Both the position numbers and the translations under genes were made by a program. A stretch of 64,000 nucleotides of DNA from Cyclobacteriaceae bacterium (lineage in GTDB: Bacteria; Bacteroidota; Bacteroidia; Cytophagales; Cyclobacteriaceae): contig JAEUUF010000026.1 of NCBI GenBank assembly GCA_016787645.1, positions 372,001 to 436,000 of the forward strand, in the 5' to 3' direction. The notes under the pieces were generated by a model, which saw only the letters and a list, made by a program, of their open reading frames with translations, did not search any database and was not told where the DNA came from. Below, in pieces: positions 1 to 64,000 of this stretch (its first letter is position 1; each line of letters begins with the position of its first letter).

Positions 1-762
1 CCCAAGGAACTGAATGACAATATCGATTACCCGGTCGACCTTAAGACCAATTACATCAAACGATGCATCGGCACACCCGGCGATGTCATCACCATCAAGG
101 ACCGCCAGGTTTCTGTGAACGGCCAGGAAATGGAAAATCCTCCCAAGATGCAGTACAGTTACCTCATCTACGCGAAGGACGAAATCAATCCAAGAAACCT
201 GGAAAAACTGGAGCTCGATCCCGACGATTACAATCTGCTGGGCCGACTGGAAGACAACCAGGTGGTGTACCAGATGTTTCTCACCAAGGATAAAGTCGAT
301 GAACTGAAAGCCGTTCCTTACATCAGCGCAGTCACCGAAGACCATCGTACTCACGAGGGCCCGGACTTCCGGATCTTCCCTAAATCAAAAGCTAACAAAT
401 GGAATGGTGATAATTTCGGACCGCTAACCATTCCCAAAGAAGGAATGACCATTGCGGTGAATGATTCCACGCTTGCACTTTATGGCGAAACCATCCGGCT
501 TTATGACCATAATGATGATGCGGTGGTAAAGGACGGTAAACTGATGATCGACGGGCAGGAAGTAAAAGAATATACCTTCAAACAGGATTATTACTTCATG
601 ATGGGAGACAACCGGCACAATTCCCTCGACTCCCGGTACTGGGGCTTTGTCCCGGAAGATCACATCGTCGGCAAAGGATTCTTCATCTGGCTCTCGATCG
701 ATAAGTACAAGAGCTTCCTGGGCAAGATCCGCTGGAGCCGGTTCTTTAACCTGGTACGATAG
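1..762 (+). CDS. lepB: signal peptidase I, C-terminal part (5' end cut by window)
   Basis: Membrane-bound serine/lysine protease that removes signal peptides from exported proteins; the active site faces the periplasm. The frame is open from base 1, so the N-terminal membrane anchor and the catalytic serine (box B) lie outside the window. Visible are box D (NYIKR..GTPGD, with the catalytic lysine at codon 20) and box E (MMGDNRHNSLDSR, near codon 200), followed by a C-terminal hydrophobic stretch (GKGFFIWLSI). About 180 residues separate box D from box E, much more than in E. coli LepB; long inserts of this kind are usual in Bacteroidota signal peptidases. It converges on ung, with only 33 bases between the two stops. 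Confidence 0.93.
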   Translation, partial: PKELNDNIDYPVDLKTNYIKRCIGTPGDVITIKDRQVSVNGQEMENPPKMQYSYLIYAKDEINPRNLEKLELDPDDYNLLGRLEDNQVVYQMFLTKDKVDELKAVPYISAVTEDHRTHEGPDFRIFPKSKANKWNGDNFGPLTIPKEGMTIAVNDSTLALYGETIRLYDHNDDAVVKDGKLMIDGQEVKEYTFKQDYYFMMGDNRHNSLDSRYWGFVPEDHIVGKGFFIWLSIDKYKSFLGKIRWSRFFNLVR

Positions 763-795
763 AAGGGGTTAGTGACCGGTGACCAGTGGTGGCAC

Positions 796-1464
796 TCACC
801 ACTCTATCTCTTTGACTCCCTTGCTTTTTAAGTATTCGTTGGTTTTACTGAAGTGTTTGTTCCCGAAGAATCCGCGGTCGGCAGAGAAAGGTGACGGGTG
901 CGCGGACATGAGTACCAGGTGACGTGATCGGTCGATGATCTCCCCTTTCTTCTGGGCATAGGATCCCCATAGCAAGAATACAACTCCGTTCTTCTCCTCC
1001 GAGATGACACGTATCACGTTGTCGGTGAAAGTTTCCCAACCCTTGTTTTGGTGTGAGCCGGGTGAAGAAGCCCTGACCGTAAGGGTGGCATTGAGCAGCA
1101 GTACGCCTTGCTTTGCCCAACGTTCCAGGTTACCCGATGAAGGAACGGGTTTACCCAGGTCCTGCTGAATTTCTTTGAAGATATTCAATAGTGATGGAGG
1201 CATGCGCACCCCATCGCGCACGGAAAAGCACAGGCCATTGGCTTGGCCAGGGCCATGGTAGGGATCCTGTCCGATGATGACCACCTTGACCTCGTCGAAA
1301 GGGCAAGCATCAAAAGCAGCAAATATCTCCTTGCCAGGTGGATAGACGGTCTGGGTTGCATATTCGTTTCGCACGAAAGTGGTCAACTCCAAGAAGTAGG
1401 GTTTGCTGAATTCCGCTTGCAGCCGGCTTTTCCATGAGGCGTGAATTCGAACGTCGGAGGTCAT
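796..1464 (-). CDS. ung: uracil-DNA glycosylase (family 1)
   Basis: Removes uracil from DNA, starting base excision repair of deaminated cytosine or misincorporated dUMP. The 222-residue protein has the usual family length. It carries the water-activating motif GQDPYHGPGQANGLCFSV near residues 65-82 with the catalytic Asp, the uracil-recognition segment LLLNATLTV, and the minor-groove loop HPSPFSA near residue 190 with the conserved His. The ATG at 1464 gives the expected N-terminus. It is transcribed leftward and diverges from apaG, with 56 bases between the two starts. Confidence 0.97.
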   Translation of the reverse strand: MTSDVRIHASWKSRLQAEFSKPYFLELTTFVRNEYATQTVYPPGKEIFAAFDACPFDEVKVVIIGQDPYHGPGQANGLCFSVRDGVRMPPSLLNIFKEIQQDLGKPVPSSGNLERWAKQGVLLLNATLTVRASSPGSHQNKGWETFTDNVIRVISEEKNGVVFLLWGSYAQKKGEIIDRSRHLVLMSAHPSPFSADRGFFGNKHFSKTNEYLKSKGVKEIEW

Positions 1465-1507
1465 AGTGAATCGGGCCCAAATAAGGCGATAAAACGGAAA
1501 AAATTGA

Positions 1508-1515
1508 TACTTTTG
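1508..1515 (+). promoter_or_regulatory. Bacteroidota -7 promoter box for apaG
   Basis: TACTTTTG matches the Bacteroidota -7 consensus TAnnTTTG exactly. It ends five bases before the apaG ATG at 1521, which would put transcription start at or next to the start codon, so the message may be leaderless. I see no clear -33 TTTG at the usual distance. Confidence 0.45.
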
Positions 1516-1520
1516 GTCAA

Positions 1521-1907
1521 ATGGTCACGGAAATCACCAAAGGAATACGCGTTACAGTGGAAACGGAGTACCAACCGTCCTACTCCAGTCCCAGCCAACA
1601 CCATTATGTCTTCACGTATCGCATTACGATTGAAAACGGCGGGGAATTCACCATCCAACTGAAACGCCGCAAGTGGCACATCCACGATGCTGGTTTCCTT
1701 CCCCGTGAAGTGGAGGGCGAAGGCGTTGTCGGACAACAACCCGTGCTCGAACCCGGTGAGGTCCATTCGTATGTATCCGGCTGTAATCTTAAATCGGGCA
1801 TTGGAAAAATGGCGGGCACTTACCTGATGGAGCGGATTGTTGACGGAACGACTTTTCCGGTTACCATTCCTGAATTCAGCATGGTTGCCCCGATGCGCCT
1901 GAATTAA
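1521..1907 (+). CDS. apaG: ApaG family protein
   Basis: ApaG proteins are small all-beta (fibronectin-III-like) proteins first linked in enterobacteria to Co2+/Mg2+ phenotypes and to diadenosine tetraphosphate metabolism; the biochemical role is not settled. The 128 residues match the usual length of about 125. The family pattern is present: an N-terminal strand GIRVTVETEY, a YRITIEN segment, a W-HI-DA segment, the acidic GEGVVGQQPVLEPGE turn, and a C-terminal GTYLME segment with a proline-rich end. It is followed after 6 bases by a methyltransferase gene in the same direction, so the two are probably co-transcribed. Confidence 0.93.
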   Translation: MVTEITKGIRVTVETEYQPSYSSPSQHHYVFTYRITIENGGEFTIQLKRRKWHIHDAGFLPREVEGEGVVGQQPVLEPGEVHSYVSGCNLKSGIGKMAGTYLMERIVDGTTFPVTIPEFSMVAPMRLN

Positions 1908-1913
1908 TTACCC

Positions 1914-2696
1914 GTGCCTACCTTTCACCAGGCCACATCATTCGTCCGGCATTGGCTCTACGAGGTCGACGATCACTCCATTCATTCACCCTATTTCTAC
2001 GACCTCTATACCAAGGTTGTCTCGCGAAAACACACCCACGATCTTCCCGTGATGGAAGATCTCCGAAGGGAACTGGAACACAACAAGACCGTACTGAACG
2101 TGGAAGACCTTGGATCCGGAACCCATGGAAAAAAACAATCCCGCCGGACCATGGGTGAAATTGCCCGTACCAGCCTGTCACCCTACCGCCTTGCCCTTTT
2201 CTACCTTGACCTGATCAACTTCTCGAATGCCAAGCGCATAGTGGAGCTAGGTACTTCCCTGGGGTTAACCACTTTGTACCTGGCACAGAAAACCGATGCC
2301 CAGGTAATTACGTTCGAAGGATGTCATGACATTGCCAATGCGGCACTCACCAATTTTGAATGGGCCGGAAAACAAAACATCAAGCTCATCGAAGGCAATC
2401 TTGACCAGACCCTTCATCGCTTCCTCGAACCCACCGACAAGATTGACTTTGTGCTCATGGATGCCAATCACCGGTATGTTCCCACCCTGGAGTACTACCG
2501 GCTCCTCACCCGTCGTTTGAAATCTACGAGCCTGATGGTGATCGACGATATTCACCGCTCCGAAGAGATGGAGAAAGCTTGGGAGGAGATCCGGACCGAC
2601 ACACTGGTCTACGGCAGCATTGACCTTTACCGTTGCGGGGTTCTGTGCTTTGACCCGGCCCTGAACAAACAACATTACGTTTGGTCCTTGAAATAA
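1914..2696 (+). CDS. class I SAM-dependent methyltransferase (O-methyltransferase-like)
   Basis: Predicted cytosolic methyltransferase of 260 residues starting at GTG. The Rossmann core begins near residue 105 with motif I (RIVELGTSLGLTTLYLA), then the acidic strand end VITFEG and the later motif IDFVLMDANHRY followed by LMVIDDIH. This order fits the O-methyltransferase/TylF-like group. The N-terminal 90 residues, with a conserved-looking HSPYFYDLYTKVV segment, resemble the helical cap seen in Bacteroidota members. The substrate cannot be inferred. It sits 6 bases behind apaG. Confidence 0.8.
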   Translation: MPTFHQATSFVRHWLYEVDDHSIHSPYFYDLYTKVVSRKHTHDLPVMEDLRRELEHNKTVLNVEDLGSGTHGKKQSRRTMGEIARTSLSPYRLALFYLDLINFSNAKRIVELGTSLGLTTLYLAQKTDAQVITFEGCHDIANAALTNFEWAGKQNIKLIEGNLDQTLHRFLEPTDKIDFVLMDANHRYVPTLEYYRLLTRRLKSTSLMVIDDIHRSEEMEKAWEEIRTDTLVYGSIDLYRCGVLCFDPALNKQHYVWSLK

Positions 2697-2717
2697 GACC
2701 GCATCAGGCTACCTTTG
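2688..2717 (+). promoter_or_regulatory. Bacteroidota-type promoter for the coiled-coil protein gene
   Basis: TTG at 2688-2690 is separated by 19 bases from TACCTTTG at 2710-2717, an almost ideal match to the phylum's -33/-7 pattern. The ATG of the next gene lies 16 bases beyond the -7 box. Confidence 0.6.
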
Positions 2718-2733
2718 CGGGCCAAGAACCGCT

Positions 2734-3648
2734 ATGGAGCCAACACCAACACCCGAACCCAGCAAAAGCAATAAGGCCAATCTGATCATAGGTCTGCTGT
2801 TTGTCGTCATTCTTGTCCAGGGGATCAAGATCTTCTTTGACTATACTGATAAAAAGGAAATCACGGAACAGAAAGCCGCCGTAGAAGAAGACCTGGCTGG
2901 CACCATGCAGCGGCTAAAAGAGATTCAAGCCGAGCTCGAAACCAAAATCAAGGAGATCGATAAGCTGGGCGGCGATGTCAAAGAATTACAAAAAGCCAAG
3001 GCGGAAGTGGACGCTCAGCTTAAGCGCAGCGTGGCACGGAGTTCCAAATCGATCAAGGAATTGAAGGATCGCGTGGAAGGATATGAGGAACTGCTGAAGA
3101 TCAAGGATGACGAAATTGAACGACTCAAGACCACCAACCAGTCCTTGTTCACGGAAAACCGGCAGCTGAAAACGCAGAAGAACCAATTGAATGATTCCAT
3201 ATCCCAGTTGGCCACGAAGCGGGAAGAACTGTCGAACAAGGTAGCCCTGGCCAGCCAGCTGAAGGCTGAGAATGTGGTGGTGATGTCTGTGAACTCAAAA
3301 GGAAAGGAACGCGAGTCGCCGTTCCGGGCACGCCAACTGGAGAAGCTGAAAGTGGAGTTTAACCTGGCCGAGAACAAGGTGGCCCCAATTGAAGGCAAGA
3401 AGATTATGATCCGGGTTATCGATGAAAGCGGGCAGGTCATTTTCGACGTCACAAAGGGTTCAGGTACTTTCATCGTGAACAACAAGGAAGAGTTCTATAC
3501 CGCCTCCCAGGAAATCCTGTTTGACAATACCCGGCAGAAGCTGACCTTTCTCTACGAGAAGGGTTCAGAATACGCTTCCGGGAACTATACCGTGGAGATT
3601 TATGCCGAGGATTACGAGATTGGCAAGGTTCAATTTGTGGTGAAATAA
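2734..3648 (+). CDS. membrane-anchored coiled-coil protein of unknown function
   Basis: I do not recognise a named family. The 304 residues begin with a short proline-rich cytosolic tail (about 1-14), then one membrane helix (about 16-34, LIIGLLFVVILVQGIKIFF), then a long charged coiled coil rich in E, K, Q and L (about 40-175), and a C-terminal beta-rich domain (about 185-304) containing VIDESGQVIFDV and ending YEIGKVQFVVK. The layout suggests a single-pass protein whose coiled coil and beta domain lie on the periplasmic side. Proteins of this shape are common in Cytophagales. It has its own strong promoter and stands alone between a methyltransferase gene and the ribosomal operon. Confidence 0.7.
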   Translation: MEPTPTPEPSKSNKANLIIGLLFVVILVQGIKIFFDYTDKKEITEQKAAVEEDLAGTMQRLKEIQAELETKIKEIDKLGGDVKELQKAKAEVDAQLKRSVARSSKSIKELKDRVEGYEELLKIKDDEIERLKTTNQSLFTENRQLKTQKNQLNDSISQLATKREELSNKVALASQLKAENVVVMSVNSKGKERESPFRARQLEKLKVEFNLAENKVAPIEGKKIMIRVIDESGQVIFDVTKGSGTFIVNNKEEFYTASQEILFDNTRQKLTFLYEKGSEYASGNYTVEIYAEDYEIGKVQFVVK

Positions 3649-3747
3649 GTCCCTACAGAGCCAGCCAACGGCCAATAGAGCCAAAAGCGTCCGGTACCCA
3701 GATTTCAGCCCAGAAACAGGATATTCGGCCATTTTCAGGCCCACTTA

Positions 3748-3761
3748 TGGGGAATTCCCCA
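3748..3761 (+). promoter_or_regulatory. 14-bp perfect palindrome in the rpsF promoter
   Basis: TGGGGAATTCCCCA is a perfect dyad ending 8 bases before the -7 box of the S6-S18-L9 operon, covering the place where the -33 element would be expected. It could be a repressor operator. No such operator is known to me for this operon, and a 14-base dyad can occur by chance. Confidence 0.35.
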
Positions 3762-3769
3762 GATTTCCC

Positions 3770-3777
3770 TATTTTTG
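3770..3777 (+). promoter_or_regulatory. -7 promoter box of the rpsF operon
   Basis: TATTTTTG fits TAnnTTTG and is placed 31 bases before the rpsF ATG, leaving an AT-rich leader of about 25 bases. Confidence 0.5.
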
Positions 3778-3808
3778 CAGCCTATTTCTAAAAACCAATT
3801 AAACATTC

Positions 3809-4195
3809 ATGAACAACTACGAGACGGTATTCATTTTAAATCCCGTTTTGTCTGAGGACCAGGCAAAGGATACTGTCGACAAGTTCGTGAAGGTGTTAAC
3901 CGGCCACAAAGCCAACATTGTCAATGTTGAGCAGTGGGGACTCAAGAAGATGGCTTATCCCATCCAGAAGAAGTCTACCGGCTTTTACAACCTGATCGAA
4001 TTTGCGGCACCCTCCGAAACCATCGCGACCCTCGAGACAGAATACAGAAGGGATGAGTCAGTAATGCGCTTTCTGACAATCAGCCTTGACAAGTTTGCGG
4101 TTGAATACAACAGCCGCCGACGCAAAGGTGAGTTTAACCGAAACAAGGGAGCCAAGGCGCAGCAACCTAAAGAAAGAGAGGAGGCACGCGCATGA
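3809..4195 (+). CDS. rpsF: 30S ribosomal protein S6
   Basis: Component of the 30S subunit platform that binds 16S rRNA as a heterodimer with S18. The 128 residues start [10 protein letters not shown], the standard S6 first strand, and contain [12 protein letters not shown] and the strand ending RDESVMRFL. The C-terminal tail from about residue 105 is basic and glutamine-rich, as often seen. Its stop overlaps the rpsR start in an ATGA junction at 4192-4195, coupling translation of the two partners. Confidence 0.98.
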
Positions 4196-4443
4196 CACTC
4201 GTAAACGAACCCATCAAGCGGGCTGAGATTAAGCCCAAGTACTGCCGCTTCAAGAAGAACGGCATCCGGTACATCGACTACAAGGATCCTGACTTCCTGA
4301 TGAAATTCATCAATGAGCAAGGCAAGATCCTGCCCAGCCGCCTTACCGGCAACAGCTGGAAGTACCAGAAGAAAGTAGCCCAGGCCATCAAGCGTGCACG
4401 CCACATGGCGCTGCTCCCCTACGTGGCTGACGCATTGAAATAA
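4192..4443 (+). CDS. rpsR: 30S ribosomal protein S18
   Basis: Small 30S protein partnering S6. The 83 residues carry the usual core: [24 protein letters not shown], then the basic rRNA-binding end [17 protein letters not shown]. Translation is coupled to rpsF by a 4-base overlap, and rplI follows after 18 bases. Confidence 0.98.
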
Positions 4444-4461
4444 CCCTTACCCCGAAACACC

Positions 4462-4905
4462 ATGGAAGTAATATTGAAACAGGATGTCAGCGGTCTTGGA
4501 TACAAGAACGACATCGTGAAGGTGAAAGCCGGGTACGGAAGGAATTACCTGATCCCGAACGGCGTGGCCATTATTGCCAATGAAGGCAACAAGCGGATGA
4601 TCGCAGAGAACGTTCGCCAGATGGCGCACAAGGCGGAGAAGATCAAGACGGAAGCCTCCGACCTCGCCCAGCGTATCGGTGACACGGTGATTGAACTGAA
4701 GACCAAGGCCGGCGAAACCGGAAAGATTTTCGGTGCCATCACCAGTCTGCAGGTATCTGAAGCACTCAAGGCGAAAGGCTTTGACGTTGATCGCCGTAAG
4801 ATCAGCTTCAAGGAACAACCGAAGGAACTGGGTACCTACACTGCCTTCCTCGATCTTCACAAAGAAGTGAAGCACGAAGTGAAAGTAAATGTAGTGGCCG
4901 AGTAA
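4462..4905 (+). CDS. rplI: 50S ribosomal protein L9
   Basis: Elongated 50S protein at the base of the L1 stalk. The 147 residues show the N-terminal domain (MEVILKQDVSGLG.KNDIVKVKAGYGRNYL.P), the connecting charged helix (about 45-75), and the C-terminal domain with GKIFGAITS and FDVDRRKI. It is the last gene of the S6-S18-L9 operon, and a terminator follows 20 bases after the stop. Confidence 0.98.
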   Translation: MEVILKQDVSGLGYKNDIVKVKAGYGRNYLIPNGVAIIANEGNKRMIAENVRQMAHKAEKIKTEASDLAQRIGDTVIELKTKAGETGKIFGAITSLQVSEALKAKGFDVDRRKISFKEQPKELGTYTAFLDLHKEVKHEVKVNVVAE

Positions 4906-4924
4906 ACCGGGAACCTACCCAATC

Positions 4925-4954
4925 AAAAAGCCGTTCACTTCGAACGGCTTTTTT
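4925..4954. terminator. bidirectional Rho-independent terminator
   Basis: A 12-base A-run plus GCCGTTC stem, a 5-base loop (ACTTC) and the matching GAACGGC with a T-run form a hairpin flanked by A's on one side and T's on the other, so it can stop transcription from either direction. It separates rplI from the converging DUF3109 gene; the stop of the latter lies within the left arm. Confidence 0.88.
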
Positions 4955-5531
4955 GTTTATTCTCGGGTGACTCCTGCTCAATCTGCCTTTGTAATTCCGT
5001 ATACCACGCTTCCCCATATTTGCGGATCAGGGGATCCTTGAGGAATTTATACAAGGGTACCTGCAGGGATTTTCCCAACTGGCATGCATCGGAACAGATG
5101 CTCCACTTGTGATAATTGACTGCTTCGAAGTCCTTTTTCTTTGTTATACGGATGGGATACAAGTGGCATGAAATCGGCTTACGAAAAGCCACCTTGCCGT
5201 CCAGGTAAGCTTGTTCAATTCCGCACTTCAGCACCCCCTTCTCATCATAATGCGCATAGGCACATTCACGTCCCCCGATGGTTGGTGTTGAGTAGTCGCC
5301 GTCTTCATCGAGAATGTAAGGACCCTGTGCAGCGATTGCCTTTTTGCCTTCCTTTGTCAAGTAAGGAGCTACGGCGGATTGAATCTCGTGCATCACCGGC
5401 AGTTCATCCTCCTCCAACGGAGCCCCCAGCTCCCCTTCTACACAGCAGGCTCCTTTGCATTTCTCCAGGTGGCAGACAAACTCCACAGTCTTTATGTCAT
5501 CTGAAACCAACACCTCGCCTACCTTCATCAT
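4935..5531 (-). CDS. DUF3109 family cysteine-rich protein
   Basis: Conserved Bacteroidota protein of unknown function. From the double ATG at 5531/5528 it has 198 residues, the usual length for the family, and begins [13 protein letters not shown]. The frame stays open upstream to 5687, but that part overlaps the preceding gene, so the shorter start is preferred; an ATG at 5585 is also possible. The protein carries a cluster [11 protein letters not shown] near residue 18 and further cysteines in RECAY, LKCGI, ISCHLYP and CSDAC. This spacing suggests a metal site, either zinc or an iron-sulfur cluster as proposed for related YkgJ-like proteins. It lies 13 bases behind the DUF4442 gene, probably in the same transcript. 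Confidence 0.85.
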
Positions 5532-5544
5532 GCGCTTTGGGGAT

Positions 5545-6069
5545 TTAGAACCTCGCTTTTTGGGTTTCGCCTTTCCTCTTTTCATAGAATGTCTTGTCGG
5601 CAATATAGCACTGCCGTTCAATCTCCGCGTAAACATTACTTTCCTTGTCGATCCATTGAATGGAGAACGTCTTCGTAGCGTGTCCACATTCCTTCACCTG
5701 GGATTTGAGACTTTCCAAATCGGCGGGCATCAGCTTCAGCACGGCATAAAGGCGCGACTTCCCTGGTCGTCGAAAACGGATGTTCGCCATTTTGTCCCAA
5801 ACGACGTAGCTGGGGCCCAAGGCTTTCATAAGCATCAGCATATAGAAGGGATCAGCGGCCGAAAAGAGACTTCCTCCAAACAGGGTACCAACATAGTTTC
5901 GCGTCCACACGTTCAACCCAAGCCGCAGGTGAACCTCCGAAGAATCTGATGCCCAGAAGAGTACCTTCCCGCCCGTACCGAAGTACATTGGGTACCAGTT
6001 CATCAGCCTGCGAAACCATCGAGTCTTGAATGACTCTTTCTTGTCTGTCTGCAGGAAAACCGGATTCAT
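5545..6069 (-). CDS. DUF4442 domain protein (hotdog-fold, thioesterase-like)
   Basis: The 174 residues match the DUF4442 family, which is predicted to adopt the hotdog fold of acyl-CoA thioesterases. Recognisable are [22 protein letters not shown] (written here as the GTLFGGS and DPFYM elements), [14 protein letters not shown], and [13 protein letters not shown]. The GGSLF-A-DP segment sits where hotdog enzymes place their active helix. The substrate is unknown. It diverges from the helicase gene across an 81-base gap and is followed by the DUF3109 gene. Confidence 0.82.
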
Positions 6070-6150
6070 TTATGGTACTGATTCGGCTAAAATTATCAGG
6101 TAATTCGTCAATATCATTGACAGTACCGGGTTAACTTGCGAAGTTTTTCA

Positions 6151-8430
6151 ATGGATTATTTAGAGCGTCTTAATCCTCCGCAACGCGAAGGAGTCATTCA
6201 AACTGAAGGGCCGTGCATGATTATCGCGGGGGCTGGTTCCGGGAAGACCCGGGTACTGACCTACCGTATTGCCCATCTGATCCAGGCCAAGGGAATTGAC
6301 CCATTCAATATCATGGCCTTGACCTTTACCAACAAGGCCGCGAAAGAGATGCGCGACCGGATCGAGCGGGAAGCCGGCCTGGATGCCCGCAACCTGTGGA
6401 TGGGGACATTTCACTCCGTCTTTGCCCGCATTCTCAGGGCTGAAGCCCACCTGCTGGGATATCCCAACAGCTTTACCATCTACGATACGGATGATTCCAA
6501 GACTCTGATCAAGCAGGTTGTTAAAGAGATGGGACTGGACGAGACCCAATACAAAGCGAACATTGTATACAATCGCATCTCTGGCGCCAAGAACCGGTTG
6601 GTCAGTTGGCAGGAATACCTTTCCAATCCCATGCTGATGGGTGATGATGCCGCCAACATGCGGCCGGAGATCGGTAACATCTATAAGAACTATGCGCTCC
6701 GTTGTTTCAAGTCAGGCGCCATGGACTTCGACGACCTGCTGTTCAACACCGACAAGCTGTTCAAAGAACACCTGGAAGTACTAAACAAGTACCAGCACCG
6801 CATCCAGTACATCCTGGTAGATGAGTTCCAGGACACCAACCTGTGCCAGTATTTCATTATCCGGAAACTCTCCGCCGCACATCAGAACATCGCTGTGGTA
6901 GGTGACGATGCTCAGAGCATTTATGCGTTCCGAGGCGCCGATATCACCAATATTCTGAACTTTGAAAAGGACTATCCGGATTTGAAGATCATCAAGTTGG
7001 AACAGAACTACCGGTCGACCAAAAATATCGTAGAGGCTGCCAATTCCGTGATTGCCAAGAACAAGGCACAATTGCCCAAGGACATCTGGACGGAGAATGA
7101 AGAGGGGCAGCTTATTGAACTGATCAAAGCGGTATCCGACAACGAAGAGGGCAAACTGATCGCGACCTCCATCTTTGAAGAGAAGATGCAGCACCAATTG
7201 AAGTTCAGTGATTTTACTATCCTTTACCGCACCAACAGTCAAAGCCGCGCCATTGAAGAGGCGTTGCGGCGGATGAACATCAAGTACAAAGTAGTAGGCG
7301 GATTGTCTTTTTATCAACGTAAAGAAATCAAGGATCTCCTCGCCTACCTCCGCTTTTCCATCAACCAACAGGATGAGGCATCGTTCCGGCGCATCATCAA
7401 CCTGCCCAAACGAGGCATTGGTGACTCCACGGTTGACAAGATCATCGTTGCCGCGAATGATCATGCTATCTCCATTTGGGAGGTGTTGCAAAACGCCGCG
7501 TCCTTCCTCGGCGGCAGCGCAGTGGGGAAGATTGATGACTTTGTGGCAATGATCAAACGGTTCCAGGTTGATATCGGCCAGATGGATGCGTACGATGCCG
7601 CATCGGAAATTGCCAAAGGATCCGGCCTCCTGCGGGAACTCTATGCCGACAAGACTGTAGAGGGACTGAGTCGGTTTGAGAACATCCAGGAATTGCTCAA
7701 TGCCATTAAGGAGTATACGGATGATCCTGAACGGACTGACAAGAGTCTTGGAGCATTTCTGCAGGAAGTGTCATTGATTACGGGACAAGACGAGGACAAG
7801 GATAAGGATCCGGAGAAAGTCACGCTCATGACCATTCACATGGCAAAGGGCCTGGAATTCCGCTACGTCTACATCGCTGGTATGGAGGAGGACTTGTTCC
7901 CCTCACAGATGATGCTCAGCAGCAGGTCAGAACTCGAAGAAGAGCGACGCTTGTTTTATGTAGCCATTACGCGGGCCCAAAAGCGTCTGTTTTTATCTTA
8001 TGCCCTCACCCGCTACCGGTTTGGACGGCTGAAAAACTGTGAACCCAGCAGGTTCCTTGACGATATCAATGCCAACTACGTAAAGGTGAGCACACGTTAC
8101 GGAGGCTTGCATTCGGAGCCTCCATCGAACTCCCAGTTTGCCCGAAGTTTCGTGTCGGGAATGAAGAAGACCATCAGTTCCCAGCCCGTCGTTCGTCCAA
8201 GCAGTTATAAGGCTCCTTCCGATTTTGCACCGAGCGACACCTCGGCGCTGAAGGAAGGAATGAAGGTAGAGCACCCCAAGTTTGGCTATGGGGTTGTGTC
8301 CAAAATCGATGAATCAGGTGCCGACCGCAAGGCCCGCATCCAATTCGACGATTTTGGCGAGAAGACCTTATTGCTTAGTTTTGCCAAGTTAAAAATACAC
8401 CCTACAGCCCCCCTCAACACGCCGTCATGA
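6151..8430 (+). CDS. UvrD/PcrA-type ATP-dependent DNA helicase
   Basis: Superfamily 1A 3'-5' helicase for repair and removal of replication obstacles. From ATG 6151 it has 759 residues. Motifs in order: Q-motif LNPPQREGV, Walker A GAGSGKTR (about 27-34), Ia LTFTNKAAKEM, Walker B VDEFQDTN, III VVGDDAQSIYAFRGA, IV LEQNYRS, V VTLMTIHMAKGLEF, VI FYVAITRAQ. The last 60 residues (EGMKVEHPKFGYGVV onward) form the Tudor-like C-terminal domain that binds RNA polymerase in PcrA/UvrD. A TTG 15 bases upstream is in frame, but the ATG gives the standard N-terminus. Its stop overlaps the start of the DUF4290 gene (ATGA). PcrA versus UvrD cannot be told apart from motifs alone. Confidence 0.95.
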   Translation: MDYLERLNPPQREGVIQTEGPCMIIAGAGSGKTRVLTYRIAHLIQAKGIDPFNIMALTFTNKAAKEMRDRIEREAGLDARNLWMGTFHSVFARILRAEAHLLGYPNSFTIYDTDDSKTLIKQVVKEMGLDETQYKANIVYNRISGAKNRLVSWQEYLSNPMLMGDDAANMRPEIGNIYKNYALRCFKSGAMDFDDLLFNTDKLFKEHLEVLNKYQHRIQYILVDEFQDTNLCQYFIIRKLSAAHQNIAVVGDDAQSIYAFRGADITNILNFEKDYPDLKIIKLEQNYRSTKNIVEAANSVIAKNKAQLPKDIWTENEEGQLIELIKAVSDNEEGKLIATSIFEEKMQHQLKFSDFTILYRTNSQSRAIEEALRRMNIKYKVVGGLSFYQRKEIKDLLAYLRFSINQQDEASFRRIINLPKRGIGDSTVDKIIVAANDHAISIWEVLQNAASFLGGSAVGKIDDFVAMIKRFQVDIGQMDAYDAASEIAKGSGLLRELYADKTVEGLSRFENIQELLNAIKEYTDDPERTDKSLGAFLQEVSLITGQDEDKDKDPEKVTLMTIHMAKGLEFRYVYIAGMEEDLFPSQMMLSSRSELEEERRLFYVAITRAQKRLFLSYALTRYRFGRLKNCEPSRFLDDINANYVKVSTRYGGLHSEPPSNSQFARSFVSGMKKTISSQPVVRPSSYKAPSDFAPSDTSALKEGMKVEHPKFGYGVVSKIDESGADRKARIQFDDFGEKTLLLSFAKLKIHPTAPLNTPS

Positions 8431-9104
8431 TCGGAGAATACAACTCTCAGCGTCAGCATATTATCCTGAAGGAATACGGAAGAAATATCCAGAATCTTGT
8501 CGAATATATCCGCTCGGTTCCTGACAAGGAAAAGCGCACGGAACTGGCCTACACCTTGATTGAACTCATCAAGTTGCTCAACCCGACCGTTCGCGAGTCG
8601 GCCGAAAATCCACAACGCTTGTGGGACGACTTGATGATCATTGCTGATTTCAACCTGGACGTTAATAATCCTTTCAACCCGCCTGACAGGGATATCCTGA
8701 GCAAGCGTCCGAAAACTGTACCGTATCCGCAGACCAACATTCGTTACAAGCACTACGGCAAAAACATTGAGCGCCTCGTTCAGGAGGCCATGAAGAAAGA
8801 AGATCCCAAAGAGCGGGAGGAGTTGATCGTTTACCTGGGTCGTCTCATGAAGACATTCTATGGCAACTGGAACAAGGAGACCCTGGATGATTCTGTTATT
8901 TTGAAAGACATAGCGCTCATGTCGGGTGGAAAACTCACGATGAGCCTGGAGAAAGTTCGTGAAGAGAATCTTTTTGACCCGCTTTACCGCGAACGCCCCA
9001 ACAAACCCCAGCGTCCGCAGGGTGGTGGTCACCAGGGGCAACGCCAGGGCGGCGGGCGACCTTTCAAGAAGAGGTTCAATCCCCACCGCAGAAGAGACCA
9101 ATGA
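8427..9104 (+). CDS. DUF4290 family protein
   Basis: Bacteroidota-restricted family of unknown function. The 225 residues have a repeated helical layout: EYGRNIQNLVEYI near residue 13 and the similar HYGKNIERLVQEAM near residue 110 look like an internal duplication. The C-terminal 35 residues are low-complexity, rich in G, Q, R, P and K (HQGQRQGGGRPFKKR), typical of nucleic-acid-binding tails. It overlaps both neighbours by 4 bases (ATGA), so it is translationally coupled between a helicase and MurA. This position is suggestive, but no role can be assigned. Confidence 0.88.
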   Translation: MIGEYNSQRQHIILKEYGRNIQNLVEYIRSVPDKEKRTELAYTLIELIKLLNPTVRESAENPQRLWDDLMIIADFNLDVNNPFNPPDRDILSKRPKTVPYPQTNIRYKHYGKNIERLVQEAMKKEDPKEREELIVYLGRLMKTFYGNWNKETLDDSVILKDIALMSGGKLTMSLEKVREENLFDPLYRERPNKPQRPQGGGHQGQRQGGGRPFKKRFNPHRRRDQ

Positions 9105-10408
9105 GTTCCTTTCGGATCCAGGGCGGCAAGCGTCTCAGCGGAACCATCCTACCCCAGGGCGCGAAGAATGAAGCGCTTCAAATCCTTTGTGCAACCCTCC
9201 TCACCCCGGAGCCGGTCACGATTCACAATATTCCTGATATCCTCGATGTCAACAAGCTGATCGAGTTGTTGGCCGATCTCGGATGTAAGGTTGAAAAACT
9301 TGCCGCAGGCAGTTATCGATTCACCGCTGCTAAAGTAGACATCGCTCACCTCGAGACGGAATCCTACCGGAAGAAGGCTGCTTCCCTTCGTGGCTCGGTT
9401 ATGCTGCTGGGCCCTATCCTCGCACGTTTTGGAAAGGCCAGCATTCCCAAGCCAGGCGGTGACAAAATCGGTCGCCGGCGGCTGGACACCCACTTCCTGG
9501 GATTTCAGAACCTTGGCGCCAAATTCGGCTATGATTCCACAGGCAATCTTTTCCAGATTGATGCCTCCGGATTGAAGGGATGCTACATGCTGCTGGATGA
9601 AGCTTCGGTGACCGGCACAGCCAATATCCTGATGGCCGCCGCGATGGCAAAGGGTACTACCACCATTTACAATGCGGCCTGCGAACCCTATCTCCAACAA
9701 CTTTGCCATATGCTCAACCGCATGGGTGCAAAGATTTCGGGGATCGGATCCAACTTGCTGGTGGTCGAAGGAGTAAGCAAGCTTGGAGGAACTGAACATA
9801 CATTGCTTCCCGATATGATCGAGATCGGCAGCTTTATCGGTCTTGCGGCGATGACACAGTCTGAGATCACGATCAAGAATTGCCGCATCGATATGCTCGG
9901 CATGATCCCGGAGACTTTCCGCCGACTGGGCATTAAGATGGAATTCCGGGGGGACGATATTCACATACCGGCCCAAGATCATATCGAAATTGAGAGCTTT
10001 ATTGATGGCTCCATTCTGACCATCGCCGATGCTCCCTGGCCCGGTTTTACGCCCGACCTGATCAGTGTTGCCCTTGTGGTGGCTACGCAAGCCAAGGGCA
10101 GCGTACTCATTCATCAGAAGATGTTCGAGAGCCGGTTGTTCTTTGTCGACAAGCTCATTGATATGGGTGCGCAAATAATACTTTGCGATCCACACCGGGC
10201 CAACGTGATCGGGCTGGACCGGAAGTACGCTTTGCGCGGCATCAAGATGTCATCACCGGACATCCGCGCTGGTGTTGCGCTTCTCATCGCTGCCTTGTCA
10301 GCCAACGGGGTGAGTGAAATCTCGAATGTTGAGCAGATTGACAGAGGGTACCAGGACATTGAAGGCCGACTGATTAAGCTTGGTGCTGCGATTGAGCGGG
10401 TCAATTAA
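9101..10408 (+). CDS. murA: UDP-N-acetylglucosamine 1-carboxyvinyltransferase, Cys-to-Asp active site
   Basis: Catalyses the first committed step of peptidoglycan synthesis, transfer of enolpyruvate from PEP to UDP-GlcNAc in the cytosol. At 435 residues it has normal length; recognisable are the N-terminal LSGTILPQGAKNEAL with the conserved Lys22 and Asn23, LGPILARFG, RRLDTHF, and the C-terminal RAGVALLIAAL. The loop residue that is Cys115 in E. coli (PGGC) is here Asp121 (PGGD). Cys-to-Asp enzymes, known from Mycobacterium and Chlamydia, stay active but resist fosfomycin. It is the last gene of the helicase-DUF4290-murA unit. Confidence 0.96.
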   Translation: MSSFRIQGGKRLSGTILPQGAKNEALQILCATLLTPEPVTIHNIPDILDVNKLIELLADLGCKVEKLAAGSYRFTAAKVDIAHLETESYRKKAASLRGSVMLLGPILARFGKASIPKPGGDKIGRRRLDTHFLGFQNLGAKFGYDSTGNLFQIDASGLKGCYMLLDEASVTGTANILMAAAMAKGTTTIYNAACEPYLQQLCHMLNRMGAKISGIGSNLLVVEGVSKLGGTEHTLLPDMIEIGSFIGLAAMTQSEITIKNCRIDMLGMIPETFRRLGIKMEFRGDDIHIPAQDHIEIESFIDGSILTIADAPWPGFTPDLISVALVVATQAKGSVLIHQKMFESRLFFVDKLIDMGAQIILCDPHRANVIGLDRKYALRGIKMSSPDIRAGVALLIAALSANGVSEISNVEQIDRGYQDIEGRLIKLGAAIERVN

Positions 10409-10480
10409 ATCAGACAGAGAGCCGTTCCTGCCTATTGCCTCCGCTTAGTTTATCAAATCGAAAGCAACCCCGCCTATTGG

Positions 10481-10520
10481 ATCTGCCCCATCTTGATGTT
10501 CCAAATTGGAACATCAAGAT
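10481..10520. repeat. ORF6N cassette flanking repeat, downstream copy
   Basis: The 38 bases 10481-10518 repeat at 11177-11214 with three mismatches, in the same orientation. Each copy contains a dyad: half-site CTTGATGTTCC, a 5-base AT centre, then GGAACATCAAG. Here the dyad extends to 31 bases (10490-10520) with outer arms ATC/GAT. It lies 27 bases beyond the stop of the ORF6N gene. The dyad is not followed by a T-run, so it is not a standard terminator. Confidence 0.9.
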
Positions 10521-10547
10521 TCAATGAGTTCATCTGGACTCGGGCAT

Positions 10548-11090
10548 TCATTTCAACAAAAGCATCTCTCTCCCACGTTGCCTAAACCCAATCTTACGCA
10601 TTGGCTGACGTGAAGGACTGAACATTTCTTTCATGTATTCAAAGATGGCCTGTATTTGCTCATCATGTTTACCCACTTTTTTCTCTAACCGTTCCAATTG
10701 AAGCAGGATGTCTTTGTGATCAAGCATGAATTGTCTGAGGCGGGTAAAAACACGGATGATATGAATATTGACCTGAATAGCCCGTTCACTTCGCAAGACA
10801 CTTGAAAGCATGGCTATACCTTGCTCTGTGAACGCATACGGCAATTTTCGTGTACCACCCCATCTTGATGTTCCAAATTGGAACATCAAGTTCTTGGCCT
10901 CGGCCGGCTTCAGTCGAAACATGAAGTCCGGCGGAAAACGGCGATAGTTTCGCAGAACCGCTTTGTTGAGGTCCCGGGTGGCTACGTTGTACAACTGCGC
11001 GAGGTCCCTGTCCAACATGACTTTGACCCCACGAACAAGATGGATTCTTGAAACCAGGGTTTCGTCAGTAAGTTTGATACGTTTATTCAT
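10548..11090 (-). CDS. ORF6N domain DNA-binding protein
   Basis: Member of the ORF6N family (Pfam PF10543), found in phages and scattered through Bacteroidota chromosomes and thought to bind DNA. From ATG 11090 it has 180 residues: the ORF6N domain covers about 8-95 (LVSRIHLVRGVKVMLDRDLAQLY, split here as IHLVRGVKVMLD and LAQLYNV; then RFPPDFMFRL and KLPYAFTEQGIAMLSSVL), followed by a helical segment with a short coiled coil (about 115-150) and a basic tail. Residues 67-79 (NLMFQFGTSRWGG) are encoded by a palindrome that also flanks the gene on both sides. No phage genes are nearby. The frame is open upstream into the flanking repeat, but the ATG at 11090 matches the family start. Confidence 0.92.
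   Translation of the reverse strand: MNKRIKLTDETLVSRIHLVRGVKVMLDRDLAQLYNVATRDLNKAVLRNYRRFPPDFMFRLKPAEAKNLMFQFGTSRWGGTRKLPYAFTEQGIAMLSSVLRSERAIQVNIHIIRVFTRLRQFMLDHKDILLQLERLEKKVGKHDEQIQAIFEYMKEMFSPSRQPMRKIGFRQRGREMLLLK
10858..10890. repeat. third copy of the palindrome, inside the ORF6N coding sequence
   Basis: 33 bases identical to 10486-10518 of the downstream flanking repeat. The dyad core is 27 bases (10864-10890). Read on the minus strand it encodes residues 67-79 of the ORF6N protein, including Q71, G73, T74, S75 and W77. The outermost arms are not symmetric here, unlike in the two flanking copies, presumably because coding need constrains them. Confidence 0.9.
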
Positions 11091-11176
11091 GCCCCAACCT
11101 ATCACCTTCAGGGCAATTGAGAAATCTGGTTTTCCGGACAATCTTGGGAACCGTGGCAGTCTCCCATAGTGACTAA

Positions 11177-11216
11177 ATCTGCTCCAACTTGATGTTCCAA
11201 TTTGGAACATCAAGTT
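11177..11216. repeat. ORF6N cassette flanking repeat, upstream copy
   Basis: Direct repeat of 10481-10518 (35 of 38 bases identical). The dyad spans 31 bases (11186-11216). Its outer arms read AAC/GTT instead of ATC/GAT: both sides changed together, so symmetry is kept. It lies about 90 bases upstream of the ORF6N start codon, where it could act as an operator. Confidence 0.9.
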
Positions 11217-11258
11217 TAAGGGACTTGTGCCCCTTGCTCCCCGACCAGGCTATTCTTT

Positions 11259-12035
11259 CTAAAACTCGATGATGACCCCCACCGGGCAATGATCCGATCC
11301 ATGGTACTGATCGTAGATAAAAGCCTCTTTTACAGCCGGCATCATGCGATTGTCGACAAGGAAATGGTCAATGCGCCATCCCACATTCTTATCGCGTCCG
11401 AAGGTCACGTAGTTCCAATAGGTGTATTTTGCTTCATTGGGATGGAAGTGCCGAAACGTATCCACCAGGCCACCGGCCAGGAGGCGTGAAAAGCCGTCAA
11501 TTTCACGCTGGGTATAGCCCGCCGACTTGTTGTAGTTCTCCTTGGGATGCGCAAGGTCAATCGGTTGATGTGCCACATTGAGGTCACCACAAACGATAAC
11601 CGGTTTGCGCTTTCTCAGCCAGGAGATATAGGTCCCAAACTCGTAATCCCACCGCTCGCGGTAATCAAGGCGCGCCAGGCCGTCGCCGGCATTCGGTGTG
11701 TATACCGTGACAATAAAATGAGTATCAAACTCGGCTGCGATGACCCTTCCTTCCTGGTCAAACTCTTCGAATCCAAGATCATAGGTAACATTCACTGGCT
11801 GGTCGCGACTGATCAGCGCTGTACCGGAGTATCCTTTCCTGGCTTTTGACGAGTTGACATAAACGTGATAGCCATTAAGTGCGGTCAACGTTTCCAGCGC
11901 CTCCTCCTCTGCTGCCTTGGTCTCCTGAAGACAAAGCACATCGGGTTTCAACTCCTTGATGATTTCCGGAAAGCCTTTCTTGATGATGGCCCTGATTCCA
12001 TTCACATTCCATGAAACAAAATGATGAGAAGTCAT
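11259..12035 (-). CDS. xth: exodeoxyribonuclease III
   Basis: Mg2+-dependent AP endonuclease and 3'-5' exonuclease of base excision repair, partner of Ung in the pathway. From ATG 12035 it has 258 residues, the normal length. Motifs of the EEP fold are all present: FVSWNVNGIRA, LCLQETKA with the metal-binding Glu, VYTPNAGDG, VCGDLNVAH, GWRIDHFLV and the C-terminal GSDHCPVG with the catalytic His. The frame runs further upstream into nagB, but that extension has no family match. It starts 7 bases behind the nagB stop, so both probably share a transcript. Confidence 0.96.
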   Translation of the reverse strand: MTSHHFVSWNVNGIRAIIKKGFPEIIKELKPDVLCLQETKAAEEEALETLTALNGYHVYVNSSKARKGYSGTALISRDQPVNVTYDLGFEEFDQEGRVIAAEFDTHFIVTVYTPNAGDGLARLDYRERWDYEFGTYISWLRKRKPVIVCGDLNVAHQPIDLAHPKENYNKSAGYTQREIDGFSRLLAGGLVDTFRHFHPNEAKYTYWNYVTFGRDKNVGWRIDHFLVDNRMMPAVKEAFIYDQYHGSDHCPVGVIIEF

Positions 12036-12042
12036 GGGCGCA

Positions 12043-13941
12043 TCAGAATTTGTAGCGTACAAAAGCTTCAATCGCTTCATATTCGGCGAGGCCCAACTGA
12101 TTATACGCCGTCGCCGTCGCATGATTCCTGTCCTCGGCGCGCATCCAGAATTCGCGTGAATCCGTGCCCGGGAACAAGGCGCTGTCCTTTTGCGACTGGT
12201 GCTTGAAAACCGCCCTGCGTTTTCTCATCAATTCATCAGGACTCAACGGCACAGCCATTTCGATCTGGTCAATGTCCCACTCTTGCCACGCGCCACGGTA
12301 CAGCCACACGTAACAATCTTTCATCCATGGGCGCTTTTTCAGTCGGGCGACCGCTTTTACGATGGCCGCAAGACAAACCCGGTGCGTACCATGCGGATCC
12401 GACAAATCCCCGGCGGCGTAGATTTGGTGCGGCTTAATTTTCTCAAGCAAATCCACGATAATTTGGATGTCCTTTTCACTTAGTGGCTTCTTTTTCACTT
12501 TGCCAGTTTCGTAAAAAGGCATGTCAAGAAAGTGCGCTTGTGAATCCGGGATGCCTGTATACCTGCAACCCGCCTTGGCCTCACCACGTCGGATCAGCCC
12601 TTTGATGGTCAGCACTTCGGAGCTATCTACTTCTCCAGGCTTCTTACCCTTGATCGAGGAGACAATCTTCTTATAGAACTTTTCGCCATCTGATTTCTTC
12701 AAACCGAAAGCCTCATTGAAGTCGCGGACAAAGTCGGCAAAACGTACGGCATCATCATCAAAGACGGCGATGTTACCCGAAGTTTGGTAAGCGACGTGCA
12801 CGGTATGCCCCTGATCAACCAGTCGAATAAATGTGCCACCCATCGAAATGACGTCGTCGTCGGGGTGCGGGCTAAATATTACGACCCGCTTTGGAAACGG
12901 CTTTGCCCTTTCCGGACGATTGGAGTCATCTGCTTTGGGCTTGCCCCCCGGCCAACCGGTAATTGTATGCTGAAGTTCATTGAAGACTTTGATGTTGACC
13001 TTGTAGGCAGAACCATACTCAGTTACTATGTCACCCATGCCATGCTCCATATAATCATGGTTGGTGAGTTTGAGTATTGGTTTATTGAGCGCCTGGCAGA
13101 GCCACACGACGGCCTTTCGAATTCGTTTGTCATCCCACGAGCAATGGTCGAGCAGCCACGGCGTTTTTATTTTTGTCAGCTGGGATGCTGCCGCGTCATC
13201 CAGAACCACGAGGGCATTGGGATGCTTCTGCAGGAAGGTAGAAGGAACCTGGTCAGTGACCGGACCTTCAACCGCACGCTGAACGATGGGCGCTTTGCCT
13301 TCCCCCCAGGCCATCATGATGGTCCGTTTTGCCTTGAGAATTGTTCCGACGCCCATGGTGATGGCTCTCTGGGGAACATTCTCTTCGCCAAAGAAATCAC
13401 TGGCTGCGTCCATGCGCGTGACCTGGTCGAGCGTGATCATCCGTGTGCCTGAACGCTCAGAGGATCCAGGCTCATTAAAGCCAATATGACCGGTACGACC
13501 GATACCGAGTATTTGTATGTCAATCCCACCCAACGCCTCAATCTTCTTATCATAGGTCTTGCAAAATGCGCTCACCTTGTCTTTTGGCAAGGTGCCATCC
13601 GGTATGTGGATATTCTTTTCAGGGATGTCCACCAGGTCAAACAAATGCTCGCGCATGAACCTCACATAGCTTTGGAGGGAGTCCGGCTGCATGGGGTAAT
13701 ACTCATCGAGGTTAAACGTAATGACATTCCTGAAACTCAAGCCTTTCTTATGCATCGCCACCAACTCGGCATACATTCGCGTGGGTGTGGACCCGGTAGC
13801 CAGGCCGAGGATCACATTCTTCTTCTCCCGCTGGCGCTGTCGGATCAATGCGGCAATTTCCTGGGCAACAAATACAGAGGCTTCATCCGAAGTCGTGAAG
13901 ATCTTCGTCGGCATTCGTTCAACAGAGGCGTCAGATAACAT
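12043..13941 (-). CDS. nagB: glucosamine-6-phosphate deaminase-like protein fused to a PIG-L (LmbE) deacetylase
   Basis: Two-domain cytosolic protein of 632 residues. Residues about 10-280 are NagB-like: substrate loop GLATGSTPTRMY, FNLDEYYP with the proton-transferring Asp79, and GIGRTGHIGFNEPGS with His152 and Glu157. The aspartate equivalent to E. coli Asp141 is Thr150. Residues about 350-625 are a PIG-L domain with the zinc motif SPHPDDD (359-363) and a later DPHGTHR. PIG-L enzymes remove acetyl groups from N-acetylglucosamine-type sugars; NagB converts glucosamine-6-phosphate to fructose-6-phosphate, so a two-step catabolic enzyme is plausible. The fusion is known from Bacteroidota annotations. 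The activity of either half is inferred. Confidence 0.9.
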   Translation of the reverse strand: MLSDASVERMPTKIFTTSDEASVFVAQEIAALIRQRQREKKNVILGLATGSTPTRMYAELVAMHKKGLSFRNVITFNLDEYYPMQPDSLQSYVRFMREHLFDLVDIPEKNIHIPDGTLPKDKVSAFCKTYDKKIEALGGIDIQILGIGRTGHIGFNEPGSSERSGTRMITLDQVTRMDAASDFFGEENVPQRAITMGVGTILKAKRTIMMAWGEGKAPIVQRAVEGPVTDQVPSTFLQKHPNALVVLDDAAASQLTKIKTPWLLDHCSWDDKRIRKAVVWLCQALNKPILKLTNHDYMEHGMGDIVTEYGSAYKVNIKVFNELQHTITGWPGGKPKADDSNRPERAKPFPKRVVIFSPHPDDDVISMGGTFIRLVDQGHTVHVAYQTSGNIAVFDDDAVRFADFVRDFNEAFGLKKSDGEKFYKKIVSSIKGKKPGEVDSSEVLTIKGLIRRGEAKAGCRYTGIPDSQAHFLDMPFYETGKVKKKPLSEKDIQIIVDLLEKIKPHQIYAAGDLSDPHGTHRVCLAAIVKAVARLKKRPWMKDCYVWLYRGAWQEWDIDQIEMAVPLSPDELMRKRRAVFKHQSQKDSALFPGTDSREFWMRAEDRNHATATAYNQLGLAEYEAIEAFVRYKF

Positions 13942-13982
13942 AATGGCGTTTTGTGATTGGTAAAATTAGTTTTTCCCACCAT

Positions 13983-14010
13983 TGTTCTGAATAAAATCAC
14001 CATAACTTTA
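13983..14010 (+). promoter_or_regulatory. probable promoter of the GSCFA gene
   Basis: TTG at 13983 and TAACTTTA at 14003-14010 (one mismatch to TAnnTTTG) are 17 bases apart. The -7 box ends only 4 bases before the GSCFA ATG, predicting a leaderless or nearly leaderless transcript. It lies in the 73-base gap shared with the diverging nagB gene. Confidence 0.35.
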
Positions 14011-14014
14011 ACCC

Positions 14015-15001
14015 ATGGACTTTCGTACCGAATTGGTTGTTCCCCCGGCCGAATGGAACCTCGCACTGCATGACCGCCTGATCACCATCGGCTCTTGCTT
14101 CTCAGATACCATCGGCCAGCGACTCATGTCCAATAAGTTCTCCGTGACCGTCAATCCATTCGGCACAACCTATCATCCGCTTGCCATCGACCGGCTTATC
14201 GGGTATGCTACTTATCAAGAGTACCCACCGGAAGACTCTTACCTGATAAACCAGGAGCACGCCTTCAACTATAATTTTCACTCTTCCTTTTGGAATAGCA
14301 CAACTGAGAACCTTAGGTTGGACGTTGAAGGAATGATCAATACAGTTCACCAACAAATCAAGGAATCTCGATGTTTGCTGATCACGTACGGAACAGCCTG
14401 GCTGTTTGAGCGGACAGACAATGGCCAAGCGGTCGCGAATTGTCACCGCATGCCTTCCGGAGGGTTTCGCCGCCGCCTTGCGTCCGTGGACGAAATCATC
14501 ACCTCATTCAAGAAAATGCATGGAGCGCTGCGCTCAATTAATCCCGGCATAAAGATTATCCTTACCGTGAGCCCGGTGCGCCACCTCAAAGACACCCTTC
14601 CCTCCAATAGTGTAAGCAAAGCCGCCCTGAGGCTCGCTTGCCATCAGTTGACCTCCTTCGATAACGTGGATTACTTTCCAGCCTACGAACTGCTCCTGGA
14701 TGACCTTCGTGACTATCGCTTCTATGCCGACGACTTGATTCACCCGTCAGCTGTCGCTGAAGAATACATCTGGAAAAAGTTTGCAGAGACCTATTTTACA
14801 AGGGACACTTTGAGAATATTGTCTGCCTGGCGACAGGTACGTCAATCCCTCGCGCATAAACCCTTCCATCCCGGATCGGAATCACATCAGGAGTTTATCC
14901 GGCAAACGCTAGGAAAACTTGAACAATTGAGTGCTTTCCTGGATGTTGAAAAAGAAATGACCGACCTCCGTGACCAACTCAAGCTCCCTTCTGTCTCATG
15001 A
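14015..15001 (+). CDS. GSCFA domain protein
   Basis: The GSCFA family takes its name from a conserved motif and is predicted to be related to SGNH/GDSL esterases; no substrate is established. This 328-residue protein has the motif as [12 protein letters not shown] near residue 28, with the candidate nucleophilic Ser, then NPFGTTYHP, and a late DLIHPS near residue 246 whose Asp and His fit an SGNH catalytic dyad. There is no signal peptide, so it is probably cytosolic. Its stop overlaps the next start (ATGA). Confidence 0.88.
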
Positions 15002-17022
15002 GGTCTGACCAAACCGATCGCGAGGCAAATCGCCTGGCACAGTCTACCAGCCCTTACCTCCTTCAACATGCCTACAATCCTGTTGACTGGTATGAATGGG
15101 GGGCAGAAGCGCTGGACAGGGCAAAACGAGAAGACAAGCCTATCCTAGTGAGCATTGGTTACTCTTCCTGTCACTGGTGCCATGTGATGGAACGTGAGTG
15201 CTTTGAGAACGCAGATATCGCAGCACTAATGAATGAACACCTGGTTTGCATCAAGGTCGATCGCGAGGAACGTCCGGATATCGATCATGTTTACATGGAG
15301 GCTGTCCAGGCCATGGGACTTCAAGGTGGCTGGCCGCTGAATGTGTTTCTTACCCCCGATCAACAGCCCTTTTATGGCGGAACCTATTTCCCGCCGAAGA
15401 ACTGGTCACAGTTGATTCTTCAACTTTCCAGGACTTTCCGGGAGCGGCGGGCCAAGATCAATGAATCTGCAGAAGACCTCACGCAGCACCTCAATGCCAA
15501 TGAGGTTGCCAAATTTACTACTGACGCTGGCGCCTTCTTACCGGAGGATTTTCACGCAGTATTTGGAATCCTTGAAAGCCGGTTTGATCCAGTCTATGGA
15601 GGAATGGATCGTGCCCCAAAATTTGTAATGCCGACACTTTGGTTGTGGCTGCTGAGGTATCACCATCAGCACCACAATCCGCGGGCCCTGGAAATGGTAC
15701 TTCACACGCTGCGCCAATTGGCAGCTGGTGGTATCTACGACCAGTTGGGTGGAGGTTTTTCGAGATACTCCGTAGATGGAAGGTGGTTCGCGCCTCACTT
15801 TGAGAAAATGCTGTATGACAATGCACAGCTAATCAGCTTGTATTCGGAGGCATATCGAATTTCCCCAGAGCCAAGATTCAGGGAAGTAGTGTATGAGACA
15901 CTCTCCTGGCTTCAACGGGAAATGAAGCATCCCGATGGTGCCTACTATTCAGCGCTTGACGCCGATTCAGAAGGCGAAGAAGGTCGATTCTATACCTGGA
16001 CCGATGACGAACTCAGGAATGCCCTGGGTGATCAGGCTGATTTAGTCCGGCACTATTACCAGGCAACACGTTCAGGAAATTGGGAACATGGACGCAACAT
16101 CCTTTACCGGACGGGGGCCCCTGGGGTGAACTTAACCCCGGAGCAAGAAAACAAATTGCAGGCCGCCCGCAGCGCCCTGCTGACGTATCGAAATCAACGC
16201 ACAGCGCCAGGATTGGATGACAAAATCTTGACCGGCTGGAATGCCATGCTGATAACCGGAATGACCGATGCCTTCAAATCGTTTGATGACGAGATCTTTC
16301 TGGATGAAGCTTTGGGAATTGCCCGATTCATCGACCGAAACCTTCGGGATGGCTCTCGGTATTTCAGGTCCTTCAAAGGGCGACACAGCAGCACGGAGGG
16401 ATTCCTGGAAGACTACGCTCATCTCACGTTTGCCTATATCGGGCTCTACGAATGCACGTTTGACGAAAGTTGGGCCCGTAAGGCAGAAGAGACCTGCACC
16501 TTTACCATTGACCAATTCCGTGACCCGGCCGATGGATTCTTCTACTTCACGCCTGTTTCAGCAGAAAAGCTCATCGCCAGGAAAAAAGATTTGTTTGATA
16601 ACGTGATCCCCTCACCCAACTCGGTCATGGCCCGTGCACTTTTCCGTCTTGGCATTCTCCTGGACCGTGAAGAGTGGAAACAGGATGCGATAGAAATGGC
16701 TACGTCGCTCCGAAAGTTAATTGTCCAGGAGCCTTCCTACCTTTCGAACTGGGGTATCCTGGCGATGGAGATCACATTTCCTTTCTTTGAAATCGTGGTT
16801 GCCGGCGAGAATGCCAGCCAACTTCGGCGCGATCTGGTTAAAACCTACGAACCCTTCTGTCTTGTCATGGGTACTTCCCAAACAGCCACATTACCCCTGG
16901 TCATTGATAAACCAAGCAGTAGCCAGACGTTGATCCACGTCTGCGTGGAAAAAACCTGTCGCATGCCGGTAACGTCCGTTGCGGAAGCGCTGAAGATGCT
17001 ATCTTCGCTCAGAACGACGTGA
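14998..17022 (+). CDS. thioredoxin-domain protein of the YyaL/SPATA20 family (DUF255)
   Basis: A 674-residue cytosolic protein with an N-terminal thioredoxin-like domain (about 1-170) and a C-terminal (alpha/alpha)6 barrel related to N-acylglucosamine 2-epimerases (about 200-670). Visible motifs: [10 protein letters not shown], the redox-like [43 protein letters not shown], and [12 protein letters not shown]. The function of bacterial members is unknown. It is coupled by 4-base overlaps to GSCFA upstream and priA downstream. Confidence 0.93.
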
Positions 17023-19547
17023 GTCCTGCCTCCATACCACCCGATTCTCCGAAGGAGTCGCCGCTACAGCGGGATCAAACGATCTTTGCCGAATTAATTA
17101 TTCCCGTACCCATCCGGAAGCTATTCACTTACCGGGTTCCAGCTGGATGGAATGAACGGATCAGGATCGGACAACGGGCTATAGTTCCCTTTGGCGCCCG
17201 AAAAATACTGACCGGAGTTATCGCTAAACTTCATAATACACCCCCATCAGGGTATGAAGCAAGGTATTTGCTTGAAGTGCTGGATGATGCAGAGTGCATT
17301 ACACCTCAGCAGTTCCAGTTGTATGAGTGGATGGCTGACTATTACCTATGTGCCATCGGCGAGGTACTGAATGCTGCGCTTCCGGCCGGCCTGAAACTGT
17401 CCAGCGAATCGATGGTTCAACTGAACCCGGCCTTTGACCTGGAAACATCCCCATTCGACTTTTCGGAAAAAGAGCAAATGCTCATCAACCACCTCCGGGC
17501 CGAAGCGATGTCCTACTCCGAGGTAGCTCGCCTGTTGGATGCAAAGTCGATCTATAGCTTATTGAAGTCGCTCACATCAAAGGAAGCCATCATCCTTTTT
17601 GAAAGCGTTAGGGAAAAGTACAAACCGAAGACCGAGAAACGGGTGCGCCTCACCCTGGAATACACCGAGAAGAAAAAACTGGAACAATTGTTTGAAGGCC
17701 TCGTTGCCAAACCCAAGCAGGAAGCAGTTGTACTGAAGTATCTTCAAAGCGTACCTGTATTTCAAGACGCTTCCCTGAATAGTTATGGTGTCGCCAAAGC
17801 AGCACTGCTTGACGCTGAAATCTCCGAATCTTCGCTACAAACGTTGGTGAAGCACAGGGTCCTTGAAGAGTTTGAAAGGGTGGTGCCTCGGTTTGGCGCC
17901 GAGGTACTTGCCACCGAGCACCCCGTCCTGCTCAGTGAAGCCCAAGAAAAAGCCAGAAACCAGGTCCTGGAGAGCTTTGATCAGCATGGCGCTGCACTCT
18001 TGTTTGGTGTTACCGGGAGCGGTAAGACGGAAATTTATGTAGACCTCATTCGCCGCGCCCTGGAGGGAGGCGCGCAGGTACTCTACTTGTTGCCAGAAAT
18101 TGCACTCACGACGCAGATCGTCGTTCGACTCCAAAAAGTATTTGGCAGCAGCATGGGCGTATATCACTCCAAGTTCTCGGATAACGAACGTGTCGAAGTA
18201 TGGAATGGCATCCTGAATGGCAAATTCAAATTTGTTGTCGGCGTCCGTTCTGCTGTATTTCTGCCGTTCGACAACCTTGGTCTCATCATTATTGATGAAG
18301 AGCACGATCCTTCCTACAAACAACATGATCCCGCTCCCCGCTACCTGGCACGCGACGTCGCCCGGATGCTTGCCCAGTTTCATCATGCCAAGGTCCTGAT
18401 GGGGACCGCTACACCTTCCTGTGAATCGTATCACCAGGCCAAATCGGGGAAGATCGGTTTGGTGGAGTTGGCCGAACGCTTCGGCGATGCCCAACTGCCG
18501 GAAATCACCTTTGCCAACGTCGCTGCCGAGCGCAAGCGAAAAACCGCAAAAGGTGATTTTACTTCTGCCTTGATCCATGAAATAAAGTCCACGCTGGACC
18601 AGCAAGCTCAGGTAATCCTCTTTCAAAACCGACGTGGACACTCACCGCTTGTCGAATGCGAAGACTGCGGCTGGGTACCCAAGTGCATCAATTGCGCGGT
18701 TAGTCTCACCTACCATCAATATCGACACGCTTTGATCTGCCATTACTGCGGCTACCGGGAAGAGCTACCCTCGCAATGCCCAACCTGCGGCAGTAAGCGC
18801 ATTCTCACGCTCGGCTACGGTACGCAACGGCTTGAAGAAGAACTGCAGCTACACTTTCCAGAGGCGCGCATAAGCCGGATGGACCTCGATACCACGCGAA
18901 CCCGCTCCGGGTATGAAACGATCCTCGGTGACTTTGAAAAAGGTGAGACGAATATCCTGGTGGGCACGCAAATGGTCACCAAAGGACTCGACTTTGACCG
19001 CGTCAGGCTTGTCGGCGTTTTTGATGCGGACCGAATGATGCACTTCCCGGACTTTCGATCGTATGAGCGTGCCTTTCAACTCATCATCCAGGTAAGCGGA
19101 AGAGCCGGCCGTCGCGGGGAGGCCGGTAAAGTGGTGATCCAGACTGCTAACCCCACGCATCCGTTGTTTGAGTACGTAACCCATCAACGTGTGACACAGT
19201 TCCTGGATAACCAACTAAGCGACCGGGAAGTCCATTTCTATCCACCATTTACCAGGTTGATAGAAATTACATTAAAACATGCTGACCGTAGCCAGGTGGC
19301 CCGGGCTGCTCAGCGCATGGCGCAGCGAATACGCGATAGCATTTCCGGGATACGGATGATGGGGCCAGGGGAACCGGTGATCGCGAAGATTCGCAACGAA
19401 TACCTGAATACCATCCTGATCAAGATTCCCCGCAACAGTGGCAAACTGGGAGGAATCAAATCTTCCCTCCTTCTTATTGCAGATGAACTATATGCCGACA
19501 AGACCTACCGGGGAGTTACCGTGGTATTTGACGTCGATCCCAACTAA
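17019..19547 (+). CDS. priA: primosomal replication restart helicase PriA
   Basis: Superfamily 2 3'-5' helicase that rebuilds the replisome at stalled forks. The 842 residues start at GTG (overlapping the previous stop as GTGA). Order: N-terminal 3'-DNA-binding domain ([16 protein letters not shown]), winged helix, Walker [11 protein letters not shown] (about 331), DEEHD (about 427), GTATPSCES, then the zinc-binding insertion (about 546-590) with its CxxC pairs complete (CEDCG, CINC, CHYCG, CPTCG), then [13 protein letters not shown] and QVSGRAGR. All eight cysteines are present, in contrast with DnaG of the same window. It converges on surE with a gap of 3 bases. Confidence 0.97.
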
Positions 19548-19550
19548 GGG

Positions 19551-20330
19551 TCAGCGCATCAGGATCTCCCAATCGTTGAGGGCAGGAATGGCATGGTGTG
19601 CGGTAAGATCAAACTGGCTGGGGACCACCGAAATGTAGTTGTTCGCGATAGCCCACTCGTCATTATCCTCTCCTTTGTCGAAATTGACGAAGTTGCCCGT
19701 CATCCAAAAGTACTTGCGCCCATTGGGGTCGCGCCGCTCATCAAAGTCTTCCACCCATTTGGCGTTCGCCTGGCGGCAAATGCGGATGCCTTTGATGGGC
19801 TCATTGCGGCGGGGAGGGAAGTTGACATTCAACGCCACTCCCATCGGAAGTTTCTTTTGAAGCACCTGTTCGGTGATCTTCTTTACGTAGTCCAGTGCAT
19901 GGGAGAAGTCCGCCTCTGCGCTGTAGTCGCAAAGGGAAAAGCCGATTGCTGGGGTTCCCTCGATGGCCGCCTCTATGGCTGCCGACATGGTACCCGAATA
20001 CAGCACACTGATGGAGGTATTGCTCCCATGGTTGATGCCGCTGACCACGATGTCTGGCTGCACCTGGTCTTTCAACACGTAGTGCCTGGCAATCTTCACG
20101 CAATCCGCCGGGGTTCCCGAGCACTCAAAGGCATTGACGTCACCAAAAATCCGTGACTCTTTGAGCCGAAGCGTATCGCCTACGGTGATGGCGTGACCCA
20201 TACCCGATTGGGGCCGGTTGGGTGCCACAACAATTACTTCACCCAGACCCTTCATGACTTCCACTAAGTGCCCAATACCGGGCGAAGTAATGCCATCATC
20301 GTTTGTAACCAAAATCAACGGCTTGCTCAT
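19551..20330 (-). CDS. surE: 5'/3'-nucleotidase SurE
   Basis: Metal-dependent phosphatase acting on nucleoside monophosphates, linked to stationary-phase survival. The 259 residues contain the acidic metal site LVTNDDG at residues 7-13, NRPQSGMGHAITV, the SGINHG loop near residue 99 and GTMSAAIEA. It is the last gene of the leftward dnaG-ribBA-unknown-surE unit and overlaps the stop of the preceding gene (ATGA). Confidence 0.96.
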   Translation of the reverse strand: MSKPLILVTNDDGITSPGIGHLVEVMKGLGEVIVVAPNRPQSGMGHAITVGDTLRLKESRIFGDVNAFECSGTPADCVKIARHYVLKDQVQPDIVVSGINHGSNTSISVLYSGTMSAAIEAAIEGTPAIGFSLCDYSAEADFSHALDYVKKITEQVLQKKLPMGVALNVNFPPRRNEPIKGIRICRQANAKWVEDFDERRDPNGRKYFWMTGNFVNFDKGEDNDEWAIANNYISVVPSQFDLTAHHAIPALNDWEILMR

Positions 20331-20929
20331 TTATAAAGAGAATTATAATAATGTACAATCTGCACAAATTCATTCCGATCAGATAAGTCCAGTTTGTTGG
20401 ACCGGATAAATTTTTCAACCTGGTTGCTTTTATCTCCCATGAGCTTGAGCAGGTCGGCCCGCTTTCCATCGAAGGTGTCAATGCTCCCATTTTCATTCAA
20501 CAGGAAATAATGGTACACCAGCACCAGGCGGGTGGACATTCCATAACTGTAAAAACTGTTGGAATAACTCCGGTACTCGACGCTCTCACGGCAAAGCAAC
20601 GTCATCTTTCCCTCGGTGAGCAACTCGAATAGAACGGGTGCCTTGTAGGCCCCGGATACCGCATACGGTATGGCGTAGAATTGACGGTATTTCTTGACCG
20701 TTTGATCGAAGATTTCAAAGTAGCTCAGCTTTCGAGCCGTGTACGATTCCAACTTGTTGCCGACCGAGAATTGAATCAGGTCATTCTGAAGATCATACTT
20801 AATGTTGCCTTTGAGCGTATCGCCGCTCTCCAATACAATTTTACCCTCATGCCAATACTCAAATGGGAAATGCTGGGCATGCACCGCTCCGGAAAAACAA
20901 AGTACCAGCAGCAAAACCACTCCTCTCAT
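20327..20929 (-). CDS. exported protein of unknown function
   Basis: I do not recognise this 200-residue protein. It has a clear signal peptide (about 1-18, [18 protein letters not shown]) and a mature part that opens with a beta-rich segment containing [19 protein letters not shown], a pattern frequent in small Bacteroidota periplasmic or outer-membrane proteins. The C-terminal third looks helical and charged ([16 protein letters not shown]). It overlaps ribBA upstream and surE downstream, each by 4 bases, so it is translated with them although it has no obvious link to riboflavin or nucleotides. Confidence 0.75.
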
Positions 20930-22143
20930 AGGTTCTTCAGAATGGTATGACCCAGTTTGTCGCGTTTGGTCGTCAGGTACTTTTCGTTGTGCTTGTTGGG
21001 AATCGTTTCAATTGGCACATTTTCCACAATCTCTAATCCATACCCCATAAGTCCCACCCGCTTTTTGGGATTGTTGGTAATCAGGCGAAGTTTTCGAATG
21101 CCCAGGTCGCTGAGTATTTGCGCTCCGATTCCGTAATCACGGTTATCCATATCAAATCCCAATTGCAGGTTTGCCTCGACTGTATCAAGTCCTTGCTCCT
21201 GCAATTTGTATGCCTTTAACTTATTGAGCAGACCGATGCCACGACCTTCCTGTTTCATATACAGGACAACGCCTACCCCCGCTTTCTCCACCATTTTCAT
21301 GGCATCATGCAATTGTGTTCCGCAATCGCACCGGCAGGAGCCGAATATGTCGCCGGTCACGCAGGAAGAGTGCACCCTGACCAACACCGGCTCATCCGGC
21401 TTCCAGGTTCCTTTTACCAGCGCCAGGTGAAGTTCACCCGTATCAATTTGCTCATAGGCTGCTAATTGAAACGCGCCATACTCCGTCGGAAGGTCCACAT
21501 CCACGCGGCGCCGAACCTGCGACTCCTTCCGGAGGCGATAAGCGATCAAGTCCTTGATTGAAACAAGCTTGAGTCCAAAGCGCTTGGCCACCAGGCGCAA
21601 CTCCGGGAGCCGGGCCATGCTGCCGTCTTCGTTCATGATTTCTACCAGCACGCCAGCCGGGCGGAAGCCGGCTAGCCGGGCAAAATCAATAGCTGCTTCG
21701 GTGTGGCCCGAGCGCCGAAGAACACCTTCCCGCTTTGCTTTCAACGGAAAGATATGTCCCGGGCGACCAAGTTCTTCCGGTTTAGTGTCAGGATCTGCCA
21801 GCGCCTTGATGGTCCGGAAGCGATCATGGGCGGAAATTCCCGTGGTACACCCGTGCCCGATCAGGTCGACAGAAACTGTAAACGGCGTCTCATAGGCGGC
21901 AGTATTCTTACCCACCATCAGGTCAAGGCCCAGCTCTTCGCACCGGTCCTCCAGCAAAGGCACACAAATTAAACCGCGCCCTTCCCTGGCCATGAAATTC
22001 ACAATCTCGGGTGTTACGGTCTCTGCTGCGCAGATAAAATCGCCTTCATTCTCGCGATCCTCATCATCCACGACGATAATCAACTTGCCGTTGCGGATTT
22101 CCTCAATTGCCTCTTCAATACTATTCAATTTCTCGCTATCCAT
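20926..22143 (-). CDS. ribBA: bifunctional DHBP synthase / GTP cyclohydrolase II
   Basis: Makes both riboflavin precursors: 3,4-dihydroxy-2-butanone 4-phosphate from ribulose 5-phosphate (RibB half, about 1-200) and the pyrimidine from GTP (RibA half, about 205-400). The RibB half shows [24 protein letters not shown] and GRPGHIFPL; the RibA half shows [18 protein letters not shown] with the three zinc cysteines, EGRGIGL and the final TNNPKK. ATG 22143 is preferred; a GTG 12 bases upstream is in frame. It begins 44 bases after the dnaG stop, too close for an FMN riboswitch. Confidence 0.96.
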
Positions 22144-22187
22144 GATTTTACTCACCCTCTGTTTCGTGTGTCTTCTAATCCTTAAAG

Positions 22188-24122
22188 CTACCTGGCCACT
22201 ACAATTCCAAGCATATCCGCCAGTTCACGCTCGGCATCAATAAGTCCAGCCTGGTGCACCAGGCATTTTTCAACTTCATCCCAGTTCCCATTTTGTTCAC
22301 TGGTTTGAATTTTAGTTAAGTTGTCCTCCTTCATTTTCTGCACTACGCGAAACTTCAGCCGAAGCACGTTTGATAAGGCCACATCTTTGAGAATCTCCTC
22401 TTCGTGGGGAAAGTAGATGTGGTATTTCTCCTTCCAATGCGGACTGGTCTCGTAGCGGCGCGTAATTAAGTCGGTAACCACTTTCTGCACTTCCGGACTG
22501 CCATGTTCCAGAAAGTACTTGCTATCAGGTACCGTTCCTTTTCTCAATTGAAGGGCAAATTCATCATGAATTTCCCGAAAGGTATGGTTGCTGAATTGCA
22601 CGTCTTCCAGTTCATGAAGAAGATACTCGGCCACTTGCTGATCCTCCAGTGTCTTATCCGCATAGTTGATCAGCAATCGAATGGTCTCCCGCTCCTGGTA
22701 GTAAACCATGTCACCCGGGTCAACCACCTGAACGGCTGGTGCCTGGATTTGCTCGAGGTTGGCATCAAACTCAGGTGGCACGGCGGACTGAACTTGCTCG
22801 CGTTCCCGTCGGCGGCGTTCCTGCATCAGCAGCTTGTTCAGTTCCACCAGCAACACAGACTCTCCGATCTTTAGCTGCTGGCTTGTTTCCTGGAGGTAGA
22901 CCGACCGCTTCACCGGGTCCGGGATCAGGGCAATGCTGGAGACAATTTCCTTGATAGACTCCGCCTTGCGGATGGGATCGTTGCCGGCCTCACGCGCAAA
23001 CAACCCGGACTTGAACGAAATGAAGTCCTGCGCTTTGGTCGAAAGGTACTTTTGAAACTCTGTGGTGCCGACTTTTCGGGAATAACTGTCGGGGTCTTCG
23101 CCATCCGGGAGCAGCACCACGCGAACATTCAGCCCGCCTTTCAGGATGAGATCGATGCCGCGCAAGGCAGCCTTGATACCGGCTGCGTCGCCATCAAAAA
23201 GCACCGTCACATTTTCTGTGAACCGACGAATCAATTTTATCTGTTCTTCTGTGAGCGCCGTGCCTGAGGAGGCCACCACATTTTCTACATCCGCCTGGTG
23301 CATGGACAACACATCGGTGTAGCCCTCGACGAGGAAGCAGGTATCGTGCTGACGAATTGCATTCTTACCCTGGAAGAGTCCATACAACACATTGCTCTTG
23401 TGGTAGATCTCCGTTTCGGGTGAGTTGATGTACTTGGGTTGGTTTTTCTCCTTACCCATCATGCGGGCACCGAAGGCGATGACCTTTCCGGTCATATTGT
23501 GCACGGGGAATATTACCCGGCCCCTGAACCGATCATAAACACGGTCGCCTTCCGATTTCACCACAAGGCCGGTTTTCTCAAGCAACTCTTTATTGTAGTT
23601 CTTGCGAATTGCCTCGTCCATCAGGTTCGACCACCCCTCGAGTGCATAGCCCAGTTCAAACTTCTGAATGGTCCGATCATTGAAGCCGCGCTCGCGGAAG
23701 TAGCTCAACCCAATTCCCTTGCCTTCATCGGTATGGAACAAATTGTGATGGTAGTAATCCTTGGCAAAGTTCATCAGGATATAGAGCCCTTCTCGCTCAC
23801 TCTGCTTCTCCTGGGCTTCGGCCGTACTGGCGTCTTCCTTGATTTCAACGCCATATTTCTTGGCCAAGTACCTGATTGCCTCAGGGTAGCTCATCCCTTC
23901 ATGTTCCATCACAAAAGTGACCGCACTACCCCCCTTACCACTGCTGAAGTCCTTGAAGAGACCTTTAGCCGGGACTACGAAAAAGGAGGCGGTTTTCTCA
24001 TTATTGAATGGACTGAGTGCCTTGTAGTTCTGGCCGGACTTCTTCAGGGAGACAAAATCGCTGATCACATCCACGATATCCACGCGGTTCATGACTTCAT
24101 CGATTGTTTCCTTGGTAATCAA
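22188..24122 (-). CDS. dnaG: DNA primase lacking the N-terminal zinc ligands
   Basis: Synthesises RNA primers for replication. The domain order is standard: N-terminal CHC2-like domain (1-100), catalytic core with TOPRIM ([27 protein letters not shown]) and a helicase-binding C-terminal region. TTG 24122 gives the family N-terminus MITKETID; a TTG at 24158 would add 12 residues. In E. coli DnaG the zinc ligands are C40, H43, C61 and C64. The aligned residues here are S37, N40, D58 and S61 (LSPFN and KDFSS), so none of the four is present, although the surrounding fold sequence ([16 protein letters not shown]) is well kept. It heads an operon with ribBA, an unknown gene and surE. Confidence 0.93.
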
Positions 24123-24280
24123 GCGAATGGGGAAATTTTCCGGGTTTTGAGGGTTCAAAGATAGCTATTCACCCGCCACCTCATGCCTGGTAATGCGGGC
24201 AAAAAATATGGTAAAAAGGCCATCTGCGTGACACTTTGGTTCCCTTTCCCCCTAAATTCGCCACTTTATTGCACGAATAC

Positions 24281-25366
24281 ATGACCACTGAAGATATCCT
24301 TAACGCCCTTCGGACGGTGAATGATCCGGACCTGAAAAAGGACCTGGTAACCCTTAATATGGTCAAGGATGTTTCAGTGAACGGGGACACCATCAGTTTC
24401 TCTGTCGTGCTTACTACCCCTGCCTGCCCGCTGAAAGAGATGATCCGGAAGGATTGCGAAAGGGCAATTCACCAATTGGCACCTTCCGCGACGGTTCAAA
24501 TCCGGATGACCTCGGCTGTAACCTCCGTCCGGGAAAACGCCCCAACACTGCAGGGCGTCAAAAATATCATAGCCATCGCCTCGGGAAAAGGTGGCGTAGG
24601 AAAGAGCACAGTAACCACCAATCTCGCGGTATCCCTTGCGAAGAGCGGAGCTTCGGTCGGCCTCATCGACGCGGACATCTTCGGGCCTTCTATTCCTACG
24701 ATGTTCAACTGTGAGCGGGAACAACCTGAAGTTACTGTAATCAATGGTAAAAATGTGATTCTGCCCCTGGAACACTACGGGGTGAAACTCATGTCCATCG
24801 GTTTCCTTGCCCCTCCAGACAGCGCGGTGGTCTGGCGCGGGCCCATGGCCAGCTCGGCACTGAAGCAATTCATCATGGACGCCCAATGGGGTGAACTCGA
24901 CTATCTCTTCATCGATTTGCCCCCCGGCACCAGCGACATTCACCTGACCCTGGTACAAACGGTTCCCGTTACAGGCGTTGTCATCGTCACCACTCCGCAA
25001 AAGGTGGCATTGGCCGATGCGACCAAAGGGCTGGTAATGTTTCAACAACCCCAAATCAATGTACCCATTCTCGGGGTCGTCGAAAACATGGCCTACTTCA
25101 CTCCTGCCGAATTGCCTGAAAACAAGTACTACATATTCGGAAAAGATGGCGGCAAGAACCTGGCGGAGAAATACAACGTTCCCTTCCTCGGCCAGGTCCC
25201 CTTGGTACAAAGCATTCGGGAAAGCGGAGACAGTGGCCTGCCTGCCGTTTTGAAAGAAGGCCCGACCGCCGTCGCTTTTACTGATTTGGCAGAAGCGCTG
25301 GCACGACAGATCGCCATCAGAAATGCTACCTTTGCCCAAACCAGGAAAGTTGAGTTTACCTCATGA
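24281..25366 (+). CDS. Mrp/NBP35 family Fe-S cluster carrier ATPase
   Basis: Cytosolic ATPase (ApbC/Mrp) that carries and transfers iron-sulfur clusters. From ATG 24281 it has 361 residues: an N-terminal MIP18/DUF59 domain (about 1-85, with LKKDLVTLNMV and TTPACPLKE), then the deviant Walker A IASGKGGVGKS (about 103), the switch motif LIDADIFGPS, IDLPPGTSDIH, and TTPQKVALADATKG. The usual CxxC of the ATPase half is not evident: ENMAYFTP stands where many homologues have ENMSYF followed by a C-rich segment. A TTG at 24236 is in frame but gives a non-family extension. Its stop overlaps the start of the NifU gene, a fitting partner. Confidence 0.93.
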   Translation: MTTEDILNALRTVNDPDLKKDLVTLNMVKDVSVNGDTISFSVVLTTPACPLKEMIRKDCERAIHQLAPSATVQIRMTSAVTSVRENAPTLQGVKNIIAIASGKGGVGKSTVTTNLAVSLAKSGASVGLIDADIFGPSIPTMFNCEREQPEVTVINGKNVILPLEHYGVKLMSIGFLAPPDSAVVWRGPMASSALKQFIMDAQWGELDYLFIDLPPGTSDIHLTLVQTVPVTGVVIVTTPQKVALADATKGLVMFQQPQINVPILGVVENMAYFTPAELPENKYYIFGKDGGKNLAEKYNVPFLGQVPLVQSIRESGDSGLPAVLKEGPTAVAFTDLAEALARQIAIRNATFAQTRKVEFTS

Positions 25367-25635
25367 CCTCACTCGTTAATGCATCGGACCAGGAGATTCT
25401 TCAGCGGGTGGAAGATGCGCTGAATGGCATCCGGCCTTACCTGGAAGCTGATGGAGGAAATGTGCGCGTGGTTGAACTTTCCAAAGAACTGGTGCTTCGC
25501 CTTGAGTTTGTTGGCAACTGCGGCAATTGCCCGATGTCAAGTATGACGTTTAAGGCAGGCGTCGAGGAAGCAATCCGCAAATCAGTGCCCGAGATCAAGG
25601 GCGTGGAAGTCATCAACCTCGTCGTTGTTGGGTGA
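25363..25635 (+). CDS. NifU C-terminal domain protein (Fe-S scaffold)
   Basis: A 90-residue stand-alone NifU-like domain that assembles or relays 4Fe-4S clusters. Recognisable are IRPYLEADGGNVRVV and the cluster-binding CGNCPMSSMTF with its CxxC pair, followed by the helical EEAIRKSVPEI. It is coupled to the Mrp-type carrier by an ATGA overlap, suggesting a scaffold-to-carrier pair. Confidence 0.95.
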   Translation: MTSLVNASDQEILQRVEDALNGIRPYLEADGGNVRVVELSKELVLRLEFVGNCGNCPMSSMTFKAGVEEAIRKSVPEIKGVEVINLVVVG

Positions 25636-25753
25636 TCCTCCCCGTGTGCCGGGTTACCGATACACTCATAAGTTGAATTTATAATAAATTTGAAGGTTTT
25701 CCCGTTAAACCTGAAGTGCAGGCAATGGTCCAAACCTCGGGAAACACAGGCGA

Positions 25754-28753
25754 ATGACAGGCAGGACTTCCGTGATTTTTTGGAGTGCCATCTTCCTGGG
25801 GCTCATTGCCCTGCCGGTCTATGGTCAGGAAAGGTGTTCTACGACGGAGTATGAAAATCTGCGGCGTGCTCGTGTACCTCGCCGGGAATCACCGGCACAA
25901 TTCGAACAATGGATTCAGTCACGCCTGGCGGCACGCAGCAACACCGCGGTACCTGCGATCGCCTCGACCTACACAATTCCCGTGGTCGTCCACATTCTTT
26001 ACAATGGGATCAATGATATTACCAACATCAGTGATGCTCAGATCTTGTCACAGATCGATGTCCTCAATAAGGACTTTAAACGATTAAACCTCGATGCCGT
26101 AAATACGCCACCCGAATTTCTGCCTGTGGCCGGAAGCATCGATATTGAATTTGTATTGGCTAAACGTGACCCGGAAGGTCGAGCTACAAACGGGATTGTT
26201 CGTGTGCAATCCACCAAGCCCCAGTGGTCGATGACGGAGCAATCAGAATTCAAAGCCCTTAGTTACTGGGCCGCTGAAAACTATCTTAATATATGGGTGG
26301 TCAATTTCGGAACGAATGATATCGGCTACGCTCAATTCCCCGTCTCCAATACACTGGCCGGACTGGAAACTGCTTCTGATGACAGGCTGACGGATGGCAT
26401 TGTTGTAGACTACCGTGCCTTCGGGAGTGTCGATGACGGAGCCTTTCCGCTCACCGCTCGATTCAACAAAGGACGGACGGCTACACATGAAATTGGTCAC
26501 TTTCTCGGTCTCCGTCACATTTGGGGCGATGTAAGTTCATGCGGCGATAATGACTTTGTTCCGGATACTCCTCCACAGTCCGGCGCCACGTACTTTTGCC
26601 CTTCCTATCCCCAGGCCTCATGCAGTTCAAACAAGATGTTCATGAATTACATGGATTATACGGATGATGCCTGCATGAACATTTTTACTGCTGGACAAAT
26701 TGCCCGAATGCAAGTCATCCTTGCAGAAAGCCCTCGCAGGGCAAGTTTGCTCACCTCTTCCGGGGCCACGCCACCTTTGGTAGTCAGTAATGACCTGGGT
26801 ATTCGGGCCATCCTGTCACCGGGTGCAGTGAGTTGTGCAAATCCGGTGGTGCCCCAACTGGAAGTTCGGAATTATGGAACCAACCTGATAACCGCTGCCC
26901 AAATCAGCCTTTCGGTCAATGGCGTCATCACGGAAACCCGGAACGTCGCTTTGAACCTTACGCCGGATCAAGTCACCAATGTTTCATTCAATACAGTCGG
27001 CCTGACACAAGGCACCTCCAACTCCTTCCAGTTCAATGTTCTTCAAACCAATGGTGGCACTGATGGAAATACCGAAAACAATCAGGCCTTGGTACAGGTA
27101 ACGGTGCCTGTGACTGCAAGCCTGCCCCTTAATGAAGTCTTTAATTCCATGCCTTCCAATTGGATGAATTTAAACCCAGACAATCAAATTGGATGGACCA
27201 ATGTACTGGCCGCAGACAATTCTCCCACGAACCGGGCCATGAAGCTGGACTTTTACAATTACGAGAACCAAGGCGTGCTTGATTATTTGTTATCACCAGC
27301 ATTTACATTGTCGGCTCCCGCCAATGCCTTGTTGAAATTTGACATTGCCTACGCACAGTATCCTGGCCAGCCCGGTGATGCACTGAAAGTCTATGCATTG
27401 CCCGGATGCAACCTTGACCTTTCCCAGGGAATCTTACTTTATTCAAAGTCGGGAGCAGACTTATCGACGACCTCATCCACCTCCAACCCGTTCGTGCCCA
27501 CCAATAACAATCAATGGCGAAAATCAGAAATACTTACACTCGCCGGCCTCAATGCCTCCACACCATGGCAACTGGCGTTTGTAGGACTTAACGGCTACAG
27601 CAACAACTTATACCTTGATAACGTACAGGTAAGCGTTAACGAAATTATCGATATCGCCCTTGCCGGCGTGGTGAGTCCCGGGATTGTTCACTGTAAGTCA
27701 AATCCTATGATTCAATTCAAGGTTTCCAATCTGGGTACCACTACCGTTACTCAATTCAAGATAGAGTATGCGGTCAACAACGATGCGCCCCAGACACAAG
27801 TCTTCTCCAATATCAATCTGAATGTTGGCGAAACGAAGACATTCACCCTCAATGCGATTTCCTTGTTGCCAGGACCCAACCAGGTGCTATTGACCGTGTC
27901 CTTACCCAATGGGATCCCGGACATTCAAGGAAATAATGTTTTCAATCTAACCAGTGTGCTCGACCAGTCGGTAGATCGGGGTCCGCTGCGGATGACTTTT
28001 GACAATCCTGGCGAACAAAGCTGGCGCGTGGCAAGTCCTTCGAATTCGCTCGATTGGCAATCGGTGGCGACCAACAAGGATAAGTCCCTGGCCTATCGCT
28101 CATTTACCAATCCCGCAGTCGGCGAAGAGTCGTGGCTGGTGAGCCCGGTATTGGATCTTCGCGAAGGTACATTCAGCATGTTCTTCGACGTGAGCTATGC
28201 ACAGAACATGCCGGCGGATGACCGGTTAAAAATTCTTGCTTCCACCGATTGCGGGGTGACGTATGACCAGGTGATCATTGACCGACCGGCCAGTTCTTTT
28301 ACCACCGCCAGCTCCTCCAGTGAATGGTTTCCCGGAAACAATGATGATTGGCGGCGGGAGTACGTCGACATTGGCAACCTGGCCAATCTCAGCAGCGTGA
28401 GAATCGCTTTTGTCGCACAAAATGACAATGGCAACAACTTGTTTATCGACAACATTGAACTGTTTGCCGGCGATGACCCCAATCCGCCGACCACTCCCGC
28501 GCTTTACCAGTTCTACTACTCTTCCCAGTATACCAATTCAGACGTAGCACTTACGATCAACCTGCCCAAACGCCAGGACTTGCAGCTCCAGATTCTATCC
28601 ATCCAGGGAAAGTTGGTGGCCGACTACCTGTTGACTGATGCACTTAACCAGACCTATTACTTTGACCTTAGCAACCAGTCGTCAGGACTTTACTTGTTTC
28701 GTCTGTTTATCGACGGCCGGCCCTCTGTATCGAAAGTTTTCATCAGCCATTAG
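25754..28753 (+). CDS. secreted M43-type zinc metalloprotease with T9SS sorting domain
   Basis: Extracellular or cell-surface protease of 999 residues. The signal peptide covers about 1-24 (ending VYGQ). The catalytic domain has the metzincin motif HEIGHFLGLRH (H245, E246, H249, H255) and a Met-turn MNYMDYTDD near residue 298, as in pappalysin/cytophagalysin (M43). A repeated beta region follows (about 345-900) with two choice-of-anchor-J/MAM-like modules (near 470 and 755) each preceded by a CARDB-like repeat (QISLSVNG, FKIEYAVNN). The last 75 residues (VALTINLP, LQLQILSIQG, GLYLFRLF, SKVFISH) are a type A T9SS C-terminal signal, so it should cross the outer membrane by type IX secretion. 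Confidence 0.93.
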   Translation: MTGRTSVIFWSAIFLGLIALPVYGQERCSTTEYENLRRARVPRRESPAQFEQWIQSRLAARSNTAVPAIASTYTIPVVVHILYNGINDITNISDAQILSQIDVLNKDFKRLNLDAVNTPPEFLPVAGSIDIEFVLAKRDPEGRATNGIVRVQSTKPQWSMTEQSEFKALSYWAAENYLNIWVVNFGTNDIGYAQFPVSNTLAGLETASDDRLTDGIVVDYRAFGSVDDGAFPLTARFNKGRTATHEIGHFLGLRHIWGDVSSCGDNDFVPDTPPQSGATYFCPSYPQASCSSNKMFMNYMDYTDDACMNIFTAGQIARMQVILAESPRRASLLTSSGATPPLVVSNDLGIRAILSPGAVSCANPVVPQLEVRNYGTNLITAAQISLSVNGVITETRNVALNLTPDQVTNVSFNTVGLTQGTSNSFQFNVLQTNGGTDGNTENNQALVQVTVPVTASLPLNEVFNSMPSNWMNLNPDNQIGWTNVLAADNSPTNRAMKLDFYNYENQGVLDYLLSPAFTLSAPANALLKFDIAYAQYPGQPGDALKVYALPGCNLDLSQGILLYSKSGADLSTTSSTSNPFVPTNNNQWRKSEILTLAGLNASTPWQLAFVGLNGYSNNLYLDNVQVSVNEIIDIALAGVVSPGIVHCKSNPMIQFKVSNLGTTTVTQFKIEYAVNNDAPQTQVFSNINLNVGETKTFTLNAISLLPGPNQVLLTVSLPNGIPDIQGNNVFNLTSVLDQSVDRGPLRMTFDNPGEQSWRVASPSNSLDWQSVATNKDKSLAYRSFTNPAVGEESWLVSPVLDLREGTFSMFFDVSYAQNMPADDRLKILASTDCGVTYDQVIIDRPASSFTTASSSSEWFPGNNDDWRREYVDIGNLANLSSVRIAFVAQNDNGNNLFIDNIELFAGDDPNPPTTPALYQFYYSSQYTNSDVALTINLPKRQDLQLQILSIQGKLVADYLLTDALNQTYYFDLSNQSSGLYLFRLFIDGRPSVSKVFISH

Positions 28754-28763
28754 CCGGATTTCC

Positions 28764-28771
28764 TATCTTTG
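28764..28771 (+). promoter_or_regulatory. -7 promoter box upstream of ddl
   Basis: TATCTTTG fits TAnnTTTG and ends 15 bases before the ddl ATG. The -33 region is weak. It would start a ddl-PASTA-T9SS transcript separate from the protease gene. Confidence 0.45.
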
Positions 28772-28786
28772 GCGGCATAAGCACGA

Positions 28787-29863
28787 ATGAAGAAAATCAG
28801 AGTAGCCATCCTGTATGGCGGTCGTTCGGTAGAGCATGGTGTATCCATCAATTCTGCGCGAAACATCGCCGAATACATTGACCAGAAGAAATTCACTGTT
28901 ATCCCAATTGGCATCACCCAACAGGGCGCCTGGCACCTCACCCCTGAGGTAACCCGCAACATCCGGTCAGGCAAACGGTTGACAGCCAACCTCGATCCGA
29001 AACATCCCTGGCTATCGGATGGATCCAGAAAGGTGCAGTTTGATATTGTATTTCCGGTACTCCATGGAACAGATGGAGAAGACGGCAGCATCCAGGGTTT
29101 TCTCAAAAGCCTTTCGGTCCCGCTCGTCGGCACCGGCGTGTTGGGGTCTGCCCTCTCCATGAACAAGATCATTGCCAAACGGCTGCTGCGTGAAGCCCAT
29201 ATCCCGGTCACTGATTTTATCCCGTTGCACTTCTCCGACTCTCCCAAGCCCTCCTTTGATGAAGTCAGCAGGAAACTGGGTGTACCTTTTATGGTCAAGT
29301 CTGCGAGCCTGGGCTCATCCGTTGGCGTGACCAAAGTGAAATCCAAGTCGGAGTTCGCGAAGGCCGTTCGCGAAGCCTTTCGTTACGACGACGAGTTGCT
29401 GTTTGAACGCTACGTGCAAGGCCGCGAAATCGAATGCGCCATACTTGGAAATGCTCCACCAAAAGCGTCCCTCCCCGGAGAGATAGTGATCAGCAAGAAG
29501 TATGACTTCTACACTTTTGACGCAAAATATGTCGACAGCAAAGCCGTGTCGATTGATGTACCCGCTAAACTGAGCAAGGAGAATATCGAGCAAGTACGCG
29601 ACCTTTCTGTTCGCGCATTCAAAACGCTGAAGTGTGAAGACTATGCCCGTGTAGATCTTTTCTTGTCGGAGGAAGGTGAGATTTTTGTGAATGAAATCAA
29701 TACGATTCCCGGGTTTACCAACTCCAGCATGTACCCGATGATGTGGAAAGACCGTGGCATTTCTTTCACTGATTTGATTAGCCGGCTGATTACCCTTGCC
29801 CAGGCCAGGCACCAGGGAGCAAACCGGATTGAGCGCCAGTTCAATTCTTCCCTTGCCTACTGA
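28787..29863 (+). CDS. ddl: D-alanine--D-alanine ligase
   Basis: ATP-grasp enzyme that joins two D-alanines for the peptidoglycan stem peptide. The 358 residues show YGGRSVEHGVSINSA, VFPVLHGTDGEDGSIQG, the ATP-grasp segments PFMVKSASLGSSVGV and LFERYVQGREIECAI, and the metal-binding FVNEINTIPGFTNSSMYP near residue 305. A tail of about 25 residues follows. Its stop shares one base with the next start (TGATG), so a PASTA protein is co-translated with it. Confidence 0.97.
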   Translation: MKKIRVAILYGGRSVEHGVSINSARNIAEYIDQKKFTVIPIGITQQGAWHLTPEVTRNIRSGKRLTANLDPKHPWLSDGSRKVQFDIVFPVLHGTDGEDGSIQGFLKSLSVPLVGTGVLGSALSMNKIIAKRLLREAHIPVTDFIPLHFSDSPKPSFDEVSRKLGVPFMVKSASLGSSVGVTKVKSKSEFAKAVREAFRYDDELLFERYVQGREIECAILGNAPPKASLPGEIVISKKYDFYTFDAKYVDSKAVSIDVPAKLSKENIEQVRDLSVRAFKTLKCEDYARVDLFLSEEGEIFVNEINTIPGFTNSSMYPMMWKDRGISFTDLISRLITLAQARHQGANRIERQFNSSLAY

Positions 29864-30684
29864 TGGACATCCGCAAATTTATCGGCTTTCTCAAGTCCAA
29901 CACCCTGGGCGCCGTGCTGGCGAACGCAGGAATAGCCCTGGGGATCATTCTCCTCATCGCCATCATTTTCTTCTACCTCTATCTGCCCAGCTCCACCAAC
30001 CATGGACAGGTCGTGGAGGTGCCTGATCTTACCGGATTGAACATCTACCAGGCAGAACAAAAGTTGACACCGTTGCATTTGCGCCTGGAAGTAAGTGACT
30101 CCTCCTTTTCTACGGACTATGATCCGCTTACCGTGCTGGCCCAGGTACCGAAGGCAGGACACGCGGTTAAACACAACCGGAAGATTTATCTAACCATCAA
30201 CCGTAAATCGCCGCCAACCCTCCCGTTGCCCAACTTGTTTGGCGAAGGTGGAGCAGGTTCGCTCGAAAACGCCGAGGCAGTACTTAAGAGCGCTGAACTG
30301 GTACGAGGTCGGGTTATCTACAAGCGCAGTCCCAACTATCACCTGATCATGGAAATCCGGTTCAACGGAAGGACAATTACCCCGGGTACACGCGTTCCCA
30401 AGGGCTCAACGATTGACCTGGTCGTTGGCGATGGCGCCGGCCCCCGGGATTTTGTTCTTTCCAATTTTGTGGGGCTCACGTATGACAATGTACTGTTGAG
30501 ATTGGCCAACCTCAGTCTCCACCTGGGTTCAGTACAAATACCGGAAGGGGTGGATACCACCGGCATTGTAAGTTACGTTATCAAGCAATACCCAGTGGCA
30601 GGCGATTCCATCAGCATCGGCGATCCGATCGACCTTTGGATCGGGCCCAAGGGTTACCAAATGAAGGATCCAGAGGATAATTGA
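29863..30684 (+). CDS. membrane-anchored PASTA domain protein
   Basis: PASTA domains bind peptidoglycan stem fragments or beta-lactams. The 273-residue protein has a short cytosolic N-terminus, one membrane helix (about 22-46) and three PASTA repeats outside: about 52-112 (EVPDLTGLNIYQAEQKL), 118-190 (PNLFGEGGAGSLENAEAVL) and 195-262 (SNFVGLTYDNVLLRL). No kinase or transpeptidase domain is attached, unlike Ser/Thr kinases and PBPs of Firmicutes and Actinobacteria. Direct coupling to ddl supports a role in wall synthesis or sensing. Confidence 0.9.
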   Translation: MDIRKFIGFLKSNTLGAVLANAGIALGIILLIAIIFFYLYLPSSTNHGQVVEVPDLTGLNIYQAEQKLTPLHLRLEVSDSSFSTDYDPLTVLAQVPKAGHAVKHNRKIYLTINRKSPPTLPLPNLFGEGGAGSLENAEAVLKSAELVRGRVIYKRSPNYHLIMEIRFNGRTITPGTRVPKGSTIDLVVGDGAGPRDFVLSNFVGLTYDNVLLRLANLSLHLGSVQIPEGVDTTGIVSYVIKQYPVAGDSISIGDPIDLWIGPKGYQMKDPEDN

Positions 30685-30700
30685 CCAGAACCGAAAGAGC

Positions 30701-32620
30701 GTGAACCGTCTTGCCGCCCTTGTCGCCCTGTTGTCGCTCGCCATCACGGCAACTGGCCAACTGATCGAATTCCCGATCGCCTCGACCCGAACGCAAGTTG
30801 CCAAAGGATCCAGTGCTAAACGCACACAGACCGTGCGGCAGACATACCTTCCCTTCTTTGATGACTTCTCTTCTTCGGATTCACTCCTCCGGGACAGCCT
30901 GTGGCTCTATGGAAATTCCGTATTGCTGAATAATGGGTTGGGCATTCAGCCTCCGTCAAGGAATTTTGTTTCGTTTGATGGCGCCGATTCGCTGGGAAAG
31001 CCTTACAACATTAATGATGTATTGGCCAAAGGGTTTGCCGATAAGTTGGTCTCCCAACCCATCCGGATGGACCTGGTGAGCGGACCAGACCGCAGCACAG
31101 TATTCTTGAGCTTCTTCTACCAATTGTTAGGTCGAGGCGAACCTCCGGATCCGGGAGACCAGCTGGTACTTTCGTTCAAGGCCCAGGATGGAACATGGGA
31201 AGATGTCTATGTACTGGAAACCAACGCATCAATGGATCCGGATATCTTCCAACAGGCGATAGTCCCCGTTGCCGAGGACCGCTTCTTTCACGACACGTTC
31301 CAGTTTCGATTCCGCAACTATGCCCGCCTCTCCGGACCGTATGATACCTGGAATGTGGATTATATCTACCTGAACAAAGGAAGAAATATCGGTGACTTGT
31401 ATTACCCCGACCGCACGATTTCTTCCCCGCTTAGTTCGTTGTTCAAGGACTATTATGCCATGCCGCTCCGCCACTTCAAAGAAAAAGTCTCTCTCAACCT
31501 TGTCCATCCATCGGTGGAGCTCTTCAACCTGAAGTTGTTGGATTCTCCGAGTGGCTTGCCTCATGTGCAACCTATCAACTACACCACCAACGCCAGGATC
31601 AGTGCGAGCGTCAATGGAACCACATCAGCTTCCCTGGTCAAGTTGGACTCTGCGCAATACCCAGGAGCTGACCTCCCCGGGCTAAGCTACCTTACGGTAA
31701 CCCTGAACACCTTGCCTGACTCCACCGACTTTCCCTCAGACGCTGATTCCATTCATATACGGCTCAAATACGGCATGGCTACCAAGGACAATATTCCCAT
31801 CAGCGCTACCGGGGATTATGATGTGGCGAAATACAGCCCCATTGACTTCAGGTACAGCGATAGTCTTTCGGCCGACTTTGTACTCTCCTCCTACTACGCC
31901 TACGATGACGGGACCGCAGAGTATGGGGCAGGGCTCAACCAGGCTGGCTCCTTCCTCGCATTTTTTTTCAACATGAAGAGCGCAGCTCCCGATACCCTCA
32001 CTTATGTTGACATTTACTTTCCGCATTTCGGTGACAACACCAACCAGTCACTGTTACTGCAAGTGCGCGATGAACTCACCGATATCTCTGCTCCTGCCCT
32101 CCTTGAACAACTTATCGTGGTGAACCGGAGTACTCAAAACAAGTTTGTACGGTATCCCTTGATTCGCGCCTTACCCATCGGTGGATCGTTCTATATTGGT
32201 TGGAAGCAGATTTCAAACGCCTCCATCCCGGTTGGACTCGACAAGAACACAGACAACGGGGACAAGATCTATTACAGCGTCAATGGTCAATGGGCACAAA
32301 ACACGCTGGTCAAAGGAAGTATGATGGTGCGTCCCGGCTTTGGGAAGGGAGATGGATCGATTATTACCGGGCTTGAGCGGCCTGTGGTCGTATCACTTTA
32401 TCCTAATCCCACCCCGGGTGTTTGTTACCTGGATGGATTGGCCGAACGAGTAGAGGCCTTTGATATTACCGGCAGGTCCCTCGAGACCTCGTGGTTAACT
32501 GAGGGAACCCAAACGCGCATCCAAATCAATTGCGCTAACTCAGGGTTAGTACTAGTCCGTTTTATAATGGACGGCAAGGTGTATACCAAGAAAATTATGG
32601 TGCTGGCGGGGGAAAGATAA
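30701..32620 (+). CDS. secreted protein with T9SS type A sorting domain
   Basis: A 639-residue secreted protein of unknown function starting at GTG. The signal peptide covers about 1-20 (ending ATGQ). The mature protein is beta-rich, with a lectin/jelly-roll-like stretch (about 45-215: LPFFDDFSSSD, FVSFDGADSLG, TVFLSFFYQLLG), a further AYDDGTAEYGAG segment typical of Bacteroidota surface proteins, and a C-terminal type A T9SS domain (VVSLYPNPTPGVCYL, EAFDITGRSL, LVLVRFI). It lies 16 bases after the PASTA gene, and its last 26 bases overlap the converging site-2 protease gene. Confidence 0.85.
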   Translation: MNRLAALVALLSLAITATGQLIEFPIASTRTQVAKGSSAKRTQTVRQTYLPFFDDFSSSDSLLRDSLWLYGNSVLLNNGLGIQPPSRNFVSFDGADSLGKPYNINDVLAKGFADKLVSQPIRMDLVSGPDRSTVFLSFFYQLLGRGEPPDPGDQLVLSFKAQDGTWEDVYVLETNASMDPDIFQQAIVPVAEDRFFHDTFQFRFRNYARLSGPYDTWNVDYIYLNKGRNIGDLYYPDRTISSPLSSLFKDYYAMPLRHFKEKVSLNLVHPSVELFNLKLLDSPSGLPHVQPINYTTNARISASVNGTTSASLVKLDSAQYPGADLPGLSYLTVTLNTLPDSTDFPSDADSIHIRLKYGMATKDNIPISATGDYDVAKYSPIDFRYSDSLSADFVLSSYYAYDDGTAEYGAGLNQAGSFLAFFFNMKSAAPDTLTYVDIYFPHFGDNTNQSLLLQVRDELTDISAPALLEQLIVVNRSTQNKFVRYPLIRALPIGGSFYIGWKQISNASIPVGLDKNTDNGDKIYYSVNGQWAQNTLVKGSMMVRPGFGKGDGSIITGLERPVVVSLYPNPTPGVCYLDGLAERVEAFDITGRSLETSWLTEGTQTRIQINCANSGLVLVRFIMDGKVYTKKIMVLAGER

Positions 32621-33740
32621 TCACCTCGATGGGTGCTGACGCAAAGCTGAGCACGAAGACCAAAAGTGCAAACCAACCCAGCCACTGCCGCTGAGTATCC
32701 AACGGTTCCTCGACCAGGCAAGGCGGATGCTCCACGCCGATAAATCTGCCGATGATAAAGGCAAACGGCAGCCATCCAGGATATCCTTTTATGCCTGGGA
32801 TTACCCACGCCAGCAGTAGCTGTCCCACAAAGATGATCATGGCGTACATCAGTGTATCCTGCCACGAGCGTCTCAGCCCGGTGAGCGTCAGGTAAAGGAA
32901 GGCAACGTAAAGAGGCATATACCAGATTGGATCAGCCTCAGGACCAAAAAAGGTCAAGGATCCGAGTCCTGCGTAAAAGATAAAGATCATAAACACTACT
33001 GCAGCGACCTTGCGGTGGCCATGGTAACCCAGGAGTCCATACAAAACATGACCACCGTCCAGCTGACCTATCGGGAGCAGGTTGATGCTCGTGAATACCA
33101 AGGCAAGGAATCCGGCAAACAGGTATGGATAATGAATGATCTCGTGAATGTTGGGAACACGGGAAGGATCGCCCACTAATTTTTCAAAACCGAGATAAAG
33201 CAAGTTCTTTCCGATGACAATGTCCGCTCCTCCCGCACCAAGGAAAGAATCGGTGTAGACATAATTGGCATACTCCAATCCGTACTGTTGATAGTTCGGA
33301 TGAATTTGAAATATGAACTCCGGTGGTGGTAGCGTAGCAAAGCCATAACCCAGCACAGCGAGCGTAGCTACAAATCCTGCCAATGGTCCTGCGATACCCA
33401 CATCGAATGTCTGTTTCCGGCTTTCGACTCTGCTCTTCAACCGGATCAGCGCCCCAAGTGTACCAATCATGAAAGGCAGCGGCGGTAGTGGAATGTAATA
33501 GGGTAAGGTGGTTCGGATACGATAATGGACCGCGGTGAAGTAATGCCCAAACTCATGAACCGACAGGATGAGCAAGAAAGGTATCGAATAGGGCATTCCG
33601 CTCAGGAAGTCAGCCCAGGTATAGCCAGGAACGAGGATGGATTTTCCATAAATCCACTCCGCCCCTGCCAGCGTCGTGGTGATGAAGGTAGCCAGGAATA
33701 ATCCAAGGTGCAGGGCAACCTTGCGGGGAGTGAGTTCCAT
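32595..33740 (-). CDS. site-2 protease family membrane metalloprotease (M50)
   Basis: Polytopic inner-membrane zinc protease of 381 residues that cleaves substrates within the membrane. The zinc site is HEFGH (residues 62-66) in a membrane helix, with the third ligand in LLPIGQLDGGHVLYG near residue 235. At least seven hydrophobic helices are visible. No PDZ domain is seen, unlike RseP. The substrate is unknown; neighbours give no hint. Its 3' end overlaps the converging T9SS gene by 26 bases. Confidence 0.92.
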   Translation of the reverse strand: MELTPRKVALHLGLFLATFITTTLAGAEWIYGKSILVPGYTWADFLSGMPYSIPFLLILSVHEFGHYFTAVHYRIRTTLPYYIPLPPLPFMIGTLGALIRLKSRVESRKQTFDVGIAGPLAGFVATLAVLGYGFATLPPPEFIFQIHPNYQQYGLEYANYVYTDSFLGAGGADIVIGKNLLYLGFEKLVGDPSRVPNIHEIIHYPYLFAGFLALVFTSINLLPIGQLDGGHVLYGLLGYHGHRKVAAVVFMIFIFYAGLGSLTFFGPEADPIWYMPLYVAFLYLTLTGLRRSWQDTLMYAMIIFVGQLLLAWVIPGIKGYPGWLPFAFIIGRFIGVEHPPCLVEEPLDTQRQWLGWFALLVFVLSFASAPIEVIIFPPPAP

Positions 33741-33833
33741 GAACCGTGGGCCGGTAATGAGTAAAGTAAAAATTGAATTAAAGTGTCTCCCGGAATCCAG
33801 CTAACAGGAAACCGTCATCGGCAAACCAAAAAG

Positions 33834-33907
33834 TGGGCCCTGTTGGGATCGAACCAACGACCCGCAGATTATGAGTCTGCTGCTCTAACCGACTGAGCTA
33901 AGGGCCC
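33834..33907 (-). tRNA. tRNA with CAT anticodon (tRNA-Ile2 or elongator tRNA-Met)
   Basis: A full cloverleaf on the minus strand: acceptor GGGCCCU/AGGGCCC, D arm with AGCTCAGTCGGTTAGAGC, anticodon loop CTCATAA (anticodon CAT), T loop TTCGATC, discriminator A at 33834; no CCA is encoded. C4-G69 and C5-G68 pairs and the CCCTTAGCTC start resemble E. coli tRNA-Ile2, whose C34 is changed to lysidine by TilS, more than E. coli elongator Met (GGCTACG). Automatic pipelines often call such genes Met. It is not an initiator (no CA mismatch at 1-72, no GGG/CCC anticodon stem). Confidence 0.93.
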
Positions 33908-34136
33908 AAAATGCACGCAAGTTTACGGATTTCCACCCAATACGCTGTCCTGCACACCAGATTATGCCGCCAATGCCTCCCTGATTACCATCCCCGGGAA
34001 CTATCAGGAAATTAATCAATGAGCGGTTTTCGCAGGATTGGAAAAATGTGCTAAAATTGAAGGCTTTAGCGAGGCCTCCCCTCCCGGCGAGGCATTGAAA
34101 AGAGCAAAAGAAACCTAAGCCAATTAATTTACCCCT
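33908..34136. other. intergenic region without recognised gene
   Basis: Between the CAT tRNA and the lipoprotein gene. It holds no convincing open frame on either strand. A weak -7-like TAAAATTG at 34052 and a short GCCTC/GAGGC stem near 34071-34091 are visible; the former may belong to the promoter of the lipoprotein gene. Nothing else stands out. Confidence 0.4.
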
Positions 34137-35024
34137 ATGAAATTGAAACTGAATGCGTTAGTTGTTTTCCTCAGCACCCTGTTCATCCTGTCCTCCTGCG
34201 GGTCAGGTGGTGACAAAGACAAGTCCAAGGCATTTGAGGAAGCGGGCAAGACCCTCGAAGAGGAAATCACTCACCTGGTTTCCGAAGATTTCCCCAAACC
34301 TTCTGAGATCCCCTACCTGGTAATGCAGACTGGCGCGGAATACAACCAAAGCCTCATCAACTCGAGGGATGGCATTGACAGCTACCTCGCACAGCCGGAC
34401 AAATCAGCCCTAAACCTTGGGGTTTACGCGGCCGACATGGGTTATCTCGCCTCTTATGACAAGACCCAGGAGTCCATTGAATATTTCCATGCTTGCAAAC
34501 GCCTGGCCGACGAGTTAGGCATCATCCAGGGATTTGACCCCGATATGGTGAAGCGTGTGGAAGGAAACATCGGAAACAGGGATTCCCTGACCAGCATCCT
34601 GGACAAGGCGGTAGACCAGGCAGCGTTGTACATGAAAGGTCAGAACAGCAAGACTGGAGCACTAATCATAACCGGCAGCTTCGTTGAAAGTCTTTACTTG
34701 GCTACGGGTATTATCAAAACGTATCCCAAGTCTGCATTTGCCGATGCTCGCCAGCGTAGCCAGATACTTACACCCTTGACCAAACTCATTCTGGACCAGA
34801 GCACGTCGGTAAATGAGGTTCTGGATATGCTTAACAAGGTGGACAAAACCGAAGCCGTGAATGCACTTATCAAGGACTTCACCACCCTGAAAGAAAGTTA
34901 CTCCGGCCTCAACGACTTGAAGGCCAAGATTGCGAAAGGTGATCCTAACCTCACCTTCTCCGACGAAACCCTGGCAGGAGTAACGAAGACGATCGAAAAG
35001 ATTCGTGGCGATATTGTGAAATAA
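34137..35024 (+). CDS. predicted lipoprotein, helical, unknown function
   Basis: A 295-residue lipoprotein: signal peptide with lipobox LSSC (Cys21), then a Gly/Ser/Asp/Lys linker and an almost wholly helical mature part (PSEIPYLVMQTGAEYNQSLI; LNLGVYAADMGYLASYDKTQ; ESLYLATGII). The pattern of a LGVY-AD-Y segment followed by repeated helices is found in a conserved Bacteroidota lipoprotein family without known function. An acidic G-D at +2/+3 does not settle the membrane it goes to. A strong terminator follows 19 bases after the stop, so it is probably transcribed alone. Confidence 0.75.
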   Translation: MKLKLNALVVFLSTLFILSSCGSGGDKDKSKAFEEAGKTLEEEITHLVSEDFPKPSEIPYLVMQTGAEYNQSLINSRDGIDSYLAQPDKSALNLGVYAADMGYLASYDKTQESIEYFHACKRLADELGIIQGFDPDMVKRVEGNIGNRDSLTSILDKAVDQAALYMKGQNSKTGALIITGSFVESLYLATGIIKTYPKSAFADARQRSQILTPLTKLILDQSTSVNEVLDMLNKVDKTEAVNALIKDFTTLKESYSGLNDLKAKIAKGDPNLTFSDETLAGVTKTIEKIRGDIVK

Positions 35025-35043
35025 CCGACCTGGAACACCATAT

Positions 35044-35073
35044 AAGGGATTGGCATTCACCAATCCCTTTTTT
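35044..35073 (+). terminator. Rho-independent terminator after the lipoprotein gene
   Basis: A 10-bp stem AAGGGATTGG/CCAATCCCTT with a 6-base loop, followed by a run of T's. It isolates the lipoprotein gene from the ABC transporter gene that starts 47 bases later. Confidence 0.9.
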
Positions 35074-35120
35074 ATTTTCGAATCCTGACCCCCTACACTC
35101 GCGCCTAAACACCCCACTCC

Positions 35121-38100
35121 ATGAGTGAACCCGTACTTAAAGCCATCTTGCGGCTCTTTGCCATTGTTGCCAAAGAAGACAATGTAACCCAACAAGAGCG
35201 TGACCTTGTGCTGGCCTTCCTCCATGACCACCTCGGCCGCAAAGCCGTCATGGAAAACATGGCTTATTTTGATTCCTACACCAAAGAACTGGGGAGCGAC
35301 TATGACAAGAACATCCAGGAGATTTGCCAGGAAATCAACCAGGATGTAACCCAAAAGCAGAAAGCTGTCATCCTGCTGGAATTAATGAGCGTCGTGCTGG
35401 CAGACGGAATAATTACCGACAAGGAGCGCGAGTATGTTCACGTGATCGGTAAATCCATCAACGTGAGCACCGAGGAGATCAATCTCATGACGCATTTTAT
35501 CCTGGGACATGCCCGTGAGGCCTTTGACACCGACACCATCTTGATTATTGACGGGAAGAAAGAAAAACCAGGACGATGCAAGCACATTCACCGGGATAAA
35601 CTCCAGGGGTTGATTGCCATTCTCCACCTGGAGCAAGGTGACATGTATTTTTTCAAATACATCGGAAGTGAGGATGTTTACCTGAACGGTGTACCCCAAA
35701 AATCAACCAACATCAGTCCGCTCGCTCGCGGCAGCAGCATTCGTTGGGAAGGAACCAACATCCGCTGGGAAGGAACCGAGCCGGTGTATTTCGGAGAGAT
35801 TATGGGACAATTCAAGACCCCAGACACCGCCGCACGAACCACCTTCGAAGCCAAGGACCTTTCTTACCAGTTCAAGAACGGGCGCCTGGGTCTTCGGAAT
35901 GTATCACTGGCCGAAGAATCCGGGAATCTTATCGCATTGATGGGAGCCAGCGGCGCTGGTAAATCTACCCTCCTTCATGTGCTGAATGGAAGCGAGAAAC
36001 CGTCCTCCGGTCAAGTGCTTATCAACTCAATCGATATCCACGCCAACCCGGAAAAAATCGAAGGAGTTTTCGGGTTTGTCCCGCAGGATGACCTGCTCAT
36101 GGAGGACCTTACGGTATATCAGAACCTGTACTTCGCCGGGAAGCTTTGCTTCGACAACCTCAGCGAAACGGAACTCAATGAGCTCGTTCTTAAAACGCTG
36201 AGCGACCTTGGCCTTGCAGAGATCAAAGACCTCAAAGTAGGTTCTCCGCTTCGCAAAACCATCAGCGGCGGACAGCGAAAACGGCTGAACATCGGCCTCG
36301 AGTTGCTGCGCGAACCCTCCATCTTGTTCCTGGATGAACCCACCTCCGGCTTATCGTCACGGGATTCTGAAAATATCATTGAACTACTAAAAGAATTGGC
36401 CCTTAAGGGCAAGTTGGTATTCGCCGTTATCCACCAACCCAGTTCTGACATCTTCAAGATGTTTGACCGGCTCATCATCCTGGATACCGGCGGTTACCAG
36501 ATTTATTATGGCAACCCGATTGACGCCATTACCTTTTTCAAGCAGAACATCAACCTCATCAACAGCGACCAGGGAGAATGTCCCGAGTGTGGCAATGTGA
36601 ACCCCGAGCAGATTTTCAATATCATTGAAACCAAAGTGCTCGATGAGTACGGGAATTTTACCAACGAGCGCAAGATCTCACCTGAACTTTGGAACGGTTT
36701 CTATAAGGCGCGGATGAAGCCTGCCTCATTCACACCCTCCACCGATCCGCCCGTTTCTAGCCTGCACCGGCCGGGCCGAATTAAACAAATGCGGCTCTTC
36801 GGATTGCGTGACCTTCTCGCCAAACTGGGCAATCGCCAATACCTGGCCATCAATTTACTTGAAGCCCCGCTCCTGGCACTGATCCTGGCAGCGATCACCT
36901 ATTACTACGACACTACTGATCCTGCGCACCGGGAATATGTTTTCATCGGTAACCCTAACCTGCCGGCCTACCTTTTCATGAGCGTGATTGTTGCCTTGTT
37001 CATGGGTTTAACGGTTAGTGCGGAAGAAATCATTCGCGACCAGAAGATTCTCAAACGGGAAGCATTCCTTCATCTTAGTCGGGGAAGTTATCTCTCATCC
37101 AAATTGGTAATCCTGTTTGCCCTGTCCGCCATCCAGACGTTCCTGTTCGTGGTGGTCGGAAACAATGTGTTGCACATCGAAGGAATGCTGGTGACTCATT
37201 GGCTCATCCTGTTCAGCGTTTCGTGCTTCGCCAACATGGTTGGCCTTAATATTTCCTCGGCGTTCAACTCGGCGGTTACCATTTACATCCTGATTCCGAT
37301 CTTGCTCATTCCCCAACTGATCCTGAGTGGAGTCGTGGTGAAGTTTGACAAATTGAATCCCCTCATTGGCAACCAGGAAACTGTCCCGATGGTGGGAGAC
37401 CTGATGGCCTCCCGCTGGGCGTTTGAAGCTTCAATGGTATCCCAATTCAAGGACAACCGTTTCGAAAGGGAGTTCTATGAGTTGGAGAAGACCATGGCTG
37501 AATCGGATTTCAAGAAGGTTTATTACATCCCCACCCTTCAATCGCGGCTTGATTTTGCCCACCTGAATTTCAACCAGCCCAACGCCGACAAGACCCAGGT
37601 GGCAGAAAGCCTGGCGCTGCTTCAGCGGGAAATTGAGCAGGAATTGGAAGTCATCGGTAAACAGCACTTCCTCGAAGTAGCCCTGTTACAGCCGGCAACT
37701 TTTGACTCCACGGTATACAATAAGACGAAGTCCTTTTTGCTTCAATTGAAACAGTTCTATATCAATGAGGCATCCCATGCCGCCAAGGAAAAAGAGAAAC
37801 GAATCCAGGCAATGAAGGACTTGCTGGGCGGCGACAAGGAATTTGATCGATTCCGACAGTCGTACCAAAATGAGGCCATTGCTGTCCTCGTCAAGAATCT
37901 GGAAGAACCGCTGCGGATTATTGAGTCCCACGGAAGACTGGTACAGAAGATCTACCCCATTTACAAGGACCCGGAGCCCGACCACCTCATTGACTTTGAC
38001 GCGCAATTCTATCTGCCCAGCAAGCATTTCCTGAAGGCCAAGATTGACACACTATCTTTTAATCTGAGTGTGATCTGGCTCATGTCCATCATGCTGTACA

Positions 38101-38168
38101 TAACCTTGTACTATGATGTACTGAGGCGCCTGCTCAATCGGCTGGAAAACCTTTCGTTCAAGAAATAA
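35121..38168 (+). CDS. ABCG-type transporter with TerB-like and FHA-like N-terminal domains
   Basis: A 1015-residue half- or full-size ABC protein. Residues about 1-130 resemble TerB-like helical domains (ADGIITDKEREYVH); about 145-235 are beta-rich and look FHA-like (DGKKEKPGRC, VYLNGVPQ). The ATPase follows: Walker A GASGAGKST (about 274), signature ISGGQRKRL (about 381), Walker B ILFLDEPTSGL (about 401), HQPSSDIF. Five hydrophobic helices lie at about 575-740, then a soluble insert of some 230 residues, partly coiled coil (about 830-890), and a last helix near 980-1000. ATPase-before-permease order fits ABCG/White transporters. The substrate is unknown. ydcF starts directly after the stop. 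Confidence 0.9.
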   Translation: MSEPVLKAILRLFAIVAKEDNVTQQERDLVLAFLHDHLGRKAVMENMAYFDSYTKELGSDYDKNIQEICQEINQDVTQKQKAVILLELMSVVLADGIITDKEREYVHVIGKSINVSTEEINLMTHFILGHAREAFDTDTILIIDGKKEKPGRCKHIHRDKLQGLIAILHLEQGDMYFFKYIGSEDVYLNGVPQKSTNISPLARGSSIRWEGTNIRWEGTEPVYFGEIMGQFKTPDTAARTTFEAKDLSYQFKNGRLGLRNVSLAEESGNLIALMGASGAGKSTLLHVLNGSEKPSSGQVLINSIDIHANPEKIEGVFGFVPQDDLLMEDLTVYQNLYFAGKLCFDNLSETELNELVLKTLSDLGLAEIKDLKVGSPLRKTISGGQRKRLNIGLELLREPSILFLDEPTSGLSSRDSENIIELLKELALKGKLVFAVIHQPSSDIFKMFDRLIILDTGGYQIYYGNPIDAITFFKQNINLINSDQGECPECGNVNPEQIFNIIETKVLDEYGNFTNERKISPELWNGFYKARMKPASFTPSTDPPVSSLHRPGRIKQMRLFGLRDLLAKLGNRQYLAINLLEAPLLALILAAITYYYDTTDPAHREYVFIGNPNLPAYLFMSVIVALFMGLTVSAEEIIRDQKILKREAFLHLSRGSYLSSKLVILFALSAIQTFLFVVVGNNVLHIEGMLVTHWLILFSVSCFANMVGLNISSAFNSAVTIYILIPILLIPQLILSGVVVKFDKLNPLIGNQETVPMVGDLMASRWAFEASMVSQFKDNRFEREFYELEKTMAESDFKKVYYIPTLQSRLDFAHLNFNQPNADKTQVAESLALLQREIEQELEVIGKQHFLEVALLQPATFDSTVYNKTKSFLLQLKQFYINEASHAAKEKEKRIQAMKDLLGGDKEFDRFRQSYQNEAIAVLVKNLEEPLRIIESHGRLVQKIYPIYKDPEPDHLIDFDAQFYLPSKHFLKAKIDTLSFNLSVIWLMSIMLYITLYYDVLRRLLNRLENLSFKK
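35739..35780 (+). repeat. in-frame 21-bp tandem duplication in the ABC gene
   Basis: 35739-35759 and 35760-35780 are two copies of a 21-base unit (18 of 21 bases agree) encoding IRWEGTN and IRWEGTE at the end of the FHA-like domain. It keeps the frame, adds seven residues, and the differences are mostly silent, so the duplication is not brand-new. Confidence 0.8.
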
Positions 38169-38936
38169 ATGTTTTTTGTACTCTCCAAAACTCTAGGATA
38201 TCTCGTCCGGCCGCTGGTCATCATCGTCCTGCTGTTTGTCGCTGGTTGGATTACCAAAAAGAGCAAACGGAAGAAATGGTTTTTTGGGATCGCCACTTTC
38301 CTTCTCATTTTCTTTTCCAATGAATTCATCGCCAATGAGGTAATGAATGCATGGGAGATCAAGGCAACTCCCTTTGCGACCATCCAGCGAACCTACGAAT
38401 TCGGAATTTTGCTTTGCGGCGCCGCCAAGACCGAAGTCGGCCCTTCCGACCGGGTGTATATTGGTTCCGCCGCCGACCGCATCAATCACACCCTGCAGCT
38501 GTATCGGCTCGGTGTCATTCGCCACATCATTATCTCCGGTGGCAGCGGGCGGCTCATTAACAACGGAGAGCGTGAAGCGGATGATTTATCCTCCCTCCTT
38601 CAACTGATGGGCGTTCCCGCGGAACACATCCTCGTGGAAAATCAGTCAAGAAACACCCACGAATCGGCAGTGGAGGTAAGCAAACTTCTGCAAAGCAAAG
38701 CAAAGCCATCCGATTGCCTGCTCATTACTTCAGCCTCCCACATGCGCCGCTCGATCGCCTGTTTTAGCCGCGTGGGGTGGTATTGCCAGCCTTTCAGCAC
38801 CGATTTTCATGGTCACACCCGCAGCTTCACATTTGATGTCCTCTTCATCCCCAAACTGGAAGCCATTGTCTGGTGGCAGACGCTTTTTAAGGAATGGACT
38901 GGCTATTTCGCCTATTGGGTAACCGGATATATTTGA
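38169..38936 (+). CDS. YdcF/ElyC family protein (DUF218)
   Basis: A 255-residue membrane protein. Two N-terminal hydrophobic helices (about 5-28 and 38-58) precede a DUF218 domain: GILLCGAAK, HIIISGGSGR, EADDLSSLL, the conserved SRNTHESA near residue 162, and LLITSASHMRRS. E. coli ElyC, of this family, affects envelope and peptidoglycan integrity; the reaction is not known. The ATG follows the ABC gene stop with no gap, so they are co-transcribed. Confidence 0.9.
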   Translation: MFFVLSKTLGYLVRPLVIIVLLFVAGWITKKSKRKKWFFGIATFLLIFFSNEFIANEVMNAWEIKATPFATIQRTYEFGILLCGAAKTEVGPSDRVYIGSAADRINHTLQLYRLGVIRHIIISGGSGRLINNGEREADDLSSLLQLMGVPAEHILVENQSRNTHESAVEVSKLLQSKAKPSDCLLITSASHMRRSIACFSRVGWYCQPFSTDFHGHTRSFTFDVLFIPKLEAIVWWQTLFKEWTGYFAYWVTGYI

Positions 38937-38957
38937 TGCTACCTGGATAATTTGGTT

Positions 38958-40085
38958 GTGAAGCATATCAATTCCATAGGTCTGCTCCTGTTGTCGGCCA
39001 CTTCGCTGTTCGGCCAGGTTGGCGTGATTCAAGGGCACCTGGTTGAAACGGGCACCACCAATCCCATCAGTTTTGCCAGCATCAGCATTACCAACAGTCA
39101 CTTCGGAACAGCCGCCAATGGGAATGGTGAATTCACCATTCCGATTGAGAATGCTTTGCGCCAAGAACGACTGGCCATCTCCTGCATCGGCTACCGGGCA
39201 AGATCATTGTCTATCGATAGTCTGCTTCACCTGGGGCCATCCACCATCATAATCTCCATTCTTCCCGATAATGCACAGCTCGACGCCGTGATCGTCCAGT
39301 CGTCACCTCCCAACCCCACTGAGATAGTAAAGCAGGCCATCGAAGCGGTAAAATCAAACTACTATCAGCAACCCTTCAACCTGGAACTTTTCTCCACGAT
39401 ACAGCTCAATGATACGGTCACGGGAAAATCGTTTCAAGTAGAAACCGTCATCGAGGAATATTGTACAGGATATGGCCCGGGTGGCCAGCAACGATTCGAG
39501 CTCCGGGAGAAAAGAACCTCCGGTGACAATCCCGTTGCTGCCCTGGATTACGGTTTCTGGCCCTCCTTTGAAGTCAGGCAAGCCGATCAGCTCACCAATA
39601 GCCATCGCGGTGGAATATTCAACGCGGAGCACCATCGTCATTTCGTATTTGAATATGCTGGTGTGATGAGGTATGAAAGTGACACCGTTTTCCGAATCAA
39701 CTATTATGCTCCACGACCTACCGCGGCCATCACCGGATATGGTATTGTGCCCTCGTATTATAAAGGCACTGTTTACATAGCAACGGGTACGCTAGCTGTA
39801 GTCCGGCACGAAGTAGTCACCAGTTCCTTTCGTTACCATGTTATTTACAGGAAAGTCGATGGTGCGTACTTCCCATACTATTTCAGCGGTGAGAGGAAAC
39901 AGGAATTCAAGCTCCCCGGAGGCAAACGCACGTTGATATCCTTTAATGAAATTCATGTAACACGAATTGCGCTTCAACAGGTACAACCTTTGCCGGAGAA
40001 AACAAATGAATACGACATCCGGAAAGTAACCTACCATCCCGGGTTCTGGGACACCTACTACCCCTCCAGGAAAGGAATTAGGTGA
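38958..40085 (+). CDS. exported protein with carboxypeptidase-regulatory-like domain
   Basis: A 375-residue exported protein starting at GTG 38958 (a TTG 6 bases upstream is also in frame). The signal peptide covers about 1-19 (LLLLSATSLFGQ). Residues about 20-105 are a CarboxypepD_reg-like beta sandwich (GHLVETGTTNPISFASISI, split here; NGEFTIPI; ISCIGYR), the domain that usually fronts TonB-linked outer-membrane proteins. The rest (about 110-375) has no barrel and resembles uncharacterised Bacteroidota proteins with this front domain. It converges on the ABC permease gene after 4 bases. Confidence 0.8.
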   Translation: MKHINSIGLLLLSATSLFGQVGVIQGHLVETGTTNPISFASISITNSHFGTAANGNGEFTIPIENALRQERLAISCIGYRARSLSIDSLLHLGPSTIIISILPDNAQLDAVIVQSSPPNPTEIVKQAIEAVKSNYYQQPFNLELFSTIQLNDTVTGKSFQVETVIEEYCTGYGPGGQQRFELREKRTSGDNPVAALDYGFWPSFEVRQADQLTNSHRGGIFNAEHHRHFVFEYAGVMRYESDTVFRINYYAPRPTAAITGYGIVPSYYKGTVYIATGTLAVVRHEVVTSSFRYHVIYRKVDGAYFPYYFSGERKQEFKLPGGKRTLISFNEIHVTRIALQQVQPLPEKTNEYDIRKVTYHPGFWDTYYPSRKGIR

Positions 40086-40089
40086 CCGG

Positions 40090-42657
40090 CTATTCCCGCC
40101 TCAAGACCTGCAGCGGCGGTGTAGCAATCACCTCGCGGGAATTAAACCAACCGATGGACATTGTTAATAGCGTAACAGCCCCGCCCACGAGCAACAGGTC
40201 GAGCCACGAAACGCCCAACTGAACTTCAAAGAAAAACCGGCAAAGCGCCCATCCTCCGACGAGGGAAAGAATCATGCCGGTCAAGGCGGAAAATAAGCCG
40301 AGGTAAGAATACTCGATCAGGGTGATCTGTGTGATCTGGCGCGTGCGGGCACCCAGGGTACGCAACAAGACATTCTCCCGGATGCGTACAAACTTGCTGT
40401 TGACGACCGCGCCGGCCAGCACAATCAAGCCAGTGATGATACTGAAGAGGGCAAGGAATCGAACGACCAGGCCCACCTTGGCAAAGAGCGACTCCACCGT
40501 ACTGAGAATAAGCCGCAAGTCCAGGAGAGACACATTGGGGAAACCCATCACCAACCGCTGCTGGAACCTGTTGGATACGTTCAGGTCATCTACCCTGGTC
40601 GCGGCTACCCAAATTTGGGGCGCCTGGTCCAAAACCCCGTGAGGGAAAACAAAAATGAAATTAGGCGGATCCTTCGGCCACTCCACCTTCCTGATTCCAC
40701 TGAGGCGTGCCGCCAAGGGAACACCCTGGATATCAAAGACCATGGAGTCACCCACATCGAGTTTCAGCGTCTCTTGCATCCCCTCAGAGATCGTGACCCA
40801 AACAGAGTCCTTGGCTCCTGGCTTGTAGGTGTGCATGGATCCTTTGATCAGTTCTTCGGACCGATGCAGACTGTCGCGGTAGGTTACCCGGTATTCGCGG
40901 CTGAGCGCCCACTCCGGGATGTGCACAGAAGTATCCTGAAGCAATGCCTCCACATTCCGGCCCTTCACTTGTCGCAGCCTGCACGTGACAATAGGCACTA
41001 CCTGGTTCAATGGTAATTGATGTTCCCGGATGAGATCCAGCACCCCTTGCTTCTGCGAAGGTTGAATATCAAAGAGGATAGTATTGGAATCGTTTTGATT
41101 GCCGGTAAACTCTACCTGCCCGAGAAGGCTATGCTGGACGATGTTCAGGGTGGCCACAATAAAACCGCCCAAGCCAATCGTGACCATGAGCACCTGGGTC
41201 TGGTTGTTGGGCCGGAAAAGGTTGGAGAGCGAATGGCGGAATACAAAGCTGGATGATTTCGGAAAAAACCTTCGCACCACCCGAAGCAGGCCCAAGGCCA
41301 CCAACGCAAGGCATCCCAACGCCACTCCCAACCCAGCCGCAAAGCCAAGCCCCACTTTCCAACTCCCTGACTGGTAAGTCGCCGCCACCAGCGGGAACAG
41401 CACGATGAGTAGGATCGCAGCCCAACGCATTTTTGAGAATCGCTTCAGCGGCGCCGAATCTGCACGCAACACGGTCAACGGCGGAACAAACCGCACCATC
41501 ACCAGGGGAAGGACTGTAAACAATACTGAAACCACTGCACCGAGCACGAGGCCCTGGCCAATGGCAGCCCACGAAATCGCGAACGGAATATCCAATGGAA
41601 TAAAACTCTTGAACACAACCGGGATTACTCGCTGAATAGCGGCCCCCAAGCCAGCTCCCAATACGCTGCCCAGCAAGCCGAGGATGAATACCTGGATGAA
41701 ATAGATGTTGAATGCCTGCCATCCGGATGAACCGAGACAACGCAACACCGCCACTTCGTCACGCTTCTCCCGCGCATAGATGTGAACCGAGCTGGCTACA
41801 CCAATGCATCCCAGGATAAGCGCTACAAAGGCCAGCAATGAGAAAAATTGGTAGACCGACTTCAAACCCCGACCCAAGCCCCGCTTCCGCCCTTCGACAG
41901 TCTCGATGGAGTAACCCAATTTCTTCACGAGCGGCTGTAGCTTTTGCTTGGTGTCTTCTGTTTCCTTTTCACTCACCGTCTTGATGAACAAGCTATACCC
42001 TACCCGGCTGCCGAACTGTACCAGCCCGGTCGAATCCAATGACTCCATCGAAATGTAAACCGACGGCGCCAGGGTTGAGGTCAATACTCCGCCGCCCGGA
42101 ATCTTATTGACAACACCGGCCACCTTGAACATCTTGTCGCCAATTTTCAACGAGTCTTCCGAACTGATCTCATACTGGCGGGCCAGCGATTCATCTAACA
42201 TGACAAACCTGCCTGTCTTCAATTCCTTGACTGCATTGACGGGCTGCGTTTCCAGGTTTCCATAAAATGGGAAGTCACCATAAAGGGCGGTGACTTTCAC
42301 AAGCCGCGATTGGCCTGTGTTCATGAACATCACCATGGATGCCATCTCTGCGTCGCCTGCAGTGGGAAGCTTCGAGGAATCCAGCAACGCAATGAGGGAT
42401 GGGTCAAACTTCTTGTTGCTGTTCAGCACCAGGTCGGCCCCCAACAACTCCTTGGCGTTTTGATCAAGTGTTTCCTGGAGAGAGAAATTCAATGAGCCGA
42501 TGGAGACTACCGCCGCAATCCCTGTAATGAGGGAGGCCACCAACAGGAACAATCGGGAGTAATTATGACGCGCATCCCGCCAGGCCATGATCCATAGCCA
42601 CCGGTCACGCCAAAACGGGCGCGTGTTACGCTTGAGAGAAATGAGGTATTCGATCAT
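40090..42657 (-). CDS. ABC transporter permease, FtsX/YbbP type
   Basis: An 855-residue inner-membrane permease with two FtsX domains, each flanked by four-helix sets and large periplasmic regions: an N-terminal helix near 33-55, then FtsX helices at about 265-405, further helices near 415-460, a second periplasmic part (about 490-715), and final helices at about 725-845. This duplicated layout matches YbbP. Its start overlaps the stop of the ATPase gene (ATGA). With the ATPase and the diverging esterase gene it mirrors the E. coli tesA-ybbA-ybbP locus. The cargo is unknown; lipoprotein or lipid export is a common proposal for the family. Confidence 0.92.
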   Translation of the reverse strand: MIEYLISLKRNTRPFWRDRWLWIMAWRDARHNYSRLFLLVASLITGIAAVVSIGSLNFSLQETLDQNAKELLGADLVLNSNKKFDPSLIALLDSSKLPTAGDAEMASMVMFMNTGQSRLVKVTALYGDFPFYGNLETQPVNAVKELKTGRFVMLDESLARQYEISSEDSLKIGDKMFKVAGVVNKIPGGGVLTSTLAPSVYISMESLDSTGLVQFGSRVGYSLFIKTVSEKETEDTKQKLQPLVKKLGYSIETVEGRKRGLGRGLKSVYQFFSLLAFVALILGCIGVASSVHIYAREKRDEVAVLRCLGSSGWQAFNIYFIQVFILGLLGSVLGAGLGAAIQRVIPVVFKSFIPLDIPFAISWAAIGQGLVLGAVVSVLFTVLPLVMVRFVPPLTVLRADSAPLKRFSKMRWAAILLIVLFPLVAATYQSGSWKVGLGFAAGLGVALGCLALVALGLLRVVRRFFPKSSSFVFRHSLSNLFRPNNQTQVLMVTIGLGGFIVATLNIVQHSLLGQVEFTGNQNDSNTILFDIQPSQKQGVLDLIREHQLPLNQVVPIVTCRLRQVKGRNVEALLQDTSVHIPEWALSREYRVTYRDSLHRSEELIKGSMHTYKPGAKDSVWVTISEGMQETLKLDVGDSMVFDIQGVPLAARLSGIRKVEWPKDPPNFIFVFPHGVLDQAPQIWVAATRVDDLNVSNRFQQRLVMGFPNVSLLDLRLILSTVESLFAKVGLVVRFLALFSIITGLIVLAGAVVNSKFVRIRENVLLRTLGARTRQITQITLIEYSYLGLFSALTGMILSLVGGWALCRFFFEVQLGVSWLDLLLVGGAVTLLTMSIGWFNSREVIATPPLQVLRRE

Positions 42658-43346
42658 GCGGGGTTGCTGCGCCGGTCACTCACTACTTTTCCACCTTTCA
42701 TTTCCAGGATGCGATCGGCGAGCAGGGCCAGCTCCGGGTTGTGGGTGATCAGCACCAGGGTCGTCTTTGATTCCCCGTTGATCCCGAACAACAACTCCAC
42801 TACCTGCTTCGCGTTCTCCTCGTCGAGATTTCCCGTGGGCTCATCGGCGAAGAGAATCTTTGGCTCCGTAATAAACGCGCGCGCAATGGCCACCCGTTGC
42901 TGCTCGCCTCCCGACAATTGGGAAGGATAATGGTGCAGTCGTTCACCCAGCCCCACCCTGTCCAGTAGGGCTTTGGCTTTCTGCCCGACATTCCGGGTGC
43001 CCCGGAGCTCGAGCGGCACCATCACATTCTCCAGGGCAGTAAGGGTGGAAAGCAGTTGGAAGTTCTGAAAGACGAACCCGGTGTACTGGTTTCTCAGGTA
43101 GGCCCGATCATCTTCATTCATGGCATTCAATTTGAACCCCATCAGGGATACGGTCCCTGCCGAGGGCACATCCAGGCCTGCGCAAAGGCCCAGGAGGGTA
43201 GTTTTTCCGCTCCCGGAGGGGCCCATGATAGCGAGGCGCGCTCCTTGCTCCGCTTCGAAGGAAACGCTGTCGAGCACGACCAGGTCATGGTCACCGGAAC
43301 GATAGGATTTAGTCAGGTTTTCGGCGGCGAGAAGTATTTCAGGCAT
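42654..43346 (-). CDS. ABC transporter ATP-binding protein, LolD/YbbA type
   Basis: ATPase subunit of 230 residues for the permease encoded next. Walker A GPSGSGKTTLLGLCAGLD near residue 41, Q-loop NQYTGFVFQNF, signature LSGGEQQRVAIARA, Walker B ILFADEPTGNLD, and the H-loop LVLITHNPELA are all complete. It overlaps the permease gene by 4 bases and diverges from the SGNH esterase gene across about 70 bases. Confidence 0.95.
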   Translation of the reverse strand: MPEILLAAENLTKSYRSGDHDLVVLDSVSFEAEQGARLAIMGPSGSGKTTLLGLCAGLDVPSAGTVSLMGFKLNAMNEDDRAYLRNQYTGFVFQNFQLLSTLTALENVMVPLELRGTRNVGQKAKALLDRVGLGERLHHYPSQLSGGEQQRVAIARAFITEPKILFADEPTGNLDEENAKQVVELLFGINGESKTTLVLITHNPELALLADRILEMKGGKVVSDRRSNPA

Positions 43347-43416
43347 AGGCGGGTGAACCGTCGAGGGTTAGAATCGTTAATTGTGTAAAATTGTTCTTAA
43401 CGTAACCGGATATTCT

Positions 43417-44031
43417 ATGGTCGGCAAGTTAGCGGTCTTTATTGTAGTGGCCATGTCTTTTTCTTTTTCTCCTCCGCCTGCTAAAGTGGTGCTCTTCTTT
43501 GGCGACAGCCTCACGGCCGGGTACGGCCTCAACCCCGAAGACGCCTTCCCCGCCGTAGTTGACAAGACCTTAAAGAAATCTGGGGTCGAAGTTCGGGTTA
43601 TCAATGCTGGACTCAGTGGTGAGACATCGGCTGGGGGCCTTACCCGTATTGACTGGATCCTCCGCCAACCAATTGATGTCTTTTTTCTTGAGCTTGGCGC
43701 CAACGACGGGCTTCGTGGGCTTCCTCTTTCCGAGACACGTAAAAACCTTCAAACGATTATTGACAAGGTGAAAGTCAAGAACCCGAAGTGCCGGATTGTG
43801 CTGGCGGGGATGATGGTACCCCCGAACATGGGCAAAGAATACTCAGACGAATTCAGGGTGTTGTACAGCGAGATTGCGAGAAAGAATAAAGCTACGCTCA
43901 TCCCATTTCTCCTGGATGGTGTAGCCGGCATTGAACGACTCAACCAGGCCGATGGAATCCATCCCACCGCCGAAGGTCATGCCATCATCGGAAAAAACAT
44001 CACGGAAGTCATACTCCCGATGGTGAAGTAG
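43417..44031 (+). CDS. SGNH-family arylesterase / lysophospholipase (TesA-like)
   Basis: Exported hydrolase of 204 residues related to E. coli TesA. From ATG 43417 a signal peptide covers about 1-20. Catalytic blocks: block I FFGDSLTAGYGL (nucleophilic Ser), block II INAGLSGETSAGG, block III ELGANDGLRG, and block V DGIHPTAEGH with Asp and His. A TTG at 43381 is in frame but spoils the signal peptide. Its partner on the other strand is a YbbAP-type transporter, the same gene company as in E. coli. Confidence 0.93.
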   Translation: MVGKLAVFIVVAMSFSFSPPPAKVVLFFGDSLTAGYGLNPEDAFPAVVDKTLKKSGVEVRVINAGLSGETSAGGLTRIDWILRQPIDVFFLELGANDGLRGLPLSETRKNLQTIIDKVKVKNPKCRIVLAGMMVPPNMGKEYSDEFRVLYSEIARKNKATLIPFLLDGVAGIERLNQADGIHPTAEGHAIIGKNITEVILPMVK

Positions 44032-44037
44032 CTGCGC

Positions 44038-44703
44038 CTATCGACGTGGTGTCAACGCCTGCATGATCCGGTCAATCCACAGGGTATACATCGCGCCAGA
44101 CGGATGCAATCCATCGCCGGCAACATATTCTGGTTTGGCCAATCCCTCACGGGTAAGGTCAGTGATATTTACGTACTTGATCCCCATCCTGGCCGTGATG
44201 CTGCGGTTGACCTCGTTGAACTGATCGATGGCCCTGGTGATCTCTTCCTGCTTTGGCTTTCCAAATGGTGTAAAGCCATAGTCGGGGATAGAAACAACAA
44301 ACACATTCTCCTTCTTCCCTCCTGCCAGTGTAACCGCCATGTTCAGGAGTTCCTCAAATTCAGGCGCATAACTTTCAGCCGTTCGCTTCTGGTACTGGTT
44401 GTTCACTCCGATCAGCAATGAAACCATTCCCCAGTCGTTCGGCAAGTTGGCCTCCAGGATCGCCTTCTTCAGCTGGTCTGTGCGCCAGCCGGTAGTGGCG
44501 ATGATGCGCGGGGCTTCAATGTTTTGCCCACGCTTGTTGAGTTCATTGGCCAACTGCACCGGCCAGCGCTGATCTTCCGGAACACTTTCACCAATGGTAT
44601 AGGAGTCGCCGAGGGCGAGGAATTTTGTTTTCACGGAGGTTGTTTTTTGAGCGTGGACCATTAATGCACTGCAAAGAATCAACAATACGAATCGGGTAAT
44701 CAT
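44038..44703 (-). CDS. exported SGNH/GDSL hydrolase
   Basis: Second SGNH enzyme, 221 residues, tail to tail with the TesA-like gene (6 bases between stops). The signal peptide covers about 1-18 (ending VHAQ). Motifs: LALGDSYTIGESV (Ser), IIATTGWRTDQL, LIGVNNQYQ (Asn), GDGLHPSGAMY (Asp, His). Sequence similarity to its neighbour is low outside these blocks, so it is not a recent copy. The substrate is unknown; an acyl or acetyl ester is likely from the family. Confidence 0.88.
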   Translation of the reverse strand: MITRFVLLILCSALMVHAQKTTSVKTKFLALGDSYTIGESVPEDQRWPVQLANELNKRGQNIEAPRIIATTGWRTDQLKKAILEANLPNDWGMVSLLIGVNNQYQKRTAESYAPEFEELLNMAVTLAGGKKENVFVVSIPDYGFTPFGKPKQEEITRAIDQFNEVNRSITARMGIKYVNITDLTREGLAKPEYVAGDGLHPSGAMYTLWIDRIMQALTPRR

Positions 44704-44715
44704 GTGTTTCTGCCT

Positions 44716-45390
44716 TTAGCGACAAGTGTACTCCAAAACGGTAATTTGACCAATGGATGAAGTCTGCTTCGTCCAATAGCCTGCAGCATTATATTCATAT
44801 GTCAAAGTTTCACCCGGGCTTCCGCTACTGGTCTTACTCACAACATTGTTGTCAGGTTGCGTGGAGCCGTAGGGTTTCAGTTTTCGAAAAGGGTTGGGCT
44901 TGCTATCGTAGGTAAAGGAAACCGTTTGCCCGGGGTTGGACAGGTAAGTATTTACCACAGAGGCCGGGTTGTGTGTGGTCAGGTTGTCATAGCTGTATAC
45001 CGTCTTGAATCCCTGGGTGTCTTCTTTTACCGTCAACTGACCACTGGAATTGTAGGAATACGACGTAGCCTCCCCGCTCGGTGATGTCACCTTCGTCAGG
45101 TTACCGTCAGCGTCATATTCCATGGTGTTCGTATAAGGTGTATATCCTAACTTAACCACCTCACTGGTGATATTACCCTTACTATCGTAATGATACTCGA
45201 TCAAACCCGGCTCTGAAACTCCCGCAATATATTGACGGTATCCAATCAACACTTCCCCATTATACAGGTAAACCAAAGTAAGGTCGTTGAGCTTGTACCG
45301 TGACAACTGACAATTCGATGCGCCGTTATCTTTGCAACTCAGCGCAATTGCCATCAACCCGGCAACAAATAAAAATCTATTGAATTTCAT
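44716..45390 (-). CDS. lipoprotein with YD/RHS-like repeats
   Basis: A 224-residue predicted lipoprotein (lipobox ALSC, Cys19). From about residue 65 it carries RHS/YD-type repeats: YHYDSKGNITSEV, MEYDADGNLTKVTSP, YSYNSSGQLTVKE, VYSYDNLTTH, and a last YEYNAAGYWTKQTS. Such repeats form beta shells in full-length RHS toxins, but here there are only about five, with no toxin tip and no RhsA core, so a small surface or periplasmic protein is more likely. It is followed closely by the SGNH gene (12 bases). Confidence 0.82.
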   Translation of the reverse strand: MKFNRFLFVAGLMAIALSCKDNGASNCQLSRYKLNDLTLVYLYNGEVLIGYRQYIAGVSEPGLIEYHYDSKGNITSEVVKLGYTPYTNTMEYDADGNLTKVTSPSGEATSYSYNSSGQLTVKEDTQGFKTVYSYDNLTTHNPASVVNTYLSNPGQTVSFTYDSKPNPFRKLKPYGSTQPDNNVVSKTSSGSPGETLTYEYNAAGYWTKQTSSIGQITVLEYTCR

Positions 45391-45503
45391 CAGAAGGAAA
45401 CAACTCGCCTATTGACAAAGAACGCGAATTATCCCGTAATCAAACAATTAAAAGAATCGGGAAGGCCCGGAATTGACTGCTGCCAGATCGCAATTGGATA
45501 GCA

Positions 45504-46064
45504 CTAGTGGCGAGTGGATTTTCCAGGACGTTTAGTCAAACTGGAAAGCTCTACCTGTCGGGGAATCCCCATAGGAAACCGGGAAAACTTCATCATCTCG
45601 TTCCATGCCTCTTCCGGCGACATCAATTGGCTTTTTGATCCTTTGGGCTGGATTGCCGGGTAAGTTCTAAACCTCTTTTGTGTCTCTGTCGTCACCGCTG
45701 CCGCTGTAGAAAAAAGCCAGAGAGGGCCCGTAAAAATGGCAAAACCGCCATTGGCAATCGTCAACAAGATGCTGGCATATCCCCATGCGTAATCATTTGG
45801 ATTATGCGTAATTAATTGGGCTTGCACCACTCCCTTTATCGGGATGGTGAATGCCATTTCATTCAGCACGACAACCGAATCGTCCCGGATGCCAATCAAT
45901 TCGCCGGCGATCACTTTGCCTTCTGTAAGGGTTACCTTGATGTAACTTCCATAAGCGTCAAACTCGAAGTTTGAACGCTTAGGCACATAATTGGACTTCA
46001 CCCAGGTTGATGAACACGACATCAATTCAACAGCGACAACCAAAAGCAATATTCTAGGGATCAT
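45504..46064 (-). CDS. predicted lipoprotein of unknown function
   Basis: Not recognised. 186 residues with a lipobox LMSC (Cys17), a beta segment SYIKVTLTEGKVIAGELIG followed by DSVVVLNE, and a hydrophobic stretch (about 95-122, ASILLTIANGGFAIFTGPLWL) that could be a membrane helix or hairpin. The C-terminus is basic. The GELIGIRDDSVVV pattern resembles Bacteroidota proteins with SH3/LSM-like barrels, but the match is loose. It lies 6 bases behind the next lipoprotein gene on the same strand. Confidence 0.65.
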   Translation of the reverse strand: MIPRILLLVVAVELMSCSSTWVKSNYVPKRSNFEFDAYGSYIKVTLTEGKVIAGELIGIRDDSVVVLNEMAFTIPIKGVVQAQLITHNPNDYAWGYASILLTIANGGFAIFTGPLWLFSTAAAVTTETQKRFRTYPAIQPKGSKSQLMSPEEAWNEMMKFSRFPMGIPRQVELSSLTKRPGKSTRH

Positions 46065-46070
46065 GGGATG

Positions 46071-46964
46071 CTATCGTTTGGTATACCGACTGTTCCAAAA
46101 CACATGTTCCATCTCGGGTTCGCGAGCCTTGTAGACATGTGCGATGGACTTGAGATATTCCCGCGGATAGAGGAACAGTGTCTTTGCTTGAGTCAAATTT
46201 TCTTCCGGGAGCCACTCATCACGCATCCACTCAATGTAGTACCCTTCCGTCTCGATAAAGAAGTCGGCTGCCTTCGCGGCGGGAAGCTCATACCGAATGC
46301 GATAGTCTTCCCCAGGGTAGGTAACGAGGTGATCGGAAGCAGCAACCAATCGGTGAAGTGCAACCGTATCTTCCAGCTGATTTTTGGTGACCCCAACCGG
46401 TGAAAGGCGAATGGGGTGAACAGGTTGAACGATGGAGACCAACTGAAGGCTGTTAATTCTCCAGAGTCCTTTAGTGGTTCGAAGCTTGAGTTGAATCCGT
46501 TTCGCATTGCTTGCAGGAAGCCTGATCAACGTGTGGTCTTCCGCGATCGGTCCTTGCTCGTTGATGGAAGCAATCCACTTCCAGGTTCCTCGCTCATCCC
46601 GATAGCCAACCTCAATGCCGCCTAACAATTCATAGATGCGCCGGCTGCCCTTCTGGATCCAGGGAGAGCCTGTCTCCATCTGCTGATAGTAGTAGCCGGC
46701 CGCATGCCCTAGCAGGGATAGTGAATGATAGAACAGAAAAGTGGTCAGCAAGGTCTGCCGATTCACGATAGCGAGGCCCACTTCTCCACCGGGGTGATCG
46801 AACTCCAAATCGATTTCCTCCTTCTCCAGCAGATCGGAAGAATCCGCCAGGGCTATAAGCTCTCGCTTGATCTCGGGCGCCTGGCAATCAGCAAGCAGAA
46901 GTAAAAGAAAAACAACGAGAAGAGCCCTTAACACCCAGTTGAGACCGGAACCGAATCGGTCCAT
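46071..46964 (-). CDS. predicted membrane-anchored or lipoprotein of unknown function
   Basis: Not recognised. From ATG 46964 it has 297 residues. A hydrophobic N-terminal segment ends LLLLADC, which would be a lipobox with an unusual Asp just before the Cys, so a plain membrane anchor is also possible. The mature part contains GYYYQQMETGSPWIQKG, a jelly-roll-like IEVGYRDERGTWKWIASI, and a C-terminal FFIETEGYYIEWMRDEWL. Beta-sheet content looks high. An ATG at 47000 is in frame. It leads a likely two-gene transcript with the next lipoprotein gene. Confidence 0.65.
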   Translation of the reverse strand: MDRFGSGLNWVLRALLVVFLLLLLADCQAPEIKRELIALADSSDLLEKEEIDLEFDHPGGEVGLAIVNRQTLLTTFLFYHSLSLLGHAAGYYYQQMETGSPWIQKGSRRIYELLGGIEVGYRDERGTWKWIASINEQGPIAEDHTLIRLPASNAKRIQLKLRTTKGLWRINSLQLVSIVQPVHPIRLSPVGVTKNQLEDTVALHRLVAASDHLVTYPGEDYRIRYELPAAKAADFFIETEGYYIEWMRDEWLPEENLTQAKTLFLYPREYLKSIAHVYKAREPEMEHVFWNSRYTKR

Positions 46965-47203
46965 TTTATGCCGTGAATTTGTAAGCCATCCACTATTCAT
47001 GCATCAATGTTACATGAACACTTTAGCCCCAGTGAATCAAACTTCGCAACCCAATAAACCATCTGTTGCAGTTATTGCAACTCACTCATGCGTAATAAGG
47101 GATGAGTCGGAAAGAACGGACTCGCACACGATTGGACCTTTTTATCCAACTAAGAGCTGCCCTGATTGAATATTTGATATCTTGAGGTCTAAATCACCCT
47201 CTA

Positions 47204-48127
47204 ATGAAACCGCTTTTCTTGACCGCTTGCATCGCTGCTATTCTGCTTGCCTGCACCGATGACAAACCAATTACACTTCAGACCAACAAGAAACTTGCCT
47301 TTAAATTCACAGGTGTAGATATCAAAAGCGGTTCACTGCCCGGGAGGACCAACAATTTTGATCCCATTTATTGTTTCATCGAGGTAAAGAGAGGCAACGA
47401 ATACTATGCTACCGGGGTATTTAAGTCCCTGCCCCCTTCCCTGCAGATTTCTCTTCCGGACAATACCAATTTCACTGTCAACATCAAGGCGGTGAGGAAA
47501 GGTTGGTCGTATGGGATTCGGCGATTTGTTGAAAACAACCGGACCACCATCAACTGGGCGGAGGCACAGGACAGCCTTAACTACCAACACCCCATGCACA
47601 ATGGTGCAGATGCCGGACTGTGCTGGGTCTACCTGAAACCCGACAGCTCGCAAACGAATTTCCAGGCATACCCTCAAACCGATACGTACGCCGCGCGGCT
47701 GGAATTCAATTCAGGAACGACGGTGGACACTACGGTGGTCGAACTCAAGCGACAGATCTGGGGTATTGAGAGCCGCATTCATCACTTTGAGAAAGGGAAA
47801 GTGAGCGTGGTGCTGGCCGAAGGTCTTTATTCCAATCCACCGGACGGCACATCTCGCCAGGTGATCAACTACCCTGATTCCAGTAAACTGGACATCTTCT
47901 CGCTAGGCTTCCTGCACCAGGGCGACAACATGGTCCACATGCGCGTCATCTACAACGACGGAACCGAAGACCATGTAGCCTATGATGGTTATATTTCCGT
48001 TGCCCGCCTCGAGAAGAAGGTGCTGGACATCGATCTCGGGCGATTCAATGCCATGGGCGGCCGCATAATTGGGTTTGACCTGCTGGAGGAGACGCTTACC
48101 GCGGGAGAGATCATTACGATCAAATAG
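47204..48127 (+). CDS. predicted lipoprotein of unknown function
   Basis: Not recognised. 307 residues with signal peptide and lipobox LLAC (Cys17), then a beta-rich body (KLAFKFTGVDIKSG, FTVNIKAVRKG, MVHMRVIYNDGTEDHVAY). It stands alone between a divergent lipoprotein pair and the HEPN-like gene. The upstream 200 bases contain a small hairpin GTTGCA/TGCAAC at 47065-47081 and no clear promoter box. Confidence 0.7.
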   Translation: MKPLFLTACIAAILLACTDDKPITLQTNKKLAFKFTGVDIKSGSLPGRTNNFDPIYCFIEVKRGNEYYATGVFKSLPPSLQISLPDNTNFTVNIKAVRKGWSYGIRRFVENNRTTINWAEAQDSLNYQHPMHNGADAGLCWVYLKPDSSQTNFQAYPQTDTYAARLEFNSGTTVDTTVVELKRQIWGIESRIHHFEKGKVSVVLAEGLYSNPPDGTSRQVINYPDSSKLDIFSLGFLHQGDNMVHMRVIYNDGTEDHVAYDGYISVARLEKKVLDIDLGRFNAMGGRIIGFDLLEETLTAGEIITIK

Positions 48128-48282
48128 GAAGCCCACTTAACATTCGCAAAGTAAGCGATTGGCGAAGAGGGAGGCTACCAACCTTCGCTTCTCGGTACTT
48201 CAAGGTATCTCAAAAACAGGCTGAAAACCAAGGTTTAGTGGGTTGTCGAGCGGGCTTAAATGAACACTTGAACAACACTCCA

Positions 48283-48849
48283 CTAGCCACTTCTTCTTTT
48301 TTCAATCAAGGCGTGAATCTTTGGAACTAGCAAAGCAAACTCCTTTCTCAAAGCCTTTAATTTTTTGATGTCTTCCTTCAACTGATCAATCGATGTCACA
48401 GTCTTCTTGATTCCATATCCTTTCTTGCTTGGACTATCCTTGATTGCTAACATTGGCAGGTAATCTCCCTCAAAAAGCTGAAAATCCACCCCATCACCAA
48501 TCCAGAATGTTGAATGAAGAATTTCATTCCTTCTTTCAATTTGTTCTAGAAACTTTTTCTTGAATCTACGCAGTTCCTCAATAGTATCTGCCGCTTCTTT
48601 GTTCTTGGTAAGCAACTCATTTACCATGGAGACAAAGCACTCCAAGATCGGCTTAACTGTCATGTGGTTATAACCAAAAACTATGCCCGTCAATCGTGAG
48701 TCATCATCAGCAAGGCCCCGAATGTGGAAAATGTGCGCTGCCTGCAACCTAAGCGTGCCAACGATGTGCTCAAAGCAGACTACAAATTCACCAATAGCGG
48801 CAAATTCTGTTGTCCAATCTATCTCACCATGTGCTTCCTTCTTCGCCAT
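48283..48849 (-). CDS. small helical protein with HEPN-like RxxxxH motif
   Basis: Not assigned to a named family. 188 residues, mainly helical and charged, no signal peptide. The segment EQIERRNEILHSTFW (about 103-117) carries R107-N-x3-H112, the RN-x3-H form of the RX4-6H signature of HEPN RNases and HEPN-like scaffolds. The N-terminal helix (GEFVVCFEHIVGTLR) fits the first HEPN helix. The gene is visibly richer in A+T than its neighbours and lies 121 bases from tRNA-Ser, both compatible with recent acquisition. No antitoxin-like partner (MNT nucleotidyltransferase or small DNA-binding protein) is adjacent. Confidence 0.6.
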   Translation of the reverse strand: MAKKEAHGEIDWTTEFAAIGEFVVCFEHIVGTLRLQAAHIFHIRGLADDDSRLTGIVFGYNHMTVKPILECFVSMVNELLTKNKEAADTIEELRRFKKKFLEQIERRNEILHSTFWIGDGVDFQLFEGDYLPMLAIKDSPSKKGYGIKKTVTSIDQLKEDIKKLKALRKEFALLVPKIHALIEKRRSG

Positions 48850-48970
48850 CCATACAAGATAAGAAAATACTTAAGGGACTAATATCCTTCACTTGAGTCC
48901 TGAGTGGTCCTCTATCTATGAAAAGTTTAAACCAGGGAGATATCAAATAATTTAGTTTCTTTGCGGCCCC

Positions 48971-49057
48971 GGAGAGGTGCCAGAGTGGCCGAATGGGGCG
49001 GTCTCGAAAACCGCTATACTCGCAAGGGTATCGAGGGTTCGAATCCCTCCCTCTCCG
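48971..49057 (+). tRNA. tRNA-Ser (CGA anticodon)
   Basis: Class II tRNA of 87 bases: acceptor GGAGAGG/CCTCTCC, D arm TGGCCGAATGGGGC, anticodon stem-loop GCGGT-CTCGAAA-ACCGC (anticodon CGA, decodes UCG), long variable arm (TATACTCGCAAGGGTATC), T arm GAGGG-TTCGAAT-CCCTC, discriminator G. No CCA is encoded. The long variable arm and G73 are serine identity elements. Confidence 0.97.
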
Positions 49058-49095
49058 CTAAGCGGAAAGAATAGAAATAACCAAGAAATACTGAC

Positions 49096-50319
49096 CTACT
49101 CGAACCGCAACGATTCAATCGGATCCAGCTTCGAAGCCTTGTTCGCCGGATAGTAGCCAGAGAACAGCCCCACCAACACGCATACCACGATCCCTACAAA
49201 CATCCATAGCCACGGCAAAACAAACGCCATGTTCATCGCCTTCGCGGCCAGGTTGCCAATGGCGACACCGAGCAACACACCGGCAATACCGCCAAGCATG
49301 CATACCACAATGGCCTCCACGATGAATTGCTGACGAATCTTCAAAGGGGTCGCTCCCAAGGCTTTGCGGATACCCACCTCACGTGTTCGCTCCGTCACCG
49401 ATACCAGCATGATGTTCATCAACGCAATCGATGAACCGAGCAGGGTGATGAAACCGATGCCCAGCCCCACCCACGTAATGATGCTCATCAAACTGGCAAG
49501 GTCTTCCAGCGTGTCACTCTTGTCGAGCTCGAACGAGTTCGGCTTTCCCAATTGATCACGGCGGATCGAACGCATCAACCCCGTGGCCTCCCCCATCGCC
49601 ATCTCCATCTTCGTGGGATCTGTTACTGCGACAGTAATGTTATAGTCAAGCCCCCGGCCCGAAGCTAGTTGGTTGGCCACAATCAAAGGGATCAGCGCCA
49701 TATTGTCAAAGTTGTCTTCAGCGAGGTTGCCCTTCTCCTTCATCACACCAATCACGCGGAATTGGGTGCCCTTAAATGTTACCTCTTGCCCGATCGGGTC
49801 TTCATTGTTTTCAAATACGGCATCATAAACTTTCCGACCAATCACACAGACCTTAGCGCCGTACTGGATTTCAATGGGAGAAAAGTTTCGGCCGAAGTCA
49901 AGGTTGAGGCCCTTTACCGGGAGATAATCTTCGTTGATGCCCTGAACCCGGATGTTGGGATTAGTCTTGAAGGACAACCGCTTCACCTCGGCAATACCGG
50001 TCAGGTCAGCATTCACGCTCACCGTGGCCGGAAAGTTGTATTGGTCAACAAACCGCATTACTTCCGTCATCATCAGGCGCTTGTAGACCTTCTCTTTCAA
50101 CCCTTCCTGACTCCTGCCGCGGTTACGCTTGGACCAGATGTCGAAGGTGTTGGCTCCCAGTGTAGAGAGGCTCTCGTTGAGTGTCTGCCCAATGCCGTCC
50201 ACGGCCGTCAATGAACCCACGAGGGCCATGATGCCGAAGGTCACAATCACGGCGGTGAGGATGGAACGAAGCAGGTTGGCCTGTATCGACCGCAGCCCCT
50301 CTTTGATGTTTTCGATCAT
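49096..50319 (-). CDS. MacB-like ABC transporter permease
   Basis: Inner-membrane permease of 407 residues with the MacB layout: first membrane helix about 18-40, a large MacB periplasmic core domain (about 48-265), then three helices of the FtsX domain (about 285-395) with the conserved RTREVGIRKALGATP loop that contacts the ATPase. It has no ATPase gene next to it and must use one encoded elsewhere. The cargo is unknown. It diverges from the secreted amidotransferase-like gene. Confidence 0.93.
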   Translation of the reverse strand: MIENIKEGLRSIQANLLRSILTAVIVTFGIMALVGSLTAVDGIGQTLNESLSTLGANTFDIWSKRNRGRSQEGLKEKVYKRLMMTEVMRFVDQYNFPATVSVNADLTGIAEVKRLSFKTNPNIRVQGINEDYLPVKGLNLDFGRNFSPIEIQYGAKVCVIGRKVYDAVFENNEDPIGQEVTFKGTQFRVIGVMKEKGNLAEDNFDNMALIPLIVANQLASGRGLDYNITVAVTDPTKMEMAMGEATGLMRSIRRDQLGKPNSFELDKSDTLEDLASLMSIITWVGLGIGFITLLGSSIALMNIMLVSVTERTREVGIRKALGATPLKIRQQFIVEAIVVCMLGGIAGVLLGVAIGNLAAKAMNMAFVLPWLWMFVGIVVCVLVGLFSGYYPANKASKLDPIESLRFE

Positions 50320-50369
50320 ATTTCCGGGAAAAACTCAGTTTTGGAAGACAAAAATACGCTCTTTTGCGT

Positions 50370-50401
50370 TTTGAATTGGATACCCATTATCTATTAATTT
50401 G
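50370..50401 (+). promoter_or_regulatory. probable Bacteroidota promoter for the amidotransferase-like gene
   Basis: TTTG at 50370-50373 is 20 bases from TTAATTTG at 50394-50401 (one mismatch to TAnnTTTG). The ATG at 50426 follows 24 bases after the -7 box. Confidence 0.45.
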
Positions 50402-50425
50402 GCCCAATTCAATAGCCCTAATACG

Positions 50426-51682
50426 ATGCGCCGGCTCCTTTTGTTCTGCTTTTTATGTGCCTTCTCCGCGGCCAGGGCTAACTACATCCTGGTCCCGATG
50501 GATGAGAAGCAGACCAATCATCTGAAAGCCTATGGCATTGCCTACTGGGTGCTCAAGAAGGACACGGAGGTTGATTGGCTCCTGAACTACCGCGGCGGAA
50601 GCTTCCTCTGCAAGTTCCACCCGTCCATCCAAAATGAACTGACCATCCGTGGCGTCTCCTATGAGATCATCTCCGATGCGGTCACCAACCAGATCTTGCT
50701 GGAGATTTCAAGCCCCGCGCTGAATTACGATATCATGAAACTGGAGAAGTACCCGAAGATTGCGGTGTACTCGCCCAAGTCAAAACAACCCTGGGACGAT
50801 GCCGTCACCCTGGTTCTCTCGTATGCCGAAATTCCCTACGATGTGGTATTCGATGATGAAGTGATGAAAGGTGATTTGACCAAATACGACTGGCTGCACC
50901 TTCACCATGAAGACTTTACAGGGCAGTATGGAAAGTTCTATGGCAATTACGCGCACATGCCATGGTATTTGGAACAACAAAAAGAAGCGGAAGACATGGC
51001 CCGCAAGCACGGGCTTCCCAAAGTATCACTGTTGAAACTTGCCGTAGCCAAGCGCATCAAAGAATTTGTGGGCAGCGGGGGATTCCTCTTTGCGATGTGC
51101 TCCGCGACAGATTCATATGACATCGCCCTCGCGGCGGAAGGAACGGACATCTGCGAACGCATGTACGACGGTGACCCGGCCGATCCACGCGCACAGGAGA
51201 AACTCAACTTTGACAACACCCTCGCGTTTACCAACTTTCACCTCGTCCGGGACCCATTCACCTACGAGTTCTCCGACATTGACAACAATGCCCCGGAGCG
51301 TGGACTTCGGCAAGACAACGACTATTTTACCGTCTTTGAATTTTCAGCCAAGTGGGATCCAATCCCCACCATGCTCACCCAAAATCACACGAAAGTGATC
51401 GAGGGCTTTTATGGTCAGACCACAGGATTCAAAAAACACCTGATCAAATCAGATGTGGTGATCATGGGCGAAAATAAGTCGATCAATGAAGCCAAATATC
51501 TTCACGGAGTATTTGGCAAAGGATTCTGGACTTTCTATGGCGGCCATGACCCGGAAGACTACCAGCATACAGTTTACGAAGAACCGACTGACCTAGCGCT
51601 TCATCCCAACTCACCCGGGTTCCGGCTGATCCTGAACAACGTGCTGTTCCCCGCCGCCAAAAAGAAGAAACAGAAGACTTAG
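50426..51682 (+). CDS. exported protein of the Bacteroidota 'asparagine synthetase B' family
   Basis: From ATG 50426 a 418-residue exported protein with signal peptide (about 1-18, ending ARAN). Homologues are often labelled asparagine synthetase B, but the sequence has no Ntn amidotransferase Cys2 or synthetase PP-loop, so that name is doubtful. Visible are IAVYSPKSKQPWDDAV, DDEVMKGDL, WLHLHHEDFTGQ, and GGFLFAMCSATDS with a Cys in a class I glutamine amidotransferase/ThuA-like elbow (near residue 225), and a late FWTFYGGHDPEDYQH. A flavodoxin-like fold is likely. The true function is open. A TTG at 50399 is in frame but weakens the signal peptide. It overlaps the converging miaE gene by 4 bases. 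Confidence 0.8.
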   Translation: MRRLLLFCFLCAFSAARANYILVPMDEKQTNHLKAYGIAYWVLKKDTEVDWLLNYRGGSFLCKFHPSIQNELTIRGVSYEIISDAVTNQILLEISSPALNYDIMKLEKYPKIAVYSPKSKQPWDDAVTLVLSYAEIPYDVVFDDEVMKGDLTKYDWLHLHHEDFTGQYGKFYGNYAHMPWYLEQQKEAEDMARKHGLPKVSLLKLAVAKRIKEFVGSGGFLFAMCSATDSYDIALAAEGTDICERMYDGDPADPRAQEKLNFDNTLAFTNFHLVRDPFTYEFSDIDNNAPERGLRQDNDYFTVFEFSAKWDPIPTMLTQNHTKVIEGFYGQTTGFKKHLIKSDVVIMGENKSINEAKYLHGVFGKGFWTFYGGHDPEDYQHTVYEEPTDLALHPNSPGFRLILNNVLFPAAKKKKQKT

Positions 51683-52272
51683 TGCATCCGGTCAGCACGA
51701 GGTGCCAGCCCTTTTAGAATTTCGGCCTCACCGGCAAGGATTTCCCGCCAGCGCTTCTCCACCCATTCCTTCGGCTGATATTGCTTCGCCAGCGCGAGGA
51801 AATTCTTGTAGTGTCCCGCTTCGGAGACCATCAGCTCATAGTAAAACTTTGAAAGATCTTCGTCACCGATTTCTTTCCACAATAAACGAAAGCGCTCACA
51901 GCTGCGGGCTTCAATCAGGGCGTTAAGTAAAAGCTGCTCACAGAGCCGCTCCTCCCGGCTGCCATCCTTCCGGATCAGGCCATTGATCTTCCCCACGTAT
52001 TCGTCCTTCCGCTGAGGACCTAAAGACCATCCCCGCTCCCGCAATTTCTCCAATACCCTTTCAAAATGCGCCCACTCTTCAGCCACCACCGGCGTGAGCA
52101 TATCGACCAGGTCCTGCTTGTCAGGAAACTGGACGATAAGTGAAATGCAGGAAGACGCCGCCTTTTGTTCGCAATAAGCGTGGTCCACAAGAATATCTTC
52201 AAGGTTCTTTTCCGCGATGTTCACCCACCTTGGATCAGTGGCCATGTTCAAACCCAGTACGTTCTTTTCCAT
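51679..52272 (-). CDS. miaE: tRNA-(ms2io6A37) hydroxylase, MiaE-like
   Basis: Non-haem di-iron enzyme that hydroxylates the isopentenyl side chain of ms2i6A at position 37 of tRNAs reading UNN codons. From ATG 52272 it has 197 residues. The two carboxylate-His motifs are there: DHAYCEQKAA (near 34), EEWAHFERV (near 67), and in the second half EARSCERFRLL and EAGHYKNFL. This is a ferritin-like four-helix bundle. The stop of the porin gene upstream shares one base with this start (TGATG), making it the third gene of an lpxK-porin-miaE unit. Confidence 0.92.
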   Translation of the reverse strand: MEKNVLGLNMATDPRWVNIAEKNLEDILVDHAYCEQKAASSCISLIVQFPDKQDLVDMLTPVVAEEWAHFERVLEKLRERGWSLGPQRKDEYVGKINGLIRKDGSREERLCEQLLLNALIEARSCERFRLLWKEIGDEDLSKFYYELMVSEAGHYKNFLALAKQYQPKEWVEKRWREILAGEAEILKGLAPRADRMH

Positions 52273-54185
52273 CAATCAAACAACATGAAATCAAATCCAA
52301 GATCCAGGACACTCCGCTGACCTGGATAGTTAGGCGTCATTTGGTAGCCCGTACCCACAAAAGCCTGGATCAGGTTATTGTACTTCACAAAGAACCTGAA
52401 CCTGCCCATCTTTCCAACAAAATACACATCCACCACAGGAAATGCTTTGGTATACACCCGCTCCTGGACATAAAATGATTGCATCGGAACATCATACGCC
52501 AGGGCCTGGTAGGTTGAGCGCCAATGAAAATCCAACCCCATGTGCATTTGAAGCCTGGACTTAAACACCAGGTTTTCGTAAACCAATTGTGCGTTGACGA
52601 AGAACAACGGTAGCTTGATCATGTTGTCATCGTTCCGCACGATGCTGGAATAAATGACCTGCGGCCGAAAGTACAAGTGGCGGAGAAACCGCATGCTTCC
52701 ATTGATCTCCGGACACAGGATCATCTGTGTTCCTGACGACTGAATCGGGAGCACCCGTTGCCCGTAGGCGCCGGGCGCACCTTCTTTGAAGAAAACATTG
52801 TGATCATAAATGGTAAGTGCACCACCGACGCGCAAGCCCAGCATGGGATTGCCGACCTTGACCATTGCCTTGGCTTGCGTTGTGTTGATCCCGGTTAGCG
52901 GTTGAGTCCAATCATCATGACTGCCGCTGTAATACTGCTGCATCTGTCCGGGCTTCGAAACTGAATTCACAAAGTAAGCATCCAGCCATGGGCTTCGGAT
53001 CGATGCCTCAAGTTTGTGGTATCCGCCGAATAAGTATTCCGCCGAACCGGAAAAGTCAGTTAGCGAATCCAATTGGAAACCAACCCGTAAGCCCAGGTAT
53101 TGCTCATAGCCGGACAGGTTGAAGGCTGAACCCTTATTCTCCAACTGGTGGGTAGTATACTTGTACGTGCGCAACTTGTAATAGGTGCTGTAATATATCT
53201 TTCCCGCATTTCCCTTAACACCCGCTTCCTGCCGCATCGAACTAAACGTTGCCAGGTCCTGGCTTACCGTCGTGTCAATCACTGTTGCATCAAACAAGTT
53301 GTTGTTGTCCTTGCTTTGGAACCGGTTCTCTTCGGTGATAAAATCCGCCAGGTGATACAACTGGAATGGGCTCGCCAGTTGATAGTGCTGATAAATGTGA
53401 AAACTTGCCCTGAATTCTTCCGTCTTGGTTTGTGTTAGTACGGGTTTCGCATTCTGGTTGTAGACTTGATCACCCGGGTACGCCAGTGTATCCACTCCGC
53501 CTGTTTCCACTACCTGGTGCCTGATCCTGCGGAAGTTGAAGAGCAGAAAATACCGGTTGTTTTTGGACTGATACGTTGTAAAGAAATCATAGTAATGGCT
53601 GGTCACCATCATGTCGTTGTTGGAGAAGGATGACAGCTGCTTCTCCACCAGGATAGGGCGATAGTTAAATCCGAAATTCCAACGTGGATTGATGTTGCGG
53701 CTGAACTCCACGACGGTCATCGCTCTCCCCTTGCCGCCCCAGATCAAGTGAAAGCGGGAGAAAGGAGATTTGGTATCAAAGTAAACCGGTTCTTGCGAAC
53801 CATAGTACGGCGTGTAAGATTTGAATCCGGAAGTTGCCCCAATGATGGAAGGTGCAGACGGATAAATTTCATTCAATGCGGTCCCCATCACGCCGAGGTC
53901 CTGGTAGAAATTACGAAAGCGCTGCACGTAGGTCCAGCGGTGATACTCCAGCAACGCCGTATCCAGCGGACGATACCTGGGATTACCTTTGAAAATATCT
54001 GCCTCGGTCGTCCATTTAGTTGTCTCCGGACCATAGACCATTTTGGTGGAGTCATCCAGTATGGTTGAGCCCACGCGTGGTGCTTCCTGCTTTGTCCGCT
54101 GTCGCTGGGCCTGTGCAGGTACCATCAAGAGCATCAGCACACCCAAGATTAACCCTCTTGATAAAGCAGGAATGAGCGACCTCAT
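52272..54185 (-). CDS. putative outer-membrane beta-barrel porin (Porin_10-like)
   Basis: A 637-residue exported protein: signal peptide about 1-26 (ending AQAQ), a plug-like N-terminal part (about 27-110), then many alternating strands (TVVEFSRNINPRWNFGFNY, RNRY-type turns, FRPQVIYSSIV) up to a C-terminal LGFDFMLFD whose terminal aromatic fits BAM recognition. This is the pattern of the Bacteroidota 'putative porin' family. What passes through it is unknown. It starts directly after the lpxK stop, with no gap, so barrel and lipid A kinase are made together. Confidence 0.85.
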   Translation of the reverse strand: MRSLIPALSRGLILGVLMLLMVPAQAQRQRTKQEAPRVGSTILDDSTKMVYGPETTKWTTEADIFKGNPRYRPLDTALLEYHRWTYVQRFRNFYQDLGVMGTALNEIYPSAPSIIGATSGFKSYTPYYGSQEPVYFDTKSPFSRFHLIWGGKGRAMTVVEFSRNINPRWNFGFNYRPILVEKQLSSFSNNDMMVTSHYYDFFTTYQSKNNRYFLLFNFRRIRHQVVETGGVDTLAYPGDQVYNQNAKPVLTQTKTEEFRASFHIYQHYQLASPFQLYHLADFITEENRFQSKDNNNLFDATVIDTTVSQDLATFSSMRQEAGVKGNAGKIYYSTYYKLRTYKYTTHQLENKGSAFNLSGYEQYLGLRVGFQLDSLTDFSGSAEYLFGGYHKLEASIRSPWLDAYFVNSVSKPGQMQQYYSGSHDDWTQPLTGINTTQAKAMVKVGNPMLGLRVGGALTIYDHNVFFKEGAPGAYGQRVLPIQSSGTQMILCPEINGSMRFLRHLYFRPQVIYSSIVRNDDNMIKLPLFFVNAQLVYENLVFKSRLQMHMGLDFHWRSTYQALAYDVPMQSFYVQERVYTKAFPVVDVYFVGKMGRFRFFVKYNNLIQAFVGTGYQMTPNYPGQRSVLDLGFDFMLFD

Positions 54186-55232
54186 TTATTGATCGGTGGT
54201 ACGATTAACGGCGTTGAGCACCAGCGCATCAAATTTCGCTCCATCCTGCAAGAAAACGTGCCGGATAGGTAAAGAAAACCACCTTTTACGATCCAGAAAC
54301 CTCGAAAATTCAGGGCAATCCAGCTTTACAGCATCCTTCTCTGTAGTCAGGATCGAAAGTTCATCGCCTTGCTGGCCGCAAAACCGGTCAATCTCCTCAA
54401 GGTCAGCTGCGGTGTATCGGTGGTGATCTGCAAAACGGAAATGATGGACTACCTCAAAACGTTGAGAACAGAACCCACGCATGGGCTCCGCGTTGGCGAT
54501 TCCCGTGACCAACACCACCTTACCAGCCAATGGCGGGTTGTCCCGCAAGGCCTTTGGCTCACCGTATTCTACCGCGGAAAAGAAGACTGGTTTGTTGCCC
54601 GCATACGCCTGCACTCGGCGTGTCATCTCCTCCTGGACTGCGCCAGTTATACCTGACTGACACTTTGTGATGACAATCACATCAGCGCGATGTGCCCCCG
54701 ACCGGGATTCACGAAGCCGACCAAAGGGCATGAGAAAGTCCTGGTAAAATGGTCGCTGGAATGTGGTGAGAAGGATGGTTAGGTCAGGCCGAATGGACCG
54801 TTGCTGCATAGCATCGTCCAGCAGCAGCACGCGGGTTTCCGGAAATTCCTGCAAGATGTGCGGTATCGCGTAAACGCGGTCCTCCCCCACAGCCACATGA
54901 ATGAGGTTCCCGAATTTTCGAAACATCTGCAGGGGCTCATCACCGATGGTGCGAGCCGTGTCATCACCACTCGCCATTCGGTACCCGGTGGTTTCTCGTT
55001 TATAACCCCGGCTAAGGGTTACGGTAGGCATACGGCTCCCCAGCAATTCGGCCAGGTATTCTACCATAGGAGTCTTACCTGAGCCACCCACATTCAGGTT
55101 GCCCACCGCAATCACGGAGGTTTCAAAAGAGAAGGATGGCTTGTGGCCAATGTCGTACAAGTGATTGCGCACCCGCATGACCGCGTTATAGAGGGCTGAA
55201 AACGGATACAATAAGAGTTTCAAGACGTTCAT
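54186..55232 (-). CDS. lpxK: tetraacyldisaccharide 4'-kinase
   Basis: Membrane-bound kinase that phosphorylates the lipid A precursor at the 4' position. From ATG 55232 it has 348 residues. N-terminal amphipathic/membrane helix LLLYPFSALYNAVM, then Walker A AVGNLNVGGSGKTP near residue 46, TLSRGYKR, VLLLDDAMQQRS with the catalytic DD, and a C-terminal FADHHRYTAADL. The open frame runs to 55334, but the extension lacks family match. It diverges from nif3 across 47 bases and heads an operon with a porin and miaE. Confidence 0.95.
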   Translation of the reverse strand: MNVLKLLLYPFSALYNAVMRVRNHLYDIGHKPSFSFETSVIAVGNLNVGGSGKTPMVEYLAELLGSRMPTVTLSRGYKRETTGYRMASGDDTARTIGDEPLQMFRKFGNLIHVAVGEDRVYAIPHILQEFPETRVLLLDDAMQQRSIRPDLTILLTTFQRPFYQDFLMPFGRLRESRSGAHRADVIVITKCQSGITGAVQEEMTRRVQAYAGNKPVFFSAVEYGEPKALRDNPPLAGKVVLVTGIANAEPMRGFCSQRFEVVHHFRFADHHRYTAADLEEIDRFCGQQGDELSILTTEKDAVKLDCPEFSRFLDRKRWFSLPIRHVFLQDGAKFDALVLNAVNRTTDQ

Positions 55233-55279
55233 GAAATCTCTTACCCGCTTATTGGATAAATTGAGCCAAAATCCATTGC

Positions 55280-56383
55280 ATGCAAACGCCAAAGATAAAG
55301 GATGTAGCGTCTTTTTTGGAATCCTGGGCACCAAGAGGCTACCAGGAGTCTTATGACAATAGCGGACTGCTGGTGGGAAATCCCGAAAGTGCTGTAACCG
55401 GTGTCCTGGTTTCCCTGGATTGCACGGAAGCAGTGGTGCGCGAGGCCGCCAAAAGAGGATGCAATCTTATTGTCAGTCATCATCCGATCATCTTCAAAGG
55501 ACTCAAGTCACTTACCGGTAAAACGTACGTCGAGCGCGCAGTCATCGCGGCCATCCAAAGCAACATCGCCCTGTACGCGATCCACACTAACCTCGACAAT
55601 ATCCGAACAGGCGTGAATCAAAAAATTGCCGAGCAAATCGGATTGACCAATACGAAGATTTTAAGTCCTGCTTCGGGTACGCTGATGAAGCTCGTCACGT
55701 TTGTCCCTGCGCAACAGGTTGAAAACGTACTTAAGGCCATGAACGATGCCGGAGCTGGGCAGATCGGCAACTACAAGAACTGCAGTTTTGAGGTAAAAGG
55801 AACTGGGCGGTTCGAACCGTCTGCAGGCGCTAATCCCCACCTTGGCACCGTGGGCAAACCCGAACAGGTGGAAGAAGTGCGGGTGGAAGTCATCCTTCCG
55901 GAAGAGCGAAAGGCCAGCATCCTCCAGGCGTTACGCAAAAGCCATCCGTATGAGGAAGTCGCGTACTACCTGTCCAAACTTGAAAACGAAAACCAGGAAG
56001 TGGGCGCCGGGCTAATCGGCGAACTTCCCCAGGAAGAGGATCCCAAAGCCTTCCTTCTCCGGCTCAAGTCAGGCTTTAAGACCTCGGTCATTCGTCATAC
56101 TGAACTGCCGCAGCGGCCTATTAAAATGGTGGCCGTCTGTGGAGGGGCAGGAAGCTTCTTGCTTGGCCAGGCGATCCGAATGCAGGCAGATGTCTATGTT
56201 TCAGCCGATTTCAAGTACCACGATTTCTTCGATGCTGAGGGGAAAATCCTCATTGCAGACATCGGGCACTATGAAAGCGAGCAGTTCACCCGGGACTTGC
56301 TCAAAGAGGTTCTGAGCAAAAAATTTACTACCTTTGCGAGCCATTTTTCAGAAACGGTCACAAATCCAATTAGCTACCTGTAA
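55280..56383 (+). CDS. Nif3-like dinuclear metal protein (YqfO type, with inserted domain)
   Basis: A 367-residue cytosolic protein of the NIF3/DUF34 family; it binds two metal ions and its reaction is uncertain (GTP cyclohydrolase I-like and cofactor-repair roles have been proposed). Metal ligands are in VSHHPIIFKG (near 66), AIHTNLDN (near 101) and the late IADIGHYESEQF. Residues about 130-235 are the extra PII/CutA-like domain of YqfO-type members (MKLVTFVPAQQVENVLKAM, split; SHPYEEVAYYL). Followed after 3 bases by a zinc-ribbon-family gene; nif3 and this gene are neighbours in many bacteria. Confidence 0.93.
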   Translation: MQTPKIKDVASFLESWAPRGYQESYDNSGLLVGNPESAVTGVLVSLDCTEAVVREAAKRGCNLIVSHHPIIFKGLKSLTGKTYVERAVIAAIQSNIALYAIHTNLDNIRTGVNQKIAEQIGLTNTKILSPASGTLMKLVTFVPAQQVENVLKAMNDAGAGQIGNYKNCSFEVKGTGRFEPSAGANPHLGTVGKPEQVEEVRVEVILPEERKASILQALRKSHPYEEVAYYLSKLENENQEVGAGLIGELPQEEDPKAFLLRLKSGFKTSVIRHTELPQRPIKMVAVCGGAGSFLLGQAIRMQADVYVSADFKYHDFFDAEGKILIADIGHYESEQFTRDLLKEVLSKKFTTFASHFSETVTNPISYL

Positions 56384-56386
56384 ACG

Positions 56387-57178
56387 ATGGAAAATCAGAC
56401 AGTTGCACAGAAATTAGAGAACCTCGTAAGGCTCCAATCCATAGACACCAAACTCGACCAACTCAGAAAGCTCCGCGGCGACCTTCCCGACGAAGTCCAG
56501 GACCTCGAAGATGAAATCGAGGGCTATAAAGTGAGGATGAACCGGTTTGAGGCCGACTTGAAGGAAATCGAGGAAGCTATCAAGAAGAATAAGGAAGGAA
56601 TCAAGGAAGCAGAAAAGCTTTCCAAGAAATACACCGAACAGCAGAAGAACGTCAAGAACAACCGCGAGTTCGATGCCATCACCAAGGAAATCGAGCTCCA
56701 GGAACTGGAGGTTCAGATTTGCGAAAAGCGCATCAAGGAAGCCAAAGAGAAGATTGAGGAAAAGAAGGGAGAAATAACCAAAATCCAGACGCTGATTACA
56801 GAACGGAGCGCCGACCTCGACAATAAGAAAAAGGAACTGGAAGAAATCTCCGGGGAAAGCCACGAGGAAGAGAAAAAGCTCCTGGCCGAACGCGATAAGG
56901 CTGCCAAGAAGATTGAGGAAAAATTCCTCAAGTATTATGAGCGCTTGCGCAAGAACTTGTCCAACGGTCTCGCGGTAGTTCGCGTTGTTCGTGGTGCCGC
57001 AGAAGGCTGTAACATCATCATCCCTCCCCAGAAGATCGCGGAGATCAGGGAGAAGAAGAAGATCGTGATCGACGAACACTCAGGCCGCATCCTGGCCGAT
57101 GTCGATATGGAGTCCATGGAGGAAGAAGCTAAGCCCAAAAAGGCAGCACCAGCCAGACGCACCAAGAAAGTTGGTTAG
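56387..57178 (+). CDS. C4-type zinc-ribbon family protein with degenerate metal site
   Basis: A 263-residue cytosolic protein of the DUF164/zf-RING_7 family: a long antiparallel coiled coil (about 10-180, rich in E and K) and a C-terminal ribbon (about 200-243). In typical members the ribbon has two CxxC pairs (CxGC...CExCGRIL). Here the aligned sequence is AEGC...DEHSGRIL, so only one of four cysteines remains. The ribbon core IPPQKIAEIR and GRILADVD is otherwise intact. A basic Ala/Pro/Lys tail follows. Family members are linked to Rossmann-type and RNase H-like neighbours without clear function. Close behind nif3. Confidence 0.9.
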   Translation: MENQTVAQKLENLVRLQSIDTKLDQLRKLRGDLPDEVQDLEDEIEGYKVRMNRFEADLKEIEEAIKKNKEGIKEAEKLSKKYTEQQKNVKNNREFDAITKEIELQELEVQICEKRIKEAKEKIEEKKGEITKIQTLITERSADLDNKKKELEEISGESHEEEKKLLAERDKAAKKIEEKFLKYYERLRKNLSNGLAVVRVVRGAAEGCNIIIPPQKIAEIREKKKIVIDEHSGRILADVDMESMEEEAKPKKAAPARRTKKVG

Positions 57179-58667
57179 TACCCGGCTCCATCAAACACTA
57201 AAAAAGGCAGCCTTTATGGTCTGCTTTTTTTTCTTTGCCTCAACCTCAATTCAGGCAGCCGACAACCTGTGGAAGTTTGACCCCGAGTTGGAAAGGATCT
57301 ATCGGCTGATCCTTAGCCTTCAAATTGACGAAGCCCGCCTTGCACTGGAGGAAACCAGGGGGCGCAATGAACTCCACCGTCTCTATCTCCTGAATCTTTC
57401 GGAAACGGCCGACATTCTCATTACCGAGGATGAGAAGCGCTTTGATAAGATCAACGAAGACATGCGCTCCCGGATTGAGAAGCTCCAAAACATGCCGGAT
57501 AATGCGGAAACGCTTTTTCTACGTGCTGAGATTAATCTCCAGCGGGGATTCAATCTTCTCAACCTGGGGCAAGAACTTAACGCCGTGCTGGCCATCCGGC
57601 AGGCCTACATCCATACGCAACAGTGCCTTAAGAAATACCCTTCCTTTATTCCCATCAAGAAGACCAGTGGTGTGATCCAGGTTATGCTGGGATCCGTTCC
57701 CGACAAATATCAATGGTTCATGAGCCTCCTCGGAATGAAAGGTTCGGTGAAGGTCGGGCAAAAGCAGCTTGAAGAACTTCGGCTGTCCAGTTCCTCGCTG
57801 AACATGGAGGCCTCCATCCTCTTTTATACCATTAAAGGATTCCTGAACCAGCAATTCGCTGAAGCCGCACGGGGACTCCAGGAAAACCTGGTGAAAGAAC
57901 CAGATAGCAGGCTGCTTATGTTTTTGACTATCAATATGTTAATGAAGAACTCGGAGAGCGAGCAAGCATATCAAATCATCCAGACACTGGATAAGCATCC
58001 CCAGGGACTTCAGATGACCTACGTGGAATACTTGCGGGGCGAAACGCTCATCCATCGTGGGGAATATGCCCAGGCCATTCCTGCCTACCAGAAATTCATC
58101 CGCAGCTACAAGAGCCGAAGTTTCAAGAAAGATTCCTATTACAAAATATCCCTCTGCTATTACCTTCTTGGTGATATGACCAGCGCCAGGAAGAATTTTG
58201 AAACGGCCAAAGTCACGGGTCGCGCTGCCTCCGAACCGGACAAGTACGCCGATGCCATGCTGGCCGAACCTACCTTCCCCAATCCCAAAATTCTTAAGAT
58301 CAGGTTTTATACCGATGGCGGCTATTACAAAGAGGCCCGGGAGCTGATCAAGACGGTGACTGCAGCTGACCTGTCCAAGCCAAAAGATGCCACAGAATTC
58401 GCCTATCGCAAAGGCCGCCTCGCACACAAAACGCAGGACCTTGTAACCGCCAGGGCGCTCTACCTCCAAACCATCGAACAGACCGGTGAAAATCCCTGGT
58501 ACTTCGCTCCCAACGCTGCCTTGCAATTAGGTTATATCGCACAAGCCCAGGGTGATCTTGCCGCTGCAAAAAAGTACTACGAGAAAGCGCTCAGCTATCG
58601 TCGGTATGAATACAAGAGCGGCATCGACAGCAAAGCCAAGTACGCACTGGATCAACTTGGCAAGTAA
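57171..58667 (+). CDS. exported tetratricopeptide-repeat protein
   Basis: About 498 residues. A start at TTG 57171 gives a normal signal peptide (basic HQTLKK segment, then AAFMVCFFFFASTSIQA); ATG 57216 would leave no positive n-region. The mature protein is all helical with TPR-like pairs: early EARLALEETRGRNEL, RFDKINEDM; middle YAQAIPAYQKFIRSY and FKKDSYYKISLCYYLLGDMTSA (split motif); late DLVTARALYLQTIEQ and GDLAAAKKYYEKALSY, the clearest repeats. Likely a periplasmic scaffold. It overlaps the zinc-ribbon gene by 8 bases if TTG is right. A terminator-like hairpin lies in its first codons. Confidence 0.78.
   Translation: MVSTRLHQTLKKAAFMVCFFFFASTSIQAADNLWKFDPELERIYRLILSLQIDEARLALEETRGRNELHRLYLLNLSETADILITEDEKRFDKINEDMRSRIEKLQNMPDNAETLFLRAEINLQRGFNLLNLGQELNAVLAIRQAYIHTQQCLKKYPSFIPIKKTSGVIQVMLGSVPDKYQWFMSLLGMKGSVKVGQKQLEELRLSSSSLNMEASILFYTIKGFLNQQFAEAARGLQENLVKEPDSRLLMFLTINMLMKNSESEQAYQIIQTLDKHPQGLQMTYVEYLRGETLIHRGEYAQAIPAYQKFIRSYKSRSFKKDSYYKISLCYYLLGDMTSARKNFETAKVTGRAASEPDKYADAMLAEPTFPNPKILKIRFYTDGGYYKEARELIKTVTAADLSKPKDATEFAYRKGRLAHKTQDLVTARALYLQTIEQTGENPWYFAPNAALQLGYIAQAQGDLAAAKKYYEKALSYRRYEYKSGIDSKAKYALDQLGK
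57200..57232 (+). terminator. terminator-like hairpin over the start of the TPR gene
   Basis: An A-run plus GGCAG, a 10-base loop, CTGC and a T-run resemble an intrinsic terminator with one unpaired G. It lies 22 bases after the zinc-ribbon stop but inside the signal peptide region of the TPR gene, whose KK and FFFF codons supply the A- and T-runs. It may be coincidence from codon use, or an attenuator. Confidence 0.3.
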
Positions 58668-58671
58668 TTTC

Positions 58672-59328
58672 CTATTTGGGAACGATGACGGAACGGGGGT
58701 GAACCGTTTTCAAGTTGCGCAGATGGTCCGTCTGATTATACTGCTCTACCGTATAATGACTCCCGTTGAAATGAAGTAAGTAGAGACAAAGGTTCTCATG
58801 CTCAAACATATCCATGGATCGGATCGGGTAATGGAGCAGCCGGCACAAGAGAATTCGCATGGCTCTACCATGCATGCAAACCAGGATGTTCTTGTCTCCA
58901 GGCCGTGATTGCAACAAACGAACAAAACTCTCTTGTCGGTGGGCTACCGCGTCCGGGCTCTCACCGCCCTCAATCGGGAGGTGCGTATTACCCACCTGCC
59001 ATTGGTTCAGTATCCACCGATAGTAAGCGTCTTCTTGTGGGGTAATTCGCTGCCCTTCTTTCGAACCCCAACTGATTTCGTTCAACGCTGCATGTGGTTC
59101 GATCACTCCACCACGCTCTTCAAATTGCTTCACGGATTCCTGGCTACGCCTCAATGCGGAAGTGTATATGCGATCAAACGGCACCGATTGGTAGGTATCG
59201 AAGAAAGCTCTTGCCTGGGCACGGCCCATCTCATTCAGTGATGAATCTACTCCACTCCCCTGCACAATACCTTGCAGGTTGTAATCGGTTTGACCATGCC
59301 GGATAAGGTATATTTTTTGTGCGATCAA
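58672..59328 (-). CDS. histidine phosphatase family protein (phosphoglycerate mutase-like)
   Basis: A 218-residue cytosolic phosphatase starting at TTG (no in-frame ATG fits). The catalytic motif LIRHGQTDYN lies at residues 8-17 with the phosphorylated His; other conserved parts are YTSALRRSQES with the second Arg, LNEISWGSKEGQ with the catalytic acid region, and VCMHGRAMRILLC with the second His. Branch-two features are absent. Possible substrates include small phosphate esters such as alpha-ribazole or 3-phosphoglycerate derivatives; context does not decide. It converges on the TPR gene (4 bases). Confidence 0.92.
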   Translation of the reverse strand: MIAQKIYLIRHGQTDYNLQGIVQGSGVDSSLNEMGRAQARAFFDTYQSVPFDRIYTSALRRSQESVKQFEERGGVIEPHAALNEISWGSKEGQRITPQEDAYYRWILNQWQVGNTHLPIEGGESPDAVAHRQESFVRLLQSRPGDKNILVCMHGRAMRILLCRLLHYPIRSMDMFEHENLCLYLLHFNGSHYTVEQYNQTDHLRNLKTVHPRSVIVPK

Positions 59329-59400
59329 TTTCCTCTAATTTGGCCGCAAATATAAACAAATAGCGGACCGGGCAGTTATACTTTGCGTAACGAGAAAACC

Positions 59401-59820
59401 ATGATGAACCCAACCGTTACCCTGGAGATGCTCAATGCCATGTGTCGTAATACCATGATGGAGCACCTAGGCATTGAAGTCACCCGACTCGGTGATTCAT
59501 TTATTGAAGCGAAAATGCCGGTCGATCACCGGACTCATCAACCCTATGGACTCCTCCATGGCGGAGCTTCCGTCGTGCTGGCCGAAACCCTGGGGAGCAT
59601 GGCCTCACATTGCACGCTGACGGATCCTAACAAATACTGTGTCGGGCTGGAGATCAATGCCAATCATATAAAAAGTGTCCGGTCGGGCTTCGTGCTTGGT
59701 ATCGCCAAGCCTGTCCACCTTGGCAACCGGACACAGGTCTGGGAAATACGGATTACCAACGAAGCGCAGGAACTGGTTTGCATCAGCCGTATTACCATGG
59801 CCATTATCGACAAGCGTTAA
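59401..59820 (+). CDS. hotdog-fold thioesterase (PaaI/YdiI type), candidate DHNA-CoA thioesterase
   Basis: A 139-residue acyl-CoA thioesterase of the 4HBT/PaaI group. Motifs: HQPYGLLHGGASVVLAETLGS (split as GLLHGGAS and AETLGS, near 45-60) with the catalytic Glu in AETLGS, CVGLEINANHIKSV, and RTQVWEIRI. Standing first in a menaquinone gene cluster, it is a good candidate for the enzyme that hydrolyses 1,4-dihydroxy-2-naphthoyl-CoA, the product of MenB. ATG 59401 is preferred over a TTG at 59383. menF starts 7 bases after its stop. Confidence 0.9.
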   Translation: MMNPTVTLEMLNAMCRNTMMEHLGIEVTRLGDSFIEAKMPVDHRTHQPYGLLHGGASVVLAETLGSMASHCTLTDPNKYCVGLEINANHIKSVRSGFVLGIAKPVHLGNRTQVWEIRITNEAQELVCISRITMAIIDKR

Positions 59821-59827
59821 ACTCGGT

Positions 59828-61021
59828 ATGACAGAACCTATTCAACAAGGCACCCTCCGTTCGGTCGATACCGACCTTCAGAATGCTATCCGATTAAGCT
59901 TGGATAGTGATGCTGCCTTTGCCCTATGGAAACTTCCCGATTCTACCGCTGTATATTTTGCCGGAAGCCGCCATCCTGTCGGTATCCATGAGGTGGTGCT
60001 GGAGGACATGAAGCCTGGATTTCTCTTTGCCCCGTTCGACCCGGGCGAGAAAAAAATCCTGTTGCCGGCAGATGAATTCTTTGTTCACCAGGAGGGAAAA
60101 TTGTCCAATGTTCAGGGTGAGTGGGCCGACGTCCTCACCCGCATGCCTGTTGAATCCGCTTCGTCAACTCCCCATGCATATCACATTCGTCAAACAGACA
60201 GTGGGCGGGCAGCCGAGCAATCAGGCTATGAAGACCTGGTTAACCAATGCCGTGAAGCCATCATTGGTGGACGATTCGAAAAATTAGTACCAACCCGATT
60301 CAAGGAAGTGGCGATTCCAGAAAAATTCGACCTGGCGCTTCTTTTCCTCGAACTGGGCCGACGCTATCCCTCTGCGATGGTCTCTGTCTTTTCCAGTCCG
60401 CAAAGCGGAACCTGGATCGGCGCCACACCAGAGATGCTGGTGAAGGTAGATGCTAACCAACATTTCCATACGGTAGCCGTGGCTGGCACACAGCGCTATA
60501 TCCCCGGAACGGATCTCCGATCCATTACCTGGACACAAAAGGAAATAGAAGAACAGGCGTTGGTGGAGCGATACATTATCAGTTGCTTTAAGAAAATCAG
60601 GCTTCGCGAATTTGACGAACGTGGACCCCGCACCGTCATCGCTGGAAATGTAGTCCACCTCAAAACTGAATTCGAAGTAGACATGGAGGCCACCCGATAC
60701 CCCCAGCTCGGCTCTGTTATGCTCCAACTCCTTCACCCCACTTCAGCGGTTTGTGGCATGCCGATGGAGGCTAGCATGGCATTCCTGAAAGAAAACGAGG
60801 GATATTCGCGACAATTCTACAGCGGCTACCTGGGACCAGTCGGAATCAACAATGAAGTCCAGCTTTTTGTCAATTTACGGTGCATGCAATTAGGTAAGGG
60901 CATCGCACGGCTATATGCCGGCGGCGGCGTACTGGGAGATTCTGATCCCGAAAAAGAATGGCAGGAAACTGAATTGAAGTTGAATACGTTGCTCAGCGTC
61001 ATTAGGAATTACTTGACCTGA
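59828..61021 (+). CDS. menF: isochorismate synthase
   Basis: Converts chorismate to isochorismate, first step of menaquinone synthesis. From ATG 59828 it has 397 residues. The chorismate-binding fold is visible from about residue 140: GRFEKLVPTR, WIGATPEMLVKV, VAVAGTQRY, KEIEEQALVERYI, the substrate-site LLHPTSAVCGMPM, FYSGYLGPVG, and the last LYAGGGVLGDSDPEKEW. The N-terminal 100 residues vary in the family. EntC-like salicylate or siderophore routes are unlikely because menD and menB follow. menD begins 16 bases downstream. Confidence 0.94.
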   Translation: MTEPIQQGTLRSVDTDLQNAIRLSLDSDAAFALWKLPDSTAVYFAGSRHPVGIHEVVLEDMKPGFLFAPFDPGEKKILLPADEFFVHQEGKLSNVQGEWADVLTRMPVESASSTPHAYHIRQTDSGRAAEQSGYEDLVNQCREAIIGGRFEKLVPTRFKEVAIPEKFDLALLFLELGRRYPSAMVSVFSSPQSGTWIGATPEMLVKVDANQHFHTVAVAGTQRYIPGTDLRSITWTQKEIEEQALVERYIISCFKKIRLREFDERGPRTVIAGNVVHLKTEFEVDMEATRYPQLGSVMLQLLHPTSAVCGMPMEASMAFLKENEGYSRQFYSGYLGPVGINNEVQLFVNLRCMQLGKGIARLYAGGGVLGDSDPEKEWQETELKLNTLLSVIRNYLT

Positions 61022-61037
61022 TAGTACCTTCGCCTCC

Positions 61038-62741
61038 GTGAATTTCCCCGCTATCCATCAATTAGCTGCTCTCTGCGCAGCAAAAGGCATCGAGCACGTC
61101 ATCCTCTGCCCGGGATCCCGCAGCGCCCCGTTAGCCATTGCTTTCCTCCGAAGCAATCATTTTACCTGCTACACATTTAGTGATGAGCGAAGCGCGGCCT
61201 TCGTTGGCCTCGGCATTGCCCAACAGACCGGCAAGCCCGTCGTACTCGTCTGCACTTCGGGTTCAGCTGGCTATAATTTCGCTCCTGCTGTAGCTGAAGC
61301 TTATTTCCAGCATATTCCGTTGGTGGTCATTACAGCCGACCGCCCCAAGGAATGGATTGACCAACTCGATGGACAGACCATCCATCAATCGCACTTGTTC
61401 GGGGACCACGTCAAACGATATTTCGAACTTCCACAGGAGTTTCCGAACGAGGAGGCATTCTGGTTTGCCAACCGAATAGGCAACGAAGCCATCAACCTAT
61501 CTCTTGCAGGCCCGCGTGGACCCGTACACATTAATGCACCATTCCGCGAACCACTCTATCCATCCGTCCAGGAAAAAGAAATCGTTTCGCCCGGCCCACG
61601 GATAATTGAAAGTATCAGCTCCAGTTCCCAACTGACCGATGTGCAGTGGAATGAACTTCTCAACACCATCAATAGCCACCGAAAGGTGCTCATTGTTCCC
61701 GGGCAACTCCTTCCCATGCATGGCTTGGTTCCCGTGCTCTCCACGTTCCAGGCTTCGCACCGCTGGCCTATCGTCGGCGATATCTTGTCTAACCTGCATG
61801 GAATAGCCTCACACTGTAGTCATGCCGATGCGTTCCTTGGACAAATGCCGGAAAAACTAAAGCATTCCCTGAAGCCCGACCTGTTGATCACCTTTGGGCA
61901 GTCGCTGGTGGCCAAGCACCTGAAACTCTTCCTGCGTAAATTCAGTCCGCGCCAACATTGGCACTTATCACCAGACGGACAAGCGGCAGACACCTTCCAA
62001 TCCCTGACCAAAGTTATTCCCGTTGATCCCACCTACTTCTTCAGCGAACTGAATCGTCGGGCCACAGAACACCAGGTCGCGCATCATGTGTACGCCGATG
62101 AGTGGATGCAGCACGAAACCCAGGCGCGCACCTCTATACAGGAATTCTTTACCAAACATCCTCAGGGTGAATTTGCACTCGTCAACCAATTGATCCAATC
62201 ACTCCCGGATGGCTGTAACCTTCATCTGGCCAACAGCATGAGTGTGCGGTATGCCAATCACATTGGCCTGTCGTCCCGGCAAAAATCAATAAGCGTATTC
62301 TCCAATCGTGGAACGAGCGGCATCGATGGTTGTTCAAGTACCGCAGTCGGGCATGCCTTGGTTTCAAGGGTGCCGAATGTCCTTCTAACCGGGGACCAGG
62401 CCTTTTTCTACGACCGGAATGCCTTCTGGCATAATTATCCGCTGAGCAATCTTTTTGTAGTAGTCCTGAATAATCACGGCGGCATTATCTTTAACATGAT
62501 CGACGGTCCTTCCGGGTTGCCGGAAGCTGAGGAGTATTTTATAACCCGCCAGGCCCTGCGCGCCCGGTCCCTGGCAAGCGAGTTCGGGTTTACCTACACG
62601 GAAGGGATGCGCACCACCTGGACTGACTTCTTCCAGCCTGACGGTAAAGCAAAGATCCACGAGGTGGAGTCGTCACAAACGCTGAACAAGTCCAATTTCG
62701 AAGCGTTTAGAAAACAGATAAAACAAAGTTATGAAGCTTAA
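61038..62741 (+). CDS. menD: SEPHCHC synthase (MenD)
   Basis: Thiamine diphosphate enzyme that joins 2-oxoglutarate to isochorismate. The 567 residues start at GTG. N-terminal pyrimidine-binding part: [27 protein letters not shown] with the conserved Glu, TSGSAGYNF. Central domain about 190-345. C-terminal pyrophosphate-binding part: [19 protein letters not shown] (split), [13 protein letters not shown] (GDx with the metal Asp), [10 protein letters not shown]. Its last 11 bases overlap the menB start. Confidence 0.97.
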
Positions 62742-63555
62742 TTATCCCTGGCAGCCCATCAAGGAGTACAAGGAGATTCTCTTCCAAAAGTACCAAGGCA
62801 TCGCACGTATCAGCATCAACCGGCCCGACGTACACAATGCCTTCACTCCCCTCACGGTGAAGGAAATGATCAACGCCATGGAGCACTGCCGTGAGGACGC
62901 TGAAATTGGTGTCGTAGTGCTCACCGGCGAAGGCGGCAAAGCCTTCTGCAGCGGGGGCGATCAATCCGTGCGTGGACATGGTGGTTATGTCGGCCAGGAT
63001 ACCGTGCCCCGGCTTAACGTGCTTGATCTCCAAAAACTAATTCGGTCGATTCCAAAACCTGTTATCGCCGCAGTTGCGGGATGGGCGATTGGCGGCGGCC
63101 ACGTGCTGCACGTGGTGTGCGACCTCACCATTGCCGCAGAAAATGCCCGATTTGGGCAAACCGGTCCAAAAGTCGGAAGCTTTGATGGTGGGTTTGGCGC
63201 TTCCTATCTCGCCCGTATTGTTGGTCAAAAGAAAGCCCGTGAAATCTGGTACCTGTGTGACCAATATGACGCATCCGAAGCACTGCAGATGGGATTGGTG
63301 AACAAAGTGGTGCCGCTGGATAAACTCGAGGAAACTTATGTCGCGTGGGCAAACAAGATCATGAAGAAAAGCCCGTTGGCCATCCGTATGCTGAAGTCGG
63401 CCTTCAACGCTGAACTAGACGGCCAGGCCGGCATCCAGGAATTGGCGGGCAACGCAACCCTGCTCTACTACCTCAGCGAAGAGGCCAAAGAAGGTAAGAA
63501 CGCTTTCATGGAAAAGCGGGAACCCGATTTTTCTAAATTCCCCAAGTTCCCCTAA
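62731..63555 (+). CDS. menB: 1,4-dihydroxy-2-naphthoyl-CoA synthase
   Basis: Crotonase-fold enzyme closing the second ring from o-succinylbenzoyl-CoA. 274 residues, normal length. Motifs: [32 protein letters not shown] (CoA and substrate loop), [17 protein letters not shown] (oxyanion glycines), [16 protein letters not shown] (family signature with the catalytic Asp/Ser region), and the C-terminal [13 protein letters not shown] typical of MenB. It overlaps menD by 11 bases and is followed 22 bases later by menE. Confidence 0.97.
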
Positions 63556-63577
63556 TCGACCCTAAACTCCCACAGGT

Positions 63578-64000
63578 ATGCGCGTCAACATCGGTGGCAC
63601 CTGGACACGCCTGGAGGCACTCGACAAATTACCTGTCCATTCGGAGGAAGAGATGGATCGGGATGCCATTCAATTTATCCGGGAATGGCAGGAAGGCCGA
63701 ACATCTTTTACGTTCCATACCTCAGGTTCTACCGGTGACCCTAAGCCCATCTCCTTCCATCGCGATCAACTGGTGGCCAGCGCACAGTTAACGCTAAAGG
63801 TATTGCCACTGACTCCGGGAATGACCGCGTTGGTTTGTCTTGATCCTCGTTTCGTTGCCGGGGCCATGATGATCGTCCGCTGCCTGGTCGGTTCAATTGA
63901 CATGGTCATACGCCCTGCCTCCTCAAACCCTTTCACTAAGCTGCCAGAGCCAATCGATTTTGCGGCACTGGTACCCTTGCAAGTCACTACCGTACTGAAA
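63578..64000 (+). CDS. menE: AMP-binding protein, probable o-succinylbenzoate-CoA ligase (cut by window end)
   Basis: The first 141 codons of an adenylate-forming enzyme. The AMP-binding P-loop FHTSGSTGDPKPI lies near residue 46, much earlier than in ordinary acyl-CoA synthetases, which matches the short Bacteroidota MenE forms. After that, LDPRFVAGAMMIVRCLVGS fits the family. The identity as MenE rests mainly on its position behind menF-menD-menB; menC, the missing step, may follow outside the window. Confidence 0.85.
   Translation, partial: MRVNIGGTWTRLEALDKLPVHSEEEMDRDAIQFIREWQEGRTSFTFHTSGSTGDPKPISFHRDQLVASAQLTLKVLPLTPGMTALVCLDPRFVAGAMMIVRCLVGSIDMVIRPASSNPFTKLPEPIDFAALVPLQVTTVLK

Follow-up and report, generated by a model that had tools for sequence, protein, structure and literature searches.

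The window analysed here, a stretch of 64,000 nucleotides from a Cyclobacteriaceae bacterium, carries on its minus strand a gene for a 180-aa ORF6N protein (10548..11090), identified from the ORF list, a PF10543 match and an orthologue in genome G232 that is 80% identical. The Pfam scan was done with the ORF at 10548-11213, which includes an extension ahead of the likely ATG (11088-11090; its Met is residue 1 throughout); ORF6N scored 104.8 bits against a gathering cut-off of 27.8 (E 2.9e-30), and no other domain in this ORF exceeded its cut-off. As a first-pass annotation of this DNA had reported, two 38-bp direct repeats (10481-10518 and 11177-11214) bracket the gene, and sequence comparison confirmed that they are identical at 35/38 positions. 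The 31-bp near-perfect dyad that the annotation had placed in each repeat is in fact perfect, with 15-bp arms around one central base. The upstream palindrome (11186..11216, centre 11201) overlaps the repeat at 11177-11214 and lies 111 bp ahead of the ORF6N ATG, between the ExoIII gene and the ORF6N gene, and the downstream palindrome (10490..10520, centre 10505) overlaps the repeat at 10481-10518 and lies 27 bp beyond the ORF6N stop codon. The annotation had found nothing else between the repeats than the ORF6N gene; the gene is there, but a third palindrome (10864..10890, 13-bp arms, centre 10877) had been overlooked within it, in the codons of residues 67-76. The arms of both flanking palindromes are identical to this in-gene copy of the 27-bp palindrome, CTTGATGTTCCAA-W-TTGGAACATCAAG, and the presence of a copy inside the coding sequence changes the interpretation of the repeats. 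A promoter scan limited to sigma-70 types recognised no promoter at the window dyads, and no terminator was found at them, the dyads being without a T-run.

Allowing up to three mismatches, the 27-mer has three matches in the 4.0-Mb genome (28 contigs), all at the window locus, whereas the reversed control pattern has 0 in the same genome; the window palindromes are thus not due to chance. A dyad model and a 21-bp version of the palindrome returned the same three places, and the 15-bp core with one mismatch gave one extra place, on another contig. The genome contains one ORF6N match. Among 59 sampled genomes of the genus, G232 is the closest by ExoIII (85% identical), and its ORF6N orthologue occupies the same murA-ExoIII site with the same in-gene palindrome; flanking copies are absent from that site. 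The first-pass annotation had regarded orthologues without the repeats as telling against its proposal: the flanking repeats are indeed missing in G232, but the palindrome itself is present. It had likewise named a repeat found widely without ORF6N genes, which is mostly not what we observed, because a dyad-model match (E 0.01 or better) occurs in 48/51 ORF6N-bearing and 14/145 ORF6N-lacking genomes sampled from the window's taxonomic family, within which the presence of ORF6N is patchy (51/196 genomes). We inspected 17 dyad-model places, some of them in ORF6N-bearing genomes: three adjoin ORF6N pieces (L173, L176 and L177), four resemble terminators by eye (L165, L174, L175 and L178) and one (L171) has no dyad by dyad score. 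At L176 (G078), a decayed ORF6N remnant is accompanied by its palindrome, and at L164 (G128), which has the same neighbour gene, a lone palindrome stands at a locus with no detectable ORF6N remnant, as if the palindrome outlives the gene.

The in-gene palindrome was then sought in three samples, comprising 98 ORF6N loci from the window's taxonomic family and phylum, 80 loci from titled genomes (Bacteroidota, Omnitrophota, Nitrospirota, Verrucomicrobia, Acidobacteria, proteobacterial and other groups) and 42 viral contigs; the titled-genome loci are the best 80 of 585 and are therefore biased toward close relatives of the query. Most sampled ORF6N genes carry the dyad at one place, between the FMFQLT..E and LPYAFTEQG motifs. 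A loop dyad of at least 11/13 pairs was present in 172/219 testable genes (73/96 from the family and phylum, 72/85 from titled genomes and 27/38 viral), compared with ∼1.3 expected from 300 reshuffles of synonymous codons per gene that leave the proteins the same, and the loop formed 11.5 pairs compared with 7.5 under this synonymous null. In a control stretch of the same genes, from VMLD to the loop, 0/206 had a cored dyad of at least 11/13-pair strength. Among 50 distinct dyads, 94.7% of 600 cells were paired, compared with 24-42% for slid versions, and 131 cells had changed on both sides, compared with 32.9 ± 5.0 in shuffles. The loop peptide is fairly constant (LRSQxxTSS). In 16/207 genes, however, the dyad lies in another reading frame, for example with ELVTNCDRF replacing LRSQFVTSS, and the reading of the same palindrome in a second frame indicates that the DNA is conserved and not the peptide alone. 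Overall, most sampled ORF6N genes contain a symmetric site within their own coding sequence that is conserved beyond coding need.

Across the 220 loci, cored dyads with 11 pairs or more numbered 200 within ORF6N ORFs (143 kb) and 43 outside them (807 kb), 38 of the 43 no more than 250 bp from an ORF6N ORF, all counts being for neighbourhoods of ORF6N genes only. KilA-N loci, which served as negative control and as alternative carriers, yielded 1 cored dyad in 23 loci, and the in-gene site looks specific to ORF6N in this comparison. Strong dyads (at least 11/13 pairs, core CA...TG) on both sides of the gene were found in 3/206 genes, for some of which the flanks are incomplete; these are the window gene, L201 and L053, of which the window gene alone has copies that are all identical. 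The flanking palindromes are thus the exception and the in-gene palindrome is the constant feature of the ORF6N family, whose genes are also present in viral contigs, phage records and plasmids. By eye, tandem palindromes, in frame and in the same loop, apparently occur in L110, L113, L021/L049, L029, L057 and L085, those in L085 being of both reading-frame kinds. There is also a long ORF6N form of ∼290-300 aa (L065, L103 and other ORFs) with an extra C-terminal domain, in which an HDRFLII motif resembles phospholipase-D-type proteins by eye.

We scanned 115 protein columns outside the loop against 10 dyad positions for covariation. The five highest scores all came from three residues (39, 40 and 43) of one predicted helix, residues 38-47 (10950..10979, minus strand; 39-48 in the protein model, whose numbering begins one residue earlier and whose pLDDT of 71 denotes moderate confidence). 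Residues 43 and 40 scored highest against ±4 (z 17.6 and 12.6, respectively), followed by residues 43 and 40 against ±5 (z 9.0 and 7.9) and residue 39 against ±7 (z 7.1); lower scores were obtained for residue 44 against ±4 (5.1), residue 39 against ±8 (3.0) and the remaining listed pairs (at most 2.0). Apart from 2 genes that have Leu at residue 43 and those that have a gap there (8 and 2), Gln43 goes with A.T at ±4 in 75/76 genes, Glu43 with G.C in 50/53, Arg43 with C.G in 30/32 and Lys43 with C.G in 20/20, and the second-reading-frame genes gave 9/9 for Gln43 with A.T and 5/5 for Glu43 with G.C. Further, Lys43 goes with T.A at ±5 in 20/20 genes and Lys39 with G.C at ±7 in 97/97. Outside the helix, residue 81, which is encoded just beyond the dyad, tracks ±10 (Arg with G.C, 122/123; Lys with A.T, 31/32), and residue 82 tracks ±8 (Tyr with G.C, 77/82); we propose that residues 77-82 (WGGTRK in the window protein; 10845..10862, minus strand) form a wing. 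Side chains have known base preferences, Gln for A, Glu for C, and Arg and Lys for G, and the observed residue-base table follows these textbook preferences. The window protein has R39, D40, K43, W77, R81 and K82, and all three window dyads show the predicted bases. As judged from these alignments, residue letters and dyad bases appear to be related by a near-exact code that can be read from genomes, and the predicted specificity of an ORF6N protein matches the site in its own gene. A sequence search of the PDB gave no convincing relatives (best E 0.32).

As a control for relatedness, we compared non-overlapping closest pairs of genes that are 50 to 97% identical over background columns, a design in which independence from the tree is incomplete. 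Of 84 pairs with unlike residue-43 classes, 83 have different bases at ±4 and 81 agree with the code in both members, whereas in 88 pairs of the same class the ±4 base differs in 3. Similarly, the partner base differs in 33/35 pairs for residue 81, in 35/36 for residue 82 and in 62/83 for residue 39 (Lys versus other), which is only half informative because either base can accompany residues other than Lys. In the main frame, the left-arm bases at ±4, ±7 and ±10 are third codon positions, and synonymous codons follow the distant residues. The Ser70 codon is TCA with Gln43 in 78/79 genes and TCG with Glu43 in 50/51; the Arg69 codon is AGG with Lys39 in 75/75 and AGA with other residues in 16/24; the Lys69 codon is AAG with Lys39 in 15/15 and AAA with other residues in 19/21; and the Leu68 codon is TTG with Arg81 in 114/114 and TTA with Lys81 in 19/19 (genes with gaps or other residues are excluded, and the p-values of these counts ignore relatedness). 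In the second frame, the Cys codon is TGT with Gln43 in 9/9 genes and TGC with Glu43 in 5/5. These silent changes in the loop track residues at a distance of 27 to 30 codons (13 in the case of residue 81), which suggests that the protein reads the DNA. Computation by itself shows the palindromes, a conservation of them that exceeds coding need, and the code linking protein to DNA.

The code was fixed beforehand and then applied to 60 unused ORF6N loci of the same phylum, which gave 61 genes; these include several near-copies of one another and some from previously sampled genomes, and no protein identical to one used in training. An in-gene dyad with 11 pairs or more was found in 53/61 genes, and 6/61 had no dyad of at least 10 pairs. 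After exclusion of these 6 genes, 3 with a gap and 1 with Leu, residue 43 predicted at least one half of the dyad in 51/51 genes and both halves in 47/51, so that on the strict count the 95% expectation set beforehand was missed. Three of the 4 misses are Arg43 genes that fit one half only, 4 Arg43 genes having been scored. In the left arm, predictions held for Lys39 in 32/32 genes, for residue 81 in 45/45 and for residue 82 in 38/38.

Recombination at the palindrome was considered as well and rejected: the identities of N- and C-terminal halves looked discordant between homologues, but in 14/15 gene pairs selected by an LLR above 12 and by more than 72% identity on one side (the pairs share genes), the breakpoint that separates the unlike halves falls 3' of the dyad. 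Eight of these 14 breakpoints are 90-120 bp from the dyad centre, in the conserved FTEQG core, and the breakpoint in one pair, L017/L083, reflects a frameshift in L083. Weaker gene pairs had breakpoints on either side of the dyad. Homologues that differ by swaps of the C-terminal half thus keep the dyad together with the N-terminal half.

Taken together, the conserved loop dyad, the residue code and the tracking by silent codons suggest that the ORF6N protein most likely binds the palindrome of its own gene. We consider it probable, on the strength of these sequence comparisons, that ORF6N is a symmetric binder of this palindrome and that it most likely holds down its own transcription. In this model, a symmetric, probably dimeric ORF6N protein would bind a palindrome in its own coding sequence, in the segment that encodes the loop of its DNA-binding half; helix 38-47 would read the inner bases (R39 at ±7, D40 at ±4, K43 at ±5/±4) and residues 77-82 the outer bases. 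The bound protein would block polymerase inside the gene and, in the window, also upstream of it, where looping between sites 324 and 372 bp apart would be possible and the upstream and downstream copies perhaps strengthen autoregulation. Physical binding, the dimer, repression and looping are what we infer. Because the gene itself is the only good target in the window's genome, negative autoregulation is the simplest consequence of self-binding and its likeliest purpose, and because a second upstream site is missing in most relatives (32/203 have one), repression would usually be exerted from inside the gene. An autoregulated unit was already among the readings of the first-pass annotation; the predicted specificity fits all three palindromes, as that reading would have it, but the main site is the in-gene copy and not the borders. 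When the gene moves or exchanges its C-terminal half, the site would travel with the N-terminal half, and its location there would keep protein and target matched in any new place.

A broader claim, to which we give slightly less than an even chance, is that ORF6N is a self-addressed family in bacteria and phages, in which a stretch of the DNA that encodes the DNA-binding half doubles as the site bound by the protein, a simple recognition code keeps the two matched and the gene itself is the main or only target. If so, ORF6N would be a unit of self-recognition, for self-restraint or self-exclusion, and not a regulator of other genes. For a widespread but sparsely studied family annotated as a presumed DNA binder, the analysis yields a candidate DNA site, candidate reading residues and a code that predicts the sites of new members from their sequence, and it makes the role of stand-alone ORF6N genes directly testable. 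Third codon positions that follow the putative binding preference of the encoded protein are a clear instance of natural double coding, and the ∼200 protein-site pairs found in nature, both partners of each pair residing on a single DNA segment, offer a ready test bed for protein-DNA recognition.

Other explanations of the palindromes were weighed against this self-binding. The first-pass annotation had suggested, as one of two possibilities, that the identical ends mark a mobile one-gene element; in the form considered here, the protein or a helper would move the gene, with the palindromes as ends or targets and solo palindromes as footprints. The patchy presence of ORF6N (51/196 genomes), the clustering of external dyads at gene ends (38/43 within 250 bp), the decayed copy (L176) and solo dyad (L164) at one locus and the ordered run of three or four dyads at two loci are all in line with movement, but a mobile cassette defined by the repeats is not supported, and we regard this reading as unlikely: G232 has the gene with its in-gene dyad and no flanking copies, the conserved site is inside the gene and not at its ends, the genome contains no more than 3 copies of the palindrome, Pfam placed no transposase or nuclease domain above its cut-off, an unsystematic look found no element boundary or target duplication, and such breakpoints as were found between homologues represent exchanges inside the gene. 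Self-recognition could also serve an end other than autorepression, namely immunity to newly arriving copies of the gene, akin to the immunity that phage repressors confer, or silencing, or partition of the carrier element. The lack of another good target in the window's genome, the occurrence of ORF6N genes in viral contigs, phage records and plasmids and the diversity of ORF6N specificities would suit such a role; selection for orthogonality is not seen among paralogues, however, whose dyad arms are not more different within a genome than between genomes (mean similarity 0.574 for 21 pairs versus 0.541), and we hold these purposes to be quite improbable.

Strong two-sided covariation is also what an mRNA stem acting in attenuation, stability or translation control would produce through RNA pairing, but, contrary to such pairing, 172 distinct dyads contain no excess of G-T mismatches (41) over A-C mismatches (65), and for want of this G-U tolerance a structured RNA element is disfavoured. 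Moreover, helix residues predict individual bases, which pairing alone does not explain, dyads of this kind are also found ahead of genes or past them, and the window dyads have no T-run terminator; we consider a hairpin very unlikely. That the palindrome is functionless, a side effect of constraint on the protein or of mutation that corrects palindromes, we find scarcely credible, although the loop peptide is fairly constant and template switching can perfect palindromes. The synonymous null yields 7.5 pairs compared with the 11.5 observed, some genes read the palindrome in a second frame, Ser70 is TCA/TCG in 78/1 genes with Gln43 and 1/50 with Glu43, and Arg69 is AGG/AGA in 75/0 genes with Lys39 and 8/16 with other residues. 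Protein constraint alone is refuted by synonymous codons that track helix residues, and template switching alone would not give third positions that follow residues 27-30 codons away.

The putative self-binding by ORF6N has relatives among known systems. The Bro-network regulators, with ORF6N, KilA-N and Bro-N domains, are called domain-swapping in PMC10111431, which lists ORF6N as one of the Bro-network domains. Like them, the window protein carries an ORF6N domain by Pfam, and ORF6N genes recombine their N- and C-terminal parts and are found in viral contigs and plasmids; the in-gene DNA site, by contrast, looks specific to ORF6N, with 1 cored dyad in 23 KilA-N loci. The lac and gal operons provide autorepressors and operators inside genes, and both the symmetric operator within coding sequence and, in the window, several sites hundreds of bp apart are shared features; the ORF6N site differs in its place, which is the sequence encoding the DNA-binding half of the regulator itself, in its occurrence in the majority of family members sampled, in its covariation with the protein and in that no further good target is seen in the window's genome. 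Rickettsia palindromic elements are palindromic DNA inside the reading frames of many unrelated genes. The ORF6N palindrome is likewise kept inside a reading frame, but within the ORF6N neighbourhoods examined it belongs to one family and one position and matches the encoded protein, and the count of 200 dyads in ORF6N ORFs versus 43 outside, in these same neighbourhoods, led us to reject an element of this type. RAYT genes flanked by REP palindromes are thought to move, and the window gene is similarly bracketed by short palindromes; it has no transposase domain by Pfam, however, and there are 3 copies in 4.0 Mb, none dispersed, so that the locus was rejected as a REP/RAYT element, and the main ORF6N palindrome is inside the gene. 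ORF6N would be of a known kind, a self-binding regulator with an operator inside a gene, whereas the self-addressed gene architecture itself may be new and, to our knowledge, has not been described. Literature searches, mostly outside subscription papers, turned up no DNA site for ORF6N, and those on KilA-N/Bro-N palindromes and on autoregulation by intragenic operators listed nothing on an in-gene ORF6N site. REP palindromes are treated in PMC3733652, and ORF6N is an annotation of phage genes in PMC6591296, where palindrome terms concern CRISPR.

Dyads outside the gene concern a minority of ORF6N genes. Upstream dyads were present in 32/203 genes, 24/37 of such dyads lying 98-143 bp before the VMLD codons, and downstream dyads in 12/199, 12/17 of them 13-60 bp past the stop. 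The code of the neighbouring gene is fitted by 23/42 upstream dyads (null 16.3, p 0.022) and by 10/18 downstream dyads (null 5.9, p 0.036); the non-fitting ones (19/42 and 8/18, respectively) may be relics or sites of other proteins. On average, upstream dyads also resemble the in-gene dyad of their own gene (similarity 0.671 versus 0.578, p 0.0008), but as copies of it they account for a minority of genes only, and for downstream dyads the likeness gave p 0.053. Among genes that lack a good loop dyad, seven have one or more dyads upstream, the nearest of which fits residue 43 in 7/7, whereas L275, also without a good loop dyad, has a sole external dyad that is downstream and does not fit. At 11 pairs, an upstream dyad accompanies 7/23 genes without and 25/180 with an in-gene dyad, a weak association (Fisher p 0.047) that shifts with the threshold (0.14 at 10 pairs, 0.022 at 12). 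At two loci, three or four different dyads recur in a fixed order ahead of ORF6N or KilA-N-like genes, represented by L053 and L170 and by L070 and L025; the L170 gene, with its upstream array, was named KilA-N-like by eye. In L053 (G138) and L170 (G038), the array consists of four different palindromes just upstream, including a second type, AACTTTTCCAAAGTT...AACTTTGGAAAAGTT, and here as in L077 (G187) the ORF6N or KilA-N-like gene stands between hsdM- and hsdS-like genes in surroundings that by eye resemble type I restriction-modification loci. Finally, L093 (1132-1255, downstream) and L213 (3035-3179) have runs of four palindromes directly after the stop codon, the arms of which differ and only some of which fit the gene's own code.
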